Origin: Gemmatimonadota bacterium | GTDB taxonomy: Bacteria > Latescibacterota > UBA2968 | Assembly: GCA_009838845.1 (NCBI GenBank) | Contig: VXRD01000026.1 | Coordinates: 1-64,000, forward strand | DNA length: 64,000 nucleotides | Reading direction: 5' to 3' | In this document: positions 1 through 64,000 of the stretch, one piece after another | Position numbering within the stretch: the stretch's first letter is position 1 | Layout: every line of letters starts with the position of its first letter | Position numbers and translations under genes: made by a program | The notes under the pieces: generated by a model | What the model saw: the letters and a program-made list of their open reading frames with translations, nothing else | Told to the model about the DNA's origin: nothing | Databases searched by the model: none

Positions 1-96
1 GCGTAACACAGACCCTCATAAAGGGCAAGAGAAATTTCTTGCGCGATAGCAACCTTCAAGTTTTTACACAGGCTTTAAATTTACCTATTAAACACG

Positions 97-133
97 AAAT
101 CGGGCATATCGTATGACTTGATATGCCCGATTT
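97..133 (-). terminator. Hairpin downstream of the SDR gene
   Basis: Perfect 13-bp inverted repeat AAATCGGGCATAT / ATATGCCCGATTT around an 11-nt loop. It starts 25 bases beyond the stop codon of the minus-strand SDR gene, and on that strand the stem ends in TTT followed by CGTGTTT, so a factor-independent terminator is likely. The A-rich foot means it could also act for a plus-strand transcript entering from the left. Bases 1-96 show no gene I can support. Confidence 0.65.
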
Positions 134-158
134 ATCATTGTACAACAGCTTATTGCAT

Positions 159-938
159 TCAAAAAGCCGTGGGTCTTCCCTGCGCGCCGTCAACGGGAAT
201 GGATGCGCCGTTGATCCAACTCGCGCGGTCTGATGAGAGAAATACGACGACATCGGCGACTTCAAAGTCCGTGCCGAGTCGCTGTGTGGGAAATTCGCGC
301 GTGCGGAATATTTCGTATTCTTCTGGTGTTTCGTTTTGGAAGCGTTCCCAACCGCCGCCAGGGAAAAGGAGCGAGCCCGGGCAGACGGTGTTGACGCGAA
401 TGTTGTGTGCTGCCAATTCCCACGCGAGTGCGCCAGCGAGAAATATTTCAGCCGCTTTGGTTGCGCCGTATTGCGCGCCCCTGTTTGCGGGTTTCCAACC
501 GGAGATAGAAGAGATGGTGACAATACTGCCGCCATTTCTTTTGGTCATGTGGGGAATAGCTGCGCGGCTGGCGCGAACCGCGTGAAAAAGGTTGAGGTCA
601 AAGGTTTGTTGCCAGTCGGCGTCTGTGGAGGTGAGCAGTTCGCGCGATCCGGCTGTGCCGCCTACATTGTTGACGAGGATATCAACGCCGCTGAGAGCAT
701 CTGCGGATGCATTGACGAATCGCTCGGTTTCGCCGGGTTCGGCTACATCGAGCGCGAGTCCGAATGCCTCGACGTCGTGTGCGCGAATTTCTTCGAGTGT
801 TTTGTCTATGCCCGCTTGCCCGCGCGCACACAAGGCGATGTTGCAACCTTCTGCGGCAAATCGCAATGCGGTTGCGCGACCAATGCCGCGACTGCCCCCG
901 GTGATGAGGGCGACTTTATTGGTGAGATTGAGGTCCAT
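159..938 (-). CDS. SDR family NAD(P)-dependent oxidoreductase
   Basis: Predicted 259-aa classical short-chain dehydrogenase/reductase of the FabG-like type, which interconverts a hydroxyl and a carbonyl group with NAD(P). Visible motifs are the Rossmann glycine motif TGGSRGIG near residues 13-20, the NNVGG motif near 90, the catalytic Ser in the SSISG segment and the YGATK (YxxxK) motif. The open frame could begin at a TTG at 953, but the ATG at 938 has an AAGGA ribosome-binding site about eight bases upstream and gives the usual SDR N-terminus. It lies 11 bp behind the DUF6807 gene and is probably co-transcribed with it. The substrate cannot be told from sequence; neighbours suggest a sugar or sugar-acid derivative. 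Confidence 0.9.
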   Translation of the reverse strand: MDLNLTNKVALITGGSRGIGRATALRFAAEGCNIALCARGQAGIDKTLEEIRAHDVEAFGLALDVAEPGETERFVNASADALSGVDILVNNVGGTAGSRELLTSTDADWQQTFDLNLFHAVRASRAAIPHMTKRNGGSIVTISSISGWKPANRGAQYGATKAAEIFLAGALAWELAAHNIRVNTVCPGSLLFPGGGWERFQNETPEEYEIFRTREFPTQRLGTDFEVADVVVFLSSDRASWINGASIPVDGAQGRPTAF

Positions 939-949
939 GATTAATTCCT

Positions 950-2119
950 TCAATCCTGTTCAACCTTCGGTGGGTGGGCGAAGTCGTGATACCGCTCGCG
1001 GATATTGCCATCGGTGGCGTCGCCTTTGTGAAAATAATAGCGATAAATGCCGACGAGTGACTCGCCCTGCGAGAGTGTGTGATGCCCACGCCGGCTTTCA
1101 TCGCCGTAAAAATACGAGTGTCCAAAAGGATTGGCTGTCATCAACCCGTAATTGCGTACGTGCCAGTGCGTGGGATGTCGAAAGCTGTTGGGATGATCCA
1201 TGATGGCAACGCCCGTTATATTGCCATTTACTGGACCTGAATAATGGCACCACGGCGCGCGTTTTCCCCAGGTCTCATCTTCATCAATGCCGCCAATGCC
1301 GTTCTCGATTTTGCCGCCCAGGTCGCGTTTTACCTCCATTGTCTCTTCCACGCGAATAGACGCCAGACCGCCTTCTTTTGTGTCACCGAATAACACATCC
1401 ATATTTCGGGCGATGAGCGTGAGGTGCAAATCCATGATTCGCACAGAAGAGGGTGTGTTGTACACAACCCACTCTGCACGCTGATCCAAAATCTCGCGAT
1501 TTCTGCCCGGAGGCCCTGTCCAACCATCCATGCCCACCCAATCGCTATTTGATACAATGCGCCCCAGGACAGGTCCGCTTTCGAGCAATTCAAAGTCACG
1601 GTGCAAGATCCGTCCGTGAGATTCACCTTCTGACCAGTTGTCCGCACCGTTCACTTCTCCGTGTGCAATCCAGATTGATCGGTGGTGATGGTGATCCATT
1701 TCCCGTCCGTCTGCTGGCGTAGCCAACCGTCGCGTTACCGGATCGCCATAAGGCCCGATGACGGGATACAAAAGTGGTCGCGCGAGTTCTGTGCCATGAC
1801 AATAGGTCGTAAAATGCTGGCCGCCAATCGAGACAGATACTTCATTTTCACCTTGTGTGACTTCTACACCGCGTCCGGAGTCTGCTGGTTCTTTTCCCAG
1901 TGTGAGTTCGTACTCGGCGGTTTTGCCCGCTTCGAGATGCTCGACAATGAAATTGACCTGCAAACCATCGCCCGCGGGTGTCACCTGACAGGGAACTGCG
2001 CCATTTCCCGCGCTCAAGGCCGCCGTTGTCACGCTTTCTGGCGTTTCGACCAACGCTGAAACCGGACAGTTGATCCGATTGTGAGGGCCTGCGTGAACAG
2101 TTAGTTTTACTGTTGCCAT
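950..2119 (-). CDS. DUF6807 (PmoA-like) family protein
   Basis: Predicted 389-aa protein resembling the DUF6807 family, called PmoA in some databases although it is not the particulate methane monooxygenase subunit. The hallmark is a histidine-rich segment HHHHRSIW followed by HGEVNGADNW, which resembles a metal- or ligand-binding loop in a beta-rich fold. No signal peptide is visible. The longer open frame to 2257 is rejected because the ATG at 2119 has a strong GGAGGACAA site just upstream. Members are commonly met beside oxidoreductases and sugar-catabolic genes, as here with an SDR (11 bp downstream). Biochemical role unknown to me. Confidence 0.75.
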   Translation of the reverse strand: MATVKLTVHAGPHNRINCPVSALVETPESVTTAALSAGNGAVPCQVTPAGDGLQVNFIVEHLEAGKTAEYELTLGKEPADSGRGVEVTQGENEVSVSIGGQHFTTYCHGTELARPLLYPVIGPYGDPVTRRLATPADGREMDHHHHRSIWIAHGEVNGADNWSEGESHGRILHRDFELLESGPVLGRIVSNSDWVGMDGWTGPPGRNREILDQRAEWVVYNTPSSVRIMDLHLTLIARNMDVLFGDTKEGGLASIRVEETMEVKRDLGGKIENGIGGIDEDETWGKRAPWCHYSGPVNGNITGVAIMDHPNSFRHPTHWHVRNYGLMTANPFGHSYFYGDESRRGHHTLSQGESLVGIYRYYFHKGDATDGNIRERYHDFAHPPKVEQD

Positions 2120-2209
2120 TGTTGTCCTCCGTAATAGTGATATAAGAATACATGTCGCGTATGAGGTTACGAAATCCATTGCCAAAGTCAAGCCTTTCGC
2201 ACAAAGCCG

Positions 2210-2238
2210 TTGACATCCCCCATGGGGGCAATTATCAT
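2210..2238 (+). promoter_or_regulatory. Sigma-70-like promoter with palindromic spacer
   Basis: TTGACA at 2210-2215 and TATCAT at 2233-2238 are separated by exactly 17 bp, 42 bp before the epimerase start at 2281. The spacer contains the perfect 12-bp palindrome CCCCCATGGGGG (2217-2228), which would place a bound regulator between the -35 and -10 boxes. Confidence 0.6.
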
Positions 2239-2280
2239 AGAGTCGAAAAACCGTCATTTTTAACCCTTCTGGAGATTAAT

Positions 2281-3207
2281 ATGTCCATTCTCGTCACTGG
2301 AGGCTCTGGCTTTGTCGGTTCATGGGTCGCCAAACTCCTCGCGGAAGAGGGCGAAGACGTCATCGCTTTTGATATGTTCGAACGGCGCGATGATTTTTTG
2401 TCACATGTGTCTGATCGCATCACCTTTGTTGAAGGCAATATTCTGGGGTTTGCACATATCAATGAAATTGTGCGCAATAATCCGGATCTCACGGGTATTG
2501 TTCACACGGCCGCGCTTTTGGGGGGAGATGTGCGCGATAATCCCCATTTTGCGACACAGGTCAATGTGGGGGGGACACACAATATTCTCGAAGTTGCGCG
2601 ACAGGTGGGCGGGCTGAAAGTGGTATATGTATCCAGCGGCGCGGTTTATGGAAAGCAAGACGGACCGCTGACGGAAGGGACGCCCATGATTCCCAGCGAT
2701 CCCTATGGCGCGACCAAGGCCATGTCGGAACATCTTTGCCACCAGTATTATGCGACTTATGGCGTCGATGTTCTGTGTGCTCGCCTCTTTTTTTTATATG
2801 GTCCTCCCAATGCCCCCGGTCCGGACGCGGGCTTTAATACGCGCATTTTTGCCGGGCTGAGTGGACAGGATGTAAGTCTGCCCAAAGGCCGCGAGCAAAA
2901 GGCCGATTGGACTTATATCGAAGATGCCGCGCGGGGTGTTTTGCTCATGCTCAGGGCGACAAATGTCGCCAGTCGATCTTTTAATATTGCCACGGGTACG
3001 TACAATCCCGTTGACGAAATTATCGAAGTCGTGCAGCGGCATTCGCCGGGCAATCCCCGGTATGAAGTTGGACCGGGCGTCAATCTCGAGCGCGGCGCGC
3101 CACTCGATATTACCCTTGCCAAAGACCAACTCGGTTACGAACCCAAATACGACCTCGAATCCGGCGTGCGGGCTTACCGCGCCTGGTTTGATCAACGGGG
3201 TGTGTAA
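2281..3207 (+). CDS. NAD-dependent epimerase/dehydratase
   Basis: Predicted 308-aa extended short-chain dehydrogenase of the nucleotide-sugar or sugar epimerase/dehydratase type. The N-terminus MSILVTGGSGFVG is a canonical Rossmann GxxGxxG motif; the catalytic YGATK motif follows SDP near residues 140-145, with the Ser in VSSGAVYG upstream. The frame is open from 2152, but the ATG at 2281 sits behind a TTCTGGAG site and begins directly with the Rossmann strand. It is the first gene of a row with the alcohol dehydrogenase (17 bp downstream) and a beta-propeller protein, driven by the promoter at 2210. Exact substrate unknown. Confidence 0.88.
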   Translation: MSILVTGGSGFVGSWVAKLLAEEGEDVIAFDMFERRDDFLSHVSDRITFVEGNILGFAHINEIVRNNPDLTGIVHTAALLGGDVRDNPHFATQVNVGGTHNILEVARQVGGLKVVYVSSGAVYGKQDGPLTEGTPMIPSDPYGATKAMSEHLCHQYYATYGVDVLCARLFFLYGPPNAPGPDAGFNTRIFAGLSGQDVSLPKGREQKADWTYIEDAARGVLLMLRATNVASRSFNIATGTYNPVDEIIEVVQRHSPGNPRYEVGPGVNLERGAPLDITLAKDQLGYEPKYDLESGVRAYRAWFDQRGV

Positions 3208-3223
3208 ATAACAGGAGAAGACA

Positions 3224-4162
3224 ATGTCAAACAAAACGCTTCGTTACTTAGACGATGGCAGTATTGAACTGTTTGAAAGGGAAGTGCTCGATCCCGGAGA
3301 GAACGAAGTTCAAATTGAAGGCGGCGCGTGTGGGATATGTTCGTGGGATGTGGTTACGGCCAAACTCGGCAATCAGATGCATCCCATGGCACCGCCGGGA
3401 CACGAAGGCGTTGGTTATATCGCCAAAATCGGTGCTGGTGTCACGGATTTCAAAGAGGGTGACCGGGTCGCTGGCGGTGGTTTTGCCAATATCCGCAACT
3501 TATCCGCTCAGCGCGTTTTCAAAATTCCGGAATCCGATTTGCCGGATGAATACTGGATTGTCGAACCCGTGTCCTGTGCTGTTACGGGTATTGACCATTG
3601 CCAGATTCAGCCCGGGAATCGCATTGTGGTCGTCGGCTGTGGATTTATGGGCTTGTTGATCCTGCAAGGGCTTCTGCGCTATCCCCTCGACGATTTGATC
3701 GTTCTGGATATTGTTCAAAGTCGTCTGGATCTCGCGCAACAACTCGGCGTTGGAGAGGTGTATAACACGGCTGAGGCTGATCTACAAGAACTATCGCGCG
3801 AACTCAAGAGCAGAGAGATTGACGTGGTTGTCGATACCTCAGGTAGCCAGGCCGGGTTGGATCTATCTACAGATATTGTGAAACGCGGCGGGCGCATCAA
3901 TCTCTTTGGCTGGCTCAAAGGTCAGACCGCCTCTTTTGATCCCACAAAGTGGCATTTGGGGGGATTTACCGTTGTCAATTCCGCGCCGGCTTCAAAATTG
4001 CGAGATACTTTTGGCCCTGCGATTCGCCTTATTCACAAAGGTATTATTGATCTCAAACCGCTGGTGACACATACGGCAATGCTCGAAGATTATCCTGCTT
4101 TGATGGCGCAAATTTTGGCGGGTGATGAGAGCTATATCAAAGGGGTTGTGACGCTGAAATAG
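3224..4162 (+). CDS. Zinc-type alcohol dehydrogenase-like (MDR) protein
   Basis: Predicted 312-aa medium-chain dehydrogenase/reductase that would oxidise a polyol or sugar alcohol with NAD(P). The GroES-like half carries the catalytic zinc region GACGICSWDV and PPGHEGVG; the Rossmann half carries VVVGCGFMGL and an acidic residue at the end of the next strand (VLDI). It is shorter than typical family members (about 350 aa), and the four-cysteine structural zinc lobe normally found after the GHE motif is absent. An AGGAG site precedes the ATG. It lies 17 bp after the epimerase, so the two may act on the same sugar. Confidence 0.85.
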   Translation: MSNKTLRYLDDGSIELFEREVLDPGENEVQIEGGACGICSWDVVTAKLGNQMHPMAPPGHEGVGYIAKIGAGVTDFKEGDRVAGGGFANIRNLSAQRVFKIPESDLPDEYWIVEPVSCAVTGIDHCQIQPGNRIVVVGCGFMGLLILQGLLRYPLDDLIVLDIVQSRLDLAQQLGVGEVYNTAEADLQELSRELKSREIDVVVDTSGSQAGLDLSTDIVKRGGRINLFGWLKGQTASFDPTKWHLGGFTVVNSAPASKLRDTFGPAIRLIHKGIIDLKPLVTHTAMLEDYPALMAQILAGDESYIKGVVTLK

Positions 4163-4178
4163 AATATGGGATGAGATT

Positions 4179-5798
4179 ATGAATGCATTGCTGTACAATG
4201 GGATTGTGTTGCCAGAGACCTGGCCTCCTCGCGATGTGGATGAAGGCGGCACGGCACCTGTTCCCGTTCCCTATTTGGACGATCCGCCAGAGGTGATTTG
4301 CATCGATCTGGGCAGGCAGTTGTTTGTGGATGATTTTCTGATTGCATCTACTTCTCTAACGAGGGTTTTTGGCGAGGCAAAAATCCATGAGGCGAGTCCC
4401 GTTCTGAGTCCCGAGACGGATGAGGAAATGGACAATGGGTATTGTCCAATGGCTGCACCGTTTAATGACGGCGCGTGGTACGACCCCGAAGATGGGTTGT
4501 TTAAGCTGTGGTACATGCCGGGCTGGTTTCACAGTACGGCACTGGCAATAAGCCGGGATGGTATTCACTGGGAGCGCCCAGATCTCAATGTTGTGCGCGG
4601 TACGAATCTCGTATGGCCCAATCGGGATAGATACGATAGAGATGGGTGTCTGGTGTGGTTGGACCACGATGCGGAAAGACCCGAAGAACGCTTCAAGATG
4701 TTTCAGTATTATCGGTATGACACAAGGGGAAACGCGACTGTATCAGAAGGCTGGTTGCACACTTCGCCCGATGGGATTCACTGGTCTGATCCTGTTGTGA
4801 CAACACCCGTGGGCGATAATACGTCATTTTTTTACAACCCATTTCGCAAAAAGTGGTGTATGAGCATTCGGCGGCAGAGTGCCAATTTACGCGCGCGATT
4901 TTATCGGGAGTGCGATGATTTTTTGCCTACGTGGGATCGGGATCGAGATGAGGTTCTCTGGCAGCGCATCGACAGTCTCGCTTTGCCCGATCCTGCACTG
5001 CCGGATCACCGGGTCGCGCTTTACGATGTGAATGCAACGCCTTATGAGAGTTTGATGCTGGGGATGTTCGCAATTTTTCGCGGGCCTGAAAATGATATTT
5101 GTGCGGAAAAGGGCGTGCCCAAAACAATGGACTTGGAACTGGGGTATAGTCGCGATGGGTTTCATTTTAGCCGCCCAAATCGCACGCCTTTTCTCGCCTC
5201 GTCGCGTCGTATTGGCGATTGGAATCGGGCGTATTTGCACGCGGTGGGCGGCGTTTGTATGGTGGTGGGGGATGAGGTGTGGATTTATTTCACAGGTTTC
5301 TCCGGCCAGTCGCCAAAGCTCGGCAAGACAGATGCGGGAGCGATCGGGCGAAGTCGGCGCGTGATGTATGCGGGCGCGAGTACGGGGTTGGCAACTATTC
5401 GGAGGGATGGTTTTGCATCTATGGATGCAGGGACGGAAGGCGGTGTGCTAACCACGCGCCCTGTGGTTTTTAAGGGGCATCGATTATTTGTGAATGCGGA
5501 GGTGCCGAAGGGTGAATTGCGGGTGGAAGTGCTTGAAGAAAATGGGCGGCCGGTCGAGAGTTTAAGTGCGGATCAGTGTGTACCCCTTTGTGTGGATCGC
5601 ACCTGTTGCGAGGTTTTGTGGACTTCTGGCAAAAATCTGTCTTCGATTGTTGGGCGTCCTGTGGTGTTCAGGTTTTATTTGCGTTCGGGGCGATTATTTT
5701 CGTTTTGGGTTACAGATGATCCCAATGGGGCGAGTTCTGGATATATGGCGGCCGGTGGACCCGGTTGTATAAATGGCCGGGATTTGCCCGGAGGATGA
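4179..5798 (+). CDS. Glycoside-hydrolase-like five-bladed beta-propeller protein
   Basis: Predicted 539-aa cytoplasmic protein without a signal peptide. The central part (about residues 45-400) has recurring strand motifs such as WYDPEDGLFKLWYM, AISRDGIHWERP, HTSPDGIHWSDP and GYSRDGFHFSRP. These are typical of the five-bladed propeller fold shared by the GH32, GH43, GH62 and GH130 families. The C-terminal 130 residues look like a beta-sandwich. I cannot assign catalytic residues, so glycosidase or phosphorylase activity is inferred from fold resemblance only. It is third in the row after the epimerase and alcohol dehydrogenase, 16 bp behind the latter, and ends back to back with the opposing gene: TGA ends at 5798 and the other stop begins at 5799. 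Confidence 0.6.
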   Translation: MNALLYNGIVLPETWPPRDVDEGGTAPVPVPYLDDPPEVICIDLGRQLFVDDFLIASTSLTRVFGEAKIHEASPVLSPETDEEMDNGYCPMAAPFNDGAWYDPEDGLFKLWYMPGWFHSTALAISRDGIHWERPDLNVVRGTNLVWPNRDRYDRDGCLVWLDHDAERPEERFKMFQYYRYDTRGNATVSEGWLHTSPDGIHWSDPVVTTPVGDNTSFFYNPFRKKWCMSIRRQSANLRARFYRECDDFLPTWDRDRDEVLWQRIDSLALPDPALPDHRVALYDVNATPYESLMLGMFAIFRGPENDICAEKGVPKTMDLELGYSRDGFHFSRPNRTPFLASSRRIGDWNRAYLHAVGGVCMVVGDEVWIYFTGFSGQSPKLGKTDAGAIGRSRRVMYAGASTGLATIRRDGFASMDAGTEGGVLTTRPVVFKGHRLFVNAEVPKGELRVEVLEENGRPVESLSADQCVPLCVDRTCCEVLWTSGKNLSSIVGRPVVFRFYLRSGRLFSFWVTDDPNGASSGYMAAGGPGCINGRDLPGG

Positions 5799-6524
5799 TC
5801 AGGTGGGCTTTGTCCAGTAGGATTCGAGTTTGTCCTGGGGCTCAAAGCCGAGTATTGTGCGCAGGCGTGTATTTGGGAAGCGGTTGTGCGGCAGGTCTGT
5901 GGTGATAAAGAAGACTTCAAAGCGCGATGGGAGCGTTTGAAGATCGACTTCTATGGCGGACTTAACGGCTTGTGCGGCATCTCTGGCCGATATGCTGAGG
6001 GTGCTGTCATCGGTGTTGTGCGGATCGGCGGTGGGATCTCGAAAGCGCGAGAAGATGAGCGAGAGGACGTGTAGCGGATGGTGTTCGCTGAAGAGTCGGC
6101 AGATTTCGAGGCCGAGGCCTTTGCTCATCGCATAGAGTTCCGTGCCGGGTTGTGGGGGGATTTTTTCAGAAATGGTATGGTCGTAATCGAGGTAGGAAGG
6201 GCCGACGAGTGAGAAGCGCGGTCCCGTGTTGATAAAGCGTTTCATGCCATACGCAACGGCGGCGCGGAGTGCGTTGTGCGTTCCCATTGTGTTCACGCCA
6301 AAAGCAATTTTGCGATGGGTGCGCTGAACAGAGCAGTTGATGATGACGTCCATGCCCTCTGCAGCGGACATGACTTGAGCAAAATCGGATACATCGACCT
6401 GCCGCGTGTCGTGCGGTGTATCGATGGGCATGAGGTCGGTGACGCGAAGCTGGTGGTGGTCTTCGAGGGCTTTGACGACATAAGGACCGAGAAAACCATT
6501 GCCACCGAGGATGAGGATGTTCAT
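5799..6524 (-). CDS. NAD-dependent epimerase/dehydratase
   Basis: Predicted 241-aa Rossmann-fold sugar epimerase/dehydratase. It begins MNILILGGNGFLGPYV with the GxxGxxG motif at the N-terminus, and the YAMSK (YxxxK) motif lies in the middle. It is short for the family (usually about 300 aa), so the C-terminal substrate lobe is reduced. The frame extends upstream to 6620, but that stretch overlaps the dioxygenase gene and does not resemble the family, so ATG 6524 is chosen. It starts 4 bp after the PhyH-like gene stops, which suggests translational coupling, and it lacks a clear ribosome-binding site of its own. Confidence 0.82.
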   Translation of the reverse strand: MNILILGGNGFLGPYVVKALEDHHQLRVTDLMPIDTPHDTRQVDVSDFAQVMSAAEGMDVIINCSVQRTHRKIAFGVNTMGTHNALRAAVAYGMKRFINTGPRFSLVGPSYLDYDHTISEKIPPQPGTELYAMSKGLGLEICRLFSEHHPLHVLSLIFSRFRDPTADPHNTDDSTLSISARDAAQAVKSAIEVDLQTLPSRFEVFFITTDLPHNRFPNTRLRTILGFEPQDKLESYWTKPT

Positions 6525-6528
6525 GGGA

Positions 6529-7335
6529 TTATTGGGTGACGCGCGGGCGATTTGTGCGGTAAGGCGGCTCGAGCAGCGCGCGTTGTGTGGGTGTGAATTC
6601 ATCGAGCGCGTTTTCAACATCCGGCGGCAAATACCGCGCTGAATAGGTCAGGGTGCCAGGCGAGTATTTGTAGAGAATGGATCTGCGTTGATGGTCGGCT
6701 GTCCAGGGGAGCGTGCCATGTGCGAGTGCTTCTGTGAAGATGATGGCCGATCCCGCTTTTGCCGAGACCTGTTGTACAACACCCATATTCCGGTCGAGAA
6801 GTGCGACATCGCGGGGTGTTTTGTAATTGGATTTGTGGCTGCCGGGAATGCAGGCAAATCCGCCCTCGCCGGGGTTGCAATCGGTGAGTACCCACGAGAC
6901 GACGGTGAGGCCACAGCGCATGCGCCCGTTGTGAAATTGGTAGAAGTGCGTCAGGTCGTCAGCCGTGCCCCCGCCATGGATGACATGGCCCTCGGCTCCT
7001 TTTTCCATGATGATGCCATAGAGGTGGTCGAGGCGACAGTCTTCGCGTAGCAATTCCGCGAGGTAGGGCACGATATTTGGGTGGGCGAGTAAATCGCGGA
7101 AGGGTTGGCACCAGGGTTTGGGCCAGGTGAGCATGCCGCCCAAATCGGTGCGCCCGTGTTTGCCCTTGAGTGTTTTGGACTCGCCGGAGAGGGATTGCTC
7201 TGGCGGGCGAATGCGCATCCTGTCTGGGTTGTTGTCAATGGCTTTGTTACACGCGGTAATTTCGTCGGGTGTTAGAGCGTTTTCGACGACGAGGTAGCCG
7301 TTGAGGTCAAAGAAGAATTTTTCGTGTTCGTCCAT
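6529..7335 (-). CDS. Phytanoyl-CoA dioxygenase (PhyH)-like Fe/2-oxoglutarate protein with HxG motif
   Basis: Predicted 268-aa member of the PhyH-like iron/2-oxoglutarate oxygenases. Family features seen are an N-terminal FDLNGYLVVENAL segment, the CIPGSHKSNY motif near 162-171, a likely distal iron ligand His206 in EALAHGTLPW and a 2-oxoglutarate-binding Arg at 217/218. The usual facial-triad HxD is not evident: the best-placed candidate is H120-G121-G122 in VIHGGGTADD, where Asp is replaced by Gly. In characterised Fe/2OG halogenases such a replacement opens a halide site, but a displaced carboxylate or a non-catalytic role is equally possible. It sits 36 bp after the small membrane protein gene and 4 bp before the epimerase. 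Confidence 0.78.
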   Translation of the reverse strand: MDEHEKFFFDLNGYLVVENALTPDEITACNKAIDNNPDRMRIRPPEQSLSGESKTLKGKHGRTDLGGMLTWPKPWCQPFRDLLAHPNIVPYLAELLREDCRLDHLYGIIMEKGAEGHVIHGGGTADDLTHFYQFHNGRMRCGLTVVSWVLTDCNPGEGGFACIPGSHKSNYKTPRDVALLDRNMGVVQQVSAKAGSAIIFTEALAHGTLPWTADHQRRSILYKYSPGTLTYSARYLPPDVENALDEFTPTQRALLEPPYRTNRPRVTQ

Positions 7336-7371
7336 GTTCGTGAGTCCTATTTGGTTTGGTGAGAAGGTCCC

Positions 7372-7572
7372 TTAATCGTCATCACCCTCATCCCGTCTCA
7401 TCCGATAGCGACCAATCCGCCGTATCAAAATCCACACCAGTCCAATGAGTGCGATATACTGCACCATATCCCAGATCCAACCCTGCCAGCCCAGGATACC
7501 CGGCCAGAGTGCTCCAATGCACAGGATGATAAATGCGTCTTCCAGAATTAGCCACAGTGGTCGCTCATTCAT
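7372..7572 (-). CDS. Small two-helix membrane protein
   Basis: Predicted 66-aa protein with two hydrophobic segments (about residues 9-25 and 38-52) joined by a Trp/Gly-rich turn, and a basic then acidic tail ending RRDEGDDD. It matches no family I recognise. Its ATG lies inside the last codons of the lytic transglycosylase gene (8-bp overlap), an arrangement typical of translational coupling, so it may serve the same envelope process. The tail charge pattern (RRIGR after the second helix) suggests a cytoplasmic C-terminus. Confidence 0.6.
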   Translation of the reverse strand: MNERPLWLILEDAFIILCIGALWPGILGWQGWIWDMVQYIALIGLVWILIRRIGRYRMRRDEGDDD

Positions 7573-9742
7573 TTTTGTATCCCAATGATATTTCTACCTC
7601 TGACTGCGCATCGTTGAGGTAAGAATAAACGCGATAATTGCGATATACGAGTTTCACATAATTGCGAGTTTCTTTATAGGGAATGCGCTCTATAAATTCA
7701 TCGACGTCGTGCCTTGTCAGGGCTTTTGCCCATCGCTTTGCAGCATCCAGACCCGCATTATAAGCCGATAGTGCCAAACTGAGTTGCCTGTGTTTATCTT
7801 TTCGAAATGCCCTCATGTGGTCGGAGAGATGTTTTCCGCCCAATAAAATTGACGTTTGGGGATCGTAGAGGTCTTCGATTGAAAAATTTTTGAGCTTGAC
7901 AAGTCGGGCCATGTCCCGTCCCGTTTGCGGCATTACTTGCATCAGTCCACGTGCGCCAGCGCGAGATACAGCGGTTGTATTAAACGCGCTTTCCTGTCGC
8001 ATGATGGCGATCATGAGATTGGGATCCAGATTCATTTTTCGCGCTATCTGGTTGATCTCGCCCCAATAATACGTTGGATACAATCGACGGAATGAGGCCC
8101 GCGTCATGGATATCCCCTGTGCGCGTTCTAACATTACGATCTGTGCGGAAATTTGAAGTGCCTTGTGCATGGCGCGAACGCGCTCATAGCGCGGCTTCAA
8201 ATCATCCAGCGCGAATAAATTGCGCCCGAGAATTTGCCGCGCGCGGTCGTATTCTCGCTCGGCATCTCGATACAACCCGATAGACGCCAATAGATCTCCT
8301 TTTGGGATATGCACCGAAGGCGTATAGGATTGACCAATCGATAGGTGTTCGCCCGGTTGGGGCGCTTCGATATAGGCATGTTCTGTTTTGCCCAGGACCG
8401 CATGTGCGCGTGTTGAGTAATAAGAGGTGGGAAACCCTTCTGAGGCGCGTTCAATCCAGAATCGCGCTTCTGATTTTTGTCCCAATTTTTGATAACTTTT
8501 GCCCGCCCAGTAATACCCCTGATCACGTAGATGACTCGCAGTGGTCTGGCGCGATAGACGTAAAAAGGCTTTGGAAGCAGCCGTGTATTGCCGCGTTTGA
8601 TAAAGCGCGAAGCCCGCACGCCACGCAGCCTGGTCGGCATAAGTGCTTTTGGGGTAGGCCTTTGCCAGTGCTATAAATAGTTTGCGAGCATCGCTGTGCC
8701 GTCCCCGTCGCTCGTAGGCCATGGCCGCTTGCCAGAGTGCTTCGGGTGCGGTCTTTGCATTGGGATAGCGGCGCACAAATTCTCGAAATCGCGTTGTTCC
8801 CGTTAAATCGTGCCCGCGCTTGATGGCACATCGACCCAGGTAAAACAGTGCTTCGGAGATGTGATATACTTTGAAGGCGCGGTCAAATGTGTTTTCGGCT
8901 TTGAGATATTTTCGACTGCGATAATATACATGGCCCAGTTCGTATTGCGCTTTCCCGCGCCATGTGGCATCTTGAGATTCATCGATCACGCGACGCAATA
9001 AAGCGATAGCCTGTTGATATTTTCCGGCGTGCATACAGGCCACACCCGCGTAAAACAGTTCTTCAGCATCGCGCATATCACTGAGCGCGGGGAGCATTTT
9101 GTAAGCGGATGGATGTTTGGGATAATTTTTGATCAATTTCAAGCGCGTCTCGCGCGCAGCAACAGAATCGCCCAGAGCCGTCCAGGCCTCAACCATTCCG
9201 GCAAGTGCATCGCCTTCGCGCGGATGCTTGCCAACAAGTGTTTGATAATATGCGATAGCACCTTCTGCATTGCCCTGTGCAAGCGCGGTCCGCGCGGCAT
9301 TGAGTGTCGCCTGACCGCCGAGTAAACTCACTGGTTTCATGTGCAGAGTTTTTGCATAGTGATTTTCAGCGTCTTTGGCTTGTCCCAAAGCCTCGGCGCA
9401 TTGTCCCATCCAAAAAGCCACGTAATCGGCAATTTCTGGGCGCGTGGTGCCTGAAGACTGAAGAATTGTCAATGCGTCTGAGTATTTGCCCAGGTGCATC
9501 AGACAAATCGCGCGTTGTAACGCGGCGGTGTGCGTATCCCAGGTATCGCGCTGGGTAGTATCCATATTGTCGAGTGCAGATAATGCTTCGGAAAAGTTTT
9601 GCTGTGCAATTAGTTCTGCAACTCGGAAAATGGGATCGCGTTGTTCTCCTATTCCCAAATAGTCCACGATTACAAATACGGCGATAAAGGGGAAGGCGAA
9701 TAACGCGATACGACTCACTAATTCGTTTTTGAAAAATGGCAT
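7565..9742 (-). CDS. Membrane-anchored lytic transglycosylase with TPR-like repeats
   Basis: Predicted 725-aa Slt70-like murein lytic transglycosylase that cleaves the MurNAc-GlcNAc bond to form 1,6-anhydro ends in the periplasm. An N-terminal hydrophobic segment (about residues 10-30) anchors it. About 500 residues of helical TPR-like repeats follow, then a C-terminal GH23 domain with the catalytic Glu584 in RQESAF, GLMQVMP, the helix SILLGGKHL and AYNAG. The frame is open to 9811, but a consensus promoter overlaps the upstream ATG (9787), so transcription would begin beyond it. ATG 9742, preceded by AAAGG, is therefore the likely start. It overlaps the next gene by 8 bp. Confidence 0.88.
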   Translation of the reverse strand: MPFFKNELVSRIALFAFPFIAVFVIVDYLGIGEQRDPIFRVAELIAQQNFSEALSALDNMDTTQRDTWDTHTAALQRAICLMHLGKYSDALTILQSSGTTRPEIADYVAFWMGQCAEALGQAKDAENHYAKTLHMKPVSLLGGQATLNAARTALAQGNAEGAIAYYQTLVGKHPREGDALAGMVEAWTALGDSVAARETRLKLIKNYPKHPSAYKMLPALSDMRDAEELFYAGVACMHAGKYQQAIALLRRVIDESQDATWRGKAQYELGHVYYRSRKYLKAENTFDRAFKVYHISEALFYLGRCAIKRGHDLTGTTRFREFVRRYPNAKTAPEALWQAAMAYERRGRHSDARKLFIALAKAYPKSTYADQAAWRAGFALYQTRQYTAASKAFLRLSRQTTASHLRDQGYYWAGKSYQKLGQKSEARFWIERASEGFPTSYYSTRAHAVLGKTEHAYIEAPQPGEHLSIGQSYTPSVHIPKGDLLASIGLYRDAEREYDRARQILGRNLFALDDLKPRYERVRAMHKALQISAQIVMLERAQGISMTRASFRRLYPTYYWGEINQIARKMNLDPNLMIAIMRQESAFNTTAVSRAGARGLMQVMPQTGRDMARLVKLKNFSIEDLYDPQTSILLGGKHLSDHMRAFRKDKHRQLSLALSAYNAGLDAAKRWAKALTRHDVDEFIERIPYKETRNYVKLVYRNYRVYSYLNDAQSEVEISLGYKNE

Positions 9743-9775
9743 TGTGAAAGCCTTTGCGATGAGGTCCTGAAAAAA

Positions 9776-9804
9776 ATTGTAGTCCATAACGCACGCAATG
9801 TCAA
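9776..9804 (-). promoter_or_regulatory. Consensus promoter of the lytic transglycosylase gene
   Basis: On the minus strand TTGACA (9799-9804) and TACAAT (9776-9781) are separated by 17 bp, eleven of twelve bases matching the sigma-70 consensus. The predicted start point near 9769 leaves a leader of about 27 nt before ATG 9742. The alternative ATG at 9787 lies inside this promoter. Confidence 0.7.
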
Positions 9805-9855
9805 GATACAAAAGACAGGGGCTGGGGGCACTTCACACTTCATTCCGGAGTTTTT

Positions 9856-11229
9856 ATGAAAGCACTTATTCTTGCGGCAGGAAAAGGCGAGCGATTTTTT
9901 CCATTTAATGTCTTTCGTCCCAAGCCGATGTTTCCAATATGCAATCGTCCGCTTTTGGAGTGGACGGTTTCGCGTCTGGTCGATGCGGGTATTTCAGATA
10001 TTGGCATTGTGGTGGGGCATAGAGGCGGTCGGGCGCGCAATTATTTTGGCAGTGGGCAGCGATTTGGCTGTAAAATTACTTATATTGAGCAACCGCAGCC
10101 AAAAGGCACGGCGCAGGCGGTGGGGCTGGCGTCTGATTTTATTGGTGCTGATGATGTTCTGATTATTTTCGGAGATGTTTTCTTTGGTGCGGATGCAGTC
10201 CCACACCTGTTAGATGCGTTTAGAGATAGAAACTGTTCTGGTGTCGCTGGCATTGTCCAGGTTGAAGATCTCACATCTCATATACGCGCACATGTCGAAA
10301 AGGACCAGAGCTTGTCTTCTTACACCTATAAACCCCGTGGTGGATCGGGACAGGCACTGTCAGGTCTCTATGTTTTTAAAAATGAAATTTTGTCCGATCT
10401 GGGCAATACCTCCGATTTTGTGCCGCGAACCCAATTTGGTATCTTTCCGCCTGAGGGTCAGGAAATTTGCGATGTTATCCCATTGCTCTACGGCGAGGGA
10501 CGCGCGCTTATCGCGGTTGATTTGCCCGGACCGTGGTTCGATATGGACCTGCCATGGCATCCGAAAAATGTCTCGCTTATGGCACTTTCCGAAATGGCTG
10601 ATGGACTTACAGAAGCGGTTGTTGCGCCAACGGCTACGGTCGATCCCGACGCCCGCATTCGCGGTCCCATCTTTGTCGATGAAAATACCACGATTGCCCG
10701 AGATGCTTATATTGAAGGACCGGTCTGGATCGGGAAAGATACGGAGATATTGGAAGGCTCTCACATCGCATCCCGTACTGTGATCGGCGATCGCTGCAAA
10801 ATAGGTCCTTTTGCCAAAGTATCGGGTACAGTAGATACCAACTGCCACATTACCTATTTGGGCGAGTTTGGCGGTATTATGCTGGAAGAGGGGCGCGTGA
10901 CCCATCAGATTCAGCTTTCGGGCATTTTTGGCGAGCGCGCAGAAATAGGCGCGGGTACACAGGTGGGCACGCTGCGCTTTGACGATGCGGAGATCGAGGT
11001 CGAGGTTCAGGGGATTCGTCGAAAAGCACCCGGTTTTACCGGGGTGTTGTTTGGGGATTACTCGCGCACGGGTATCGGTGCGATGATTATGCCCGGTCGC
11101 ATTGTAGGACCATGTGCGATGGTGGGTGCGGGCGTGGTGCTGATGAAAAATGTTCCGCCGTACAAGGCCGTGCTCGTCAAGCAGGAACTCGATGTCGTTG
11201 ACTGGTCGCCCGCTATTTATGAGCGATGA
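9856..11229 (+). CDS. Sugar nucleotidyltransferase with left-handed beta-helix domain
   Basis: Predicted 457-aa cytoplasmic NDP-sugar pyrophosphorylase joining a sugar 1-phosphate to an NTP. The N-terminal catalytic domain (1-230) starts MKALILAAGKGERFFPF with the family's G-x-G-x-R loop and KP lysine (FRPKPMFP), and has the FGDVFFG metal-binding segment. The C-terminal part (about 250-430) is a left-handed beta-helix of hexapeptides, as in GlmU. An acetyltransferase role for it is not shown. CCGGAG precedes the ATG. It is divergent from the lytic transglycosylase, which fits an envelope polysaccharide role. The nucleotide and sugar specificity cannot be read from sequence. Confidence 0.85.
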   Translation: MKALILAAGKGERFFPFNVFRPKPMFPICNRPLLEWTVSRLVDAGISDIGIVVGHRGGRARNYFGSGQRFGCKITYIEQPQPKGTAQAVGLASDFIGADDVLIIFGDVFFGADAVPHLLDAFRDRNCSGVAGIVQVEDLTSHIRAHVEKDQSLSSYTYKPRGGSGQALSGLYVFKNEILSDLGNTSDFVPRTQFGIFPPEGQEICDVIPLLYGEGRALIAVDLPGPWFDMDLPWHPKNVSLMALSEMADGLTEAVVAPTATVDPDARIRGPIFVDENTTIARDAYIEGPVWIGKDTEILEGSHIASRTVIGDRCKIGPFAKVSGTVDTNCHITYLGEFGGIMLEEGRVTHQIQLSGIFGERAEIGAGTQVGTLRFDDAEIEVEVQGIRRKAPGFTGVLFGDYSRTGIGAMIMPGRIVGPCAMVGAGVVLMKNVPPYKAVLVKQELDVVDWSPAIYER

Positions 11230-11264
11230 GCGATTTTAGATCGACTGATCGCCCGATGTTCACC

Positions 11265-11310
11265 AAACAAATATCCCCTGTCTGATTATTTTGGACAGGG
11301 GTATTTGTTT
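11265..11310 (+). terminator. Hairpin after the nucleotidyltransferase gene
   Basis: A long inverted repeat pairs AAACAAATATCCCCTGTC with GACAGGGGTATTTGTTT, with one bulged base and a loop of about ten bases. It begins 35 bp after the stop codon and its right arm ends in TTTGTTT. It can form on both strands and may end both converging transcripts. Confidence 0.7.
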
Positions 11311-11313
11311 GCT

Positions 11314-11347
11314 TGCCCGCCTATCTGCTGACAGACAGCAGGCGGGC
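11314..11347. repeat. GC-rich hairpin, possible dispersed repeat
   Basis: A second dyad follows the terminator: GCCCGCCT ... GCTG pairs with CAGC ... AGGCGGGC around ACAGA, with four unpaired bases in the left arm. The CTGCTGACAGACAGCAGGCGGGC style recalls small dispersed palindromes in intergenic DNA, but no other copy is present in this window. It sits between two converging genes. Confidence 0.45.
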
Positions 11348-11399
11348 GGGATAGCGCGATCACAGATTGACCATTTCAATTTATCTTATTGGCTCGCCT

Positions 11400-12206
11400 C
11401 TATTTTTTGCCATTTTCCTCTTTCAATACAGAACGGATGGCTTCCATGTCAATATCTGGATACGTCTTTTGAATGGCTGCAAATATTTCTCTATGACCTT
11501 CTTCTCGGCCTTCTTCTCTGGCTTGTTTCATGATGTATTGTGCAAAAGATGATTCGCGCATAATCGCATCCATAAGACCCTCCTGGGATAAAATACGACT
11601 AATCGTGGCTGGCGCATACGCTAACCCACTCAATATCGTCAACCCACCCCAAATGTCAACCTTTATTGAGTCTTCCAACGGCAAAGCTCTCGCAGCATCA
11701 ATACACGACTTTAACCACTCTTCAGAATCCATTTCATCAGGACGTTTCATCAATGGCGCAAATGGAAGCAAGCCTGCATGTCCTTCATTGAGAATGTGCT
11801 GTCCTTCAATCTCGATCAGTCTGATCACACTGTATTGGAAGATAAGATGGTGACCAGGCAGGTTTTGGATATAGTGTCCCGGATCGTTCTTTCCCGCATT
11901 GGGACGCAAGTAGATCACGCTGGAATAGATCGGCAAGTGATGCGTCTCAATGGCTCTGACGGTATAGCCAGCCATTCGGATGGGCATTGTCGGATCGGTA
12001 GTGGTTTGAAATTCGTGATGTACCAATGCCTCTTCGCCTGCAATCTGAACTTTGATGAGGCTGTCCATGTGGTGTGTTTGTGTTGTTGGTTGTTCTGTGT
12101 CGAGGATGTCGAGAAATTGGACGTCGTCTCGTTGGAGAGAGAGTTGGATGAAGTCTTGAGGGTAGGTTTGGATGAAGTGTTTTGAGATGGTGTCGTATTG
12201 GGGCAT
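11400..12206 (-). CDS. Rpn-type PD-(D/E)XK nuclease family protein
   Basis: Predicted 268-aa protein of the Rpn/YhgA-like family (recombination-promoting nuclease, often labelled putative transposase). The nuclease core is visible as Asp in HHMDSLIKVQI followed by HHEFQ (E-x-Q) about 20 residues later. The C-terminus has the charged AREEGREEGHREI helix and a hydrophobic-repeat tail common in these proteins. Family members cut DNA and are often strain-variable. No recognition site or inverted ends mark it as a transposon. An AAAGG site precedes ATG 12206. It converges on the nucleotidyltransferase gene across two hairpins. Confidence 0.8.
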   Translation of the reverse strand: MPQYDTISKHFIQTYPQDFIQLSLQRDDVQFLDILDTEQPTTQTHHMDSLIKVQIAGEEALVHHEFQTTTDPTMPIRMAGYTVRAIETHHLPIYSSVIYLRPNAGKNDPGHYIQNLPGHHLIFQYSVIRLIEIEGQHILNEGHAGLLPFAPLMKRPDEMDSEEWLKSCIDAARALPLEDSIKVDIWGGLTILSGLAYAPATISRILSQEGLMDAIMRESSFAQYIMKQAREEGREEGHREIFAAIQKTYPDIDMEAIRSVLKEENGKK

Positions 12207-12679
12207 GTGCTTGCCTTTGGTCTGTGTGTTTCTGAGGCGGGCGAAAGATGTTTCGCCGCCACTACATGTAACCCTCAGGCCTTATGCAAACCTTATGCCA
12301 ATGACTTGGAATTGGGCGATGAATGGCAGGATAAGACGCGCTAATCTCCTTATTTTTCTCCAGTTATTGATCACTCAAATTTAAGAATTATCTGTTGAAG
12401 TGGATCAGCCGCAGTGCAAATGTGAGGCAAAAAAGTGTACATTTTGAGCGATGAGTGAGTAGAGAAGTGAAAGATATGTGTTCGAATGTAGGGCGAAAAA
12501 TGCCAGCCTTTATTGATTCATATTGTGCTGATATAGCGCAATGGCCTGTTGTTTTTTCCTATGACTATCGGGTTTATTTTTATAGGTTTATCATTATATT
12601 GCCTACCTTCATGTACCTTTATGCCGTGAACTGGTCTGGACTGCGACCAGTTGTACACCGCGCGTGGATAATTATCGCC
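12207..12679. other. Intergenic region with two short dyads
   Basis: A 473-bp stretch between divergent genes with no coding sequence I can support. On the Rpn side there is a perfect hairpin GGCGAAA-gatg-TTTCGCC (12240-12257) and a direct repeat CCTTATGC at about 12280 and 12293. On the helicase side there is a perfect 8-bp dyad (listed separately). An upstream extension of the helicase frame to 12455 reads as low-complexity hydrophobic sequence and is not taken as coding. Confidence 0.5.
12629..12652 (+). promoter_or_regulatory. Candidate operator upstream of the helicase gene
   Basis: Perfect inverted repeat AACTGGTC-N8-GACCAGTT, ending 27 bp before the helicase ATG. The geometry is that of a dimeric repressor site, for example a LexA-like or TetR-like protein. 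No convincing -35/-10 pair could be fixed next to it. Confidence 0.4.
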
Positions 12680-15676
12680 ATGCCAGAACTCGATCCCATT
12701 ACATTAAACGCACGCCAGCGCGAAGCCGTTATTGCGCCAATAGGTCCCGTTCTCGTGCTGGCGGGGCCAGGCACGGGGAAGACGCGGGTGCTGACTGAAC
12801 GCATTGCGTATCTGGTCTCGCGGCGCGGCGTCCATCCGGAAAATATCCTGGCGCTCACATTTACAAATAAGGCGGCGGCAGAACTGCAAATCCGCTTGTC
12901 GCGCACGTTGAGCAAAGAAACTGCGGAGGTTATTACCGCAGGTACATTTCACAGGTTTTGTATCTCAATTCTGCGGGAGCATCGAGAAACGGTTGGGTTG
13001 CCACCGCATTTTGGCATTGCCGATGAAGACCTTCAGCGCACGCTGATCTATCGCGCATTTCCTCGCCTGAGTCCCAATGAAAGCAATTTGAATAATGTGA
13101 TGCAAAATGTGAATCGCCTGAAGTGGCAGCGGCGATACAAGGCGCATGTTCCGATGAAAAAAGGGGATGCGGCATTGCTCGATCAGTACGAAGCCGAACT
13201 GAAGAAAAATCGATTGATCGATTTTGACGATCTCATATTTCTCGCGCATGATTTGCTGCATTCGCATCGCCAGATTCTGGCGGATTATCGCGCGCAATTT
13301 CAACACATCCTCGTCGATGAGTTTCAAGATACCGATCCCGTGCAATACGCCCTCGTTTATTTGTTGGGCGCGGCTCACCGGAGTGTTTTTGTGGTTGCAG
13401 ATGACGAGCAGTCCATTTACGGGTGGCGACATGCCAGGCCAGAACATATCGAACAATTTCGGGATGATTTTCTCAAAGGTCGTTCGCCCATTTTTTTGGA
13501 GGAAAACTACCGATCATCCGCAGAAATTTTGCGGCTGGCGCGCGTGTTTATCGCCAATAATGACGTGTTGTTTGAACGCAGCATCCATACCCAGAGATCG
13601 GGACGCCGCGTGCGGGGGATGGCTTTTGATACGTTTGAGGAAGAAGGCCAGTTTATTGCGGGCGATATCTGGGATCGCATCCGGGAAACGCCCGATCTGG
13701 TTCACCGGGATATTGCGGTGCTTTATCCCCAACACGCAATAGGCAGCGAGCTCGAGCGCATTTTTATGCGCGCCAATGTTCCCTGCCTGATGGCTCATCG
13801 CAGGGGCTTGTTCGACCAGCCCGTGATCCGTCGTGCCCTGTCCGTGTTGCGCTATGCTCTCGATGGCGCGAATGACGCGAGTCTCGAGTTGTTTTTGCGG
13901 CGCGAACTCGAAGCGGTGGATCCCAAATTATACCCGGCGGTGCGGGGATTTCAGAAACAAAAAAATATTGGGAGTTTCAAACAGGCGGCTTTTCTGTATC
14001 CGCGAACGGTTTCGGAAGAAGAGGGCGTGGATGTGGAACGCGCGCTGGGTCTGGCAGGTGTGGTACACAATGCCGTGCAAAGAGGCGCGGTCGCATCTTT
14101 GCCCCATCTGGTGGATGATATTCTGGACCAATTGAATACATCGGAGTTGCCATCTCTCAAAAATCATCTCGATGACATTGTAGATCCACTCGAACTTTCG
14201 GTTCTCAATATCGCTCTGAATCGCGTGTTGCCACTCTGGCGCAGGGGCGGCACCTTGTATGTGGCGTGTCGAGACGAGGTGCTGCGGCATATGCTCACAA
14301 CTCTGATCCGGGATGCACTGGCGCGGCCGGGTCTCATCATACGAGAGGCTGTGCCCGGCAGCCGATTGGATGTTTTATCCGATACTCTAATTTTATCCTT
14401 TGACGAAGATCCGCCGAAAACCCCCGAACACTTTTTACATTTGGGAGGCATGGCGTGTGGTGCAATGCTCGCTGCTCTCAAATTGTGTCAGGCGATCCGC
14501 TGCGCAGATTTGCCAGCGTATATGCCGGAATACACTGCATTTGCGTTGGAAACGGCGGATGACGATCCCGAGCAAGCACAGATCACAGCTCTGGGTGCTG
14601 TGCGCGTGCGAGATGGGCGTGCTGTCGATACATTTTATTCGCCCGTACGCCTGCGAGAGGACAAAGGCACGGCTCCTACATTTCAGGAAATTTATCTCGC
14701 GTTTCAGGCGTTTGTCGGTATCGATATTCTGGTCGCACACAATGGCTATGCGTTCGATTTTCAGGTTTTGCACCGCGAAGCCCGCCGCAATGGCAGGTCT
14801 CGCATGCCCAATCCGACGGTTGATATATTGCCTATGGCGCGAAGCTATGGCGCGACTGCTACACGCGATTTGCGCCCTCTTTGCGAGCGGTATGATATTG
14901 CGTCAGATCCAAACGATCCGCCGGCACGCGCGCGTGCATTGGCCTTGTATCGCGTGTTTGAAGCTATGAAGAAAGAGCGCGCCTCTCGCTACCGGCGTAT
15001 GACGCATGAACGCCTTTTGGATCACGTTGCTCTGGGCTTGCTTTTTCGCACGCGCGATGGGGTAAGGGATACGGAATTTTCCCGCGAAGAACACGTGCAT
15101 TTCAATCTGGGGGCGCAGCGTCTTTTGGGGCCGGCCAATTTGTGCATTCGCAATCTCGTGCAGCACTACCCTCGATTGGATGCCGACCGGCTGCGGGGAC
15201 AGACGCGGATGTTGCTCGGCGAAGATCCCCGTCCCGATGTGCTCGCGTTGCACGCTCCCGATCAGATTCAGCGCTTTCGAGACCTTTGCGAACGCCACGG
15301 TGCTGCTGCGCCATCTCTTCAGGAGGGCATTCGCAATTTGCTCGATTTTGCCGATCTCTACAAAGTTGAATTGGATACCCAAGACCGCGATGCTGTGCAT
15401 TTGCTGACGTTGCACGCGGCAAAGGGGCTTGAGTTTCGAGAGGTCTATATTTGCGGTCTCGAAGATCGCATTTTGCCCAATGCCCGCGCCCTGAACAGCG
15501 CGGATTTAGCCGAACAACGCAGGTTGTTGTACGTGGGGATCACCCGCGCAATGGATCGCCTCACGCTTTCCTGTGTGCAGCATCGTCCGGGCCGAAATAT
15601 GGCGCCTTCTCGATTCTGGGATGAACTCGGATTAGAACGCGATGATCGCGGTGTGGATGCCGCTCCAACGGCGTAA
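12680..15676 (+). CDS. UvrD/PcrA-like superfamily 1 helicase with inserted degenerate DnaQ-like exonuclease domain
   Basis: Predicted 998-aa DNA helicase. SF1A motifs are in order: AGPGTGKT (motif I, about 28-35), LALTFTNKAA (Ia), VDEFQDTD (II, from 212), VADDEQSIYGWRHA (III), LEENYRSS (IV), LLTLHAAKGLEF (V, about 908) and LLYVGITRAMDRL (VI). Between motifs IV and V, residues about 618-765 resemble a DEDDh exonuclease (FALETADDDPEQAQITALGA; VAHNGYAFDFQVL; a C-terminal helix). The first catalytic Asp is Ala622, and the HxxxxD of motif III appears as PPARARAL, so only Glu624 and Asp693 remain. The helicase looks active and the exonuclease looks dead. ATG 12680 gives the canonical UvrD N-terminus. 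lpxH follows after 22 bp. Confidence 0.88.
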   Translation: MPELDPITLNARQREAVIAPIGPVLVLAGPGTGKTRVLTERIAYLVSRRGVHPENILALTFTNKAAAELQIRLSRTLSKETAEVITAGTFHRFCISILREHRETVGLPPHFGIADEDLQRTLIYRAFPRLSPNESNLNNVMQNVNRLKWQRRYKAHVPMKKGDAALLDQYEAELKKNRLIDFDDLIFLAHDLLHSHRQILADYRAQFQHILVDEFQDTDPVQYALVYLLGAAHRSVFVVADDEQSIYGWRHARPEHIEQFRDDFLKGRSPIFLEENYRSSAEILRLARVFIANNDVLFERSIHTQRSGRRVRGMAFDTFEEEGQFIAGDIWDRIRETPDLVHRDIAVLYPQHAIGSELERIFMRANVPCLMAHRRGLFDQPVIRRALSVLRYALDGANDASLELFLRRELEAVDPKLYPAVRGFQKQKNIGSFKQAAFLYPRTVSEEEGVDVERALGLAGVVHNAVQRGAVASLPHLVDDILDQLNTSELPSLKNHLDDIVDPLELSVLNIALNRVLPLWRRGGTLYVACRDEVLRHMLTTLIRDALARPGLIIREAVPGSRLDVLSDTLILSFDEDPPKTPEHFLHLGGMACGAMLAALKLCQAIRCADLPAYMPEYTAFALETADDDPEQAQITALGAVRVRDGRAVDTFYSPVRLREDKGTAPTFQEIYLAFQAFVGIDILVAHNGYAFDFQVLHREARRNGRSRMPNPTVDILPMARSYGATATRDLRPLCERYDIASDPNDPPARARALALYRVFEAMKKERASRYRRMTHERLLDHVALGLLFRTRDGVRDTEFSREEHVHFNLGAQRLLGPANLCIRNLVQHYPRLDADRLRGQTRMLLGEDPRPDVLALHAPDQIQRFRDLCERHGAAAPSLQEGIRNLLDFADLYKVELDTQDRDAVHLLTLHAAKGLEFREVYICGLEDRILPNARALNSADLAEQRRLLYVGITRAMDRLTLSCVQHRPGRNMAPSRFWDELGLERDDRGVDAAPTA

Positions 15677-15698
15677 AATCTCTTTCTCTACTCTGCCG

Positions 15699-16490
15699 AT
15701 GAAAAAAGACAAAGTTTATTTTATTTCTGACGCGCATATAGGCGGGGGCAAATATATTCGTCCACCGCGCGTTCGGGAAGATGCGTTGATCGATTTTCTA
15801 CGCGCTATTCGCAAAGATGCCAAATGTTTGTATATTGTGGGGGATTTGTTCGATTTTTGGTTTGAATATCGTTCTGTCGTTCCCGCACACGGAGCGCGTG
15901 TGATCTTTGAGCTCTACCATCTCGTTCAAAGTGGAACGCGCGTCATTTATCTGCCGGGCAATCACGATAGCTGGCTGGGGGGCTATTTATCAGAGCAGGT
16001 GGGGGCGGAGCTTCCCGGGCCTTTTTGCGACATCTCACACCAGAATTGCCGTCTGTATGTGACACACGGCGATATTTTTCAGCAAAATTGGAAATTTGAA
16101 TTGCGGCGGCGCATTTTGAAGCATCCACTGTGTATCGCCTTGTTTCGGTGGTTACATCCAGATATCGGCGCTTATCTGGCGCGTATTGTGTCGCGGTCTT
16201 CGGATCTCGATATCAGAGAAGGAACGCGAAAGAAAAAGAAAACATATTTGCCTTTGTATTTTATTAAAAGCGCGGCAGAGAAATTTGCCGAGGGATTTGA
16301 TTTTGTGATTTGTGGACATTATCACGCGCTGAGTGTTGAGCCGATGGACGGCGGGACACTTGTTGTGTTGGGCGATTGGCTGAGATACGATGCTTATGCT
16401 GTGCTCGAAAATGGCGAGATTGCATTAAAGCACTGGCATACAGCACCGGAAAAGCCGCTGCTGACCGATGATACAGGAGATCTCAAATGA
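15699..16490 (+). CDS. lpxH: UDP-2,3-diacylglucosamine diphosphatase (LpxH-like)
   Basis: Predicted 263-aa calcineurin-like phosphoesterase. Motifs are DAHIGG (residue 10 on), GDLFDFWFE, GNHDSW, THGD and GHYHAL, the full metal-binding set of the family. The FWFEY after GDLFD is characteristic of LpxH, which releases UMP from UDP-2,3-diacylglucosamine to make lipid X at the inner membrane during lipid A synthesis. This implies an LPS-bearing outer membrane. ATG 15699 is preferred over the ATG of the open frame at 15642, which lies inside the helicase gene. The last four bases overlap the glpK start (ATGA). Confidence 0.82.
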   Translation: MKKDKVYFISDAHIGGGKYIRPPRVREDALIDFLRAIRKDAKCLYIVGDLFDFWFEYRSVVPAHGARVIFELYHLVQSGTRVIYLPGNHDSWLGGYLSEQVGAELPGPFCDISHQNCRLYVTHGDIFQQNWKFELRRRILKHPLCIALFRWLHPDIGAYLARIVSRSSDLDIREGTRKKKKTYLPLYFIKSAAEKFAEGFDFVICGHYHALSVEPMDGGTLVVLGDWLRYDAYAVLENGEIALKHWHTAPEKPLLTDDTGDLK

Positions 16491-17965
16491 TTTTGAGTAT
16501 TGATCAGGGCACAACGGGGACAACTGCGTTGGTGTTGGATTCTCAGGGGGAAATTTTGGGGCGAGGATATTCGGAGTTTCGACAAATTTTTCCACGTCCC
16601 GGGTGGGTATCGCACGACGCAACAGAAATATGGGATACGACACTGAAAGTTATTGGCATCGCAATCTCAGAGGCGGGGATAGACGCCTCAGACGTAAAAG
16701 GTATTGGCATTGCCAATCAACGCGAGACGACCGTCTTATGGGATTGGAGAACAGGTGAACCCGTACACGACGCGATTGTCTGGCAGTGCCGACGCACGGC
16801 GGATTTGTGTGCCCAATATCGCGCAGATGGTCTCGAAGACATGGTGCGTGAAAAGACGGGATTGGTTATTGACGCTTATTTTTCGGCGAGTAAGATTGTG
16901 TGGTTACTCGACCGCGTCTATGGTCTGCGTGCGCGTGCGGAGCGGGGCGAGGTGTGTTTTGGCACTGTGGATAGTTTTTTGTTGTACAAACTCACAGGAG
17001 GGGCTGTTCATGCGACTGATTATACCAATGCATCGCGCACAATGATTTACAATATTCACGGGAGAGCATGGGATAGCAGATTATTGGAAATTTTTGACAT
17101 TCCCGTGGGCATACTCCCCAAAGTGCGATCATCGGCTGGTGACTTTGGGACTACTGTGGATTTGGACATCTTGCCTGCGGGCATTCCAATAGGGGGGATT
17201 GCGGGCGATCAGCAAGCCGCGCTTTTTGGGCAACGCGGTGTTTTCAAAGGTGATATAAAAAATACGTATGGCACGGGGTGTTTTACACTTTTTCAAACGG
17301 GTGATCGGGCTATACAATCCGCGCATGGTCTGTTGACGACGCTTGCGTGTGGGCCTTCTGGGCGCGTATCCCACGCGCTTGAAGGTTCGGTGTTCAGCGC
17401 GGGGGCGACGGTTCAATGGCTGCGCGATGGCCTGGGGATTATTGATACTGCCGCTGAGACGGAGGCCTGGTCCCAGGCGATTGACGATACAGGGGGTGTG
17501 TATTTTGTTCCCGCATTTACCGGCCTGGGCGCGCCGCACTGGGATGCGGAGGCACGGGGGACGATTGTAGGGATTACGCGGGGCACAGGGCGCGCTCATC
17601 TCGCGCGCGCCGCACTGGAGTCCATTGCCTATCAGTCCGCCGATCTCGTCCACGCGATGGCTGCCGATGCCGGTCAGCCTGTGGCGAGTTTGCTCGTGGA
17701 TGGAGGGGCTGTGGTGAATGATTTTTTGATGCAGTTTCAAGCGGATATTCTGGATGTGCCGGTGATTCGTCCAAAGCATGTGGAGACGACTGCATTGGGG
17801 GCGGGGATGCTGGCGGGATTGGCGACGGGGGTGTGGGATGATGCTGACGCGCTTGCCGATATTAACCCACCGCAACGCACCTTTGAGCCTGCGATGTCGC
17901 AGGATCGCCGCGAGGCATTGCTGGCGGGCTGGCACAAAGCAGTAGAGAGAACCTTGTTGACGTAA
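16487..17965 (+). CDS. glpK: Glycerol kinase
   Basis: Predicted 492-aa FGGY-family kinase that phosphorylates glycerol to sn-glycerol 3-phosphate with ATP. The N-terminus MILSIDQGTTGTTALV is the phosphate-1 loop. IANQRETTVLWD, the GDQQAALFGQ segment, NTYGTGCF and DGGAVVNDFLMQFQAD are glycerol-kinase signatures, and the length is typical of the family (about 500). It overlaps lpxH by 4 bp, so translation is coupled, and the helicase-lpxH-glpK row may be one operon. Glycerol 3-phosphate would feed phospholipid synthesis. No glpF or glpD is nearby. Confidence 0.93.
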   Translation: MILSIDQGTTGTTALVLDSQGEILGRGYSEFRQIFPRPGWVSHDATEIWDTTLKVIGIAISEAGIDASDVKGIGIANQRETTVLWDWRTGEPVHDAIVWQCRRTADLCAQYRADGLEDMVREKTGLVIDAYFSASKIVWLLDRVYGLRARAERGEVCFGTVDSFLLYKLTGGAVHATDYTNASRTMIYNIHGRAWDSRLLEIFDIPVGILPKVRSSAGDFGTTVDLDILPAGIPIGGIAGDQQAALFGQRGVFKGDIKNTYGTGCFTLFQTGDRAIQSAHGLLTTLACGPSGRVSHALEGSVFSAGATVQWLRDGLGIIDTAAETEAWSQAIDDTGGVYFVPAFTGLGAPHWDAEARGTIVGITRGTGRAHLARAALESIAYQSADLVHAMAADAGQPVASLLVDGGAVVNDFLMQFQADILDVPVIRPKHVETTALGAGMLAGLATGVWDDADALADINPPQRTFEPAMSQDRREALLAGWHKAVERTLLT

Positions 17966-17977
17966 TCTACAGACTTC

Positions 17978-19138
17978 TCACTGTATTTGTTCCAAATAGG
18001 CAAGATGGGTTTGGGCGGCTTTGTTTTGAGGATCAATGGCGAGCATATCGCGGTAGTGCTGACAAGCTACCGCGATATCGTTTTTTTGTTCAGCAATGAT
18101 GGCCAATCCGTGTAGAATGCGGGTATTTTCCGGGTGCTGTTCTCGGATGTGTAACAGCAGCATTTCAATATCATCAATATAGTCGGGATAATGTAGCTGT
18201 TCATTATTTTCACGAGACAATGCCACGAGACTTAGCAACGGATTCACACTGCCAGCAACGCCACTGCCTCGACGCGGTTTGAGATCAATTTTATCCCCAA
18301 TTTCGGGAAGGCCGAGAACGATGGCTTCGATCAGGGATTCAACCGCTTCATCTAACCGATCCAGTTCTATTAAAATATTGCCTCGGTTATAATGCACAGC
18401 GAGATTATCGGGCACCAGTTCAGATAAGATGTCGTAAATCCTCAGTTCCTGTTCAGAATTTTTTGTCTCGGCCAAATATTCAGCCCGATCGTAGAGTTGC
18501 TCAATTTTGGTATGATTTCTATCCGCGACCTCTTGCGCTTGCTTCTCAAATTCTGGATGCACCAGCAAGACGAGTTGTCCCTTTTGGTCTTGTGAAAACA
18601 GGGGCGTTTTGACTGTATGCAAAATATCGCCCAATTCCGAAATAATTTTGTTCAAAAACGCAGGGGATCGCGATTGAAAAATGGGTTTCCAGGTATTGAG
18701 ATCATGCGAGACATCAACCGTCCACAATTCGAGAGATAAAAAACGTCTGAGCGTTGACTTCAACTGTTCTGTGGTTTCAAAAAAAAACGATGTTAGGTAA
18801 CCTTCTTCTACATAGTGGTGAACGAGCCATTGACGGAATTCGCGCTGGATAACCCAGGCGTCCTCCAGGCAATTGGCGAGCGTGAGTATCGACCAGAGCG
18901 GAATATCCGAATGTACTTTTGCAAGCGCCTGATCAATAGTACACGACTCGCCTTCCTCATCATTCTGAGCCAGATGGACATCGTCGATAAAGTTTTCTAT
19001 GGACAATGCGCGTTTTTCTCGTTCGCTTTCTGCGATAACGAGAAAATTCCCCTGGAAATTTTCCCGGTCAATTGTCAGTGTGCGCACAAGTTCTCGATCG
19101 CTCATCACAGCACACTGTTGTATAACCCGATCACTCAT
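17978..19138 (-). CDS. TPR-containing hypothetical protein
   Basis: Predicted 386-aa soluble protein of unknown function. The N-terminal half (about 1-230) has no family I recognise. The C-terminal part has tetratricopeptide-like units, such as LAVHYNRGNILIELDRLDEA and TRILHGLAIIAEQKNDIAVA, ending with MLAIDPQNKAAQTHLAYLEQ. ATG 19138 avoids overlap with the small membrane protein that ends at 19149; a second ATG at 19105 is possible. It lies 10 bp behind that gene and converges with glpK across 12 bp. A scaffold role is the only inference available. Confidence 0.6.
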   Translation of the reverse strand: MSDRVIQQCAVMSDRELVRTLTIDRENFQGNFLVIAESEREKRALSIENFIDDVHLAQNDEEGESCTIDQALAKVHSDIPLWSILTLANCLEDAWVIQREFRQWLVHHYVEEGYLTSFFFETTEQLKSTLRRFLSLELWTVDVSHDLNTWKPIFQSRSPAFLNKIISELGDILHTVKTPLFSQDQKGQLVLLVHPEFEKQAQEVADRNHTKIEQLYDRAEYLAETKNSEQELRIYDILSELVPDNLAVHYNRGNILIELDRLDEAVESLIEAIVLGLPEIGDKIDLKPRRGSGVAGSVNPLLSLVALSRENNEQLHYPDYIDDIEMLLLHIREQHPENTRILHGLAIIAEQKNDIAVACQHYRDMLAIDPQNKAAQTHLAYLEQIQ

Positions 19139-19148
19139 GTTCGTAAAC

Positions 19149-19367
19149 TCAACGGTGATATTCGCGCAAAGACAAACGCTTTCGCGGTCGTTGGATCTCA
19201 ATGGGTTTTTCAGAGACACTGACGTCATTGCGCATCTTGCGACCGAGCTTGCGAATCAGATAAACACCCCACCAGATTAGCGCCCCGATCACAGCCAGCA
19301 CCATCCCAATGCTGCGACCGCTGGCACTTTCAAGACTCTTGAGCAAACTGTTAATCAGGTCTTCCAC
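19149..19367 (-). CDS. Small single-pass membrane protein
   Basis: Predicted 72-aa protein with a short amphipathic N-terminus, one transmembrane segment (about residues 19-38, SIGMVLAVIGALIWWGVYLI) and a strongly basic tail (RKLGRKMR), so the C-terminus is probably cytoplasmic. The start would be GTG at 19367; no strong ribosome-binding site is seen, and purC ends 15 bp upstream, which suits coupled translation. No family recognised. It may work with the TPR protein directly downstream. Confidence 0.5.
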   Translation of the reverse strand: MEDLINSLLKSLESASGRSIGMVLAVIGALIWWGVYLIRKLGRKMRNDVSVSEKPIEIQRPRKRLSLREYHR

Positions 19368-19382
19368 TGTTGATCGCTTCTT

Positions 19383-20348
19383 TTAAAAATACGGCTCGAT
19401 ATTTTTTTCAATGCGCTCGAGTATGGGCGTATCATCCACTTCGGTTTCAAATGGTTCGCCTGTTACGCGCTCGAACAGGTCTATGTATCGCGCGGAGACT
19501 TGTGTGCGAATTTCGTCATCTAATTCGGGAATATTATCGTCGGATATCCCCTTATCCACGAGCCAGAGGCGCAGGAATTCTTTGTCCAGACTCTCGGGTT
19601 CTTCGCCGCGCGCATGGAGGTCTTCATAAGAATCCAGGATCCAGTAGCGCGAGGAGTCGGGCGTGTGGATCTCATCGGCAACGGTTAGATTGCCATCTGG
19701 GTCCAGTCCCATTTCGTATTTTGTATCCACCAGAATCAATCCGCGCTGTGCGGCTAATTCTGTGCCGCGCGCGAATAATTCCAGAGCTACTTTCTCGACT
19801 TCTGCCCACCTGTCTGCATCGACCAAGCCGCGTTCGACAATTTCCTGTGGCGAGATTGATTCGTCGTGATCTTCTGCTTTTGTGGTCGGCGTAATAATCG
19901 CTTCGTCAAATTTTTGATTTTTTATCATGCCATCGGGCAAGTCAACGCCGCAGAATTTCCGTACACCGTTATTGTAATTCGTCCACACCGAGGTGTCCGT
20001 ACTGCCGGTCAGGTACCGTCGCACGACGATTTCGACGGGTAACATATCGAGTTCGCGCGCAACCGTCACATTGGGGTCCGGTACGTCCAGCACCTGATTG
20101 GGCACGATATCTGCGGTCTGATCAAACCAGTATTTTGCCGTTTTGTTCAAGACCTGTCCCTTCAGGGGGATCGCACCGAGTACGTGATCAAACGCGCTTT
20201 GACGGTCTGTGGTGATGAGAATGCGCTTGTCTTCGAGCAGATAGATGTCCCGCACTTTCCCTTTCTGGTATTGATTTGACCAGCGGTCAAATTTTGCTTC
20301 CAGCAAACAGTTATTCAGTTGTGAACGGATTTGTTCTTGAGAGATCAT
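19383..20348 (-). CDS. purC: Phosphoribosylaminoimidazole-succinocarboxamide synthase
   Basis: Predicted 321-aa SAICAR synthetase, the ATP-dependent ligase joining aspartate to CAIR in purine synthesis. Recognisable segments are YQKGKVRDIYLL, LITTDRQSAFDH, IPLKGQVLNKTAKYW, VVRRYLTGSTDTSVW, DDHDESISP-like EDHDESISPQE, LVDTKYEMG and DEIHTPDSSRYW. The length matches the eukaryote-like 300-aa class rather than the 240-aa class of E. coli. ATG 20348 is preceded by AAAGGAG. It is the only purine gene in the window. Confidence 0.95.
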   Translation of the reverse strand: MISQEQIRSQLNNCLLEAKFDRWSNQYQKGKVRDIYLLEDKRILITTDRQSAFDHVLGAIPLKGQVLNKTAKYWFDQTADIVPNQVLDVPDPNVTVARELDMLPVEIVVRRYLTGSTDTSVWTNYNNGVRKFCGVDLPDGMIKNQKFDEAIITPTTKAEDHDESISPQEIVERGLVDADRWAEVEKVALELFARGTELAAQRGLILVDTKYEMGLDPDGNLTVADEIHTPDSSRYWILDSYEDLHARGEEPESLDKEFLRLWLVDKGISDDNIPELDDEIRTQVSARYIDLFERVTGEPFETEVDDTPILERIEKNIEPYF

Positions 20349-20380
20349 GGATATACACTCCTTTAAAAAAATAAATGCAA

Positions 20381-20410
20381 CCACCGATTAACACAGATGG
20401 ACACGGATAA
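20381..20410 (+). repeat. CAGATGGACAC-type short repeat, left copy
   Basis: A quasi-10-bp periodic run reading AACACAGATGGACACGGATA in its core. A related run lies in inverted orientation at 21090-21115, so the two copies bracket the toxin-antitoxin pair. The unit resembles low-complexity intergenic repeats based on CAGATGGACAC, whose origin is unknown to me. Confidence 0.55.
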
Positions 20411-20463
20411 TACGCATGAATAGTTAGTGGGGGAGGGAATTGGTTTCATCTTCCAGCCAATCG

Positions 20464-20817
20464 TTAGAGTGCCAGCACCGCACGGAGTAGTCTATCTACT
20501 TCGACTTGCAATTGCGGACCAAGACTTCCGAGACGACGGATGATGACTGATCGTTCTACTGTAGCTAATTTGTGCATCCGGATGACGGACGTAACGCGCA
20601 AGCCTGTCAAGCTAAATTCCGGGTGGTTAGACTCAACGGTATAGTCGGTGGGAGCAAGCGTACCGCGTACGACGCTGGAAATTGCCACGAGCACCAAATC
20701 GTCTCCGAGTTGTCCTTGGGACACGACCACTGCGGGACGAAGGGTAGTACCGGTCAAATCGGTAAATGGAAACCGCGCCAGGACCACATTACCGCGAGAG
20801 AGCTTTGGGTGCGTCAC
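20464..20817 (-). CDS. PemK/MazF family toxin
   Basis: Predicted 117-aa type II toxin of the MazF/PemK family, ribosome-independent RNA endonucleases. Family features are the N-terminal RGNVVLARFPFTDLTG segment, RPAVVVSQG, VAISSV and the RVTSVIRMHKLATVER strand-helix. It starts with GTG, overlapping the stop of the antitoxin gene by 4 bp (GTGA). The upstream antitoxin and the inverted short repeats flanking the pair suggest a self-contained accessory module inserted between purC and the DUF6785-like gene. Confidence 0.85.
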   Translation of the reverse strand: MTHPKLSRGNVVLARFPFTDLTGTTLRPAVVVSQGQLGDDLVLVAISSVVRGTLAPTDYTVESNHPEFSLTGLRVTSVIRMHKLATVERSVIIRRLGSLGPQLQVEVDRLLRAVLAL

Positions 20818-21044
20818 ACGGGTTCCCCATCCTTGGAGGAGTAAATGTTTTCTCCTTCTTCCTGCCAGAAGTCAAATGCGCCACTTTCTTCTGCGAGGCG
20901 CATAATATCCTCTGTTGTCACATCATCTTCCTGCCTTTGCACGGTAATCTCTTCATAGCGCTGTGCCAGTTTTACCAGCAGTTCGAGTTCGCTTTGCGGA
21001 ACCAGCACCTTCTCACCTATACATTGTATGTGAATCGTTGCCAT
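20814..21044 (-). CDS. Antitoxin partner of the MazF-type toxin
   Basis: Predicted 76-aa acidic protein directly upstream of the toxin with a 4-bp overlap. It begins MATIHIQCIGEKVLVPQSEL, which looks like a short beta-strand dimerisation or DNA-binding arm. A helical middle (LLVKLAQRYEEI) and an acidic C-terminus (GAFDFWQEEGENIYSSKDGE) follow, the latter well suited to neutralise the toxin. It would also repress the pair, as such antitoxins usually do. Function is assigned from position, size and charge. Confidence 0.7.
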   Translation of the reverse strand: MATIHIQCIGEKVLVPQSELELLVKLAQRYEEITVQRQEDDVTTEDIMRLAEESGAFDFWQEEGENIYSSKDGEPV

Positions 21045-21089
21045 TTTGGCTCCTCAAGCGTAGAGATTAACGGATGTTTTGCCTTCTAT

Positions 21090-21115
21090 CTGTGTCCATC
21101 TGCGTCCATCTGCGG
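21090..21115 (-). repeat. CAGATGGACAC-type short repeat, right copy
   Basis: Two tandem 10-bp units TGTGTCCATC and TGCGTCCATC followed by TGCGG. On the minus strand this reads CGCAGATGGACGCAGATGGA and then CACAGA, the inverted counterpart of the copy at 20381-20410. Confidence 0.55.
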
Positions 21116-21122
21116 ATGCTCT

Positions 21123-23111
21123 TTAAGCCGCGCGGAAATGCACGGCGTGGCCCCTTTCGGGGAACCAGATTACATCCAGCATCAATGACAGGGCTACGCC
21201 CAGGACATAGCCGACGAGTAAACCGATGAAAAAGGGCCGCGATTTGTGATAGACAGAGGGACCGCCTACTTTGAGCATCACCAGCTTGATCAGCCAGGCG
21301 ATAAATAATGTGAAACTGCTGGCGCGAATCAACGGGGTTCCCGAAAGCGCGAGACCCACCGGGTGCAGGGGCCACCACACAAATCGATGGCGCATAAAAA
21401 TGAGACCGATCATCGCCAGACCGCCTATGCCGAAAAAGACCAGATTTTCGGGGTTATCCACGTAAAAGGGCGGATTATCGGCATTCTTGACCGCGTTGGC
21501 GGAATTCCTAAAATAGTTGCGCGCACTTCTGGGAATCTCGGCGACATTAAAATTAAAAGCGCCTTCATTATAGCCCAGGTTCAAAGTGAGAAAAATGCTC
21601 GTTACAAAACTCACTGCAAAAGCCATATAAAGCGCGGCTATTAACTTGCGGCGGTTATCGGTGATGCCCTCGGACAACTTGCCTACCTGTGCGGTAGCTG
21701 GCAAAAATAAGCCCTTGGCATTCCCCGTAATTAAATTGGCGAATCGAAACGCCACATGCGTGGTGGGTGGAATCCCGACATTGCCGAAAAAGGGCGCCAC
21801 ATAATTCCACGCAATTCCCGGTATCTGCGTGTAGGGCATGCCCGTATCTGATAAAATTTTCGCCATTCCAATATATCCACACACACACGCCATCAGCAGC
21901 AGGGCGCTGATGATGGGATCCATGTTCATCTGCATCATCCAGATAAACAAAAACGCGAGGCCCGCCACCACGCCGACCACAGCGGCGCGATAGGACAATA
22001 GCTCATCGCGGTCATCCACGCTGTCGTCTTTGCCAAGGGCTTTCATTATCACATCCCGTAAATGCAGCCGCGCTACCCAGAACATCGAAATCACCAGCAC
22101 GACGAACGCGCCGCGCGTCTGCCATTGGTACACGCCGCGATAGGCAACGGGAACCATGGATTTATATCCCAATTTATTGAGCCAGCCACCCTCGACAATG
22201 AAGAGGAGATCGAATACCCATAAGCTGAGCAGCACATCGAGGCTGGCAAAATAGGAGAAGAAGATGGAAAACAAGCCCACCGATGCCCGTATGCGCGGAA
22301 ACTGTGGATCAATGATATGCCATCTGCCTCCGTGGATGGGAAAGCGCGGGAAATTTGGCAAAAAGTAATTGATACAATTCCAGGCGATCATGCCAAATGC
22401 CAGGGCGAATCCAACCCAGAACAGGCGATTGTACATAAAGCCCGGCAATGTGCGTTTGTCACCTCCCGGTTCGGACATCATATTGATCAGGGGGGCCATG
22501 GCCGGATATGCCAGGCGTTCGTTTTGCACCCACTGTTTTCTAAAAATGACGCCTATACAGGTCAGTACCACAAACGCAGCCGTAAAAGCCATGAACCACC
22601 AGAATAGCGGTAGTACCCATATATCCCAGGGAATGGCCGCGCCTTCGGGGCGACCTTCAAAAAACCACGCTATTCCATTGCCATCATTGGTGGGGATTAA
22701 AAAGTCGGGCAGATGTGGGTGCAGCAATTCGGCCCAGTTGTTGTCTTCGGTCGCATAGAAATACGGCGCAGAAATATATCCGATCAAAAATCCCGTACTG
22801 CCCCAGATCGGCATGGTTGCACCCACGAGGCCCATCGACAAAATGGTGTGCCATTCCCCGGATTGAAGTGAGAATCGCGCAAGCCTGCCCATCACTGCGA
22901 GCGCAATCAGCATGGTAATAAACACGATGAGCATGGCCATTGGAATGTGCGATAGCACCATGCGCGAGCCGTGATAATGAAATCGTACATATACCGCAAT
23001 CACATCCAGCAGCACGACCAGGAGCAGTCCCAAGCCGATGGCCCGCGGCGTAATGCCCCCTCGAGGAGATTGTTCGGCCTCGCGGCCAATATTTGGTACT
23101 TGTGTTGCCAT
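21123..23111 (-). CDS. DUF6785/DUF6784-like multipass membrane protein
   Basis: Predicted 662-aa inner-membrane protein with about 14 hydrophobic segments spread over the whole length, beginning about residue 26. The motif QNERLAYPAMAPL near residues 195-210 and the overall layout recall the DUF6785/DUF6784 proteins, which are distantly like oligopeptide-transporter (OPT) family carriers. The substrate is unknown. It starts 27 bp after the PhyH-like gene and a GAGGG site precedes the ATG, so the dioxygenase and carrier are likely co-expressed and may handle the same compound. Confidence 0.65.
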   Translation of the reverse strand: MATQVPNIGREAEQSPRGGITPRAIGLGLLLVVLLDVIAVYVRFHYHGSRMVLSHIPMAMLIVFITMLIALAVMGRLARFSLQSGEWHTILSMGLVGATMPIWGSTGFLIGYISAPYFYATEDNNWAELLHPHLPDFLIPTNDGNGIAWFFEGRPEGAAIPWDIWVLPLFWWFMAFTAAFVVLTCIGVIFRKQWVQNERLAYPAMAPLINMMSEPGGDKRTLPGFMYNRLFWVGFALAFGMIAWNCINYFLPNFPRFPIHGGRWHIIDPQFPRIRASVGLFSIFFSYFASLDVLLSLWVFDLLFIVEGGWLNKLGYKSMVPVAYRGVYQWQTRGAFVVLVISMFWVARLHLRDVIMKALGKDDSVDDRDELLSYRAAVVGVVAGLAFLFIWMMQMNMDPIISALLLMACVCGYIGMAKILSDTGMPYTQIPGIAWNYVAPFFGNVGIPPTTHVAFRFANLITGNAKGLFLPATAQVGKLSEGITDNRRKLIAALYMAFAVSFVTSIFLTLNLGYNEGAFNFNVAEIPRSARNYFRNSANAVKNADNPPFYVDNPENLVFFGIGGLAMIGLIFMRHRFVWWPLHPVGLALSGTPLIRASSFTLFIAWLIKLVMLKVGGPSVYHKSRPFFIGLLVGYVLGVALSLMLDVIWFPERGHAVHFRAA

Positions 23112-23138
23112 TCTCAGTTTCCCTCAAAAAATACGTAC

Positions 23139-23873
23139 CTACAGTGCGCGTCCGCGCAAAACCTCGCGGCACTGTCCTTCGCTATTGCCCGTCACATTGT
23201 AGGCAAAGGTATTCATACGGCGGTCTCGATGCGATGTATTCGGTCCCGATCCGTGAATGGTCAAGGCACTGAAAAACACGCCATCGCCCGGTTCCATCGC
23301 CACGGGTACCGCGTCTTCTCGCTCGCGATAGTGCCCCGGCAAAAATACGCCAAAACTCGTTTGTGCGCGTTCGTGTTCTTGCAGACCCCATTTGTGGCTG
23401 CCGGGGATGAACTGAATACAGCCATTTTCGTCATCTGTCCCGTCAATGGCGAGTTGACAATTTACCATCAGAGGCCGATTGTCTTCGCGTTTCCAATACG
23501 CGTAATCCTGATGCCAGGGTATTGCCGTGCCATCGCGCGCGGCTTTCATCAATAGCTTGCTGTGATACAGTGAGATATTTGGTCCAATCAGGGATTCTAT
23601 AATATTCAACATATCATCACAGCGCAATGCGCGATTTAACCCTGTGCTGATCACTTCGCTGTGCATCAATTGTCGGATGCGCCTGGGCAGGTATTCATCC
23701 TCAAATTCTTCCCATGAGATCCCGACTCCTTCGTGTGCGTTTTCTGCCATTCGCTCGTGCAAGCCAGCAATTTCGCGTTCGATGTGGGAAATTTCTCCAG
23801 ATGGAATCAATCCCTTTTTCAACACATATCCATTCTGGTCGTAGAATTTTTGTTCTGCATCCGTTAGCCCCAT
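23139..23873 (-). CDS. Phytanoyl-CoA dioxygenase (PhyH)-like Fe/2-oxoglutarate oxygenase
   Basis: Predicted 244-aa iron(II)/2-oxoglutarate oxygenase, which hydroxylates an unactivated carbon. The facial triad is clear: H121-x-D123 in IPWHQDYAYW and distal His207 in ALTIHGSGPN, with a 2-oxoglutarate-binding Arg in HRDRR. The family motif FIPGSHKWG lies near 155-163. GGAG precedes ATG 23873. In contrast to the paralogue at 6529-7335, the metal site is intact. It heads the row with the DUF6785-like carrier. Confidence 0.88.
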   Translation of the reverse strand: MGLTDAEQKFYDQNGYVLKKGLIPSGEISHIEREIAGLHERMAENAHEGVGISWEEFEDEYLPRRIRQLMHSEVISTGLNRALRCDDMLNIIESLIGPNISLYHSKLLMKAARDGTAIPWHQDYAYWKREDNRPLMVNCQLAIDGTDDENGCIQFIPGSHKWGLQEHERAQTSFGVFLPGHYREREDAVPVAMEPGDGVFFSALTIHGSGPNTSHRDRRMNTFAYNVTGNSEGQCREVLRGRAL

Positions 23874-23901
23874 GGGACACTCCTTTGTAATTTCACAGCA
23901 T

Positions 23902-23963
23902 CTAATTTACAAATTATGACACGCTCTTGCAAAATCATTTATATTGTATAGCGTGCAAATTAG
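23902..23963. promoter_or_regulatory. Nested inverted repeat between divergent genes
   Basis: Two nested dyads share one axis: CTAATTT (23902-23908) with AAATTAG (23957-23963), and CACGCT (23920-23925) with AGCGTG (23950-23955). The core is AT-rich. On the minus strand TTGCAA-N17-TAAATT could serve the dioxygenase gene. The position in the 204-bp divergent gap suits a regulator site. The rest of this gap shows no gene. Confidence 0.35.
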
Positions 23964-24077
23964 AAATAGGGAACAGAAAGAGAATGATTAACGTCATAAA
24001 TTGATGCGTTATGATTATTTTAAAGAAAAAATCGACCTTTTTTCACCGCCCTTTGGGCATTAAAATAAGGAAAGCCG

Positions 24078-26234
24078 ATGAAAATACGTATTCTTTTTGC
24101 TTTGTTGTTCTGTATCTCTCTTTTGGGAAGTATTTCCGAGGCGTCTGATTGGACGCACTGGCGCGGTCCCATGCAAAATGGTGCTTCGCCGGAGACGGGG
24201 CTTATTTCTACATGGTCTCTGGAGGGCGAAAATCTGATCTGGCGCCGTGATTTTATCGGCAGATCTACACCGATTATTGTAAATGGTCGGGTCTATGTTA
24301 TCGGGCGAACCGGCAAAGACATAACCGAGCAGGAGCACATCGCGTGTTTTGATGCGGAAACAGGTGATCTCATTTGGGAAAAGAAATTCAATGTCTGGCA
24401 CTCAACCATAACCTTCAATCGTCTGGGATGGGCAAGCCTGGGGGCCGATGGCGAGACCGGTAATATTTACGCCCATCTCGTCAGTGGATTATTGATCTGT
24501 TTTGATACCGATGGCTATGTCCAGTGGCAGCGGTCTCTAACCGAAGAATTTAACCGATTCTCCGGTTATGGCGGACGATTGCACACGCCCGTTGTCGATG
24601 GCGATCTGGTTATCATCAGCATGGGCAATCGCGGATGGGCTGGTGTACCTCCTTCTCATCGGTATGTTGCCTTTAATAAACATACGGGTGAAACCGCGTG
24701 GATGGCTCGTCCAGGCGGCGGTGGGCAGGTTGATTTAACCGTTTACTCTACGCCTGTTGTCACGACAATTGACGGGCAGCGCGTGTTGGTTGCCGGCAAT
24801 GGCAATGGCGGTATTTTTGCCTTCAAAGTCGCAACGGGCGAAAAAGTATGGGGTTTTTCATTCAGTAAGCGCGGCATCAATACCTCGCCTGTTGTGGCTG
24901 ATAATCGCGTTTATGTCGCACATAGTGAAGAAAATGTCGATAATACCTCTCTTGGTCGCGTTGCGTGTTTGGATGCGCGTACGGGCAAAGAAATCTGGCG
25001 ACAAGACGGTATGACCGCGGGCTATGCTTCGCCAGCGGTTCACGCGGGACGCGTCTATGTGATCGACAATTCGGCCAATGTGCATTGTTTAGACGCTAAA
25101 ACGGGAAAGCAATATTGGGAGCAAAATATCGGCACTGTGGGCAAGGGATCGCCGACCTGGGCCGATGGAAAACTCTATGTTACTGAAGTCAATGGCGGCT
25201 TCCAGATTCTCAAAACGAATAATATGAACGCTGAAGTGCTCGACAAAAAGAAAATTGCAATGCCCGAAGGTGGGCATGCCGAGATCTACGGATCAGCCGC
25301 TGTTGCGTATCGCCGCATCTATTTTGCGACCGAAGCCGGGTTGTTTTGTCTGGGCGATAAAAACGCGCGATTTGAAGTCACGCCTTCTCCCCATACAAAG
25401 CACGAAAGCGCGCCTTCGAGTGCTGAACCAGCATCTATTCTTTCTATTCCGGCTGAGGCGACCATACAACAAGGCGAGGTACTGCCTCTGCGGGCAGAGG
25501 CTTATGACGAGAAGGGCCGCTTGATCGGCAATGCCGACGTCGAGTGGTCGTTGAATGGCCTGGATGGAGAAATAAAGAATAATCAGTTTGTACCATCCCG
25601 ACCGGGACAGGGCGGGTGGATCACGGCCAAACTGGGGGAATTAACCCGACAAACCTGGGTGCGCGTGGTGCCCGATGTGCCCTGGACAGAGGATTTTGAA
25701 AATGTCGAAGTCGGCACAAATCCATTGCACTGGGTGTGGGGGGGCAGGGGTTTTGTGGTGGAGGAAAAAGATGGCAACATGGTGCTGGCAAAACCGCCAG
25801 CTGCACGCGGCTTAGACCGGTCAAATCTCTACGTGGCGCCATACAACTTCAGTGGCTATACGATTCAGGCCGATCTTATGGGTACGCAGAACAAGCGCCG
25901 ACGTCCCGATATGGGGCTTGTAGCGCATCGCTATATCCTCGACCTTCAGGGCATTCACCAACGCCTTGAAGTGCGATCGTGGTCGTCGGATTTGCGCATG
26001 GCAAAACGCATTGATTTCCACTGGGACATGGGGGTGTGGTACACCATGAAAATGAGAGTTGATATCGAAGGCGGTAAAGCTATCGTTCGGGGCAAAGTCT
26101 GGAAAAAAGGCGATCCCGAACCCGATGCGTGGAGTATTGAAGTAGAGGATCCCCTGCCGATAGAAGAGGGCAGTCCCGCGCTTTACGGCTATTCACCCGC
26201 CACGATTTACTACGATAATGTGAAACTTTGGTAA
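24078..26234 (+). CDS. Secreted PQQ-like beta-propeller protein with Ig-like and lectin-like C-terminal domains
   Basis: Predicted 718-aa exported protein. A signal peptide (about 1-22, ending SEA) precedes DWTHWRGPMQNG, the entry motif of many secreted BamB/PQQ-like propellers. The propeller (about 25-430) shows repeated blades such as ACLDARTGKEIWRQ and HCLDAKTGKQYWEQ. Residues about 450-535 look like a bacterial Ig-like (Big) domain, and 540-718 resemble a concanavalin-like jelly roll, suggesting glycan or surface binding. I see no PQQ-dehydrogenase catalytic signature, so enzyme activity should not be assumed. AAGGA precedes the ATG. The next propeller gene follows after 32 bp. Confidence 0.8.
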   Translation: MKIRILFALLFCISLLGSISEASDWTHWRGPMQNGASPETGLISTWSLEGENLIWRRDFIGRSTPIIVNGRVYVIGRTGKDITEQEHIACFDAETGDLIWEKKFNVWHSTITFNRLGWASLGADGETGNIYAHLVSGLLICFDTDGYVQWQRSLTEEFNRFSGYGGRLHTPVVDGDLVIISMGNRGWAGVPPSHRYVAFNKHTGETAWMARPGGGGQVDLTVYSTPVVTTIDGQRVLVAGNGNGGIFAFKVATGEKVWGFSFSKRGINTSPVVADNRVYVAHSEENVDNTSLGRVACLDARTGKEIWRQDGMTAGYASPAVHAGRVYVIDNSANVHCLDAKTGKQYWEQNIGTVGKGSPTWADGKLYVTEVNGGFQILKTNNMNAEVLDKKKIAMPEGGHAEIYGSAAVAYRRIYFATEAGLFCLGDKNARFEVTPSPHTKHESAPSSAEPASILSIPAEATIQQGEVLPLRAEAYDEKGRLIGNADVEWSLNGLDGEIKNNQFVPSRPGQGGWITAKLGELTRQTWVRVVPDVPWTEDFENVEVGTNPLHWVWGGRGFVVEEKDGNMVLAKPPAARGLDRSNLYVAPYNFSGYTIQADLMGTQNKRRRPDMGLVAHRYILDLQGIHQRLEVRSWSSDLRMAKRIDFHWDMGVWYTMKMRVDIEGGKAIVRGKVWKKGDPEPDAWSIEVEDPLPIEEGSPALYGYSPATIYYDNVKLW

Positions 26235-26266
26235 TCTTCATAAACCCTTACAGATAAAGGAATAAA

Positions 26267-27694
26267 ATGAAATTGAAACGACTTTTTAGCGGATGTGCCA
26301 TCGTTGGTTTAATCGTATCGACTGGTATTGCTGAAGAGGTTATGTGGGGATTTACTCCAGATCGCAACCTCGTGTCAGACGCAAAAAATTTGCCGATGAA
26401 CTGGAATGTAGAAACGGGTGAAAATATCGCTTGGAAAGCAGATCTCGGTTCGCAGTCCTACGCCGGTCCCATCAGGATTGGTGGAAAAATATTCATGGGT
26501 ACAAATAACCAGATTGAGCGCAATCCCAAAATTACAGGTGACAAGGGCGTAATCATGGCTTTTCAGGAATCCGATGGAAAATTTCTCTGGCAAGCAGCGC
26601 ATCCCAAGCTGCCCGCGGGGCGCGTCAATGACTGGCCACAACAGGGCATTTGCTCCACGCCTTATATTCGCGGAGATCGGATGTATTATATCTCGAATCA
26701 ATGTCGCGTGGTGTGCGCGGATACAGAGGGGTTTTTGGACGGGGAAAATGACGGTCCATATACCGGGGAAGAGGATACGAGCAATATCGGTGTGGATATT
26801 ATCTGGGAATACGACATGATGGAAGAACTGGATGTGTTCCCTCACAATTTGGCGACCTGTTCGCCCGTGGGGGCGGGCAATCTCCTGTTTGTCATCACTG
26901 CCAATGGTGTTGACGAGGGTCACATCGCCATCCCTTCGCCTCTATCACCCAGTTTTATTGCGGTCGATCTCAATACGGGGGAACTGGTATGGGAAAAAGC
27001 CTATCCGGGTGAAAGTATCTTGCACGGGCAGTGGTCCAATCCCGCTTATGGCGTTATCAATGGCAAGCCGCAGGTGATCTGCCCTGGGGGCGATGGCTGG
27101 GTTTATTCAGTGGAAGCCGAGACTGGGGACTTGATCTGGAAATTTGACTGCAATCCAAAAGACTCTGTGTGGGAGTTGGGTGGGCGCGGTACGCGCAATG
27201 CGATTATTTCCACTCCTGTTATTTACGATAACAAGGTTTTTATCGGCGTTGGGCAAGACCCGGAGCACGGCGAGGGCATTGGACACCTGTGGGCTATTGA
27301 TGCAACGGGTACAGGCGATGTGACGGGAAGCCATGCGGTGTGGCACTTTGGCAATGAAAATTACAACCGAACTATTTCTACGGTGGGCATCAGCGATGGC
27401 CTGCTCTATGCGGCAGACCTGAGTGGTTTTGTCTATTGTCTCGATCTGAAAACTGGCACACAGCACTGGAAATACGATACATTTGCCGCGATATGGGGAT
27501 CGCCTTTTGTGGCTGATGGGAAGGTGTACATTGGGGATGAAGATGGCGATGTGGCGATTTTGAAAGCCGGAACACAATTTGAATTGATCAACGAAATCAA
27601 TATGGGCAGCGCGGTATATACCACGCCTATTGCAAAAGATGGCATGCTCTACATTGGCACGCGCAATACGCTGTATGCGATTAAAGGCGAGTAG
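26267..27694 (+). CDS. Secreted PQQ-like beta-propeller protein
   Basis: Predicted 475-aa exported protein. It has a signal peptide (about 1-22, ending GIAEE) and WGFTPDRNLVSDAKNLPMNW at the N-terminus, then propeller blades with the W-docking pattern (VDLNTGELVWEK, VEAETGDLIWKF, LDLKTGTQHWKY). An insertion near residues 150-175 (DTEGFLDGENDGPYTGEED) is acidic and may bind calcium. No PQQ-enzyme active-site signature is apparent. It follows the larger propeller by 32 bp and precedes the LuxE/PaaK-like gene by 13 bp, so the three probably form one transcription unit. Confidence 0.8.
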   Translation: MKLKRLFSGCAIVGLIVSTGIAEEVMWGFTPDRNLVSDAKNLPMNWNVETGENIAWKADLGSQSYAGPIRIGGKIFMGTNNQIERNPKITGDKGVIMAFQESDGKFLWQAAHPKLPAGRVNDWPQQGICSTPYIRGDRMYYISNQCRVVCADTEGFLDGENDGPYTGEEDTSNIGVDIIWEYDMMEELDVFPHNLATCSPVGAGNLLFVITANGVDEGHIAIPSPLSPSFIAVDLNTGELVWEKAYPGESILHGQWSNPAYGVINGKPQVICPGGDGWVYSVEAETGDLIWKFDCNPKDSVWELGGRGTRNAIISTPVIYDNKVFIGVGQDPEHGEGIGHLWAIDATGTGDVTGSHAVWHFGNENYNRTISTVGISDGLLYAADLSGFVYCLDLKTGTQHWKYDTFAAIWGSPFVADGKVYIGDEDGDVAILKAGTQFELINEINMGSAVYTTPIAKDGMLYIGTRNTLYAIKGE

Positions 27695-27707
27695 AAGAGG
27701 TCACAAT

Positions 27708-28796
27708 ATGGAAGTTCTGACAACACCTGTGGCCGATAAGGTCAAAGAAGCGCGCGATACCCTCGATACCCATGTGCGAGATATGGTCGCGTGGCATTTT
27801 AATCCCACTACGGGATGTCCATTCTGGCTGGAATTTGCAGGGGAATTGGATTTTGATCCACGTCGAGAGATCGGTGGGTACAGCGATTTGAAATACCTCG
27901 GGCATTTCCAGGATGAATGGCTGCGCGGCGGTCCCGTGCGGCGATGGATCCCGAGGGGCAGCGAGGGGCAGCGGACTTATGTATTTGAAACGGGCGGCTC
28001 AACCGGTGTGCCCAAATATCGGATCAGTCAAAACGATTTTCAGATCGACTACGAAATGTTCAGCGAGCACCTCTCAGAAGAAACATTTCCAAAGGGTGCG
28101 GACTGGTTGATGCTGGGGCCAACAGGTCCACGGCGATTGCGTCTGGCTGTGGAATATCTCTGTCAGATTCGCGGTGGGATTTGCTTTCTCGTGGATCTCG
28201 ATCCCCGATGGGTCAACAAGCTGATCAAGCGCGGCGCACTCCAGGAATTGGAACTCTACAAAGCCCATGTGATTGATCAGGCACTCACGATTCTGCGCGC
28301 CAATGACAATGTGAAATGCATGTTCACGACCCCCAAGCTTCTCGAAGAATTGTGCGAAAAAATTTCTCTGCAAAAAGCCGGGATCAGCGGCATTTTTTGT
28401 GGTGGCACAGAGATGAACGCACAATTCAATCGGTTTGCAAGAGAAGAGCTTATCCCGGGCATCGATTTTGTTCCTACCTACGGCAATACCCTGATGGGGC
28501 TGGCTTATTCCAAGCCTCTGGAACCCGGAGATAACTACGCGATTACGTATTATCCTCCCGTGCCCCGCGCGTTTATCGAACTGGTGAATCCAAATAATCC
28601 CGATGAAGTGGTCGATTACGACGAAGTCGGGCGCGTGATGCTGACGACGCTTACAAAAGAATTTTTTATGCCCCGCTTTCTCGAACGCGATGAGGCCGAA
28701 CGCGCCAAACCGATTGAAGCCTATCCCTGGGATGGCGTGAGAAATCTGGGTCTGCTCTCCGAGTTGCAGGAATCAGTCGTCGTCGGGGTGTATTAA
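27708..28796 (+). CDS. LuxE/PaaK-like adenylate-forming ligase
   Basis: Predicted 362-aa cytoplasmic protein of the AMP-forming ligase superfamily. The phosphate-binding loop is ETGGSTGVPKYR (about 98-109), followed by an acyl-adenylate-site region with FCGGTEMN and TYGNTLMGLAY. It is shorter than phenylacetate-CoA ligase (about 430 aa) and the C-terminal lid domain is much reduced, closer to LuxE-type acyl-protein synthetases. It would activate a carboxylic acid as an adenylate. ATG 27708 is chosen over the open frame from 27630, which overlaps the propeller gene. Its acid substrate and acceptor are unknown. Confidence 0.7.
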   Translation: MEVLTTPVADKVKEARDTLDTHVRDMVAWHFNPTTGCPFWLEFAGELDFDPRREIGGYSDLKYLGHFQDEWLRGGPVRRWIPRGSEGQRTYVFETGGSTGVPKYRISQNDFQIDYEMFSEHLSEETFPKGADWLMLGPTGPRRLRLAVEYLCQIRGGICFLVDLDPRWVNKLIKRGALQELELYKAHVIDQALTILRANDNVKCMFTTPKLLEELCEKISLQKAGISGIFCGGTEMNAQFNRFAREELIPGIDFVPTYGNTLMGLAYSKPLEPGDNYAITYYPPVPRAFIELVNPNNPDEVVDYDEVGRVMLTTLTKEFFMPRFLERDEAERAKPIEAYPWDGVRNLGLLSELQESVVVGVY

Positions 28797-28900
28797 GTAG
28801 TGTCTGACGAGAAAGATGATGGACAACGGGCTTGACATAGAGAGAGCCATAATATTTTTTCAAATACATACGTGTGCATAATCTAATGGGAGGTAACGAT

Positions 28901-30838
28901 ATGCGATCTATAATCGCACAAATTCTGGTTCTTGGGCTGCTATTTTACGCGGGCCCACTTCTGGCGCAGGAGTGGGGGGATGTATCTGAAGAGGTTCTGG
29001 GCATGACCGGCATTCCCGAAGACTCTGAGGCCGATGCCGTTATTCTGTTCGATAAGGTTACTATCGCTATTACACTGCGATTCCAGCTTGTGATTCAGCG
29101 ACACACCCGAATTAAAATTCTCACCGAACGCGGTCTGAAATACGGCGATGTGTCCATCTATCTCGGCTCTGATGACGAGATAGATGAATTGCGGGCACAG
29201 ACTATTTTGCCCAATGGCAAAAAGGTCACGCTTTCAAAAAAAGACATTTTTACAAAAAAGCGCAGAAGTGGGTCTGAAAAGGTGTTCGCCATACCCGGTG
29301 TGGAGGTGGGGGCTGTTATTGAATACGCCTATGAAATTACCAGCAGACGACTGACATTTCTCGCCCCCTGGCAGTTCCAGCATGGCGTATTTACCAGGCT
29401 GAGTGAGTTGATCTTGATTATTCCAGAAGGTTTCGATTATCGGGCCTTTGCCAGCAATGCTTACGTGCCAGATCCCCAGAGAGAGTCCTTCCAAATTGCC
29501 GATCCCCAAATGGGTACCTCTTTTGTCGGCAGATTTGTATGGCGTGCTGAAAATTTGCCAGCTCTTAAACGGGAACCTTATATTACGACGCTCAAAGATT
29601 ATTGGGCCACGTTATTTTTTCAGATTGTCGCTTATCGAAATCCCAAAGATACAATGGCCGATCCTGTCATATTCATTAAAACATGGGACGACCTCGCGGA
29701 AATTTTGCAAAAGAGTTATAACCCTTCTATAAAAAAAACCAGGACCTTGGAAAGACGAACACTTGCTCTGGTATCCGAGATACAGGATGACCGCACTCGG
29801 GCTGAGGCTATTTACGGCTATGTGAGAGACTCGATTGAAACATCTGCGTCGAGTGGAAGTCGCAAAAAACCCAACGATGTGCTTAAAAGAAAAAAGGGCA
29901 GTTCGTTGGAAAAAAACCTGTTGTTAATCGCGATGCTGAAAGCAGCTGGTCTCGAAGCCAGTCCGCTGCGTATTTCCACCCGCATCAATGGGCGTTTACA
30001 AGAGAACTGGCCTCAATTGCAGCAACTCAACTACACGATTGCACACCTGTCCATAGACGATGACGTTTATTTTTTGGATACAAATGACAGTCAGTGTCCG
30101 TTTGTACTGCTACCACCCAGGTTATTGTCTGGAAAAGGGTTTTTGATTGGGGAGGAAGAAGGCAAAATTGTCGAAATTCCCATACCGAAAGATGCGAGCA
30201 CAAGTAGAGCAAATACTCAGGCGAAGCTGACCGAAAACGGCGATCTCTTGTGCCAAACAACACTACAATTTGAAGGGTATCGCGGGATTTCAGAACGAAA
30301 GGATCTGGACGAAGAGAAACCGGGGAAATACGTCAAAGATATTCTGGAAAACCGTTTTGGAGATGTGGTGATCGATACATTTCAGATCGGTCAGGACAAA
30401 GATGTCGATATGCCTTTGGAAGTTAAGATCGACTATCGGGTTCAAAATTACGCCCAGGTGGCTGGCGATATGGTCTATTGTCCATCGAGTTTGATCCATC
30501 GACGTCAGTCTAATCCCTTCAAGAGCGAAAAACGGTTTTTTCCCGTCGAGTTCAACTACGGCTTTGCATCTGAAGAAATAGTCGATCTGACTCTACCGGA
30601 GGGATTCGAGGTTGTCGAAATACCCGAAGTACAAAAGGTTACATCCCTCGGGGTCAGGTTTCAGTCTGATTGTCAGGCAGACAGCAATAGCGTGCGTGTC
30701 CAGCGGACATTTTCTGTGAACCGCGTTTATTACACACCGGCGCAATATTCCCGGCTGCGAAACGCGTATGCAAAGATTGTGAGTGCCGATCAAGGACAGA
30801 TTGTCTTGCGCCGAAGGCCACTGGAAGCCGAAGAATAA
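28901..30838 (+). CDS. Exported DUF3857 protein with inactive transglutaminase-like domain
   Basis: Predicted 645-aa exported protein. A signal peptide (about 1-22, ending LLAQ) is followed by a DUF3857-type beta domain (about 45-250) with the RHTRIKILTERGLKYG signature and then a transglutaminase-like fold (about 280-390). The catalytic Cys position reads G-S-S335 where the paralogue has G-D-C, and the catalytic His is replaced by Tyr378, so cysteine-protease-like chemistry is not expected. A C-terminal beta domain follows. ATG 28901 has GGGAGG eight bases upstream. It lies 15 bp before its paralogue at 30854. Confidence 0.78.
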   Translation: MRSIIAQILVLGLLFYAGPLLAQEWGDVSEEVLGMTGIPEDSEADAVILFDKVTIAITLRFQLVIQRHTRIKILTERGLKYGDVSIYLGSDDEIDELRAQTILPNGKKVTLSKKDIFTKKRRSGSEKVFAIPGVEVGAVIEYAYEITSRRLTFLAPWQFQHGVFTRLSELILIIPEGFDYRAFASNAYVPDPQRESFQIADPQMGTSFVGRFVWRAENLPALKREPYITTLKDYWATLFFQIVAYRNPKDTMADPVIFIKTWDDLAEILQKSYNPSIKKTRTLERRTLALVSEIQDDRTRAEAIYGYVRDSIETSASSGSRKKPNDVLKRKKGSSLEKNLLLIAMLKAAGLEASPLRISTRINGRLQENWPQLQQLNYTIAHLSIDDDVYFLDTNDSQCPFVLLPPRLLSGKGFLIGEEEGKIVEIPIPKDASTSRANTQAKLTENGDLLCQTTLQFEGYRGISERKDLDEEKPGKYVKDILENRFGDVVIDTFQIGQDKDVDMPLEVKIDYRVQNYAQVAGDMVYCPSSLIHRRQSNPFKSEKRFFPVEFNYGFASEEIVDLTLPEGFEVVEIPEVQKVTSLGVRFQSDCQADSNSVRVQRTFSVNRVYYTPAQYSRLRNAYAKIVSADQGQIVLRRRPLEAEE

Positions 30839-30853
30839 GACGGGGGTGGAGAG

Positions 30854-32743
30854 ATGAGAACCATATCTTTCATAAGGTCGGCACTTGTGGTCTTGCTAAT
30901 TGCAGCCCATGTGCAGGCAGATGCGGACTGCGTTGGGGAGGATGTTGATGCGGTTGTTGTGCTGGATGAGAACGAATTTGTCATACGAGGCAAAAACAAG
31001 GCGACATATCGCAAACATCGGATTATTAAAATCAACACTGAAGCGGGTAGGAAGTACGGACAGGTAGTAGTTCGCGAAAATAGATACATCAAATGCACCC
31101 ATATCTCTGGAAAGATTTTAGATGCAGAGGGTAAGTTGATTCGCAAATTGGGCAAAGGAGATATTCGGAAAAATCCGTACTTTCCCGAGTACATCCTGTA
31201 CCAGGATAAGAAATATCAGGCATTTGAACTGAAGGCCAGCACGTTTCCCTATCTGGTAGAATATACCTATGAAGTGGAATATGAAAGCCTGTTCTTCTGG
31301 CCTTCGTGGTTTCCACAGACAGATGTTCCCGTTTTACAGTCAACCTATACTGTTGTGGGACATGACAAAATTGATTATCGAATCCATGCCGTTGGGTTGA
31401 TAGAACCACCTGTAATGGAAAAGGCGTCTAAACGCAAGTGGCAGTTGACGCATATTAAACCCAGAGCCAGCGAGCGGTCTATGCCTCCTGAAGACAGAAT
31501 CCAGATGAGGCTCTTTTTTGCGCCTGTTGCCTTCGAAATTGGAAAGTCTCCAGGATCGTTCGCCTCATGGGACGCGGTGGCAAAATGGTACGGGATGCTG
31601 GCTGATGGTCGATATGACCTGCCGCCAACTGCGGTACAGAAAGTCCGAGAGTTGGTATCTGAAGCCAGCAGTGACCGGCAGAAAGTGGAGATTCTCTATC
31701 GCTATCTCCAGGATCATACGCGGTATGTGGCTATTGAACTGGGCATTGGGGCGTGGCAACCGTATTCGGCAGAATGGGTTTTTAAGAATAAGTATGGCGA
31801 CTGCAAGGATCTATCTACATTCATGGTTGCGATGCTCAAAGCTTGTGGTATCTCGGCATATCCAACCTTGATTGGCACGCGCGACCGCGGCATGTTGATT
31901 CGGGAATTTCCTTCCAATCAGTTCAATCACTGTATCACATTTGTCCCCTTGCAACGCGATACGCTCTGGTTGGAATGCACGGCCGACCTTATAGCTGCGG
32001 GGGAGTTGCCATCCGCAGATGAGGGATGCGATGTGCTCGTGGTTAAGGAGAACGCCGGAGAAATCGTTCGGACGCCGCAGAGTAAGAGTGGGGATAACTG
32101 CCAGATTAGCACTATAAAAGGCCATCTCACAGCATCAGGTAAACTTACTTTTTCGGGGCAGCTATCGGGCACAGGTAATATTGCAACGCGATTGAGACAC
32201 AGTCTGCGGGATAACAAGGGAGAAGACCGCAAGCGTTATTTAGGCGGAAGATTGGGCAGGTATTTACCCGTGTTGGATCTGGCAACTTATGAGATTGATC
32301 ATCTGCTCCAGAACTTTGATCAACCACTTGAGGTACGCGTTAGCGGTACGTCCGGAAAATTTGGTGCTCGAAGCGCGAAGAGACTATTTGTGAATCCCAA
32401 CATAGTGAACCGCGCCAGGCCGGGAAGTGTGCCGAGAGCGAAAAAACGGCAATTCTCTGTGTACCATTCCTATCCATATACGTACATTGATTCCCTATCT
32501 ATTGATATACCAAAAGGTTATGTGCTGGAAACTGCGCCTGAGCCAGTGGAAATTACAACGCCATTCGGCTTTTTCAAAACCACCAGTCATTTTTCAGATG
32601 GCGCATTGCACTATACCCGAGTATTCAGGCTGGATAAAAAACAAATACCGCGGTCAGATTACGAGGCCTATGTGTCTTTTATGAAGGATATTGTGCAAAA
32701 CGATCAAGCCCCTTATGTTTTTGTGGCAGAGACAAAGAGATGA
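30854..32743 (+). CDS. Exported DUF3857 / transglutaminase-like protein
   Basis: Predicted 629-aa exported protein with signal peptide (about 1-22, HVQAD). A DUF3857 domain (about 35-240) has the KHRIIKINTEAGRKYG signature, and a transglutaminase-like domain has catalytic Cys317 in KYGDCKDLSTF and His359 in QFNHCITF. The acidic third member probably lies in LWLECT. Such proteins are periplasmic or surface-exposed peptidases or transamidases of unknown substrate. It directly follows the inactive-looking paralogue; both may form an active/regulatory pair. It converges with the DUF4143 ATPase gene across 18 bp. Confidence 0.82.
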   Translation: MRTISFIRSALVVLLIAAHVQADADCVGEDVDAVVVLDENEFVIRGKNKATYRKHRIIKINTEAGRKYGQVVVRENRYIKCTHISGKILDAEGKLIRKLGKGDIRKNPYFPEYILYQDKKYQAFELKASTFPYLVEYTYEVEYESLFFWPSWFPQTDVPVLQSTYTVVGHDKIDYRIHAVGLIEPPVMEKASKRKWQLTHIKPRASERSMPPEDRIQMRLFFAPVAFEIGKSPGSFASWDAVAKWYGMLADGRYDLPPTAVQKVRELVSEASSDRQKVEILYRYLQDHTRYVAIELGIGAWQPYSAEWVFKNKYGDCKDLSTFMVAMLKACGISAYPTLIGTRDRGMLIREFPSNQFNHCITFVPLQRDTLWLECTADLIAAGELPSADEGCDVLVVKENAGEIVRTPQSKSGDNCQISTIKGHLTASGKLTFSGQLSGTGNIATRLRHSLRDNKGEDRKRYLGGRLGRYLPVLDLATYEIDHLLQNFDQPLEVRVSGTSGKFGARSAKRLFVNPNIVNRARPGSVPRAKKRQFSVYHSYPYTYIDSLSIDIPKGYVLETAPEPVEITTPFGFFKTTSHFSDGALHYTRVFRLDKKQIPRSDYEAYVSFMKDIVQNDQAPYVFVAETKR

Positions 32744-32761
32744 ATAGGACTGCGATAATCG

Positions 32762-33901
32762 CTACGGTAGCCCCATCTCACCACAGAAGGTAGAAAACGG
32801 TAGAACGCGGGTGTTGGTTGTTGCGTTGCCAAAATCCTTTGTGCCCAGATGTACCTGGTAGAATCGCGGAATATCTGTTCTCTCTCTGAAGTACCTGCAG
32901 GCGGGAGAAGTGCCGCGCTCACCGGTTTTGCACTCGACGGCAAATTCAGCATATCCATCGCGGAGAACGACAAAATCTACCTCGCGTTTGTCGATATCTC
33001 GGATGAAGCGCAATTCCATGTCATATCCCTCTGTGTCTTCTATATAGTGGCAGTACTTCAACAAGTGTCCGGCTACCATGTTCTCAAACCGGGCACCGCG
33101 GTCTGCTACGCGCGACCAGTCCCAAAAATACAGCTTCTTTTCCTTGCGTACAGCTCTTATCCTCTTTGCTCCAAATGGTGGAATGCGATAGCACAGGTAC
33201 AGCCTTTCAAAGATTGTGAGCCAGCGTTCGACGGTTTCGTAAGCCACTTGTAAGAGTTTGCTGAGGCTGTTGACCGAAAGCGGGGATCCCACGCAGGCGG
33301 GCAGGTGAGACAGTAGCAGGTCCAGCATGGATACCTCTCGCACATTTTCCAGATCGCGGAGGTCTTCATAGATGACTCTTGCGGAATGCTCGCGCAGCCA
33401 CCTGCGGTGAAATCGCGTCTCCCCTCTGAGAAGAGGCTCGGGAAAACCGCCAAATCTGAGCAATTGCGCCATGAGCGCGTTATCTGACTTCCATCCGCAT
33501 TCCATCAGTGTGAAGGGATGCAGACGGTAGTAGTGATATCGTCCCTGCAAAGAGTCGCCGCCTTTGCGGTAGTAGTCCAGCCGTGCCGAACCGGTAACGA
33601 TAAAGGAAATGGATGTCTTGTTTTTGTCGAATAATCCCTTCATTAGATTTCGCCATTGCGCGTACTTGTGAATTTCATCGAAAATGATGCGGGTCTGTCC
33701 AGAAGGGAGTCTTCCCGCCAAAATATCCTCGCGATCGGCCAGTACATCCCAGTTCAGATAGGCAGGTGACGATTCATTTTGGCTTTGTCCCAGCAGGGAG
33801 ATTGCGAGTGTTGTTTTTCCAACCTGACGCGGCCCTCCGATGAATATCATCCTGTCTGCGATATCTGCTTCAATATGATCCGTGATGTAGCGGGGTTCCA
33901 T
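32762..33901 (-). CDS. AAA ATPase with DUF4143 domain
   Basis: Predicted 379-aa protein of the widespread AAA_14/DUF4143 family. Walker A is GGPRQVGKTT (about 22-31) and Walker B is TRIIFDEIHK. FIVTGSARLDYYRKGGDSLQ is the sensor region, and the C-terminal DUF4143 part contains the REVDFVVLRDG segment like a PD-(D/E)XK fold. The molecular role of the family is unsettled. ATG 33901 is preferred over GTG 33910, because the latter lies inside the AAAGGTG ribosome-binding site. Its promoter holds an iterated operator. It stands alone between two long plus-strand rows, which suits an accessory gene. Confidence 0.85.
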   Translation of the reverse strand: MEPRYITDHIEADIADRMIFIGGPRQVGKTTLAISLLGQSQNESSPAYLNWDVLADREDILAGRLPSGQTRIIFDEIHKYAQWRNLMKGLFDKNKTSISFIVTGSARLDYYRKGGDSLQGRYHYYRLHPFTLMECGWKSDNALMAQLLRFGGFPEPLLRGETRFHRRWLREHSARVIYEDLRDLENVREVSMLDLLLSHLPACVGSPLSVNSLSKLLQVAYETVERWLTIFERLYLCYRIPPFGAKRIRAVRKEKKLYFWDWSRVADRGARFENMVAGHLLKYCHYIEDTEGYDMELRFIRDIDKREVDFVVLRDGYAEFAVECKTGERGTSPACRYFRERTDIPRFYQVHLGTKDFGNATTNTRVLPFSTFCGEMGLP

Positions 33902-33923
33902 ACTTATCACCTTTCTCGTATGT

Positions 33924-33990
33924 CGTGAGTATTTTAGACTATACCTTAATATACTCGTGAGTATTTTAGAGTCAATGTGAAAATACTCAT
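33924..33990 (-). promoter_or_regulatory. Promoter with iterated GAGTATTTT operator elements
   Basis: Minus-strand TTGACT (33970-33975) and TATATT (33948-33953) are 16 bp apart, in front of the DUF4143 gene. The spacer and flanks hold two direct copies of CGTGAGTATTTTAGA (33924-33938 and 33956-33970, 32 bp apart, three helical turns). There is also an inverted relative (33977-33990) and the near-perfect dyad ATACTCGTGAGTAT (33951-33964). This is the layout of a repressor-controlled promoter. Confidence 0.6.
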
Positions 33991-34067
33991 ATTATTGCGC
34001 TTGCTTTTATTTGGGTGAAAAGCTACTTTTTATGTTCTGCAATGCGATTTAAAGCCACACTTGGGGA

Positions 34068-34096
34068 TGGACGGTTATAAATCTCTTCCCTACAAT
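34068..34096 (+). promoter_or_regulatory. Possible promoter of the 34-51 kb gene row
   Basis: TGGACG and TACAAT with 17-bp spacing, 44 bp before the aldehyde dehydrogenase ATG. The -10 box is good and the -35 box is weak (four of six). A GAGG-containing ribosome-binding site follows at about 34130. Confidence 0.35.
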
Positions 34097-34140
34097 GTTT
34101 CAGGGAGGCGATAATTAGTCTTTCAAAGAGGCGAGATATT

Positions 34141-35565
34141 ATGATTCACTTACCCATTTTACGTGCGGGGGAACCGTACACGAGTTTGAGCGTTCAGGAA
34201 GTGTCGCATATTCAAACTAGCGAGCCGCTCGTTCAGGTCAGTCAGGCAAATCGGGGGCTGGTCGCGAAAGACTTAAATGGGGCGGCGGCGAACAAACAGG
34301 TGCTCGACAGGCTGAGTGTATCCGAACTCGTAGGTATAACCCGCGAAGCTGCGCGCTTATTTGCAGAAGCCGATTTGCCAATTGGCGATCATATCCAGAC
34401 GCCCGATGATTATGTCAAACAGGTGTCTGGTACAACGGGTATGCCCGAAGCCCTCTGCCGCACGAATATGGAAAAGATTCAACTCGTGTGTACGGAGATA
34501 GAAGCTATTTTGGGGGGGCTCACGCGTGGGTTGGATCTCTCTGTGCTCGATGAGGGTTGGTACAATCAGGATGGTCGCTCTCTCAGCTACATTTGTCAGG
34601 CCAATGCTCTCGGGGCTATATTGCCGAGCAATTCGCCGGGGGTACACGCACTGTGGGTTCCATCCATACCGCTCAAAGTGCCCCTCGTTCTAAAACCCGG
34701 GCGCGAAGAGCCATGGACGCCTTTTCGAATTGCACAGGCGTTTATCGAATCGGGGTGCCCGCCAGAAGCATTTGGGTTTTATCCTACGGATCACGGTGGT
34801 GCCACTGAAATTTTGCTTCGCTGCGGTCGCTCCATGCTCTTTGGAGGCGGGGCGACGGTCGCGCCCTGGCTGGACGATCCCCGCGTGGAAATCCACGGGC
34901 CTGGGCAGAGTAAGGTTATTATTGGCGAAGATGTGATAGACCGGTGGGAAGACTATCTCGACATCGCGGTTGCCTCAATTGCTGCAAATGGCGGTCGCTC
35001 TTGTATCAATGCGTCGGGCGTGTGGGTTCCCGCGCATGGTCGAGAAATTGCCGAAGCACTCGCAGAGCGATTGGCAAAAATTGTCGGGAGACCTCTGGAT
35101 GATCCAGATGCACAGATCGCGGCATTTACCAATCCCACATTCGCCGATCAAATTTCGACGACTATAGACATTCATCTGAAAACCTCAGGGGCCGAAGATC
35201 TGACCGAGAAATTGCGCGGTGATCGGCTGGTCGAGATCGATGGCTTGAAATTCTTAAATCCCACGGTTGTATGGTGTGATGATTTTGAACATCCTCTTGC
35301 AAATACCGAATATTTGTTTCCATACGCGAGCGTGGTCGAAGTTCCGCAGTCAGAAATTCTGGGCAAGATTGGACCGAGTCTCGTGGTGACAGCAATAACA
35401 GAAGACCGTGTATTTATCGACAAATTGCTCAATTCGCCCCATGTAGAAAGACTCAATGTGGGTGCGATTCCCACGCCTCAGATTTCATGGGATCAACCAC
35501 ACGAGGGCAATTTGTTCGAACATCTGTACCGTCAGCGCGCGCTGCAATGGGCTAAACAGGCTTAG
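34141..35565 (+). CDS. Aldehyde dehydrogenase family protein, CoA-acylating-like
   Basis: Predicted 474-aa NAD(P)-dependent aldehyde dehydrogenase. The nucleophile is Cys288 in NGGRSCINASG. The general-base Glu of classical ALDHs (LELGG motif) is missing: the equivalent region reads IHGPGQSKVIIG (251-262), closer to CoA-acylating enzymes such as EutE and the N-terminal half of AdhE. It could therefore interconvert an acyl-CoA and an aldehyde. Its TAG stop is followed in the same frame by GAG ATG, the start of the iron alcohol dehydrogenase, an AdhE-like order. First gene of the long plus-strand row. Confidence 0.78.
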   Translation: MIHLPILRAGEPYTSLSVQEVSHIQTSEPLVQVSQANRGLVAKDLNGAAANKQVLDRLSVSELVGITREAARLFAEADLPIGDHIQTPDDYVKQVSGTTGMPEALCRTNMEKIQLVCTEIEAILGGLTRGLDLSVLDEGWYNQDGRSLSYICQANALGAILPSNSPGVHALWVPSIPLKVPLVLKPGREEPWTPFRIAQAFIESGCPPEAFGFYPTDHGGATEILLRCGRSMLFGGGATVAPWLDDPRVEIHGPGQSKVIIGEDVIDRWEDYLDIAVASIAANGGRSCINASGVWVPAHGREIAEALAERLAKIVGRPLDDPDAQIAAFTNPTFADQISTTIDIHLKTSGAEDLTEKLRGDRLVEIDGLKFLNPTVVWCDDFEHPLANTEYLFPYASVVEVPQSEILGKIGPSLVVTAITEDRVFIDKLLNSPHVERLNVGAIPTPQISWDQPHEGNLFEHLYRQRALQWAKQA

Positions 35566-35571
35566 GAGATG
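35563..35571 (+). promoter_or_regulatory. In-frame TAG junction with abutting GGAG
   Basis: The bases TAG-GAG-ATG join the two dehydrogenase genes in a single reading frame. AGGAG lies directly against the ATG with no spacer, poor for a normal Shine-Dalgarno interaction, so reinitiation by the terminating ribosome or stop readthrough would be the ways to express the second protein. Confidence 0.55.
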
Positions 35572-36684
35572 AAAGCATTTGATTTTTGTCCCACTACGCG
35601 CGTGGTATTTGGGGAGGGCACTCTCGCGCAATTGGGGAAATTATCAAAAGAGTTGGGCGGAAGCCGCATACTTTTTGTTACCGATCCAGGGATTGTAAGT
35701 GCCGGGCTTGCAGACCGTGCGATTGCGCTACTTCAACGCGCTTCCCTGGATTTTTTTGTATTTGATGGTGCGGACGAAAATCCCACGACTGCGCATATAG
35801 ATGCCGGTGTCGCGTTTGCAAAAGCGCATGGGACTATTGATCTGATCGTCGGGATGGGAGGAGGCAGTGCGATGGATTGCGCCAAGGGGATCAATTTTAT
35901 CCTGACTAACGGCGGACAAATGGCAGATTATCGGGGTATGGGACATGCGACAAAACCCATGTTGCCCTCTATTGGAGTTCCAACCACTGCGGGCACGGGG
36001 AGCGAAGCGCAGTCCTACGCGCTTATTGCCGATACAAAAACGCATGTTAAGATGGCCTGTGGCGATCTAAAGGCGAGATTCAGGAGTGTTATTCTCGATC
36101 CTTCGCTGGTTGAAAGTGTGCCAAAAGATGTCGCAGCAGCAGCGGGTATAGACGCCATCGCACACGCTATCGAAAGTTATGTTTGCACGCGCCGCAATGC
36201 TATTTCTATGATGTTCGCACAAAAGGCGTGGCAATTGCTTTCATCGAGTTTTGAAAGCGTGCTGAAGGATGCTTCCGATAGCGAGGCGAGAAGTAAAATG
36301 CTTTTGGGCGCGCACTTTGCCGGTGCGGCTATTGAGAATGCCATGTTGGGTGCAGCCCATGCGTGTGCCAATCCATTGACCGCGCATTTTGGTATTGTAC
36401 ATGGTGTCGCTGTGGCACTTATGCTGCCCGCTGTCGTCCAATTTAATGGAGAAACCGCAGGCACGCGCTATCGTGGACTCGGATCCGATGTTGATGAACT
36501 CGTCGAGCAGATCGCTTTTTTGAAAGGATGTGCAAATCTGCCTTCTCGATTGCGCGATCTCGGTGTATCGCGTGACAGCCTCCCCATGCTGGCAAAAGAT
36601 GCCACTGAACAATGGACGGGTACTTTTAATCCGAGGCCCGTGGATGAAGATAATTTTCTCGCGCTTTACGAATCTGTGTATTGA
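35569..36684 (+). CDS. Iron-containing alcohol dehydrogenase
   Basis: Predicted 371-aa group III alcohol dehydrogenase, reducing an aldehyde to an alcohol with NAD(P)H or the reverse. The nucleotide loop is GMGGGSAMDCAKG, and the iron-site residues lie in GIDAIAHAIESY and in the AAHACANPLTAHFGIVHG segment. VPTTAGTGSEAQSYA is a family signature. It is in frame with the upstream ALDH, separated only by TAG and one codon, and has no well-spaced ribosome-binding site. Together the pair copies the domain order of AdhE, so acyl-CoA to alcohol conversion is a reasonable but unproven joint role. Confidence 0.9.
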   Translation: MKAFDFCPTTRVVFGEGTLAQLGKLSKELGGSRILFVTDPGIVSAGLADRAIALLQRASLDFFVFDGADENPTTAHIDAGVAFAKAHGTIDLIVGMGGGSAMDCAKGINFILTNGGQMADYRGMGHATKPMLPSIGVPTTAGTGSEAQSYALIADTKTHVKMACGDLKARFRSVILDPSLVESVPKDVAAAAGIDAIAHAIESYVCTRRNAISMMFAQKAWQLLSSSFESVLKDASDSEARSKMLLGAHFAGAAIENAMLGAAHACANPLTAHFGIVHGVAVALMLPAVVQFNGETAGTRYRGLGSDVDELVEQIAFLKGCANLPSRLRDLGVSRDSLPMLAKDATEQWTGTFNPRPVDEDNFLALYESVY

Positions 36685-36690
36685 TACGCA

Positions 36691-37791
36691 ATGAGAGTGC
36701 TTCTTTTTTTTCTTATCTTTTATTTATTTTTAATTCCCGTCCATGCAGAAGAATGGAGCCGATTCCGCGGGGATGCACAATCTACGGGTGTTGCAAATAG
36801 TAGCTTGCCCGCTGAGCTGGATGTGTTGTGGACGGCACAGATCGAAATAGGGATTGAATCCACCGCCGCAATTTGGCAAGACGCGGTGTATGTGGGCGGG
36901 TTGGATGAAAAGCTGTACGCTTTTGATTTTGATAGTGGTGCGATCAAGTGGACGTATTCGGCTACGGGTGAGATCAAATCGTCGCCATTGGTTTTTGAAA
37001 AAGCCGTGTTTTTCGGCGATGGCAATGGCGTTTTTCACGCTGTTGATGCACAGACAGGTAACGCACTTTGGACGTTTCAAACGGATGGGGAGATTATCTC
37101 TTCGGCAAATGCAACCGGGGACCGCGTCCTGTTTGGGTCTTATGATCAGTTCTTATACTGCCTCGCGCCGGACGACGGGTCTTTGCTGTGGAAAATAGAA
37201 ACGGATGGTTATGTTCACGGTATGCCGGCTATCGCACAAGCGCATACGCTGATCGCGGGGTGTGATGGCCTCTTGCGCGTTATCGATATTGCCAGTGGAA
37301 AAGAACAATCGCAAATTGAACTCGGTGCTTATGTGGGGGCCAGTGCCGCCGTTCATCAGACGCGCGCTTATGTGGGGACTTATGAGAGCCAGGTTTTGTG
37401 CATTGATTTAAACGCAAAAGAGATTGCCTGGAGATACGAACACCCGCAGCGGAAATTTCCCTATTTCGCATCGCCATCTACGACTCCTGAACGGGTTATT
37501 GTTGCAGGGCGCGACAAGATGGTTCACGCGCTTGATCCCGATACGGGGGATATTTTGTGGACCTACACATCCCGCTCTCGATTTGAAGCGTCTCCCGTTG
37601 TGGTGGGAGATCGCGTTTTTGCAGGTACAATGGATGGAAAAATTGTGGCGTTAAATCTCGAGACTGGAGAATCCGATTGGGAGTTTGTAACCGGATCGGG
37701 ATTTATTGCTTCGCCGAGTGTGGCGCGCAAGCGGCTGATTATTGGCACAACAGATGGGACGTTATATTGTTTTGGAAAGGCGGAAGAATGA
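36691..37791 (+). CDS. Secreted PQQ-like beta-propeller protein
   Basis: Predicted 366-aa exported propeller. A signal peptide (about 1-20, ending VHA) precedes EEWSRFRGDAQSTG, the entry motif of this group, then about eight short blades such as YAFDFDSGAIKWTY, HAVDAQTGNALWTF and HALDPDTGDILWTY. It is compact, like BamB without extra domains. It starts 6 bp after the iron alcohol dehydrogenase with no clear ribosome-binding site and overlaps the radical SAM gene by 4 bp (ATGA), so translation through this part is coupled. A scaffold or ligand-binding role in the periplasm is more likely than an enzyme. Confidence 0.8.
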   Translation: MRVLLFFLIFYLFLIPVHAEEWSRFRGDAQSTGVANSSLPAELDVLWTAQIEIGIESTAAIWQDAVYVGGLDEKLYAFDFDSGAIKWTYSATGEIKSSPLVFEKAVFFGDGNGVFHAVDAQTGNALWTFQTDGEIISSANATGDRVLFGSYDQFLYCLAPDDGSLLWKIETDGYVHGMPAIAQAHTLIAGCDGLLRVIDIASGKEQSQIELGAYVGASAAVHQTRAYVGTYESQVLCIDLNAKEIAWRYEHPQRKFPYFASPSTTPERVIVAGRDKMVHALDPDTGDILWTYTSRSRFEASPVVVGDRVFAGTMDGKIVALNLETGESDWEFVTGSGFIASPSVARKRLIIGTTDGTLYCFGKAEE

Positions 37792-39134
37792 GCGAGCAAA
37801 TTCAGATTCCAGAGCCAGCGACAACCCGCAAAGTGTGGAAGGAGACAGATGTTGGTAGCGTGTTTGTTTCCAATTATCCGCCTTACTCTTTCTGGCGCGA
37901 TGAAAATACGGCGCGCATTGAAGAGATGTTGCACACATCTGATTCGGGGGATAGAGAAGTTCCTATGGGCCTTTACCTGCATATTCCATTTTGCCGAAAA
38001 CGGTGTAAGTTCTGTTATTTTCGGGTTTATACAGATCGAAATAGTACGGAAATTCAGACGTATTTGGATGCCCTGGCAAAAGAAGTGGAAACTTATAGCG
38101 CATTGCCGCGTATTGCAGGGCGAAAATTGCACTTCGTTTATTTTGGCGGTGGCACGCCGTCTTATATTAGTGTCAAACACTTGAAGGTATTGGTTGACCG
38201 GGTCAAGGCTGTGATGCCATGGGATGATGCGGAAGAAGTGGCATTTGAATGCGAACCGGGTACGCTGTCAAAATCCAAAGTGGAGGCTATTCGAGAGATT
38301 GGCGTCACGCGCTTGAGCCTGGGATTGGAGAATTTAAACGACGGTATATTGCAGGAGAATGGTCGCGCACACGTCAGCAAAGAAATTTACAGGGCTATGC
38401 CCTGGGTCAAGGCGCAGGAATTTGCACAGGTCAATGTAGATTTAATCTCCGGTATGGTTGGGGAGACATGGGAGACGTGGCGAGATACGGTGCAGGGCAC
38501 CATTGATCTCGACGCGGATAGCGTCACTATTTATCAGATGGAGTTGCCGTTTAATACGACGTATTCAAAAGCGATACGCGATGGAGGGGGGTTGCAGGTC
38601 GCGGATTGGGCTACCAAGCGCGCGTGGCACAATTACGCGATTGAAGAGTTTGCCAAAGCGGGCTATGAAACATCGAGTGCTTATACGCTGGTGAAAAAAG
38701 GTCGCCTGAACAAATTCGTCTATCGAGATGCTCTGTGGCGTAGTGCGGATCTCATCGGTACGGGTGTGGCTTCTTTTTCACATGTGGGAGGTATGCATTT
38801 TCAAAACCAGACGCACTGGGATCCCTATATCGAAACTATTGATAAAGGACAACTTCCGCTCAATCGATCTTTTGTGCCGACAAAAGAAGAGCGTCTGATA
38901 AGGGAAATGATTTTGCAACTCAAGCTCGGGCGGATTGAAACAGCGTATTTTCAGGATAAATTTGGTGTCAATATTTTGCAGCAATTTGGTGATGCCTATC
39001 AGAAGCTCAGGGAATACGAGATGCTGGATTTCGATTCGCAGAGTATCACTCTGAGCCGGGAGGGACTTTTGCGCGTCGATCAGTTGCTGCCCGAATTTTA
39101 CCACGAAAAATATCGCAATTCGCGCTATACATGA
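37788..39134 (+). CDS. Coproporphyrinogen III oxidase-like (HemW/HutW-type) radical SAM protein
   Basis: Predicted 448-aa radical SAM enzyme. The 4Fe-4S cluster motif CX3CX2C is C69, C73 and C76 in LHIPFCRKRCKFCYF; VYFGGGTPS and ECEPGTL follow as in the HemN/HemW group. The 60-residue N-terminal extension with SNYPPYSFW and the GGMHFQN segment are reminiscent of the ChuW/HutW haem-degrading methyltransferases, which also occur beside TonB receptors. True HemN residues are not evident, so a haem chaperone, haem-opening or other methyltransferase role stays open. ATG 37788 overlaps the previous stop by 4 bp. Confidence 0.8.
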   Translation: MSEQIQIPEPATTRKVWKETDVGSVFVSNYPPYSFWRDENTARIEEMLHTSDSGDREVPMGLYLHIPFCRKRCKFCYFRVYTDRNSTEIQTYLDALAKEVETYSALPRIAGRKLHFVYFGGGTPSYISVKHLKVLVDRVKAVMPWDDAEEVAFECEPGTLSKSKVEAIREIGVTRLSLGLENLNDGILQENGRAHVSKEIYRAMPWVKAQEFAQVNVDLISGMVGETWETWRDTVQGTIDLDADSVTIYQMELPFNTTYSKAIRDGGGLQVADWATKRAWHNYAIEEFAKAGYETSSAYTLVKKGRLNKFVYRDALWRSADLIGTGVASFSHVGGMHFQNQTHWDPYIETIDKGQLPLNRSFVPTKEERLIREMILQLKLGRIETAYFQDKFGVNILQQFGDAYQKLREYEMLDFDSQSITLSREGLLRVDQLLPEFYHEKYRNSRYT

Positions 39135-39164
39135 GTGATCACTACCACTAACTATGGGGGATAT

Positions 39165-40406
39165 ATGATATACAGGTATTATTTTTTACTCGCTGTTGTG
39201 CTGTGCTTTTCTTCCGCACATGCGGATTGGCCCCAATGGTTGGGACCCAACCGAACGGGTATTTCTTCTGAAACGGGGTTGTTGACAACCTGGGCAAAAG
39301 ATGGTCCAACGGTTGTGTGGGAAAAAGAACTCGGAGAGGGGTTTTCCGGTATCTCGGTCGCAGAGGGACGGGTCTATACTATGTTCTCTGCCGGTGAAGA
39401 TGAATTTGCCGTTTGCCTCGAGGAAAAAACGGGTGAGGAAATATGGCGTTTCAGGACCGGTGCCAAATACTATGAGCGGCAAGGTGGGAATGGTCCCCGT
39501 TCTCAGCCCACTGTGGATGGCGATCGGGTTTTTGTGCTCAGTGCCGAAGGCTGGTTGTACGCGCTCAATGCAAAAGATGGCAAAAAACTTTGGCTGGTCG
39601 ATCTCTACGATGGATTGGGCAGTCGCGTGCCAAAATTTGGTTTTTCGACGTCGCCGCTGGTCGAAGGCGATTTGTTGCTCTTAGAAGTGGGCACACGGCA
39701 GGGGACATTTATCGCTTTGGATAAGACAAATGGCACTGTCAAGTGGGCGTCTCAACGAGATGTAGTGTCTTATTCATCGCCTATTGCTGTAGATATTGCG
39801 GGTATTCGCCAGGTGGTTTTTGTTTCGGGCGAAGCCGCGGTTGGGCTTTCTCCCGCGGATGGCTCGCTCTACTGGCGATTTCCCTGGTACACATCTTATG
39901 ACTTGAATGTTGCTACGCCAATTTTAGTGCCTCCAGATCGCATATTTATTTCTTCGGGTTATGACCACGGGGCAGCTCTGTTGCAAATATCCCAGGAGGG
40001 AGATGGTTTGAGCGTTAAAAAGGTGTGGGAAAGCCGCGGTATGAAAAACCATTTTGGAACATCGCTCCTGATCGGCGACTATATCTACGGTTTTGACAAT
40101 GCAATTTTGAAATGTATTGAAGCAGAGACTGGCAAGGAGCAGTGGAAACGCCGGGGGTATGGCAAAGGGACGCTTATTTATGCCGATGGACATTTGATCA
40201 TTTTGAGCGATAAAGGCAAACTCGCATTGGCAGATGCATCGCCTACGGGTTTTCGGGAAAAGGTCAGTGCGCAAGTGCTTTCGGGCAAATGCTGGACACC
40301 ACCAACACTTGCCAATGGCAAAATTTTTGTGCGCGATATGCATAGGATTGTATGCATGGATGTATCGGGCACGCAGGCGAAACCTGCGGACACGGAGAGC
40401 GAATAA
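39165..40406 (+). CDS. Secreted PQQ-like beta-propeller protein
   Basis: Predicted 413-aa exported propeller. The signal peptide (about 1-20, SSAHA) precedes DWPQWLGPNRTGISSETGLL. Blades include VCLEEKTGEEIWRF, YALNAKDGKKLWLV and KCIEAETGKEQWKR. This subfamily (WLGPxRxG entry motif) is close to the propeller at 51328-52863 at both ends of the protein: QWKRRGYGKGTL here and KWKRGRYGHGQL there, suggesting a common origin. ATG 39165 follows a GGGGG site; the frame opens at 39135 without a good start. It lies between the radical SAM gene and the TonB receptor gene. Confidence 0.8.
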   Translation: MIYRYYFLLAVVLCFSSAHADWPQWLGPNRTGISSETGLLTTWAKDGPTVVWEKELGEGFSGISVAEGRVYTMFSAGEDEFAVCLEEKTGEEIWRFRTGAKYYERQGGNGPRSQPTVDGDRVFVLSAEGWLYALNAKDGKKLWLVDLYDGLGSRVPKFGFSTSPLVEGDLLLLEVGTRQGTFIALDKTNGTVKWASQRDVVSYSSPIAVDIAGIRQVVFVSGEAAVGLSPADGSLYWRFPWYTSYDLNVATPILVPPDRIFISSGYDHGAALLQISQEGDGLSVKKVWESRGMKNHFGTSLLIGDYIYGFDNAILKCIEAETGKEQWKRRGYGKGTLIYADGHLIILSDKGKLALADASPTGFREKVSAQVLSGKCWTPPTLANGKIFVRDMHRIVCMDVSGTQAKPADTESE

Positions 40407-40450
40407 TAGTCGGAAGAGGCCGGGGGACAACCGATAATCGGAGAATTGCT

Positions 40451-42565
40451 ATGCGTTATTTTCGACAGCTTTTGATTTTTGTCTGTATTCTGGGCCTGAC
40501 GAGTAATCTTATTTTTGCGCAAAATACAGAAGAGGATGAGAAGAAGGAAGAACTGCCCGTTTATGCGGGGGAAGAGATCGTGGTGACGGAGAGCAAGGAA
40601 AAAGTGCCTACCGTGAGCACTATCGCGACCAAGGTCCCCGTCCCAATTCGTTTGACACCGGCGAGTATCGGTGTAGTTAATCACGGGTTATTTCAACATC
40701 AAAGCGGCGTGGTTTTGGGGGATGCACTGCGGAATGTGAGCGGGGTCAATATTCAGACCGTATTTGGCGTTACGGATTTCTTCGTCATTCGCGGGTTCGA
40801 TTCGCTTTCCAGCGGGCTGGTGCTCACCGATGGCGCATCGGAGCCAGAAGCCACGTTTTACAATCTTTACAATCTGGAGCGCGTAGAGGTGCTCAAGGGT
40901 CCGGGGGCATTTTTATACGGGGGCAATCCGCTTTCTGGATCGGTGAATCTGAATCGCAAACAACCGATTTTTACAAATGCGTTCCAGGTCGGGGGTTCTT
41001 ACGGTCCGTACAAGACAGGACGAGGAACAGTAGATGCAAATTGGGCGGATGTCGATCAGGGTATTGCTTTGCGCGTCAATGCACTACGGCAGGTATCTGA
41101 TAGCTATCGAGACGATAAAGACAGCGGCTTGTGGGCTGTAAATCCCGCGGTGACATGGCGGCCCAGTGACAAAACCACAGTGACCGCCAATTTTGAATAT
41201 GTCACCAGCAGGTACAAATCGGATTCAGGCCTGCCCATTATTAATGAGGCGGTCGCAGATGTGCCGCGCACACAATCGTATCAATCGCCTTTTGATGCGT
41301 CAGATCAAGATATTTATCGGGCGCGCGTCGATCTTCAGTCGCGCTTATCGCAGCGGGTTACGCTTCGCAACAAGCTCTATTATACCGATTTTTCATGGGT
41401 GTCTCAGGGCACATTGTTCAACGGCGTTTTCCCCAATGCCCAGGGCAGTCTGGACATCTTGCGCTCACTTGTTCTATTGGACGACCATCAGAAAGTGTTG
41501 GGCAATCAGTTTGAACTGCTTTCTACATTCCGCACGGGCCACGTAGAACACACGCTGCTTACCGGACTGGAACTGATGCAGTGGAGAGACAAATTTACCT
41601 TAGATGTGGCTGCTTTGCCCAATATCGACGTGTTCAACCCCGTGGAAACCGCGAGCCAGCCTTATTTTTATATTCCAGGGCAATCGCAGGGAGCAGATTC
41701 AAAAAGCCGCGTTGTCGCGCCCTATGTCGTGGATCGCATTGTCTTTTGTCCATGTTATCAGGCATTTGTAGGTGTGCGATATGACCGTATTGATTACGAT
41801 GATCCCGTGACTTCCACGACGCGCAATTACAACAAACTGAGTCCTATGGCTGGCATGGTGTTTTCGCTTAAGGAGGATCTTTCGTTTTACGCCAATGCGG
41901 GTAAAGCATTTGCGCCTCCTTCGAGCCTGGTCGCAGGTCCGCGAGAAACAGAAGAGAGTTTCCAGATGGAAGTGGGCGCGAAAAAATACCTGTTGGATAA
42001 CCGCCTACACGCGAGCCTTGCAGTTTATCATTTGACAAAAAACAATATTGGCATTCCCGATGCAACAGGCGTTACAAAACAAGATGGGGATCAGAGGTCT
42101 CGCGGTGTTGAGCTTGAAGTGATGATGCGCCCCGTGAGAAATTGGCACACATTTTTGTCCTACTCATTTTCCGATGCCACACTCACGCGCTTTGCCGAAT
42201 TTGTTCCCGTGTTTACGCAAACGGGTATTACATACCAGCTTATGGATCGTTCGGGAAATAGGGCGGCTTTTTCGCCGCGTCATATTTTTAATGTGTGGAC
42301 GGCGAGAGGATTTGACAATGGATTGGAATTTGGGATTGGCGCGCGCTATGTTGCCAGCCAGTTTATTGCCGAAGACAATCAATTTCAGATTGGGAATGTG
42401 CTGACGCTGGATGCCTCGGTGTCTTATGCGTACAGGCTGATAAAATTTCGCATTAACGCCAAAAATTTGACCAATCAGGAATACGAAACGCGCGGCTTTG
42501 GCTCCGCTTCAATTATTCCGGCCAATCCATTTGGCCTGTACTGTGCTTTTGAAGTCAATATTTGA
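40451..42565 (+). CDS. TonB-dependent outer-membrane receptor, siderophore type
   Basis: Predicted 704-aa outer-membrane receptor. A signal peptide (about 1-24, IFAQ) is followed by a TonB-box-like EEIVVTES. The plug domain has GDALRNVSGVN, FVIRGFDS and LERVEVLKGPGAFLYG. The barrel follows, ending in a C-terminal aromatic strand (FGLYCAFEVNI; the final residue is Ile rather than Phe). It resembles FhuA/FcuA-like siderophore receptors and would import a metal chelate or other large ligand with TonB energy. GGAG precedes ATG 40451. No tonB/exbBD lies in the window. It is embedded between biosynthetic-looking genes, 3 bp before the ligase. Confidence 0.88.
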   Translation: MRYFRQLLIFVCILGLTSNLIFAQNTEEDEKKEELPVYAGEEIVVTESKEKVPTVSTIATKVPVPIRLTPASIGVVNHGLFQHQSGVVLGDALRNVSGVNIQTVFGVTDFFVIRGFDSLSSGLVLTDGASEPEATFYNLYNLERVEVLKGPGAFLYGGNPLSGSVNLNRKQPIFTNAFQVGGSYGPYKTGRGTVDANWADVDQGIALRVNALRQVSDSYRDDKDSGLWAVNPAVTWRPSDKTTVTANFEYVTSRYKSDSGLPIINEAVADVPRTQSYQSPFDASDQDIYRARVDLQSRLSQRVTLRNKLYYTDFSWVSQGTLFNGVFPNAQGSLDILRSLVLLDDHQKVLGNQFELLSTFRTGHVEHTLLTGLELMQWRDKFTLDVAALPNIDVFNPVETASQPYFYIPGQSQGADSKSRVVAPYVVDRIVFCPCYQAFVGVRYDRIDYDDPVTSTTRNYNKLSPMAGMVFSLKEDLSFYANAGKAFAPPSSLVAGPRETEESFQMEVGAKKYLLDNRLHASLAVYHLTKNNIGIPDATGVTKQDGDQRSRGVELEVMMRPVRNWHTFLSYSFSDATLTRFAEFVPVFTQTGITYQLMDRSGNRAAFSPRHIFNVWTARGFDNGLEFGIGARYVASQFIAEDNQFQIGNVLTLDASVSYAYRLIKFRINAKNLTNQEYETRGFGSASIIPANPFGLYCAFEVNI

Positions 42566-42568
42566 ACT

Positions 42569-43840
42569 ATGCCCGACTTGACCCCAGATCGAAATGCGCT
42601 TTGGCAGCGGCAGTTGAAGCGGTTGCGAGGTATGCTGTCTTCAGTGCTGAATGGCAATGATTTTTATCGCAATAAGTTGAATCGAGCGGGTATTTATCGA
42701 CCCGAGGATATTCAGACGCGCGATGATTACAGGCTGTTGCCCTTCACGACCAAAGAGGAATTATCAGCAGATCAGATGGCGTATCCCCCTTATGGCAGTA
42801 ATCTGACGTTTCCGCCAGATCACTATGTTCGCGTCCATCAAACATCGGGGACTACGGGAGAGCCTTTGAACTGGTTGGATACGGTAGAGAGTTGGGATTG
42901 GTTTGCGCGTTGCTGGACTTATGTGTATCGCGGGGCGGGCGTGACGGCAAATGACAGACTGTTTTTTGCCTTTTCCTTTGGCCCTTTTATCGGATTCTGG
43001 ACCGGGCATGAGAGCGCGCGTTTAATGGGTGCGATGTCCATCTCCGGTGGGTCTATGTCCACAATTCAGCGTTTGCAGGCGATTCAGGATCATCGGGTTA
43101 CTGTTCTGATCTGTACGCCGACATATGCCCTGCATCTGGCAGAGGTGGCTCAGGCCGAAGGTTTTGATATTGCAGGTGGGAGTGTTCAGACTACAATTCA
43201 CGCAGGCGAACCCGGCGCGGGGTTGCCTGCGACCAGACGACGCATTGAACAGGTCTGGGGAGCGCGTTGTTATGACCACGCCGGAGCGACTGAGGTGGGT
43301 GCGTGGGGATTTGAATGTGCGTTTCGAGATGGCATGCATATCAACGAAGCCGAATTTATTTGCGAAGTGATTGATCCCGATACGGGCGAACAAGCGAGAG
43401 AGGGGGAGTTGGTGCTTACCAATTTGGGACGCGCTGGCATGCCCGTTATCCGCTATCGCACGGGAGATCGCGTAAAGCTGAATGCAGAAATCTGTGGTTG
43501 CGGTTCGAGTTTCTCGCGTCTGGAAGGGGGCGTGATTGGACGTATCGACGATGCGTTGATTATCCGCGGCGTCAATTTTTATCCCAGCGCGATTGAAAAT
43601 ATCGTGCGGGGATTTCCCGAAGTGACAGAGTTTGCGGTAGATATTTATCGACAACGCGAAATGGACGATATGAAAATTCGCATCGAATTAAATGGCGGAG
43701 AGGCGGGTGCAATTTCCGATGCGATAGGTAGAGAGGTGCGACATATTCTGGGCATACGCGCCAGCGTTCAAACCGTGCCACACAATACGTTGCCGAGATT
43801 TGAACTTAAAGCGAGACGGTTTACAGATCATCGAGTTTAA
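42569..43840 (+). CDS. Phenylacetate-CoA ligase (PaaK)-like enzyme
   Basis: Predicted 423-aa adenylate-forming CoA ligase. The P-loop TSGTTGEP lies at 92-99; YDHAGATEVG, YRTGDRVKL and GRIDDALIIRGVNFYPSAIE are typical of the PaaK group, and the C-terminal catalytic lysine is probably in FELKARRF. The length equals the family's usual 430. It would activate an aryl or arylacetic acid as its CoA thioester. A CGCGSS-like cysteine pair (ICGCGSS) recalls a metal knuckle seen in some homologues. It begins 3 bp after the receptor and is followed by the halogenase-like gene after 19 bp. Confidence 0.85.
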   Translation: MPDLTPDRNALWQRQLKRLRGMLSSVLNGNDFYRNKLNRAGIYRPEDIQTRDDYRLLPFTTKEELSADQMAYPPYGSNLTFPPDHYVRVHQTSGTTGEPLNWLDTVESWDWFARCWTYVYRGAGVTANDRLFFAFSFGPFIGFWTGHESARLMGAMSISGGSMSTIQRLQAIQDHRVTVLICTPTYALHLAEVAQAEGFDIAGGSVQTTIHAGEPGAGLPATRRRIEQVWGARCYDHAGATEVGAWGFECAFRDGMHINEAEFICEVIDPDTGEQAREGELVLTNLGRAGMPVIRYRTGDRVKLNAEICGCGSSFSRLEGGVIGRIDDALIIRGVNFYPSAIENIVRGFPEVTEFAVDIYRQREMDDMKIRIELNGGEAGAISDAIGREVRHILGIRASVQTVPHNTLPRFELKARRFTDHRV

Positions 43841-43859
43841 TTTAATAGAAAGCATTTCT

Positions 43860-45119
43860 ATGATTGCAGATCAATACGATGTTGTTGTTATAGGCGGGGG
43901 ACCTGCGGGGAGTACGACAGCCGCGCTTGTCGCTGAATATGGACACCGCGTACTATTGCTGGAGCGGGAGGAGTTTCCCAGGTTTCAGATTGGCGAGTCC
44001 CTGATGCCGGGTACTTACTGGTCATTCAAGCGGTTGGGGCTGCTGGATAAGCTAAAAAAAAGTGCGTTTGTGAAAAAATATAGTGTTCAGTTTTTCAGCG
44101 GATCGGGAAAAGGCTCTGCGCCATTTTATTTTCATTTACACGATCCTCACGAGAGTTCTATCACCTATCAGGTGTTGCGCAGCGAATTTGATCTTATGAT
44201 GATGGATAATGCCCGCGAGAAAGGCGCCGAGGTCGTGCAGGGGGCGAGTGTGCATCAGGTGCATTTTAGTGGGAAGCGCGCAACGGGTGTTCAGGTGAGA
44301 TACCGCGATGGACAGATCAGTGATGTGTCTGCCAGTGTCATCGTAGATGCGACGGGACGAAGCGCGCTTATTTCGAGGAGGCTAAAGACCAAGACGATTG
44401 AGCCAAAGCTCAAAAAGGCGTCTATTTTCACGCACTACAAAGGCGCGTTCCGCGATGAGGGGATTGACGAAGGTGCAACGCTGATTTTACATACGCAAGA
44501 CAAGGACTCCTGGTTCTGGTACATCCCGCTGGCAGATGATGTGGTCAGCGTGGGCGTTGTTGGGGGATTGGATTATTTGCTGCAAAACCGCAAGAGAACC
44601 CCACAGGAAATTTTCGAAGAAGAGCTGGATAAGTGCATCCGCATGCAAGAACGGCTCGCCGGGGCAGAGCAGTTATTTCCGATGAAAGTCACGCAGGACT
44701 TTTCATACCGATCCAATACTGTCGCGGGTGAGGGATGGGTGCTGGTGGGCGATGCTTTTGGTTTTATCGATCCCGTTTATTCCTCGGGTGTGTTCCTCGC
44801 GCTCAAATCGGGCGAGATGGCCGCCGATGCGATCCACGAGGCCATTGAAAAACGCGATTTCTCCGCCGAGCAACTCGGCAAATGGGGATCAGAATTTCTT
44901 CCGGGCATGGAGGCGATTCGCAAATTGGTCTATGCTTTTTATACTAAAGATTTCAGTTTTGCCAAATTTTTAAAATCGCATCCGGAATGTATAGATGGCA
45001 TTATCAATATTTTAAAAGGCAATGTCTATCGCGAGGATGTCACTCCTATTTTTGAACCTATGGGACAAATGTGCGATCTGCCCGAGACTGTGGATCACTA
45101 CGCTGAGGTATCTGCTTAA
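43860..45119 (+). CDS. Flavin-dependent halogenase-like FAD oxidoreductase
   Basis: Predicted 419-aa FAD protein. The N-terminal GGGPAGST (12-19) binds FAD, with PRFQIGESLMPG at 40-51. Two signatures that separate flavin-dependent halogenases from monooxygenases are present: WFWYIP (218-223, WxWxIP) and FIDPVYSSG (302-310, FxxPxxSxG). A lysine suitable as the catalytic one may be K72 or K73. Geranylgeranyl-reductase relatives also share parts of this fold, so halogenation is a hypothesis. It needs a flavin reductase, which is not encoded nearby. ATG 43860 is chosen; the frame opens at 43800 inside the ligase gene. Confidence 0.75.
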   Translation: MIADQYDVVVIGGGPAGSTTAALVAEYGHRVLLLEREEFPRFQIGESLMPGTYWSFKRLGLLDKLKKSAFVKKYSVQFFSGSGKGSAPFYFHLHDPHESSITYQVLRSEFDLMMMDNAREKGAEVVQGASVHQVHFSGKRATGVQVRYRDGQISDVSASVIVDATGRSALISRRLKTKTIEPKLKKASIFTHYKGAFRDEGIDEGATLILHTQDKDSWFWYIPLADDVVSVGVVGGLDYLLQNRKRTPQEIFEEELDKCIRMQERLAGAEQLFPMKVTQDFSYRSNTVAGEGWVLVGDAFGFIDPVYSSGVFLALKSGEMAADAIHEAIEKRDFSAEQLGKWGSEFLPGMEAIRKLVYAFYTKDFSFAKFLKSHPECIDGIINILKGNVYREDVTPIFEPMGQMCDLPETVDHYAEVSA

Positions 45120-45134
45120 ACGGGATTGCTGTAT

Positions 45135-46433
45135 ATGCGAATTGCTTATATTGCCGCAGGTGCGGCGGGCATGTATTGTGGCAGTTGTATTCACGACAAT
45201 GCGCTGGCCTCTGCGCTTCAGCGCAAGGGAATAGATTTCGCGCTTATTCCGACGTACACACCGCTGCGGACCGATGAACCGGGCGCGAGTATTGATCGAG
45301 TGTTTTACGGCGGCGTAAATGTTTATCTCCAGCAGAAAATGGGTATTTTTCGGCACACGCCCTCTTTTGTCGATAGATTATTGAATAGCCGAGCACTGCT
45401 CAATAGTCTCGCCCGTTTTAGTGGATCAACGCGTGCGGAAGACCTCGGCGCGCTCACTGTATCGGTTTTAGAGGGGGAAGATGGCGCACAAAAAAAAGAA
45501 CTCGCAAAGCTGGTGCGCTGGTTGAAAGAGGATTTTAGACCAGATCTTGTGCAATTGACCAATTCGATGTTTTTGGGCATGGCGAGAGAAATGAAACGGG
45601 AACTCGGTATTCCCGTTTTGTGCTCTCTGCAAGGGGAAGATATTTTCCTCGAAGGATTGATAGAACCGTATAAATCGGAGGCGCGGCAGTGCTTGCGAGA
45701 TCGAGCAAGAGATGTCGATGGATTTGTAGCCACTTGTGATTATTATGCCGATTTTATGGCTGGTTATCTCGATGTACCGCGCAATCGCATTCACGTTGCG
45801 TCTTTGGGTATCAAATTAGACGGACATGGAGAAAGCGATGTAAAGCCAGACCCGTTGCCTTTTGCGATTGGTTATCTCGCTCGCATATGTCCCGAGAAGG
45901 GGTTGCATGCGCTGGTTGATGCGTTTCATCAATTGGCAGAACAAGTCGGCAAGGAGAATGTAAAACTCAGTGTTGCCGGTTATCTCGGACAAAGAGATGC
46001 GCCGTATTTTCAGCACGTATGCGAACAAGTCGCATCCCGGGGACTTTCCGATGTTTTTGATTATCGCGGGGAAGTCAATCGAGAAGAAAAAATTGCATTC
46101 CTGAATAGCATCCATATCTTGTCCGTGCCTACGCCTTATAAAGAACCCAAAGGGCTATCGTTGCTCGAAGCTATGGCCAATGGCGTTCCCGTTGTTCAGC
46201 CCCGGCACGGTATTTTTCCAGAATGGATTGAAAAAACGGGTGGGGGAATTCTGGTAGAGCCAGATTCTTCAGAGGCACTGGCGGCAGGGTTGCTGCGGAT
46301 GATGAACGACAAAGAGGGGCGGGAGGCGATGGGGCAAAAAGGGAAAGAAGCTGTACATCAAAATTTTAGCGACGACGATATGGCGGAAGCAACACTGGCG
46401 GTATATCGTCAGTATGTGACGGATTCAACTTAA
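45135..46433 (+). CDS. GT4-like glycosyltransferase
   Basis: Predicted 432-aa GT-B glycosyltransferase. The C-terminal half shows ARICPEKGLHALVDAF and the donor-binding VPTPYKEPKGLSLLEAMANG segment with the EX7E motif (EPKGLSLLE), typical of GT4. The N-terminus has an unusual CxxC, AAGMYCGSCIHDNALA, which may bind a metal or form a disulfide. It would transfer a sugar from a nucleotide donor. It starts 15 bp after the halogenase-like gene and is followed by a small membrane protein 13 bp on, so the acceptor may be the product of the same row. Confidence 0.82.
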   Translation: MRIAYIAAGAAGMYCGSCIHDNALASALQRKGIDFALIPTYTPLRTDEPGASIDRVFYGGVNVYLQQKMGIFRHTPSFVDRLLNSRALLNSLARFSGSTRAEDLGALTVSVLEGEDGAQKKELAKLVRWLKEDFRPDLVQLTNSMFLGMAREMKRELGIPVLCSLQGEDIFLEGLIEPYKSEARQCLRDRARDVDGFVATCDYYADFMAGYLDVPRNRIHVASLGIKLDGHGESDVKPDPLPFAIGYLARICPEKGLHALVDAFHQLAEQVGKENVKLSVAGYLGQRDAPYFQHVCEQVASRGLSDVFDYRGEVNREEKIAFLNSIHILSVPTPYKEPKGLSLLEAMANGVPVVQPRHGIFPEWIEKTGGGILVEPDSSEALAAGLLRMMNDKEGREAMGQKGKEAVHQNFSDDDMAEATLAVYRQYVTDST

Positions 46434-46446
46434 CACGGGGGGGCAA

Positions 46447-46938
46447 ATGCCGACTTCATCTTCTGGACTTACGTGGTTGATTTTTGCGTTGTTGACTGTG
46501 GGCGCGTGGGGTTTGTACGGGATTTTTCTGCACACCGGGCAGATCGCTATGGGCGATCCCGAAAATGGACGCTATAAGGCGTTTCTGTTTGTGGGTATTG
46601 CCTATCTTGTGACGGCTGTTATTGGATCTCTCATCGTGCTGGCGATCAACGGGTCGGACTGGTCATTTCCGACAAAGGGGCTGACCTGGTCGCTGCTGGC
46701 TGGTACTGTGGGTGCTATTGGCGCGTTTGGTGTGCTCCTCGCCTTTGGTGCAAAGGGGACGCCGCCCGTGGTTATGTCCATTGTTTTTGCTGGCGCGCCT
46801 ATGGTCAATGCCGTCGTATCCCTCATCTTGCATCCGCCAGCAGGTGGGTGGGGCGGTTTGAACTGGCAATTTGTGTTGGGCATTATACTGGCCGCGCTGG
46901 GAGGTTGTCTGGTGACCTTATTTAAACCTTCGTCTTGA
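46447..46938 (+). CDS. Small DMT-like integral membrane protein
   Basis: Predicted 163-aa protein with about five hydrophobic helices and no soluble domain. The pattern WLIFALLTVGAWGLYGIFL at the N-terminus and a terminal GIILAALGGCLVTLF helix recall half of an EamA/drug-metabolite transporter, i.e. a five-helix unit that would work as a dimer. A GGGGGG run precedes ATG 46447. It lies between a glycosyltransferase and a thioesterase gene; transport of a lipid-linked or small intermediate is possible, but the substrate is unknown. Confidence 0.65.
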   Translation: MPTSSSGLTWLIFALLTVGAWGLYGIFLHTGQIAMGDPENGRYKAFLFVGIAYLVTAVIGSLIVLAINGSDWSFPTKGLTWSLLAGTVGAIGAFGVLLAFGAKGTPPVVMSIVFAGAPMVNAVVSLILHPPAGGWGGLNWQFVLGIILAALGGCLVTLFKPSS

Positions 46939-46947
46939 TTGAGCACT

Positions 46948-47364
46948 ATGCACAGTGAATTTCACACCACTCGCAGGGTAGAATTTTCCGATACGGACAT
47001 GGCCGGGATTGTACACTTTTCCCGGTTTTTTGTCTTTATGGAAGCGGCCGAGCACGCTTTCTTGCGCGCGTTGGGGACGAGTGTTTCAACAGAATGGGAT
47101 GGAAATAAAATTGGATGGCCGAGGTTGGAGGCGACGTGTACATATCTCAGTCCGGTCGTATTTGAAGATGTGCTGGATATTCATCTGAAGGTGATACGCA
47201 AGGGCACAAAATCGCTGACCTATCGGTTTGATTTTTTTCGCGGAGAGACGGCGATTGCCAGTGGAGAATTGAGTACGGTATGTTGTATATGCAATCCCGG
47301 CGAAAAAATCAGGTCCATACCGATTCCAGATTTTATTGCGGATCAAATACAGGTCTCGGAATAG
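46948..47364 (+). CDS. YbgC-like hotdog acyl-CoA thioesterase
   Basis: Predicted 138-aa 4-hydroxybenzoyl-CoA-thioesterase-type hotdog enzyme. The catalytic-helix motif FSDTDMAGIVHFSRFFVFME (about 12-31) has the Asp and the His-Phe that are typical of the YbgC/4HBT group. It would hydrolyse an aryl- or acyl-CoA thioester. Its presence two genes after a PaaK-like ligase suggests either release or proofreading of the same CoA ester. ATG 46948 is chosen over TTG 46939. The ABC ATPase gene follows after 19 bp. Confidence 0.85.
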   Translation: MHSEFHTTRRVEFSDTDMAGIVHFSRFFVFMEAAEHAFLRALGTSVSTEWDGNKIGWPRLEATCTYLSPVVFEDVLDIHLKVIRKGTKSLTYRFDFFRGETAIASGELSTVCCICNPGEKIRSIPIPDFIADQIQVSE

Positions 47365-47383
47365 TATATCTAAGAGGTCCAGA

Positions 47384-48037
47384 ATGGCACTAAAAGTTGA
47401 GCAGCTTTCTAAACACTTCGGCGATGTAAATGTTCTGCAGAATATATCCTTTGAAATGGCGGCGGGGCAATCGCTGAGTGTTATGGGACCTTCGGGGTCG
47501 GGGAAAAGCACCTTGTTGCATGTGCTGGGTACGCTGGACCGACCATCTGAGGGTAGCCTCAAAATTGAGGGAGAGGATCCCTTTGCATTATCTGAAATCG
47601 AACTCGCGCGGTTTAGAAATCAGGGGATTGGATTTGTGTTTCAAGAGCACCATCTTTTGCCGCAATATTCGGTTCTGGAAAATGTTTTGATTCCGACGCT
47701 GGCATTTAAAAATGGCGATGCGCGAGACCGCGCCCGAGAGATTATTGATCGCGTGGGCTTGTCGCATCGCATTGATCACCGGCCCGCTGAATTATCCGGC
47801 GGCGAGCGACAGCGCACAGCTGTTGCGCGTGCCCTCATCAATTCCCCAGCATTGCTCTTGTGCGACGAACCAACGGGTAGCCTGGATGGGGCGCGAGCAG
47901 AAGAAATAGCCGATCTGCTGTTTGAATTGCACAAGCGAGAAAATAATATTCTGATCTGCGCGACGCACAGCTCGGTACTCGCTCATCGCTTTGAGCGGCG
48001 GTTTGATCTACAGGGGGGAACGTGCGTCGAAGTCTGA
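47384..48037 (+). CDS. LolD/MacB-type ABC transporter ATPase
   Basis: Predicted 217-aa ABC ATPase. Walker A is GPSGSGKST (about 34-42), the signature LSGGERQR and Walker B LLLCDEPTGSLDG. The Q-loop lies in FVFQEHHLLPQYSVLENV, typical of the LolD/MacB/FtsE group whose partners are FtsX-like permeases. It would power lipoprotein, lipid or small-molecule movement across the periplasm. It overlaps the permease gene by 16 bp. ATG 47384 is chosen because the frame before it overlaps the thioesterase gene. Confidence 0.9.
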   Translation: MALKVEQLSKHFGDVNVLQNISFEMAAGQSLSVMGPSGSGKSTLLHVLGTLDRPSEGSLKIEGEDPFALSEIELARFRNQGIGFVFQEHHLLPQYSVLENVLIPTLAFKNGDARDRAREIIDRVGLSHRIDHRPAELSGGERQRTAVARALINSPALLLCDEPTGSLDGARAEEIADLLFELHKRENNILICATHSSVLAHRFERRFDLQGGTCVEV

Positions 48038-51000
48038 TCTATTTCTGGCGAATTAATCTGGCTGTTATGCTCGGCGTGGCAGTGGCGACAGCTGTTCTGA
48101 CAGGTGCTTTGATCGTGGGTGATTCCGTGCGCGGCAGCTTGCGGGATTTGTCGCTGAGTCGTCTGGGCAAAATTGACCACGCTCTGATATCCGAGCGATT
48201 TTTTCGCGCACATCTGGAGCGCGATCTCGAGCGTGAACTCGACACTCAGGATGTTGTATCGGCTATCAGTCTGAGTGGAACGGCTGTTCACGCAAGATCG
48301 AATACGCGGGCTTCTCGCGTTCAAATTCAGGGTATTGACAATCGCTTTGCAAATCTGTTTGATCAAATATTGCCCGAGTTGACGATTGAGGGAATATTTC
48401 CATCGGTTGTTGTCAACGAATCCCTCCAAAAAGAACTCAATGCACAGATTGGCGATGCCATTCTGTTGTCTTTTGAACAATCAGATGATATTCACCGCGA
48501 ATCGCTATTTGGACGTGCTGATGGTGCAGTTCAAACAATTCGACTGACGCTCGCAGGCGTACTACCCGATAGGGGAATGGGGCGCTTTGGTCTTTTCGCC
48601 CGCCAGACCGTTCCGCTCAATGCATACCTATCGCTGCCGGTTTTGCAAAAAGCGTTGGGGCAAAGAGGCCGCGTGAATACACTGCTGGTGTCGGGTGATT
48701 CTGATACAGACGTTCAGGAAGTACTTTCCCGCGTTGCAACGCCCGATGATCTCGGCATTATCATCCGCCGAGAGACCGATTATTTCGCTATTGAGAGCGC
48801 GCAGTTTATTCTCAAATCCCATATTGCGGAAACTATTCAACAAGTATCTGCCGAATTAAACGCGCCCCATATGTCCATTCTCACCTATCTGGCGAATACC
48901 ACGCAGGTGGGGGAGAGAGAATTGCCCTATTCTACAATTTCTGCGTTAGATGTTGGGAATTTGGGGACTTTTCAGCTTGTAGATGGATTACTACAACTCG
49001 GGGAAGACGATATTTTGCTGAATACCTGGGCGGCTGAGGATTTGAACGCACGGGTTGGCGATGAAGTGAAAGTTGCCTATTACGAAGTCGCTCCTGGGGA
49101 AAAACTCCTGACCCGTTGGGCGATATTTCAGCTCAAGGGCATTGTTGCAATGGCGGGATTGGGCGCAGATGAAAAGTTGTCTCCCGATTATCCTGGCCTT
49201 GGTGATGCAAATAATATGGCAGATTGGGAAGCCCCCTTTCCCATAGATCTGAGTCGCGTTCGTCCCGAGGATGAAGATTATTGGGATACCTATCGCGACG
49301 CGCCAAAAGCCTTTGTATCCGCCGCGACTGGGCAGCGATTGTGGAAAAGTCGATTTGGCGTATTAACCGCCATACGCATTGGGGCTATTGCGGGAGAGGA
49401 TATCGAAACAACGGCGAAGCGATTTGAGGATCGCTTGCTGAAAAATATTGCGCCCGAATCGGTTGGTCTGACATTTCAGCCCGTCAAACAACAGGGTCTG
49501 GCCGCTTCTGCGGGGGCAACGGACTTTAGCGGGCTGTTTATTGCATTCAGTCAATTCCTGATCATCTCCGCAGCTCTTCTGGTCGGATTATTATTTCGCC
49601 TGAGTGTGGAGCAGCGAGGCAGAGAAGTCGGGATGCGGATGGTGTCGGGATATACGGGAAAAAAAATTCGCCGACTCTTTAGTTGCGAGAGCCTTGTGCT
49701 GGCCGGTGTGGGCGGTATCACAGGGCTAATAGGCGGTGTTTTCTATGCCTATCTGATTATAGTGGGATTGCGCACTTATTGGGTTGGCGCGGTTGGTACG
49801 TCTGATCTCGCGCTCCATATCCACGCATCGAGTTTGTTGCTGGGCTATGCTATTTCACTGATCGTGATCCTGCTGGCAATCTGGCTCACGCTGCGCCGTT
49901 TGGGCAATATTTCTGTTCGCGCATTATTATCGGGTGTTACGGAAGCGGTGCGCGCAAAGCCGCGCACAAAATGGTATGCCCTGAGTAGCCTCATACTCGC
50001 CGCGTTTAGTCTGGGGGGTGCTGTGGTGGTGGATCCATCGGCGGGTACGGGTTTGTTTTTCGTTAGTGGCGCGCTGTGGATGGTTTCGGGATTGTGCTTT
50101 CTCTCGCTCTGGTTTAGACGCGGGCATCGCTCTGTGAGAGAAGGTATTATTGGGATGGGGGTGCAAAATAGCAAGCGGCAACCCGCGCGAAGTTTGCTGT
50201 GTGCCTCACTCATCGGTTGTGCGTGTTTTGTCATTGTTGCAGTAGGCGCGAACAGGCGAACTGATCTGACTCAAAATATCGCGCAGGACAAAGCCTCTGG
50301 CACGGGTGGCTTTGCTCTCATCGCCGAAGTTGATGTGCCGATTTATCGGGATTTCAATTCAAAAGAAGGACAATTTGAACTCGGGTTTTCGCAAACAGAT
50401 GCAGAACTTTTGAATCAGGCGCAGTTCATCCCGCTGCGCGTTTTGCCGGGTGAAGATGCGAGTTGCCTCAATCTTTACAAGCCCGACAGCCCGCGCGTTC
50501 TGGGTGTTCCCGAAGCTTTGCGTCAGCGAGGTGGTTTTACGTTTCAGCAAACGAGTACCGAAGTGGAAAATCCCTGGACTCTATTATCCGAGGATTTGGG
50601 TGCAGATGTGATCCCGGCAATTGGGGATTACAATTCGGCTATGTGGATCTTGCACAAGCAATTAGGCGATGATATTGTGTTGCAGAATGAGATGGGGGGA
50701 ACAGTCAAGTTGAGACTGGTGGGCTTGTTAAAGACGAGTATTTTTCAAAGTGAATTGCTGATTTCCGAAGACAATTTTTTGCGGCACTTTCCCGACCAGA
50801 GTGGGTATGGTGCTTTTCTCGTTGAAACACAACAACCCGTTCAGCTTACTGCGCTTGTGGAAAGCCGATTAAAAGATATCGGGTTAGACGCCGTATCTAC
50901 AACACAAAAACTCGCGCATTTTCAGGAGGTCGAAAACACGTATCTCTCCACCTTTCAAACACTGGGGGGATTGGGACTGCTGTTGGGCACGCTCGGATTG

Positions 51001-51321
51001 GGAATCGTTCTATTGAGAAATGTTATTGAAAGACGCGGTGAATTGGCGGTTCTGCGAGCCTTTGGCTTTCGCCGCGCTGTGCTGTCGCGCATGTTGCTCG
51101 CGGAGAATGGGTTTTTAATGCTCGTGGGTCTGGCTATTGGCAGCGTCTCCGCGCTTATTGCAGTAGCGCCCCATGTCATGAGCTATGGTGCGTTAATTCC
51201 CTGGGGATCGCTGGCTCTCACGCTTGTCATCATATACGGCGCGGGCCTCATCGCAAGCGCGATAGCTGTTTTCTTCGCCCTGCGAGCACCTTTATTGCCC
51301 GCGTTGAAACAGGAGATGTGA
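48022..51321 (+). CDS. Large FtsX/LolE-type ABC transporter permease
   Basis: Predicted 1099-aa permease, far longer than LolC/E or MacB (400-650 aa). It has an N-terminal transmembrane helix (about 10-32), a large periplasmic domain, then helix groups near 505-640 and 660-730, a second periplasmic domain, and a C-terminal three-helix FtsX domain (about 985-1095) with RRGELAVLRAFGF. This suggests a duplicated FtsX unit in one chain (two MacB-PCD/FtsX modules), acting with the ATPase. It starts at GTG 48022, inside the ATPase gene. It is the last gene of the plus-strand row and converges with a propeller gene. Confidence 0.85.
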   Translation: MRRSLIYFWRINLAVMLGVAVATAVLTGALIVGDSVRGSLRDLSLSRLGKIDHALISERFFRAHLERDLERELDTQDVVSAISLSGTAVHARSNTRASRVQIQGIDNRFANLFDQILPELTIEGIFPSVVVNESLQKELNAQIGDAILLSFEQSDDIHRESLFGRADGAVQTIRLTLAGVLPDRGMGRFGLFARQTVPLNAYLSLPVLQKALGQRGRVNTLLVSGDSDTDVQEVLSRVATPDDLGIIIRRETDYFAIESAQFILKSHIAETIQQVSAELNAPHMSILTYLANTTQVGERELPYSTISALDVGNLGTFQLVDGLLQLGEDDILLNTWAAEDLNARVGDEVKVAYYEVAPGEKLLTRWAIFQLKGIVAMAGLGADEKLSPDYPGLGDANNMADWEAPFPIDLSRVRPEDEDYWDTYRDAPKAFVSAATGQRLWKSRFGVLTAIRIGAIAGEDIETTAKRFEDRLLKNIAPESVGLTFQPVKQQGLAASAGATDFSGLFIAFSQFLIISAALLVGLLFRLSVEQRGREVGMRMVSGYTGKKIRRLFSCESLVLAGVGGITGLIGGVFYAYLIIVGLRTYWVGAVGTSDLALHIHASSLLLGYAISLIVILLAIWLTLRRLGNISVRALLSGVTEAVRAKPRTKWYALSSLILAAFSLGGAVVVDPSAGTGLFFVSGALWMVSGLCFLSLWFRRGHRSVREGIIGMGVQNSKRQPARSLLCASLIGCACFVIVAVGANRRTDLTQNIAQDKASGTGGFALIAEVDVPIYRDFNSKEGQFELGFSQTDAELLNQAQFIPLRVLPGEDASCLNLYKPDSPRVLGVPEALRQRGGFTFQQTSTEVENPWTLLSEDLGADVIPAIGDYNSAMWILHKQLGDDIVLQNEMGGTVKLRLVGLLKTSIFQSELLISEDNFLRHFPDQSGYGAFLVETQQPVQLTALVESRLKDIGLDAVSTTQKLAHFQEVENTYLSTFQTLGGLGLLLGTLGLGIVLLRNVIERRGELAVLRAFGFRRAVLSRMLLAENGFLMLVGLAIGSVSALIAVAPHVMSYGALIPWGSLALTLVIIYGAGLIASAIAVFFALRAPLLPALKQEM

Positions 51322-51327
51322 GGCGCG

Positions 51328-52863
51328 TTAATTTATTTTTTTAAGTGAAAGTTCATAGCACGCTGCTTCTCGATCATTTCGCACGAGGAGATAGGGTGCG
51401 GCAAATGTGGGTGCGTTCCAGGTGTGGTTGTCCAGAGCGGGAAAGCGCGCGCGTTCATTGTGTTCAATTGGCGAGGCATCGACGAGCACGACATCGCCCG
51501 ATTCGGTCTGGATGAGCAAGAGGTCATCTACGAGAATGAGTTGCCCGTGCCCGTAGCGCCCTCGCTTCCATTTGCGTTGCCCATCCGCCAGATCCAAACA
51601 CACGAGGACGCCGTCGTCCAGTCCGTAAATATACCCGTCTTTATAGACCATATTGGCAAATTTGGCTTTGAGACGAGGGCTTTTCCATATCCGTTTGGCA
51701 GTAAATTCATCTCGACTGTTTTTCGCAATTTGAATCAATTCACTGCCGATACCATAACCTGTTGATACAAAGATGCTGTCTCCGGGTAGTGGAATGGGTT
51801 GGGCAACGTGTTGCGTCATCCCACCAGTCCAGGGATATTCCCATAGCAAGTTGCCGGAGGTTGGATCGTGACCCGCGACTTGCCCCCTGTTAAAAATGAG
51901 TAATTGATCCATTCCCGCTATGGAGGCCAAACTGGGCGAGCTATGCCCTGCTCTTGTACGGCCACTTCCCCAGATAATAGCACCGGTTTCTCTGTCATAA
52001 GCCATCAGCGATTGCTCATTTCGTCCGCCCGGACTCACGATTACTTTGTCGTCTAAAATGAGAGGTGAACCGCTCATGCCCCATTCTTTAACGCGCGCAT
52101 TGGTTTCTTTCACGGTGTCGCGTGACCAGATTTCTCGACCGGTTTCCAAATCGAGACAGGTGAGGATGCCGGTTGCGCCAAAAGAATAAACGCGGTTGTC
52201 CGATATGGTTGGCGTGGCTCGCGGACCAATTCCGGCAATCGCGGTTTCATATCGCGCACGCGTGCTGTGACGCCATTTCTCTTTTCCGGTTAAGAGGTCG
52301 TAACAGGCAACGGTTTCGTCTTCGCCTTTTTGCTCTTGAGTCACGGCAGAGCGGCCAACAACGGCAAAGGCGGAATAGGCCTCACCGACGGGTACGCGCC
52401 AGAGTAATTTGGGGGGATTTTGAACCCAATCGGACTCCAGTTTTATTCCATTGAGTATGGCGTTGCGGTGTGGACCCAAAAATTGAGGATAGTCTGTATC
52501 GGGACCATCTGAAGACTGTCCCGACACGGATATCGCTGTAACAGAAGACCAGCGCCACTCTATCTTGGGAGCCAGATCGCCCGTAAAACCGCGAATTTGA
52601 AATAATGAAACTGTCAGGATGATCAGGAGTATAAGAATACTTAGACCCCGCAGGCGGATTTTTCGACTCGCTCGGGAAAAAGCAAAGAACCAGAGACAGA
52701 GCAAAATAGAGCCGATTGAGCAGACGAGTATGGTCGGCATAACCTGCATCTGGCGGTTTGGCCTGTCGGGAATCCAGATTGCCGATAATACAATGATCAT
52801 CAATGCGGCGATCGCAATAGCGGGCCACCATCGAATGGGTTTGGGATAAAGAGGAGCAGGCAT
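51328..52863 (-). CDS. Membrane-anchored PQQ-like beta-propeller protein
   Basis: Predicted 511-aa protein. Unlike the other propellers of the window it has three hydrophobic segments at the N-terminus (about 13-31, 41-62, 71-90) and no cleavable signal peptide. The propeller begins with DTDYPQFLGPHRNAILNG (about 122-139), and blades include ACYDLLTGKEKWRH, TCLDLETGREIWSR and VCLDLADGQRKWKR. The propeller would face the periplasm. It is transcribed against the ABC permease gene, from which it is separated by 6 bp. It is most like the propeller at 39165-40406. Confidence 0.78.
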   Translation of the reverse strand: MPAPLYPKPIRWWPAIAIAALMIIVLSAIWIPDRPNRQMQVMPTILVCSIGSILLCLWFFAFSRASRKIRLRGLSILILLIILTVSLFQIRGFTGDLAPKIEWRWSSVTAISVSGQSSDGPDTDYPQFLGPHRNAILNGIKLESDWVQNPPKLLWRVPVGEAYSAFAVVGRSAVTQEQKGEDETVACYDLLTGKEKWRHSTRARYETAIAGIGPRATPTISDNRVYSFGATGILTCLDLETGREIWSRDTVKETNARVKEWGMSGSPLILDDKVIVSPGGRNEQSLMAYDRETGAIIWGSGRTRAGHSSPSLASIAGMDQLLIFNRGQVAGHDPTSGNLLWEYPWTGGMTQHVAQPIPLPGDSIFVSTGYGIGSELIQIAKNSRDEFTAKRIWKSPRLKAKFANMVYKDGYIYGLDDGVLVCLDLADGQRKWKRGRYGHGQLILVDDLLLIQTESGDVVLVDASPIEHNERARFPALDNHTWNAPTFAAPYLLVRNDREAACYELSLKKIN

Positions 52864-52936
52864 AAAATTCCTTTTTTTAGTTGTTAGATGTTAGTCCGCC
52901 AGATCTCTATCTCCAACGTAAATAAAAAAGAAAGGT

Positions 52937-52965
52937 TTGACAACCATTCATTAAACAGATATTTT
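52937..52965 (+). promoter_or_regulatory. Promoter of the 53 kb propeller gene
   Basis: TTGACA (52937-52942) and TATTTT (52960-52965) with 17-bp spacing. The start point would be near 52972, giving a leader of about 40 nt with AAAGGAG just before ATG 53011. Confidence 0.55.
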
Positions 52966-53010
52966 GAATCTCTAAATTGCAAAATATCACATCACAGAAA
53001 GGAGTTTGCG

Positions 53011-54324
53011 ATGAAGAAATGGATTTTGATTTTGATGGGTTTTTGTCTCATTCCGATTCTGGTTCAGGCAAAACACCATGCGGCGAAGGAAACACAGAAT
53101 TGGCCCCACCTGCGGGGACCGAATGTAAATGGACTGGTGGATACGGGCAATCCTCCCGTGGAATGGAGCGAAGATACCAATATCCGATGGAAAGTAAAAA
53201 TTCCGGGTACGGGTCACGCCACGCCCATTATATGGGGCGATAAAATTTTTGTTCAGACTGCGGTTAAGACCGACAAAACCGTAGAAGTTGCCCAGACAGC
53301 CAGAAAGCCGTTGCCCACTCATATCTATCACTTTAAGCTGCTTGCACTGGACCGCAAAAGTGGCGATGTGGTGTGGGAAAAGACCGTGCGCGAGGCGCTG
53401 CCCCACGAAGGCACCCATAAAACGGCTAATTATGCTTCCACATCGGGTGTTACGGACGGCGAACACCTGTACGCATTTTTCGGTTCATGGGGGCTTTACT
53501 GTTTTGACTTTGATGGCAATTTGAAATGGGATAAGGACCTGGGCGATATGAGAGTTGCAGGCTCTTTTGGAGAAGGCTCATCGCCGACGATTCACGGCAA
53601 TACGCTGATTATCAACTGGGATCACCAGGGCAATTCGTTTATTGTCGCGCTGGATAAGCGCACGGGTGAGGAAATCTGGCGCACGGCGCGACGGGAAAGA
53701 ACGACGTGGACCACACCGATCGTTGTCGAACACAAGGGTACGCAACAGATTATTGTGGGCGCGAGTGGAAAGACCCGAAGTTACGATCTCAAAACCGGCG
53801 ATGTCTTGTGGGAGTGCGCGGGACTGGGGTCAAATGTCATTCCCACCGCTGTCTATGCCGATGGCATCGTCTATGTTACAAGTGGTCATAGAGACCCGGC
53901 CATGCAGGCGATTTCACTCGACAAAGCCAAGGGCGATATTACGGGTACAGATGCCGTTCTGTGGACTGTTACTGGCAACTTCACCCCTTATGTTTCCTCG
54001 CCTCTTCTTTCCGGGAACAATATCTATAGCATGAGAAAAACTTCTAACATTTTGTTCTGTTTCAATGCCAAAACAGGCGAAATGGTTTTTGGTCCCGAGA
54101 GACTCCAGGGCCTGAATCGCATATACTCTCCGCTGGTTGGCACAAGCGACCGCATTTACCTCGCCGGGCTGGCTGGCATGACATTTGTGATCAAGAACGG
54201 TAGCGAATTTGAAGTACTCGCTAAAAATAAACTCGACGAGGGCACTGGCGCATCTCCCATTATCGCGGGCGACGAGTTGTATTTGCGCGGCACTGAACAT
54301 CTCTATTGTATTGCTGCAAATTAA
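53011..54324 (+). CDS. Secreted PQQ-like beta-propeller protein
   Basis: Predicted 437-aa exported propeller with signal peptide (about 1-19, LVQA) followed by NWPHLRGPNVNGLVDTG. Blades include ALDRKSGDVVWEK, VALDKRTGEEIWRT and YDLKTGDVLWEC. It contains a His-rich stretch KHHAAKE at the mature N-terminus, a possible metal site. ATG 53011 is fixed by AAAGGAG and by the promoter at 52937; the longer frame to 52888 crosses that promoter. It lies 12 bp before the TRAP solute-binding gene, so it may share regulation with the transporter. Confidence 0.8.
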   Translation: MKKWILILMGFCLIPILVQAKHHAAKETQNWPHLRGPNVNGLVDTGNPPVEWSEDTNIRWKVKIPGTGHATPIIWGDKIFVQTAVKTDKTVEVAQTARKPLPTHIYHFKLLALDRKSGDVVWEKTVREALPHEGTHKTANYASTSGVTDGEHLYAFFGSWGLYCFDFDGNLKWDKDLGDMRVAGSFGEGSSPTIHGNTLIINWDHQGNSFIVALDKRTGEEIWRTARRERTTWTTPIVVEHKGTQQIIVGASGKTRSYDLKTGDVLWECAGLGSNVIPTAVYADGIVYVTSGHRDPAMQAISLDKAKGDITGTDAVLWTVTGNFTPYVSSPLLSGNNIYSMRKTSNILFCFNAKTGEMVFGPERLQGLNRIYSPLVGTSDRIYLAGLAGMTFVIKNGSEFEVLAKNKLDEGTGASPIIAGDELYLRGTEHLYCIAAN

Positions 54325-54336
54325 AAGAGGATAGCT

Positions 54337-55287
54337 ATGCGGCACAAAGCATTACTCATCTTTGCGGTAGCCATGTTCATCGGCTGTGGCGCGCCTCAGG
54401 ATCGAGAGGATAAATTTCTCAGTGTGGGCACGGCGCCGCCCGGTGGTGCGTTTTTTGTTGTGGGGGGTGCGATTGCCCAGGTTGTCAACGATCACATGCC
54501 CTGGGAGGTTTCTGCCGAGGCCACCAAAGGTACGCAGGAGAATATTCGCCGCCTTTCGAGTGGGGAACTGGATTTTGCGCTGGCCAATGCCGCGATTTCC
54601 TATTTTGCCGTGCGCGGAGAAGGCGCCTGGGGAGAGAAACAGAATATCAATGCGGTTATGACATTGGCGCCGAATGTCGCGCTTTTTATTGCGCCACAAA
54701 GCGCGGGTGTCAATGGTTTGGGCGATCTCAAGGGCAAGCGCGTTGTCGTTGGGCCAGCGGGTGCGGGATTTGAGTATTTCTTAAGACCCATCCTGAATGC
54801 GCACGGGGTCACTTATGACGATTTCACACCGCTTCACAATACGCAGGCGGGAACGGTTGACATGCTCGCTGATGGATCGGCTGCGGCTGCTTTTTTAGGG
54901 GGCGCAGTGCCCACGGCTTCTATCACTCAAGCCAGCGCGTCTCAGGATATTTATTTTATTCCCTACGATGAGTCGGCCAAACAAAGCCTTTTTGAGACTT
55001 ATCCTTTCTTTTTTGCCGCAACGATTCCCGCCAATACGTACCGGGGACAAGCAGAGGATTTCGCCGGGATGAATGTCGGTTCTATGCATCTCATCACGCG
55101 GGCGAGTTTGAGCGAGGATACGGTTTACAATTTTACCAAAACGCTCTATGAACGCCGCGCGGAAGTCGTAAAAAAACACCCGGCGGGCAGGGCGATAAAT
55201 CCCAAGAATATCGTTCGAGATACAGGGACGCCTTTTCATCCGGGTGCGATAAAATATTTCAAGGAAATTGGTATCTGGCAGGATTAA
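54337..55287 (+). CDS. TAXI family TRAP transporter solute-binding lipoprotein
   Basis: Predicted 316-aa periplasmic receptor of a TRAP (tripartite ATP-independent) transporter, TAXI class. A lipoprotein signal ends in MFIGC (Cys17), followed by the TAXI opening LSVGTAPPGGAFFVVGGAIA. ATKGTQENIRRLSSGELDFAL and LGDLKGKRVVVGPAGAG are typical. It would bind a carboxylate such as a dicarboxylate, amino acid or sugar acid. GAGGA precedes the ATG. The fused membrane component follows after 26 bp. The neighbours suggest an acid sugar or oligosaccharide breakdown product as ligand. Confidence 0.88.
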   Translation: MRHKALLIFAVAMFIGCGAPQDREDKFLSVGTAPPGGAFFVVGGAIAQVVNDHMPWEVSAEATKGTQENIRRLSSGELDFALANAAISYFAVRGEGAWGEKQNINAVMTLAPNVALFIAPQSAGVNGLGDLKGKRVVVGPAGAGFEYFLRPILNAHGVTYDDFTPLHNTQAGTVDMLADGSAAAAFLGGAVPTASITQASASQDIYFIPYDESAKQSLFETYPFFFAATIPANTYRGQAEDFAGMNVGSMHLITRASLSEDTVYNFTKTLYERRAEVVKKHPAGRAINPKNIVRDTGTPFHPGAIKYFKEIGIWQD

Positions 55288-55313
55288 ATGGTTTTGAAAA
55301 TTAGTCAGGCTCT

Positions 55314-57200
55314 ATGACGCGCCTCCATTCCCACCTGTTTCGCATTATCTCTGCCCTACTCGGCCTTTTCATTCTGGTCGAAGTTAATTATCCGCAACTC
55401 TCACCACAAGCCCAGCTATCGGTTTTTGCCTTGCTGGGCTTGAGTCTTGTGTTTCTGAAATATCCTATCCATCCCAATAAATCTCTCCAGATCCTCGATC
55501 TCTTTCTTGTTCTGGCAGTTGTGTTCTGTTTTGGTTATGTCCTGACCCAAACCGAATCCCTCTTTCAATTTTCCTGGATCAATGGGCAATCTCTGGGCAA
55601 TCGCGCGGGACTCGAACACGCGCTTGATCACGTCGTCGGCCTCATCGGGCTTATCCTGGTTCTCGAAGCCACCCGTCGCGCCATTGGCCTCACCCTGCCC
55701 TTGCTCGCACTCGCTTTTCTGATTTATGCCGCTTATGGATATATCCTGCCCGATTGGCTCTTTCCGCACCGCGGATATAATTGGGAGCGCATTGTCTCTC
55801 AGACCTATCTCCACTCTCAGGGCGTTTTTGGCATCGCGTTGAAAGTGATGTTTACCTACGTTTTTCTTTTTGTACTTTTTGGCACTGTGCTCGAAGAGAC
55901 CGGAGCCACGGGGTATATTCTGAATACGGCTCGTCGCATCTTTCGCCATAGCACCGGGGGACCAGCCAAAGTGGCTGTTATTTCTTCGGGTATGATGGGG
56001 TCTCTTTCGGGCAGTGCTGTGGCCAATACGGCGACCACTGGCACGTTTACTATTCCGCTGATGCGCTCAACGGGCTTTCGTCCAACTGTTGCCGGCGGCA
56101 TTGAAGCCGCAGCGAGTTCGGGTGGTGCGCTCGTTCCGCCGATTATGGGGGCGGGTGCATACATGATGCTCGAAATCGTCGAACCGGCTGTCACGTATTT
56201 GGAGATCATCAAAGCCGCTCTGGTTCCGGCGATCCTCTATTACGCGGCTCTTTTGCTGATTGTCCATTTTCACGCTAAGCGCATTGGCGCGTCTGCAAGT
56301 GATCGAGAGGCTCCTGAGCGCCCTCCCAGATTCCGGGGTCTGGTATTTCTCGTCGCTTTTATCACACTTATTGTATTTCTCATTTTGGGATATACACCTT
56401 TTCGCGCCGTGAGTATCGCCCTACTCTTTGTGCTCATTGTCGGTGCGTTCAGCCCCACAACGCGCGTTGGTCCCCGCGCTATGGTCCGCGCATTGGAAAA
56501 GGCCGCGCACGGCGGTGTTTCGCTTATTGCAGCGGCTTCATGCGTGGGTATTATTATCGGCGTTGTGACGCTCACTGGTATTGGCACAAAACTTCCGAGC
56601 ACTTTGTTGCCACTGGCGCAGAATAATATTATTCTGGCTTTGATTCTGCTGATGATCTCCACCATTATCCTGGGTATGGGCTTGCCTTCAGCCGTGTGTT
56701 ATTTGCTTATGGCGACTCTGGTGGGCCCCGTTCTGAGCGACCTCGGCATTGTGCCATTGGGAGCGCATCTGTTTATTTTTTATTTTGGCATGATGTCTAT
56801 GGTTACGCCTCCAGTCGCGCTTGCTGCGTACACGGCTGCCGCGATTGCAAAAGCGAGTATTATGCAAACTGGCGTTACGGCTTTCCGCTTTGCCCTTGTG
56901 GGCTTTGCTTTGCCCTATGCCTTTGTTCTGCATCCCGAAATTTTGCTCTTGTCCTCTGATTTTACTGCGATAGTCGCAAATATTCTCATCGTTTTGCTCG
57001 GCATTTTACCTCTATCAGCCGCCGCGGCCGGGCATGCCTTTGCCCCTTTGCCCACTTATCAGCGGATCCTTTTACTCGCCGCGGCTCTTTTCTTATTTCT
57101 CACCCCATCAGGCGATGCCCGCCTCTTTTTGCAGGGTATCGCGCTGCTCATCGCTGGTGTTATCGCGGTCTTAAACTATCGGTCTGCTCATCAGGACTGA
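55314..57200 (+). CDS. TRAP transporter fused permease (DctQ-DctM)
   Basis: Predicted 628-aa inner-membrane protein joining the small (DctQ, four helices, about 1-160) and large (DctM, about 12 helices) TRAP subunits, the usual arrangement for TAXI systems. Recognisable segments are SGSAVANTATTGTFTIPLM, EAAASSGGALVPPIMGAGAYM and GMGLPSAVCYLLMATLVGP. It uses an ion gradient to import the ligand presented by the upstream lipoprotein. Its last 10 bp overlap the end of the opposing heparinase-like gene. Confidence 0.92.
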   Translation: MTRLHSHLFRIISALLGLFILVEVNYPQLSPQAQLSVFALLGLSLVFLKYPIHPNKSLQILDLFLVLAVVFCFGYVLTQTESLFQFSWINGQSLGNRAGLEHALDHVVGLIGLILVLEATRRAIGLTLPLLALAFLIYAAYGYILPDWLFPHRGYNWERIVSQTYLHSQGVFGIALKVMFTYVFLFVLFGTVLEETGATGYILNTARRIFRHSTGGPAKVAVISSGMMGSLSGSAVANTATTGTFTIPLMRSTGFRPTVAGGIEAAASSGGALVPPIMGAGAYMMLEIVEPAVTYLEIIKAALVPAILYYAALLLIVHFHAKRIGASASDREAPERPPRFRGLVFLVAFITLIVFLILGYTPFRAVSIALLFVLIVGAFSPTTRVGPRAMVRALEKAAHGGVSLIAAASCVGIIIGVVTLTGIGTKLPSTLLPLAQNNIILALILLMISTIILGMGLPSAVCYLLMATLVGPVLSDLGIVPLGAHLFIFYFGMMSMVTPPVALAAYTAAAIAKASIMQTGVTAFRFALVGFALPYAFVLHPEILLLSSDFTAIVANILIVLLGILPLSAAAAGHAFAPLPTYQRILLLAAALFLFLTPSGDARLFLQGIALLIAGVIAVLNYRSAHQD

Positions 57201-59458
57201 ATGGTCAGATCTTCTGATCCGGATGATAGAGAAAGAACGGTGCTTTCATCGGGGGACAGGTTGATTTGCGCTGTTGTATTTTCCACAGAAAGCGCGATTT
57301 GATTTTCCGATGCAGTTATTGAAAAGTCGGGATCGCTCTCTCCGGGACCGCGAACAGAGAAAATCGCGGCAATCCGACAGCGTTCTACGCGCTCTGTCTC
57401 TGCTGTGAGATGCCATCGCTTTTCAGGCAATTCTTTATCAAGAGTTGGATATCCTTTATCTGGCGGTACGGGCCATTCGTCGGTCTGGCTGAGGCGAAGA
57501 TCTGTTGATGCAAAAATCTGACCCTTTAATGATGCGCCCTTGCGACTGGATGTGACAGTCGTCGCATTGAGATCGAATTTTTCGAATGCGTGTAGCAACC
57601 ACTGGAATGTCGATGCTTCGGGGGCTTCCAATTCATCGACGAGAATCGTGATCGAAGGGCGGATCATCACGAGATGTCGCCTGTATTGGTTCAACCTGTC
57701 TCCGTAAGCGTTTTCGGCTTCGCCGCAGACATAGCCAAACGGTTTTGTGGTCTTAAAATCGATAATTTCGCCGCCGCGGTTGCCATCCCGGTTGATCGCT
57801 CCTTCGCCATCGACGAGAACGCAGTTGTGTGAAATCGAGTGTTGGGCGTATTCGTTGTGAAATGGCGTGCCGTGATGCGGATACCGAAGGCCGCCAGCGC
57901 ATATTAAAGCGCGTCCGCCTTTCATCACAGCAAAATCATTCTGGCTCGCATGACCGTGGCTTACGCCGCCGAAGGGCGATGAACGGAAGAGTACCATAAA
58001 ATCACTATCTGGGTGTTCGATATCGCTGTGCAATGCGCCCCAGCCAACGCCTCGAAAGACGCGGTCTTGTGGAATTAAATCTTTTTCTGCCGAGATGGGT
58101 TTATCTTCGAGCAGAATGCCCAGAAAGGGATCGATCTCTGCGGGCTGACCCTCAGGGTCGCGCACCTGATCCGCCCAGGCACGTAGCTGATGATTGTGCA
58201 ATCTAAGACCGTGAAATTGAAGAAAGGTTCTGGCCTGTGAGGCGCGAATGGGTTGGTCTTCGGTATCGCCAAATGGCATGAGTTCGCCGACTGGAGAAAC
58301 GACGTAATAAAAAAACCACGGCATGTTCTGATAATAGGGTTTTAGCCATATATCGTGTCCAGTTGCCAGTTTCCAGGCGTGAAAAGGTATTGCGTCCCGC
58401 GAGTTGTAAGACAGGCCATAGGGTACGCCCTGTGCCCAACCTCCTTCATGCCCGGCCCAATGGGGGAAATTTGTGGCAATAAGTTTGAGTGCATATCCCG
58501 CCCAGGAGGGAGCGCGTTTATCTTCGGCACATGCAATGGCGTGTTCGAGCAAAAATCCCGGTAGGCGACCGTTGTGGCTCTCTTCGGGCGTGAATGTATA
58601 ATCGTGTTTCTCCAGCCTGCGAATCATCTGATCTGCCCGCGCGCCGAGCATGCGCGCGACGAGTTCGCGTTCGTTTTCGGTGAAAATATCATAGATCCAG
58701 TCATAGACTTCTGCGCCTGCTCTGAGCAATCCGAGGCCGACTTCGTCGCCATAAGGCGCGAGAATAGAGGATATGCCCTCCACATCCCACTGCGCGGCGT
58801 CAACAATAAAGCGCCGTGCGGCTTCGCCATATCGCTTTTCTCCAGTGAGTAAATAAAAGAGGGCGAGTGTTCGCATGCCTTCATCGTGAAATTTTCGCAT
58901 GGTGCCAAAACATGCGACATAAGCCAGCCTGCGTTCGGCGGGGTCTTCAATCTGGTCGTATGTCGGCTCTGATGGCAGTTCGAGTGTGAGCGCGTGGTCG
59001 GCGTCATTTCTCAGTGCTTCGAATGCTTCGGATCGAGTCGATGTTAGCGAGCGTCGCACATCTTCCAGGTCAGATGCCAGAAAGAAGAGACGCGGGCGTT
59101 CTTTTGGGACGTTTGCCAGCAGTGTAGCGGCGTCTGGATGAGGTTGTTCGGTAGCGCAATCGGCAATTTCAAAAGATCGGCATTCCGAGCGCGCTCGAAC
59201 CGCGCCATTTACAACGGCTTGCACATGCCATTCGTAAGTTCCGGGTGCAAAAACGCAATCTGGATGGTGTATGGGATCGGAGAGCAGGGGAGATTCGTAG
59301 TAGGTTTTTCCATCGCGTGCGACGATTACGCGATATTGACATGCCCTTCGACCAGCGGCTCGCCACCAGCTAAAGCCAGGAGGTGAGAGTGTGAGCGTTT
59401 CACCGTCAAGTGGTCGGATATAATTGGCGCGCGGCGGACGAATTGATGGAAATTCCAT
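57191..59458 (-). CDS. Heparinase II/III family protein
   Basis: Predicted 755-aa polysaccharide-lyase-like protein. Residues about 1-105 form a fibronectin-III-like domain (PPGFSWWRAAGRRACQYRV). An alpha/alpha toroid follows (DUF4962-like, about 120-460, with RTLALFYLLTGEKRYGEAA and PEESHNGRLPGFLLEHAIA), then a beta-sandwich with the heparinase II/III signature GGVSHGHASQNDFAVMKGG and HNEYAQHSISHNCVLVDG. It would cleave uronate-containing glycans by beta-elimination. I see no signal peptide, so it may act on imported oligosaccharides. ATG 59458 is preceded by an AAAGGA site. The enolase-superfamily gene lies 19 bp upstream. Confidence 0.85.
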   Translation of the reverse strand: MEFPSIRPPRANYIRPLDGETLTLSPPGFSWWRAAGRRACQYRVIVARDGKTYYESPLLSDPIHHPDCVFAPGTYEWHVQAVVNGAVRARSECRSFEIADCATEQPHPDAATLLANVPKERPRLFFLASDLEDVRRSLTSTRSEAFEALRNDADHALTLELPSEPTYDQIEDPAERRLAYVACFGTMRKFHDEGMRTLALFYLLTGEKRYGEAARRFIVDAAQWDVEGISSILAPYGDEVGLGLLRAGAEVYDWIYDIFTENERELVARMLGARADQMIRRLEKHDYTFTPEESHNGRLPGFLLEHAIACAEDKRAPSWAGYALKLIATNFPHWAGHEGGWAQGVPYGLSYNSRDAIPFHAWKLATGHDIWLKPYYQNMPWFFYYVVSPVGELMPFGDTEDQPIRASQARTFLQFHGLRLHNHQLRAWADQVRDPEGQPAEIDPFLGILLEDKPISAEKDLIPQDRVFRGVGWGALHSDIEHPDSDFMVLFRSSPFGGVSHGHASQNDFAVMKGGRALICAGGLRYPHHGTPFHNEYAQHSISHNCVLVDGEGAINRDGNRGGEIIDFKTTKPFGYVCGEAENAYGDRLNQYRRHLVMIRPSITILVDELEAPEASTFQWLLHAFEKFDLNATTVTSSRKGASLKGQIFASTDLRLSQTDEWPVPPDKGYPTLDKELPEKRWHLTAETERVERCRIAAIFSVRGPGESDPDFSITASENQIALSVENTTAQINLSPDESTVLSLSSGSEDLTIQS

Positions 59459-59477
59459 ATTTATGTCCTTTCTGTTT

Positions 59478-60638
59478 TTAAGACCACAATTCCGTGCCTT
59501 CGGACAGATGTTTTAATATTTCTACTTCGTCTAATTCAATGCCCAAGCCTGGCCCCTCTGGCACGGTGATATATCCATTTTGAATTGGATTTTTGATATT
59601 CAACATCTTTGACCAGAGAGGGATATTAGCGGAGTGATATTCCAGAGCCAGAAAGTTGGGTATGGTGGAACATATATGCACGGCTGCTATGCCGGCTACT
59701 GTGCTCGCCATATAATGCGGTGCGATTGACATGTGATACATTTCTGCCAGTTCTGCGATGCGCCGCGTTTCTATGGCACCACCACTGCGCGGTATGTCGG
59801 GTTCGAGCAGGTCGCACGCGCCTTTTTCCATGAGTTCTCGAAATAGCTTTGCGCCATAAAATATCTCGCCTGTACAGATTGGTGTTTCTGTTTGCATGCA
59901 AATTTTTGCCAGGGCATCTACGTTACCCCATTCCCATCGGATCGGGTCTTCCAACCACAATAAGTCGAGGTGTTCCACATCTTTGCATATCCGCAAACCA
60001 TCAATCGCGTTAAATGATCCGTGCAGGTCTATCGATAAATCGATATACGGTCCGATTGCATCGCGCAACGCTTCAATGGTCGTTACAATATGTTCGTGTT
60101 GCCGTCGTCCGACAGACCGGTCGTACACGTCTATTTTCCAGGGGTTGGGTACGTCCAGATCGAATTTTAGGGCTGTAAATCCTTCGGCAACGCGCTCTTT
60201 TGCCCGCGCCACATAGCTCGATGTTTCATATACGGGGTCTAATTCACCCGATGCCCGCACTTCATCCCAGCGTCGATTATAGTCTTCTGGTGTCCAGTAC
60301 GCGCCTGAATGGCAGTCGCAATACATCCGCACCTTGTCGCGTAGTTTTCCGCCGAGGAGGTCGCACATCGGTACGCCCAGTGCTTTGCCTTTAATATCCC
60401 AGAGTGCGATTTCCACTCCGGCACCAGCGCCCTGCATACGCCATAGATGATCGTGATGCAATTGGTTCACATTGGTCGGGTCTTGTCCGAGTAGCGTATT
60501 TTTCAGTTGATCAACCGATTGTCCTCCGCGCCATTCCCCCAATCCCTCAATGCCTTCATCGGTGATAATTTTCAATAACGACCAGTGCCGGCATGCAGCC
60601 CCCAAAGAGGGTGTTTTTTGTATATCTACGATTTTCAT
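59478..60638 (-). CDS. Mandelate racemase/muconate lactonizing enzyme family protein
   Basis: Predicted 386-aa enolase-superfamily enzyme, most likely an acid-sugar dehydratase. The barrel shows the K-x-D motif in ALKFDLDVP, metal ligands in SIDLHGSF (Asp), LEDPIRWE (Glu) and CTGE (Glu), and the catalytic His in APHYMAST. This pattern suits the galactonate/mannonate dehydratase branch rather than muconate cycloisomerase. Substrates would be aldonic acids released from glycan breakdown. It is in a row with the sulfatase (13 bp upstream) and the heparinase-like gene (downstream). Confidence 0.85.
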   Translation of the reverse strand: MKIVDIQKTPSLGAACRHWSLLKIITDEGIEGLGEWRGGQSVDQLKNTLLGQDPTNVNQLHHDHLWRMQGAGAGVEIALWDIKGKALGVPMCDLLGGKLRDKVRMYCDCHSGAYWTPEDYNRRWDEVRASGELDPVYETSSYVARAKERVAEGFTALKFDLDVPNPWKIDVYDRSVGRRQHEHIVTTIEALRDAIGPYIDLSIDLHGSFNAIDGLRICKDVEHLDLLWLEDPIRWEWGNVDALAKICMQTETPICTGEIFYGAKLFRELMEKGACDLLEPDIPRSGGAIETRRIAELAEMYHMSIAPHYMASTVAGIAAVHICSTIPNFLALEYHSANIPLWSKMLNIKNPIQNGYITVPEGPGLGIELDEVEILKHLSEGTELWS

Positions 60639-60651
60639 GTTACCTCCTGTA

Positions 60652-62052
60652 TCAATATCCCCAAATCCGCTTTTTCGGTCGCTCCATTTCGATTAGCCGT
60701 TTGATCAATAGATGCCGATGTTCAATCAGCGCGGTTGTGTGGTCTGGAGCATGCGACACATCGCGGTATTCACCCCATTCGGCGTTGAGGTTATAGAGAA
60801 ATTCCCGTCCATCGTCATGTGCGATATAGCGATAGTTCTCAGACCGTATTATTTTCCAGCCCGTGGCTTCCATCAATGCGACTGATTTGTCCGGATCTTT
60901 TCCCCCGCTGAATACGGGATATAGCGATTGGCCCTGTAAATGGGGCGGGAGGGGTACACCACAGGCTTCGAGCAAGGTGGGGAGTACATCGACGCCTTCG
61001 ACGATGCTCGATACACGACGCCCGCTTTCTTTTTCTGGGATGCGCATCAGCAGGGGGACGCGGCTGACACAATCGTGTCCCGGGTAGTTTTTTCCATAGC
61101 GCAAATGTTCACCCAGCCATTCGCCGTGGTCGGATGTGAAGACCACGATTGTTTCATCTGCAATGCCCAATTCATCCAGCGCGTCTAACATGCGGCCCAC
61201 ATGGTGATCGACTTCGCTGACCATGCCGTAATATCCCTGTCGCGCCAGGCGAAGCTCGCGATCGTCGTAGTGGTTCTCATTGCGCTTTTCATCGATTTCT
61301 GGCGGGAAGGATGGCAGGGTCATTTGATCGGGGTCGTATAAATCCAGGAAACGCTGTGGCGCAACCCAGGGCGAATGCGGGGAATAAATTCCCGCGATGC
61401 ACAAAAATGGATGGCCTTCACTCGCGCGTTCTGACATATACTGAATTGATCGGTTCGCCACCCACGCCGTGTGTGTGTATTCATCTTTTCCGCGAAAGGG
61501 GATGGGGTGTTTGGGAAATCGTTCGTCGGGGTGATGCACACCGTCTTTTACGCCCATCATCTGGTGCCAGCGCTCTGCCAATGGCGGCAATCCCAGGCTC
61601 AAATGATCGAGTTGGTCCGGTGCTTCCATGCGTACCCAGGCGCGATAAGCGTCTTCGTAACAGCCGGGTTCGTCGCTGATCTCCAGATGGTTAAATCCAT
61701 AATCGGGGTGTGTTTCGCTGTGGTCCCGGTTAGCGTGTGGCAAAAAGTGCAATTTGCCGATATTTGCGGAGTGATATCCCGAATTGTGCAGCAATTTGGG
61801 CAATGTCACAAAGTCTTCGGGTACGGGCACACCCATGTGTGTAATGCCGAGTGTGGAGGGATATTGCCCGGTCAAAAAGCTCACCCGACTGGGCATGCAC
61901 ACGGGGTTCTGGACAAAGTAGTGGTCAAAGTTTATACCCTCGTTTGCCAGGCGATCCAGATTCGGTGTCTGGATATCGGTGTTCCCATTCACGCCCAGGG
62001 CATCCCACCGCTGTTGGTCGGTGTAAATCAATAAGATATTCGGTCGTTTCAT
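60652..62052 (-). CDS. Sulfatase
   Basis: Predicted 466-aa type I sulfatase of the alkaline-phosphatase superfamily. The active-site motif is C52-M-P-S-R in VCMPSRVSFLTG, where Cys is converted to formylglycine. The metal site includes YTDQQRWDALG at the start and FTSDHGEWLGEH. No signal peptide is visible, so it may act in the cytoplasm or need an alternative start. ATG 62052 is chosen because AAGGAAG precedes it; the longer frame to 62133 lacks a site. A sulfatase-maturing enzyme is not in the window. Together with the heparinase-like gene it points to sulfated glycans. Confidence 0.9.
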   Translation of the reverse strand: MKRPNILLIYTDQQRWDALGVNGNTDIQTPNLDRLANEGINFDHYFVQNPVCMPSRVSFLTGQYPSTLGITHMGVPVPEDFVTLPKLLHNSGYHSANIGKLHFLPHANRDHSETHPDYGFNHLEISDEPGCYEDAYRAWVRMEAPDQLDHLSLGLPPLAERWHQMMGVKDGVHHPDERFPKHPIPFRGKDEYTHTAWVANRSIQYMSERASEGHPFLCIAGIYSPHSPWVAPQRFLDLYDPDQMTLPSFPPEIDEKRNENHYDDRELRLARQGYYGMVSEVDHHVGRMLDALDELGIADETIVVFTSDHGEWLGEHLRYGKNYPGHDCVSRVPLLMRIPEKESGRRVSSIVEGVDVLPTLLEACGVPLPPHLQGQSLYPVFSGGKDPDKSVALMEATGWKIIRSENYRYIAHDDGREFLYNLNAEWGEYRDVSHAPDHTTALIEHRHLLIKRLIEMERPKKRIWGY

Positions 62053-62195
62053 GCTCTTCCTTTCTTTTATGGGATAAGGTTGTCCATAATACCCAAATTT
62101 GCCGCCAAAATCCACTGCCTTTTCCCTTGACACATCGTCCTTTTGATGCGACTTTGACGGACCTTTGGTGACATATATAAACTGTGGAGTTGAGT

Positions 62196-63605
62196 GTGAA
62201 AAAAATGACGTATTTTATCATTGTGATCACTTTTTTAACGGGATCTGTTTGGGCGTCAGATACGGTTGACCTGGTGGTGTTGCATATCAATGATACACAC
62301 GGGAAATTGTCTCCCTATAATTTGGGAGGGCACAATATTGGGGGAATAGGCCGTTTGTCAACGCTGGTAAAGCAGGTTCGCGCAGAAAACCCCGGGCGCG
62401 TTTTGCTTTTGCACGCGGGTGATATTTTTTCGCGTGGAGAGCCTGTGGTGATTTATACGGGGGGGTATGTGAATCTGTTGGCTTTTGAAAAAATGGGCTT
62501 TGATGCCATTACACCGGGCAATGGAGAGTTTTATTTTGGGATTGAGAATCTAAAGCGACAGACTTCGCGCGTATCCACGCCTTTTGTTCACGCGAATGTG
62601 ACGTATAAGCATCACGATGGATCGATTTTTCCACCGTATCTGATCAAAGAAGTTCAAGGTGTGAAAGTAGGGATTTTAGGGCTTGGTCTCATTCGTCCCT
62701 GGCATCAGTCGTCTCAGATGCTGAGGTTGCATGACGCAGTAGAGACGGCGAAGCAATACATGCCAGAATTGCGCTCAGAGGTCGATTTTTTGATTGCATT
62801 GACGCATATTGGCGTTAAAAACGACAGTTTGTTAGCGGCGGCTGTGCCGGAATTGGATTTAATTGTGGGCGGCGATACTCACACGCGGTTAAATACGCCT
62901 TCGCGTATCGCAAGGGTAAATGGGAACGGGAGCGTGTCCATAGTGCAAGCGCGGCATTATTACCAGTTTTTGGGGCGTGTGGATGTGCTATTGCAAAAGG
63001 CGGCGCGTGGCTATCGGGTGATGGGGTTGAATGGGAAATTGTTGCCTCTGCACGAGCAAATTGCGCGCGATTCAGAGGTTGAATCGCTCATTGATAAATA
63101 CGCCAGACCCTTAGATGAAGTGATTTGTCGAACGGAACGCGACTTGCCCAATGCGCGAGATGGCAGGTCGGCATTGGGCGATCTGGTGGGGGAGGCGGTG
63201 TTGCATCAAACGCGGGCCGATGTTGCGATTCTGGAACGCAATGGGGATACGTACGGTGTTTCTATAGGCGATATTTTCCTGAACGATATTTATCGTTTGC
63301 GGCAATACAGACCGCCCGTAATGCTCACACGCCTTTCGAGGGATCAGATTCAGGCGGTTCTCGAGGCGCGGATGTATCTGACAGCGGGCTGTTCGTTTGA
63401 GCGCGGGGATAAAACCATCGTAAATCTGAAGATAGGGGCAAAGCCCGATTCTGCGGGTACCTATCTCGTCGCGATGGAAAGACAGGTTGCATTTCGCCAT
63501 TTTCTCCGCGATACCGCATCCGATTCTGTTGTATTCGATTTTACGGGGCAGCGCGTGGATACGGCATTGGAGCGATATTTGCGCGATGTGAAAGTCATTC
63601 GCTAA
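62196..63605 (+). CDS. 5'-nucleotidase/metallophosphatase-like exported protein with altered motifs
   Basis: Predicted 469-aa exported protein of the UshA-like 5'-nucleotidase family. A signal peptide (about 1-21, VWAS) precedes LHINDTHGKL (D-x-H) and LLHAGDIFSRG (GD). The third motif, normally GNHE/D, reads PGNGEFYFG with the catalytic His replaced by Gly, and the last, normally GHxHT, reads GGDTHTRL. The C-terminal 5'-nucleotidase domain (about 310-465) keeps NARDGRSALGDL. GTG 62196 is the start, with GGAG six bases upstream; the frame opens at 62184. It diverges from the sulfatase gene. Hydrolytic activity is uncertain. Confidence 0.78.
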   Translation: MKKMTYFIIVITFLTGSVWASDTVDLVVLHINDTHGKLSPYNLGGHNIGGIGRLSTLVKQVRAENPGRVLLLHAGDIFSRGEPVVIYTGGYVNLLAFEKMGFDAITPGNGEFYFGIENLKRQTSRVSTPFVHANVTYKHHDGSIFPPYLIKEVQGVKVGILGLGLIRPWHQSSQMLRLHDAVETAKQYMPELRSEVDFLIALTHIGVKNDSLLAAAVPELDLIVGGDTHTRLNTPSRIARVNGNGSVSIVQARHYYQFLGRVDVLLQKAARGYRVMGLNGKLLPLHEQIARDSEVESLIDKYARPLDEVICRTERDLPNARDGRSALGDLVGEAVLHQTRADVAILERNGDTYGVSIGDIFLNDIYRLRQYRPPVMLTRLSRDQIQAVLEARMYLTAGCSFERGDKTIVNLKIGAKPDSAGTYLVAMERQVAFRHFLRDTASDSVVFDFTGQRVDTALERYLRDVKVIR

Positions 63606-63648
63606 GGCTTTTTGGCCCTCTTCTATTCACTGATTTCAGGAGATTTCA

Positions 63649-64000
63649 ATGCATTATAAAACACCGATTACCGATGTTCAGATTGAAGCCAATTTCGAAC
63701 ACGCTGCCGAACAGTACGCCGCTTTTGGCGTGGATATTGAACGGGCTGTGGATAGAGCACTCGCAGTGCCGATCTCGCTCCATTGCTGGCAGGGTGATGA
63801 TGTGGCGGGTTTTGAAGTCAAAGATGAAGCTGTTGAAGGCGGCGGTATTATGGCCACGGGCAATTATCCCGGTCGCGCGCGCAATGGGGATGAGCTTCGT
63901 CGGGACCTGAAAAAAGTGGTTGATCTGTTGCCCGGACCACACAGGGCGAATATCCACGCCTCTTATAGTGATACGGGTGGCAAGGTCGTCGATCGCGATG
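63649..64000 (+). CDS. rhaA: L-rhamnose isomerase, truncated by window end
   Basis: The first 117 codons of a gene that runs off the window. The sequence ISLHCWQGDDVAGFE and GIMATGNYPGRARNGDEL are signatures of L-rhamnose isomerase, which converts L-rhamnose to L-rhamnulose in the cytoplasm. AGGAG precedes ATG 63649. The complete protein would be about 400 aa. It follows the 5'-nucleotidase-like gene by 43 bp and adds rhamnose to the sugars this region would process. Confidence 0.9.
   Translation, partial: MHYKTPITDVQIEANFEHAAEQYAAFGVDIERAVDRALAVPISLHCWQGDDVAGFEVKDEAVEGGGIMATGNYPGRARNGDELRRDLKKVVDLLPGPHRANIHASYSDTGGKVVDRD

Follow-up and report, generated by a model that had tools for sequence, protein, structure and literature searches.

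A UvrD-type helicase from a Latescibacterota genus with an apparently inactivated DnaQ-type exonuclease domain in its 2B region

We found that a gene in the window, the whole 64,000-nucleotide stretch of Latescibacterota DNA analyzed here, encodes a UvrD-type SF1A helicase whose 2B region carries an exonuclease domain of the DnaQ type that appears to have lost its catalytic site. A dead DnaQ-like exonuclease in the 2B region of an SF1 helicase had been proposed in a first-pass annotation; a profile match, the lost residues and the intact motor motifs support this proposal. Its observation is confirmed and its interpretation partly supported; the protein is an SF1A helicase with a well-placed pseudonuclease. 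We consider it probable that a helicase with a working exonuclease gave rise to one that leaves 3' ends alone, and that the former nuclease survives in 2B in a structural or regulatory capacity.

The helicase motor and its enlarged 2B region

The reading frame runs from 12680 to 15673, followed by a stop (998 codons), and its start at 12680 (MPELDPITLN) agrees with that of the aligned members of the genus. Pfam UvrD-helicase matched residues 9-264 and UvrD_C had its best stretch at residues 862-966; together with motifs I-VI, these matches place the protein among the UvrD-like SF1A helicases.

12680..15676, + strand: window helicase gene, one frame of 998 amino acids plus stop; UvrD-type SF1A helicase with an inserted DEDDh-type domain, predicted to be catalytically dead
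12755..12784, + strand: helicase motif I (VLAGPGTGKT, residues 26-35), intact; same in 10/10 genus members
13310..13336, + strand: helicase motif II (LVDEFQDTD, residues 211-219), intact; same in 10/10 genus members
13385..13432, + strand: helicase motif III region (VFVVADDEQSIYGWRH, residues 236-251), intact; 7/10 the same, 3/10 with Tyr as last residue
13496..13531, + strand: helicase motif IV (LEENYRSSAEIL, residues 273-284), intact; same in 10/10 genus members
13862..15364, + strand: enlarged 2B region (about residues 395-895), which holds the insertion; from alignment to L057 and the model
15392..15436, + strand: helicase motif V (AVHLLTLHAAKGLEF, residues 905-919), intact; same in 10/10 genus members
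15512..15562, + strand: helicase motif VI (EQRRLLYVGITRAMDRL, residues 945-961), intact; 8/10 the same, the other two with one change each

The earlier statement that all helicase motifs are intact held up, with motifs I, Ia, II, IV and V invariant across all ten genus members, motif III varying at its last residue and motif VI by single changes. Six contigs named as Candidatus Latescibacterota, with best segments 92-96% identical, place the genome in that group. The same genome encodes an ordinary UvrD/PcrA with a PcrA/UvrD tudor domain (L057), and the window protein is therefore not the only UvrD-type motor of this genome. This canonical UvrD aligns in long blocks to window protein residues 1-409 and from 861 onward, which puts the extra material inside 2B. 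About 97 residues separate the aligned blocks in L057 and about 451 in the window protein.

The window protein shares the SF1A motifs with UvrD, PcrA and Rep, which are its best matches among solved structures, but its 2B region is larger by about 350 residues and it falls below the NCBIfam equivalog cut-offs for pcrA (382.3/911.2 bits), uvrD (347.5/1144.45) and rep (362.1/951.45). By these scores it does not qualify as UvrD, PcrA or Rep proper. Foldseek and VIA-align searches with the full-length AlphaFold2 model ranked UvrD, Rep and PcrA on top and AddAB, AdnAB and RecB lower, and the best 50 matches of each search were SF1-type motor proteins. The query was the whole protein rather than the domain alone, and these searches confirm the motor part of the predicted structure and do not address the exonuclease domain.

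The gene is followed by:

15642..16490, + strand: metallophosphoesterase, LpxH-like by eye; its start is probably further in, near 15699

A like metallophosphoesterase gene lies downstream of the intact homologue in L013 and L015, which supports orthology. The neighboring genes (TPR/lytic transglycosylase, nucleotidyltransferase, one ORF, the LpxH-like metallophosphoesterase, FGGY kinase and TPR protein) offer no clue to a pathway, and an Rfam scan of the window gave no match at gathering thresholds. A role as a defence gene was set aside as unsupported: among the matches listed (25 of 40 models), the PADLOC matches of the window protein lay on its motor part, as did those to GajB (Gabija) models, and no GajA-like Pfam match was present among the six neighboring genes. 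In the intact homologues L054 and L056, the exonuclease part also matched a PADLOC model of a Cas-associated DEDDh protein, and that of L054 matched the candidate PDC-S48 as well.

Identity of the inserted domain and its disrupted site

14510..14980, + strand: DnaQ/RNase_T-type domain (residues 611-767), from Pfam and profile comparison; model block pLDDT 79-97
14543..14551, + strand: former exonuclease motif I, Asp replaced by Ala622 and Glu624 kept; Ala in 10/10 genus members, Asp in 70/70 other distinct fused homologues
14648..14674, + strand: site of a 15-residue deletion (THGIT loop conserved in homologues), from alignment; helices of the L054 model without counterpart
14735..14761, + strand: former exonuclease motif II (AHNGYAFDF), Asp693 kept in 9/10 genus members, Ala in L053
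14918..14935, + strand: former exonuclease motif III, His replaced by Pro747 and Asp by Arg752; lost in 10/10 genus members, His and Asp in 70/70 others

Pfam RNase_T matched residues 623-742 of the window protein with an E value of 3.1e-9 (38.0 bits; cut-off, 24). Comparing the ten dead domains with four DnaQ-type domains of other proteins, hhalign gave a probability of 98.2 and an E value of 3.4e-14 in the same register, the match stopping short of motif III. The PolC exonuclease domain 2p1j was matched with an E value of 6.3e-29 by an alignment that included intact members and with 0.0018 by the window protein alone. These profile matches indicate that the domain within 2B is a genuine member of the DnaQ/RNase_T type. 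The relatives L054, L038 and L055 (70%, 61% and 45% identical to the window protein over the full length) carry FD(I/V)ETT, AHNGYxFDF and HRALDDA in the same columns; taken with the hhalign result, this argues against a chance match made by eye. The first-pass alignment of residues about 618-765 with DEDDh exonucleases was thus borne out by RNase_T, hhalign and the motifs of the relatives.

Catalysis by DnaQ-type enzymes relies on acidic residues that bind two metal ions and on a histidine that serves as general base. The site was compared with those of L054, L038, L055 and the more distant L056 (35% identical, from another phylum). The window protein matches the RNase_T profile of DnaQ-like DEDDh exonucleases and lacks the full set of four acidic residues plus histidine, reading A-E-D-P-R at the five catalytic positions. 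The earlier calls of Ala622, Glu624 and Asp693 were correct, and the motif III columns are now fixed as Pro747 and Arg752; the annotation had overlooked the 15-residue deletion at the THGIT loop. In E. coli epsilon, the loop that we take to be its counterpart packs on the 3' nucleotide. We looked for another alignment that would bring back the acidic residues and rejected this option, as the close intact homologues leave little freedom. An assembly error was likewise rejected, since ten separate assemblies show the same dead state. A RecC-type PD-(D/E)xK domain was ruled out, as Pfam shows RNase_T at this place and no PD-(D/E)xK family among 11 matches. Together, the substitutions and the deletion strongly suggest that the window protein is devoid of nuclease activity.

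The AlphaFold2 predictions were confident, with a mean pLDDT of 88.2 for L054 and 86.4 for the window protein, whose exonuclease region had block means of 79-97. The order of strands and helices in residues 617-774 of the window model fits an RNase H-like exonuclease core, both predictions being guided by alignments that include intact homologues. Two short helices of the L054 model at the HGIT loop (668-674 and 678-681) have no counterpart in the window model.

Distribution of the fusion and placement of the loss

We searched for the fusion with a profile made of the exonuclease domain plus motor motifs V-VI. It was present in 13 of 64 Latescibacterota genomes, namely 10 of the 11 of the window's genus plus G011, G013 and G019. 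In a sample of 298 genomes of a second phylum (that of G124), at least 67 have it. The latter count is a lower bound, because the phylum was sampled and at most six candidates were scored per genome; the partial matches G305, G380 and G437 were left out of it. Five of the 67 frames are shorter than about 810 amino acids (L075, L080, L084, L096 and L103), yet reach all five catalytic positions. L074 is the same gene as L056 and was counted once, and L040 (labelled Poribacteria), which spans residues 1-163 only, was not counted. The genus member without a match, G010, is given as 95% complete in ~470 contigs, and this may be a true absence or a gap. Two Bacteroidota plasmid records (Prevotella nigrescens and Chryseobacterium sp.) have the same arrangement with an intact site; two records of the fusion are annotated as '3'-5' exonuclease' or 'ATP-dependent helicase'.

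The five catalytic positions could be read in all 80 fused genes of Latescibacterota and the second phylum. D-E-D-H-D is present in all 70 distinct fused homologues outside the genus (3 from Latescibacterota and 67 from the second phylum), while nine genus sequences read A-E-D-P-R and L053 reads A-E-A-P-Q. The window protein shares the order of parts of this UvrD-DEDDh fusion lineage, with the DnaQ-type domain inside 2B between orthologous UvrD motor halves (orthologous within Latescibacterota), and differs in having lost the D-E-D-H-D site, as have all ten genus members. A second, intact copy in the genus was rejected: among the matches listed by E value, each of the ten genus genomes has one place with exonuclease and motor.

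In a tree of 63 rows built from helicase columns with the exonuclease columns excluded (a short search with no bootstrap, using four of the ten dead sequences), the dead rows form one clade (SH-aLRT, 100) beside the intact L054. This clade is nested inside the Latescibacterota rows, and one change of state suffices. L053 is the deepest member of the genus and has lost the motif II Asp as well. The intact homologues and this tree indicate that the exonuclease site was lost once, in the ancestor of the genus. The fusion with an intact site is not rare outside the genus, with occurrences in at least three phyla among the genomes and records examined, and in our sampling the dead state occurs in one genus only; hence, it is the dead version that seems rare and not, as had been thought at first, the architecture. 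We found no description of the intact UvrD-DEDDh fusion, nor a family name for it, in the open-access literature, searched by titles and abstract openings, and no UvrD-DnaQ fusion in the available portions of PMC3985635 and PMC3702460.

Selection on the domain and its possible roles

Omega, estimated by the simple Nei-Gojobori method from nine close members, was 0.094 for the exonuclease domain (residues 611-767; bootstrap 95% CI, 0.057-0.144) and 0.073 for the rest of the protein (CI, 0.057-0.089), a ratio of 1.30 (CI, 0.74-2.14). By region, omega was 0.072 for residues 1-380, 0.073 for 381-610, 0.093 for 768-902 and 0.040 for 903-985. Against L053, with dS above 1, it was 0.120 for the exonuclease domain and 0.076 for the N-terminal motor (residues 1-380). 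The reading frames are open across the dead domains of the genus, and residues 611-767 are free of gaps relative to the window protein in all ten sequences. These estimates indicate that the dead domain is under purifying selection, which shows that the domain matters but not for what; selection could act on folding alone.

The loss was accompanied by a shift in rate. In comparisons using four of the ten dead sequences, the ratio of exonuclease to helicase distance was 1.81-2.03 for three genus members each paired with L053, across the deepest split of the genus; it was at most 1.37 in intact pairs at a helicase distance below 0.6 (n = 129), reached 1.5 in none of 1711 intact pairs, and was 0.67-0.74 in three intact Latescibacterota pairs. 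Genus members paired with an intact Latescibacterota row gave 1.07-1.80. Against all intact rows, there was no such increase: the 236 dead-intact pairs had a median of 0.887 and the 1711 intact pairs one of 0.916, because most of the distance there lies outside the genus. In 59 intact rows, 50 exonuclease columns are at least 85% conserved; of these, 26 are kept in the four dead rows, 23 are altered in at least one of them and 1 is deleted. Of 51 exonuclease columns conserved in the rows of the other phylum, 42-43 are matched by intact Latescibacterota, 28 by the window protein and 31 by L053, and at 194 helicase columns in the same comparison the numbers are 116-131, 127 and 126. We read these patterns as a catalytic site that was relaxed and a fold that was then retained.

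The fast deep branches of the genus, and the 23 conserved columns altered in at least one of the four dead rows, would also fit a remnant no longer needed as an exonuclease and drifting toward loss, held only by its central position in a needed protein. We think this quite improbable: the upper limit of omega is far below 1, leading us to reject decay by drift, the domain is gapless in ten sequences, and among three close members it does not change clearly faster than the rest (ratios of 0.76, 1.02 and 1.10). Nuclease activity from a rearranged metal site is harder still to credit. Glu624 remains, Asp693 is present in nine of ten members, and Asp743 and Asp746 lie close to motif III, but L053 has neither Asp693 nor Asp746 and carries Ala at 693 and 746 and Glu at 743, so that the genus shares no acidic or histidine residue that could act as a replacement near the site; the missing HGIT loop also argues against it.

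The domain might instead hold on to single-stranded DNA or a 3' end that it does not cut, and so anchor the helicase or protect the end. Glu624 is kept in all ten members and AHNGYAFDF in nine, residues 680-723 are invariant among the nine close members, and dead nucleases bind nucleic acid elsewhere, according to excerpts on RecC (PMC1185551) and fungal RNase II pseudonucleases (PMC8097288). This role seems unlikely, as the deleted HGIT loop and the replaced motif III disrupt the old nucleotide pocket, the retained residues may belong to the core of the fold, and several residues of the window protein within 680-723 are replaced in L053. The first-pass suggestion that the domain could bind DNA ends or a protein partner therefore stands in part: purifying selection would favor a structural, regulatory or partner-binding role, and binding of DNA ends in the old pocket becomes less likely because the counterpart of the epsilon loop that packs on the 3' nucleotide is gone.

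Our preferred reading, a helicase that came to spare 3' ends, would start from an ancestral UvrD-type SF1A motor that carried a DEDDh 3'-5' exonuclease within its regulatory 2B region. UvrD-family motors travel 3'-5' on the tracked strand. An exonuclease of 3'-5' direction carried by such a motor would therefore encounter the 3' tail that trails it, as happens with the RecB nuclease and its strand; the unwinding polarity, and trimming of 3' tails by the intact relatives, are what would be expected of this family. The ancestral enzyme could have trimmed the 3' tail of the tracked strand, like a RecB-type motor with its nuclease. The switch-off of the nuclease would date to the ancestor of the genus, where motif I lost its Asp, motif III both its His and its Asp, and the HGIT loop disappeared, with the motor untouched. 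The present enzyme would unwind or translocate and leave 3' ends whole, and the old domain may have been retained as it is built into 2B, where it would stabilize 2B, set its swing and possibly dock a partner.

In the UvrD family, 2B is regulatory and autoinhibitory, and its rotation, dimerization or partner binding switches helicase activity, as excerpts from PMC13238157 describe. As the domain sits in this regulatory region and seems to have lost its chemistry while keeping its fold, it is most simply seen as part of that regulatory body. A more specific version, in which the whole genus turned a helicase-nuclease into a 3'-end-sparing helicase by killing its built-in exonuclease once and re-used it as a dedicated 2B control element (a lid or partner dock setting helicase activity), is a tentative idea that we rate as rather doubtful; if true, an intact SF1A motor would contain a pseudonuclease that regulates it.

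Dead nuclease domains retained for non-enzymatic purposes have precedents in RecC and in the PHP domain of E. coli Pol III. In the portion of PMC1185551 available, RecC contains an inactivated nuclease-like domain without catalysis, kept in a helicase-nuclease machine for another role; it belongs to the PD-(D/E)xK superfamily and forms a separate subunit, whereas in the window protein the motor is intact and its own 2B houses the domain, which is of the DnaQ type. The Pol III PHP domain is described in excerpts from PMC3666897 as a degenerate nuclease domain that has kept its structure and influences the stability and activity of its enzyme, but its fold is PHP and its enzyme a polymerase rather than a helicase. 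DinG with an N-terminal 3'-5' exonuclease domain (PMC12345164 and PMC12525004, in excerpts) is likewise a helicase fused to a DnaQ-type exonuclease; it differs as an SF2 helicase of 5'-3' polarity with a terminal, not an inserted, exonuclease. The window genome also encodes a DinG-exonuclease fusion (L001).

The 2B region is thought to control the UvrD-type class of helicases. The orthologous helicases of related genera, with and without an intact exonuclease site in 2B and differing by a loss on one branch, would form a natural separation-of-function pair. Comparing them would reveal what a UvrD-type motor gains from a coupled 3'-5' exonuclease or does differently with it, and would also show how a dead nuclease persists as a structural or regulatory part of 2B.

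Module ahead of the exonuclease domain and the neighbouring ORF

The predicted structure of the UvrD-type helicase places a further small domain directly before the exonuclease domain, and an ORF on the opposite strand lies upstream of the gene.

Window 14147-14494 (residues ~490-605 of the helicase): small alpha/beta module, from the predicted model
Window 11400-12206 (-): ORF of 268 aa

The alpha/beta module was modelled with good confidence, had no Pfam match in a scan of the helicase, and has a shorter counterpart in L056, the intact homologue from another phylum. The 268-aa ORF had no Pfam match at 1e-5; we take it to be reminiscent of Rpn-type recombination nucleases.

Fusion genes in other records

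UvrD-DEDDh fusions with an intact site and generic annotations are present in two Bacteroidota plasmid records (L141 and L142; Prevotella nigrescens and Chryseobacterium sp.). The first 163 residues of the helicase gene were also found, at 94% identity, at the end of a contig labelled Candidatus Poribacteria (L040), which is perhaps a mislabelled or contaminated MAG.

RNase_T and UvrD-type proteins of the genome

Two further UvrD-type proteins are encoded in the same genome.

L058 2354-5686 (-): UvrD-type protein of 1111 aa
L059 3652-8850 (-): 1733-aa fusion of DEAD/Helicase_C and UvrD portions

By eye, the N-terminal part of the former looks PHP-like; the latter looks DEDD-like at its N-terminus, where Pfam gave no match.

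Searching the whole genome for RNase_T domains gave only two matches, the helicase of the window and the DinG-type fusion (L001 1477-3453). As both are fusion proteins, no free-standing DnaQ/epsilon was found by this search. In the DinG-type fusion the motif II aspartate is replaced by glutamate (HQGRFE; L001 1477-1986), as it is in the DinG-type fusion of another genome (L031, G016), and judging from these residues it is possibly a second altered exonuclease among these bacteria. A profile search of 64 Latescibacterota genomes identified exonuclease-domain matches in frames of ~245-330 aa in several other members of the phylum. The PHP domain of DnaE (L143) appears by eye to have a complete ligand set, which would fit proofreading by PHP.
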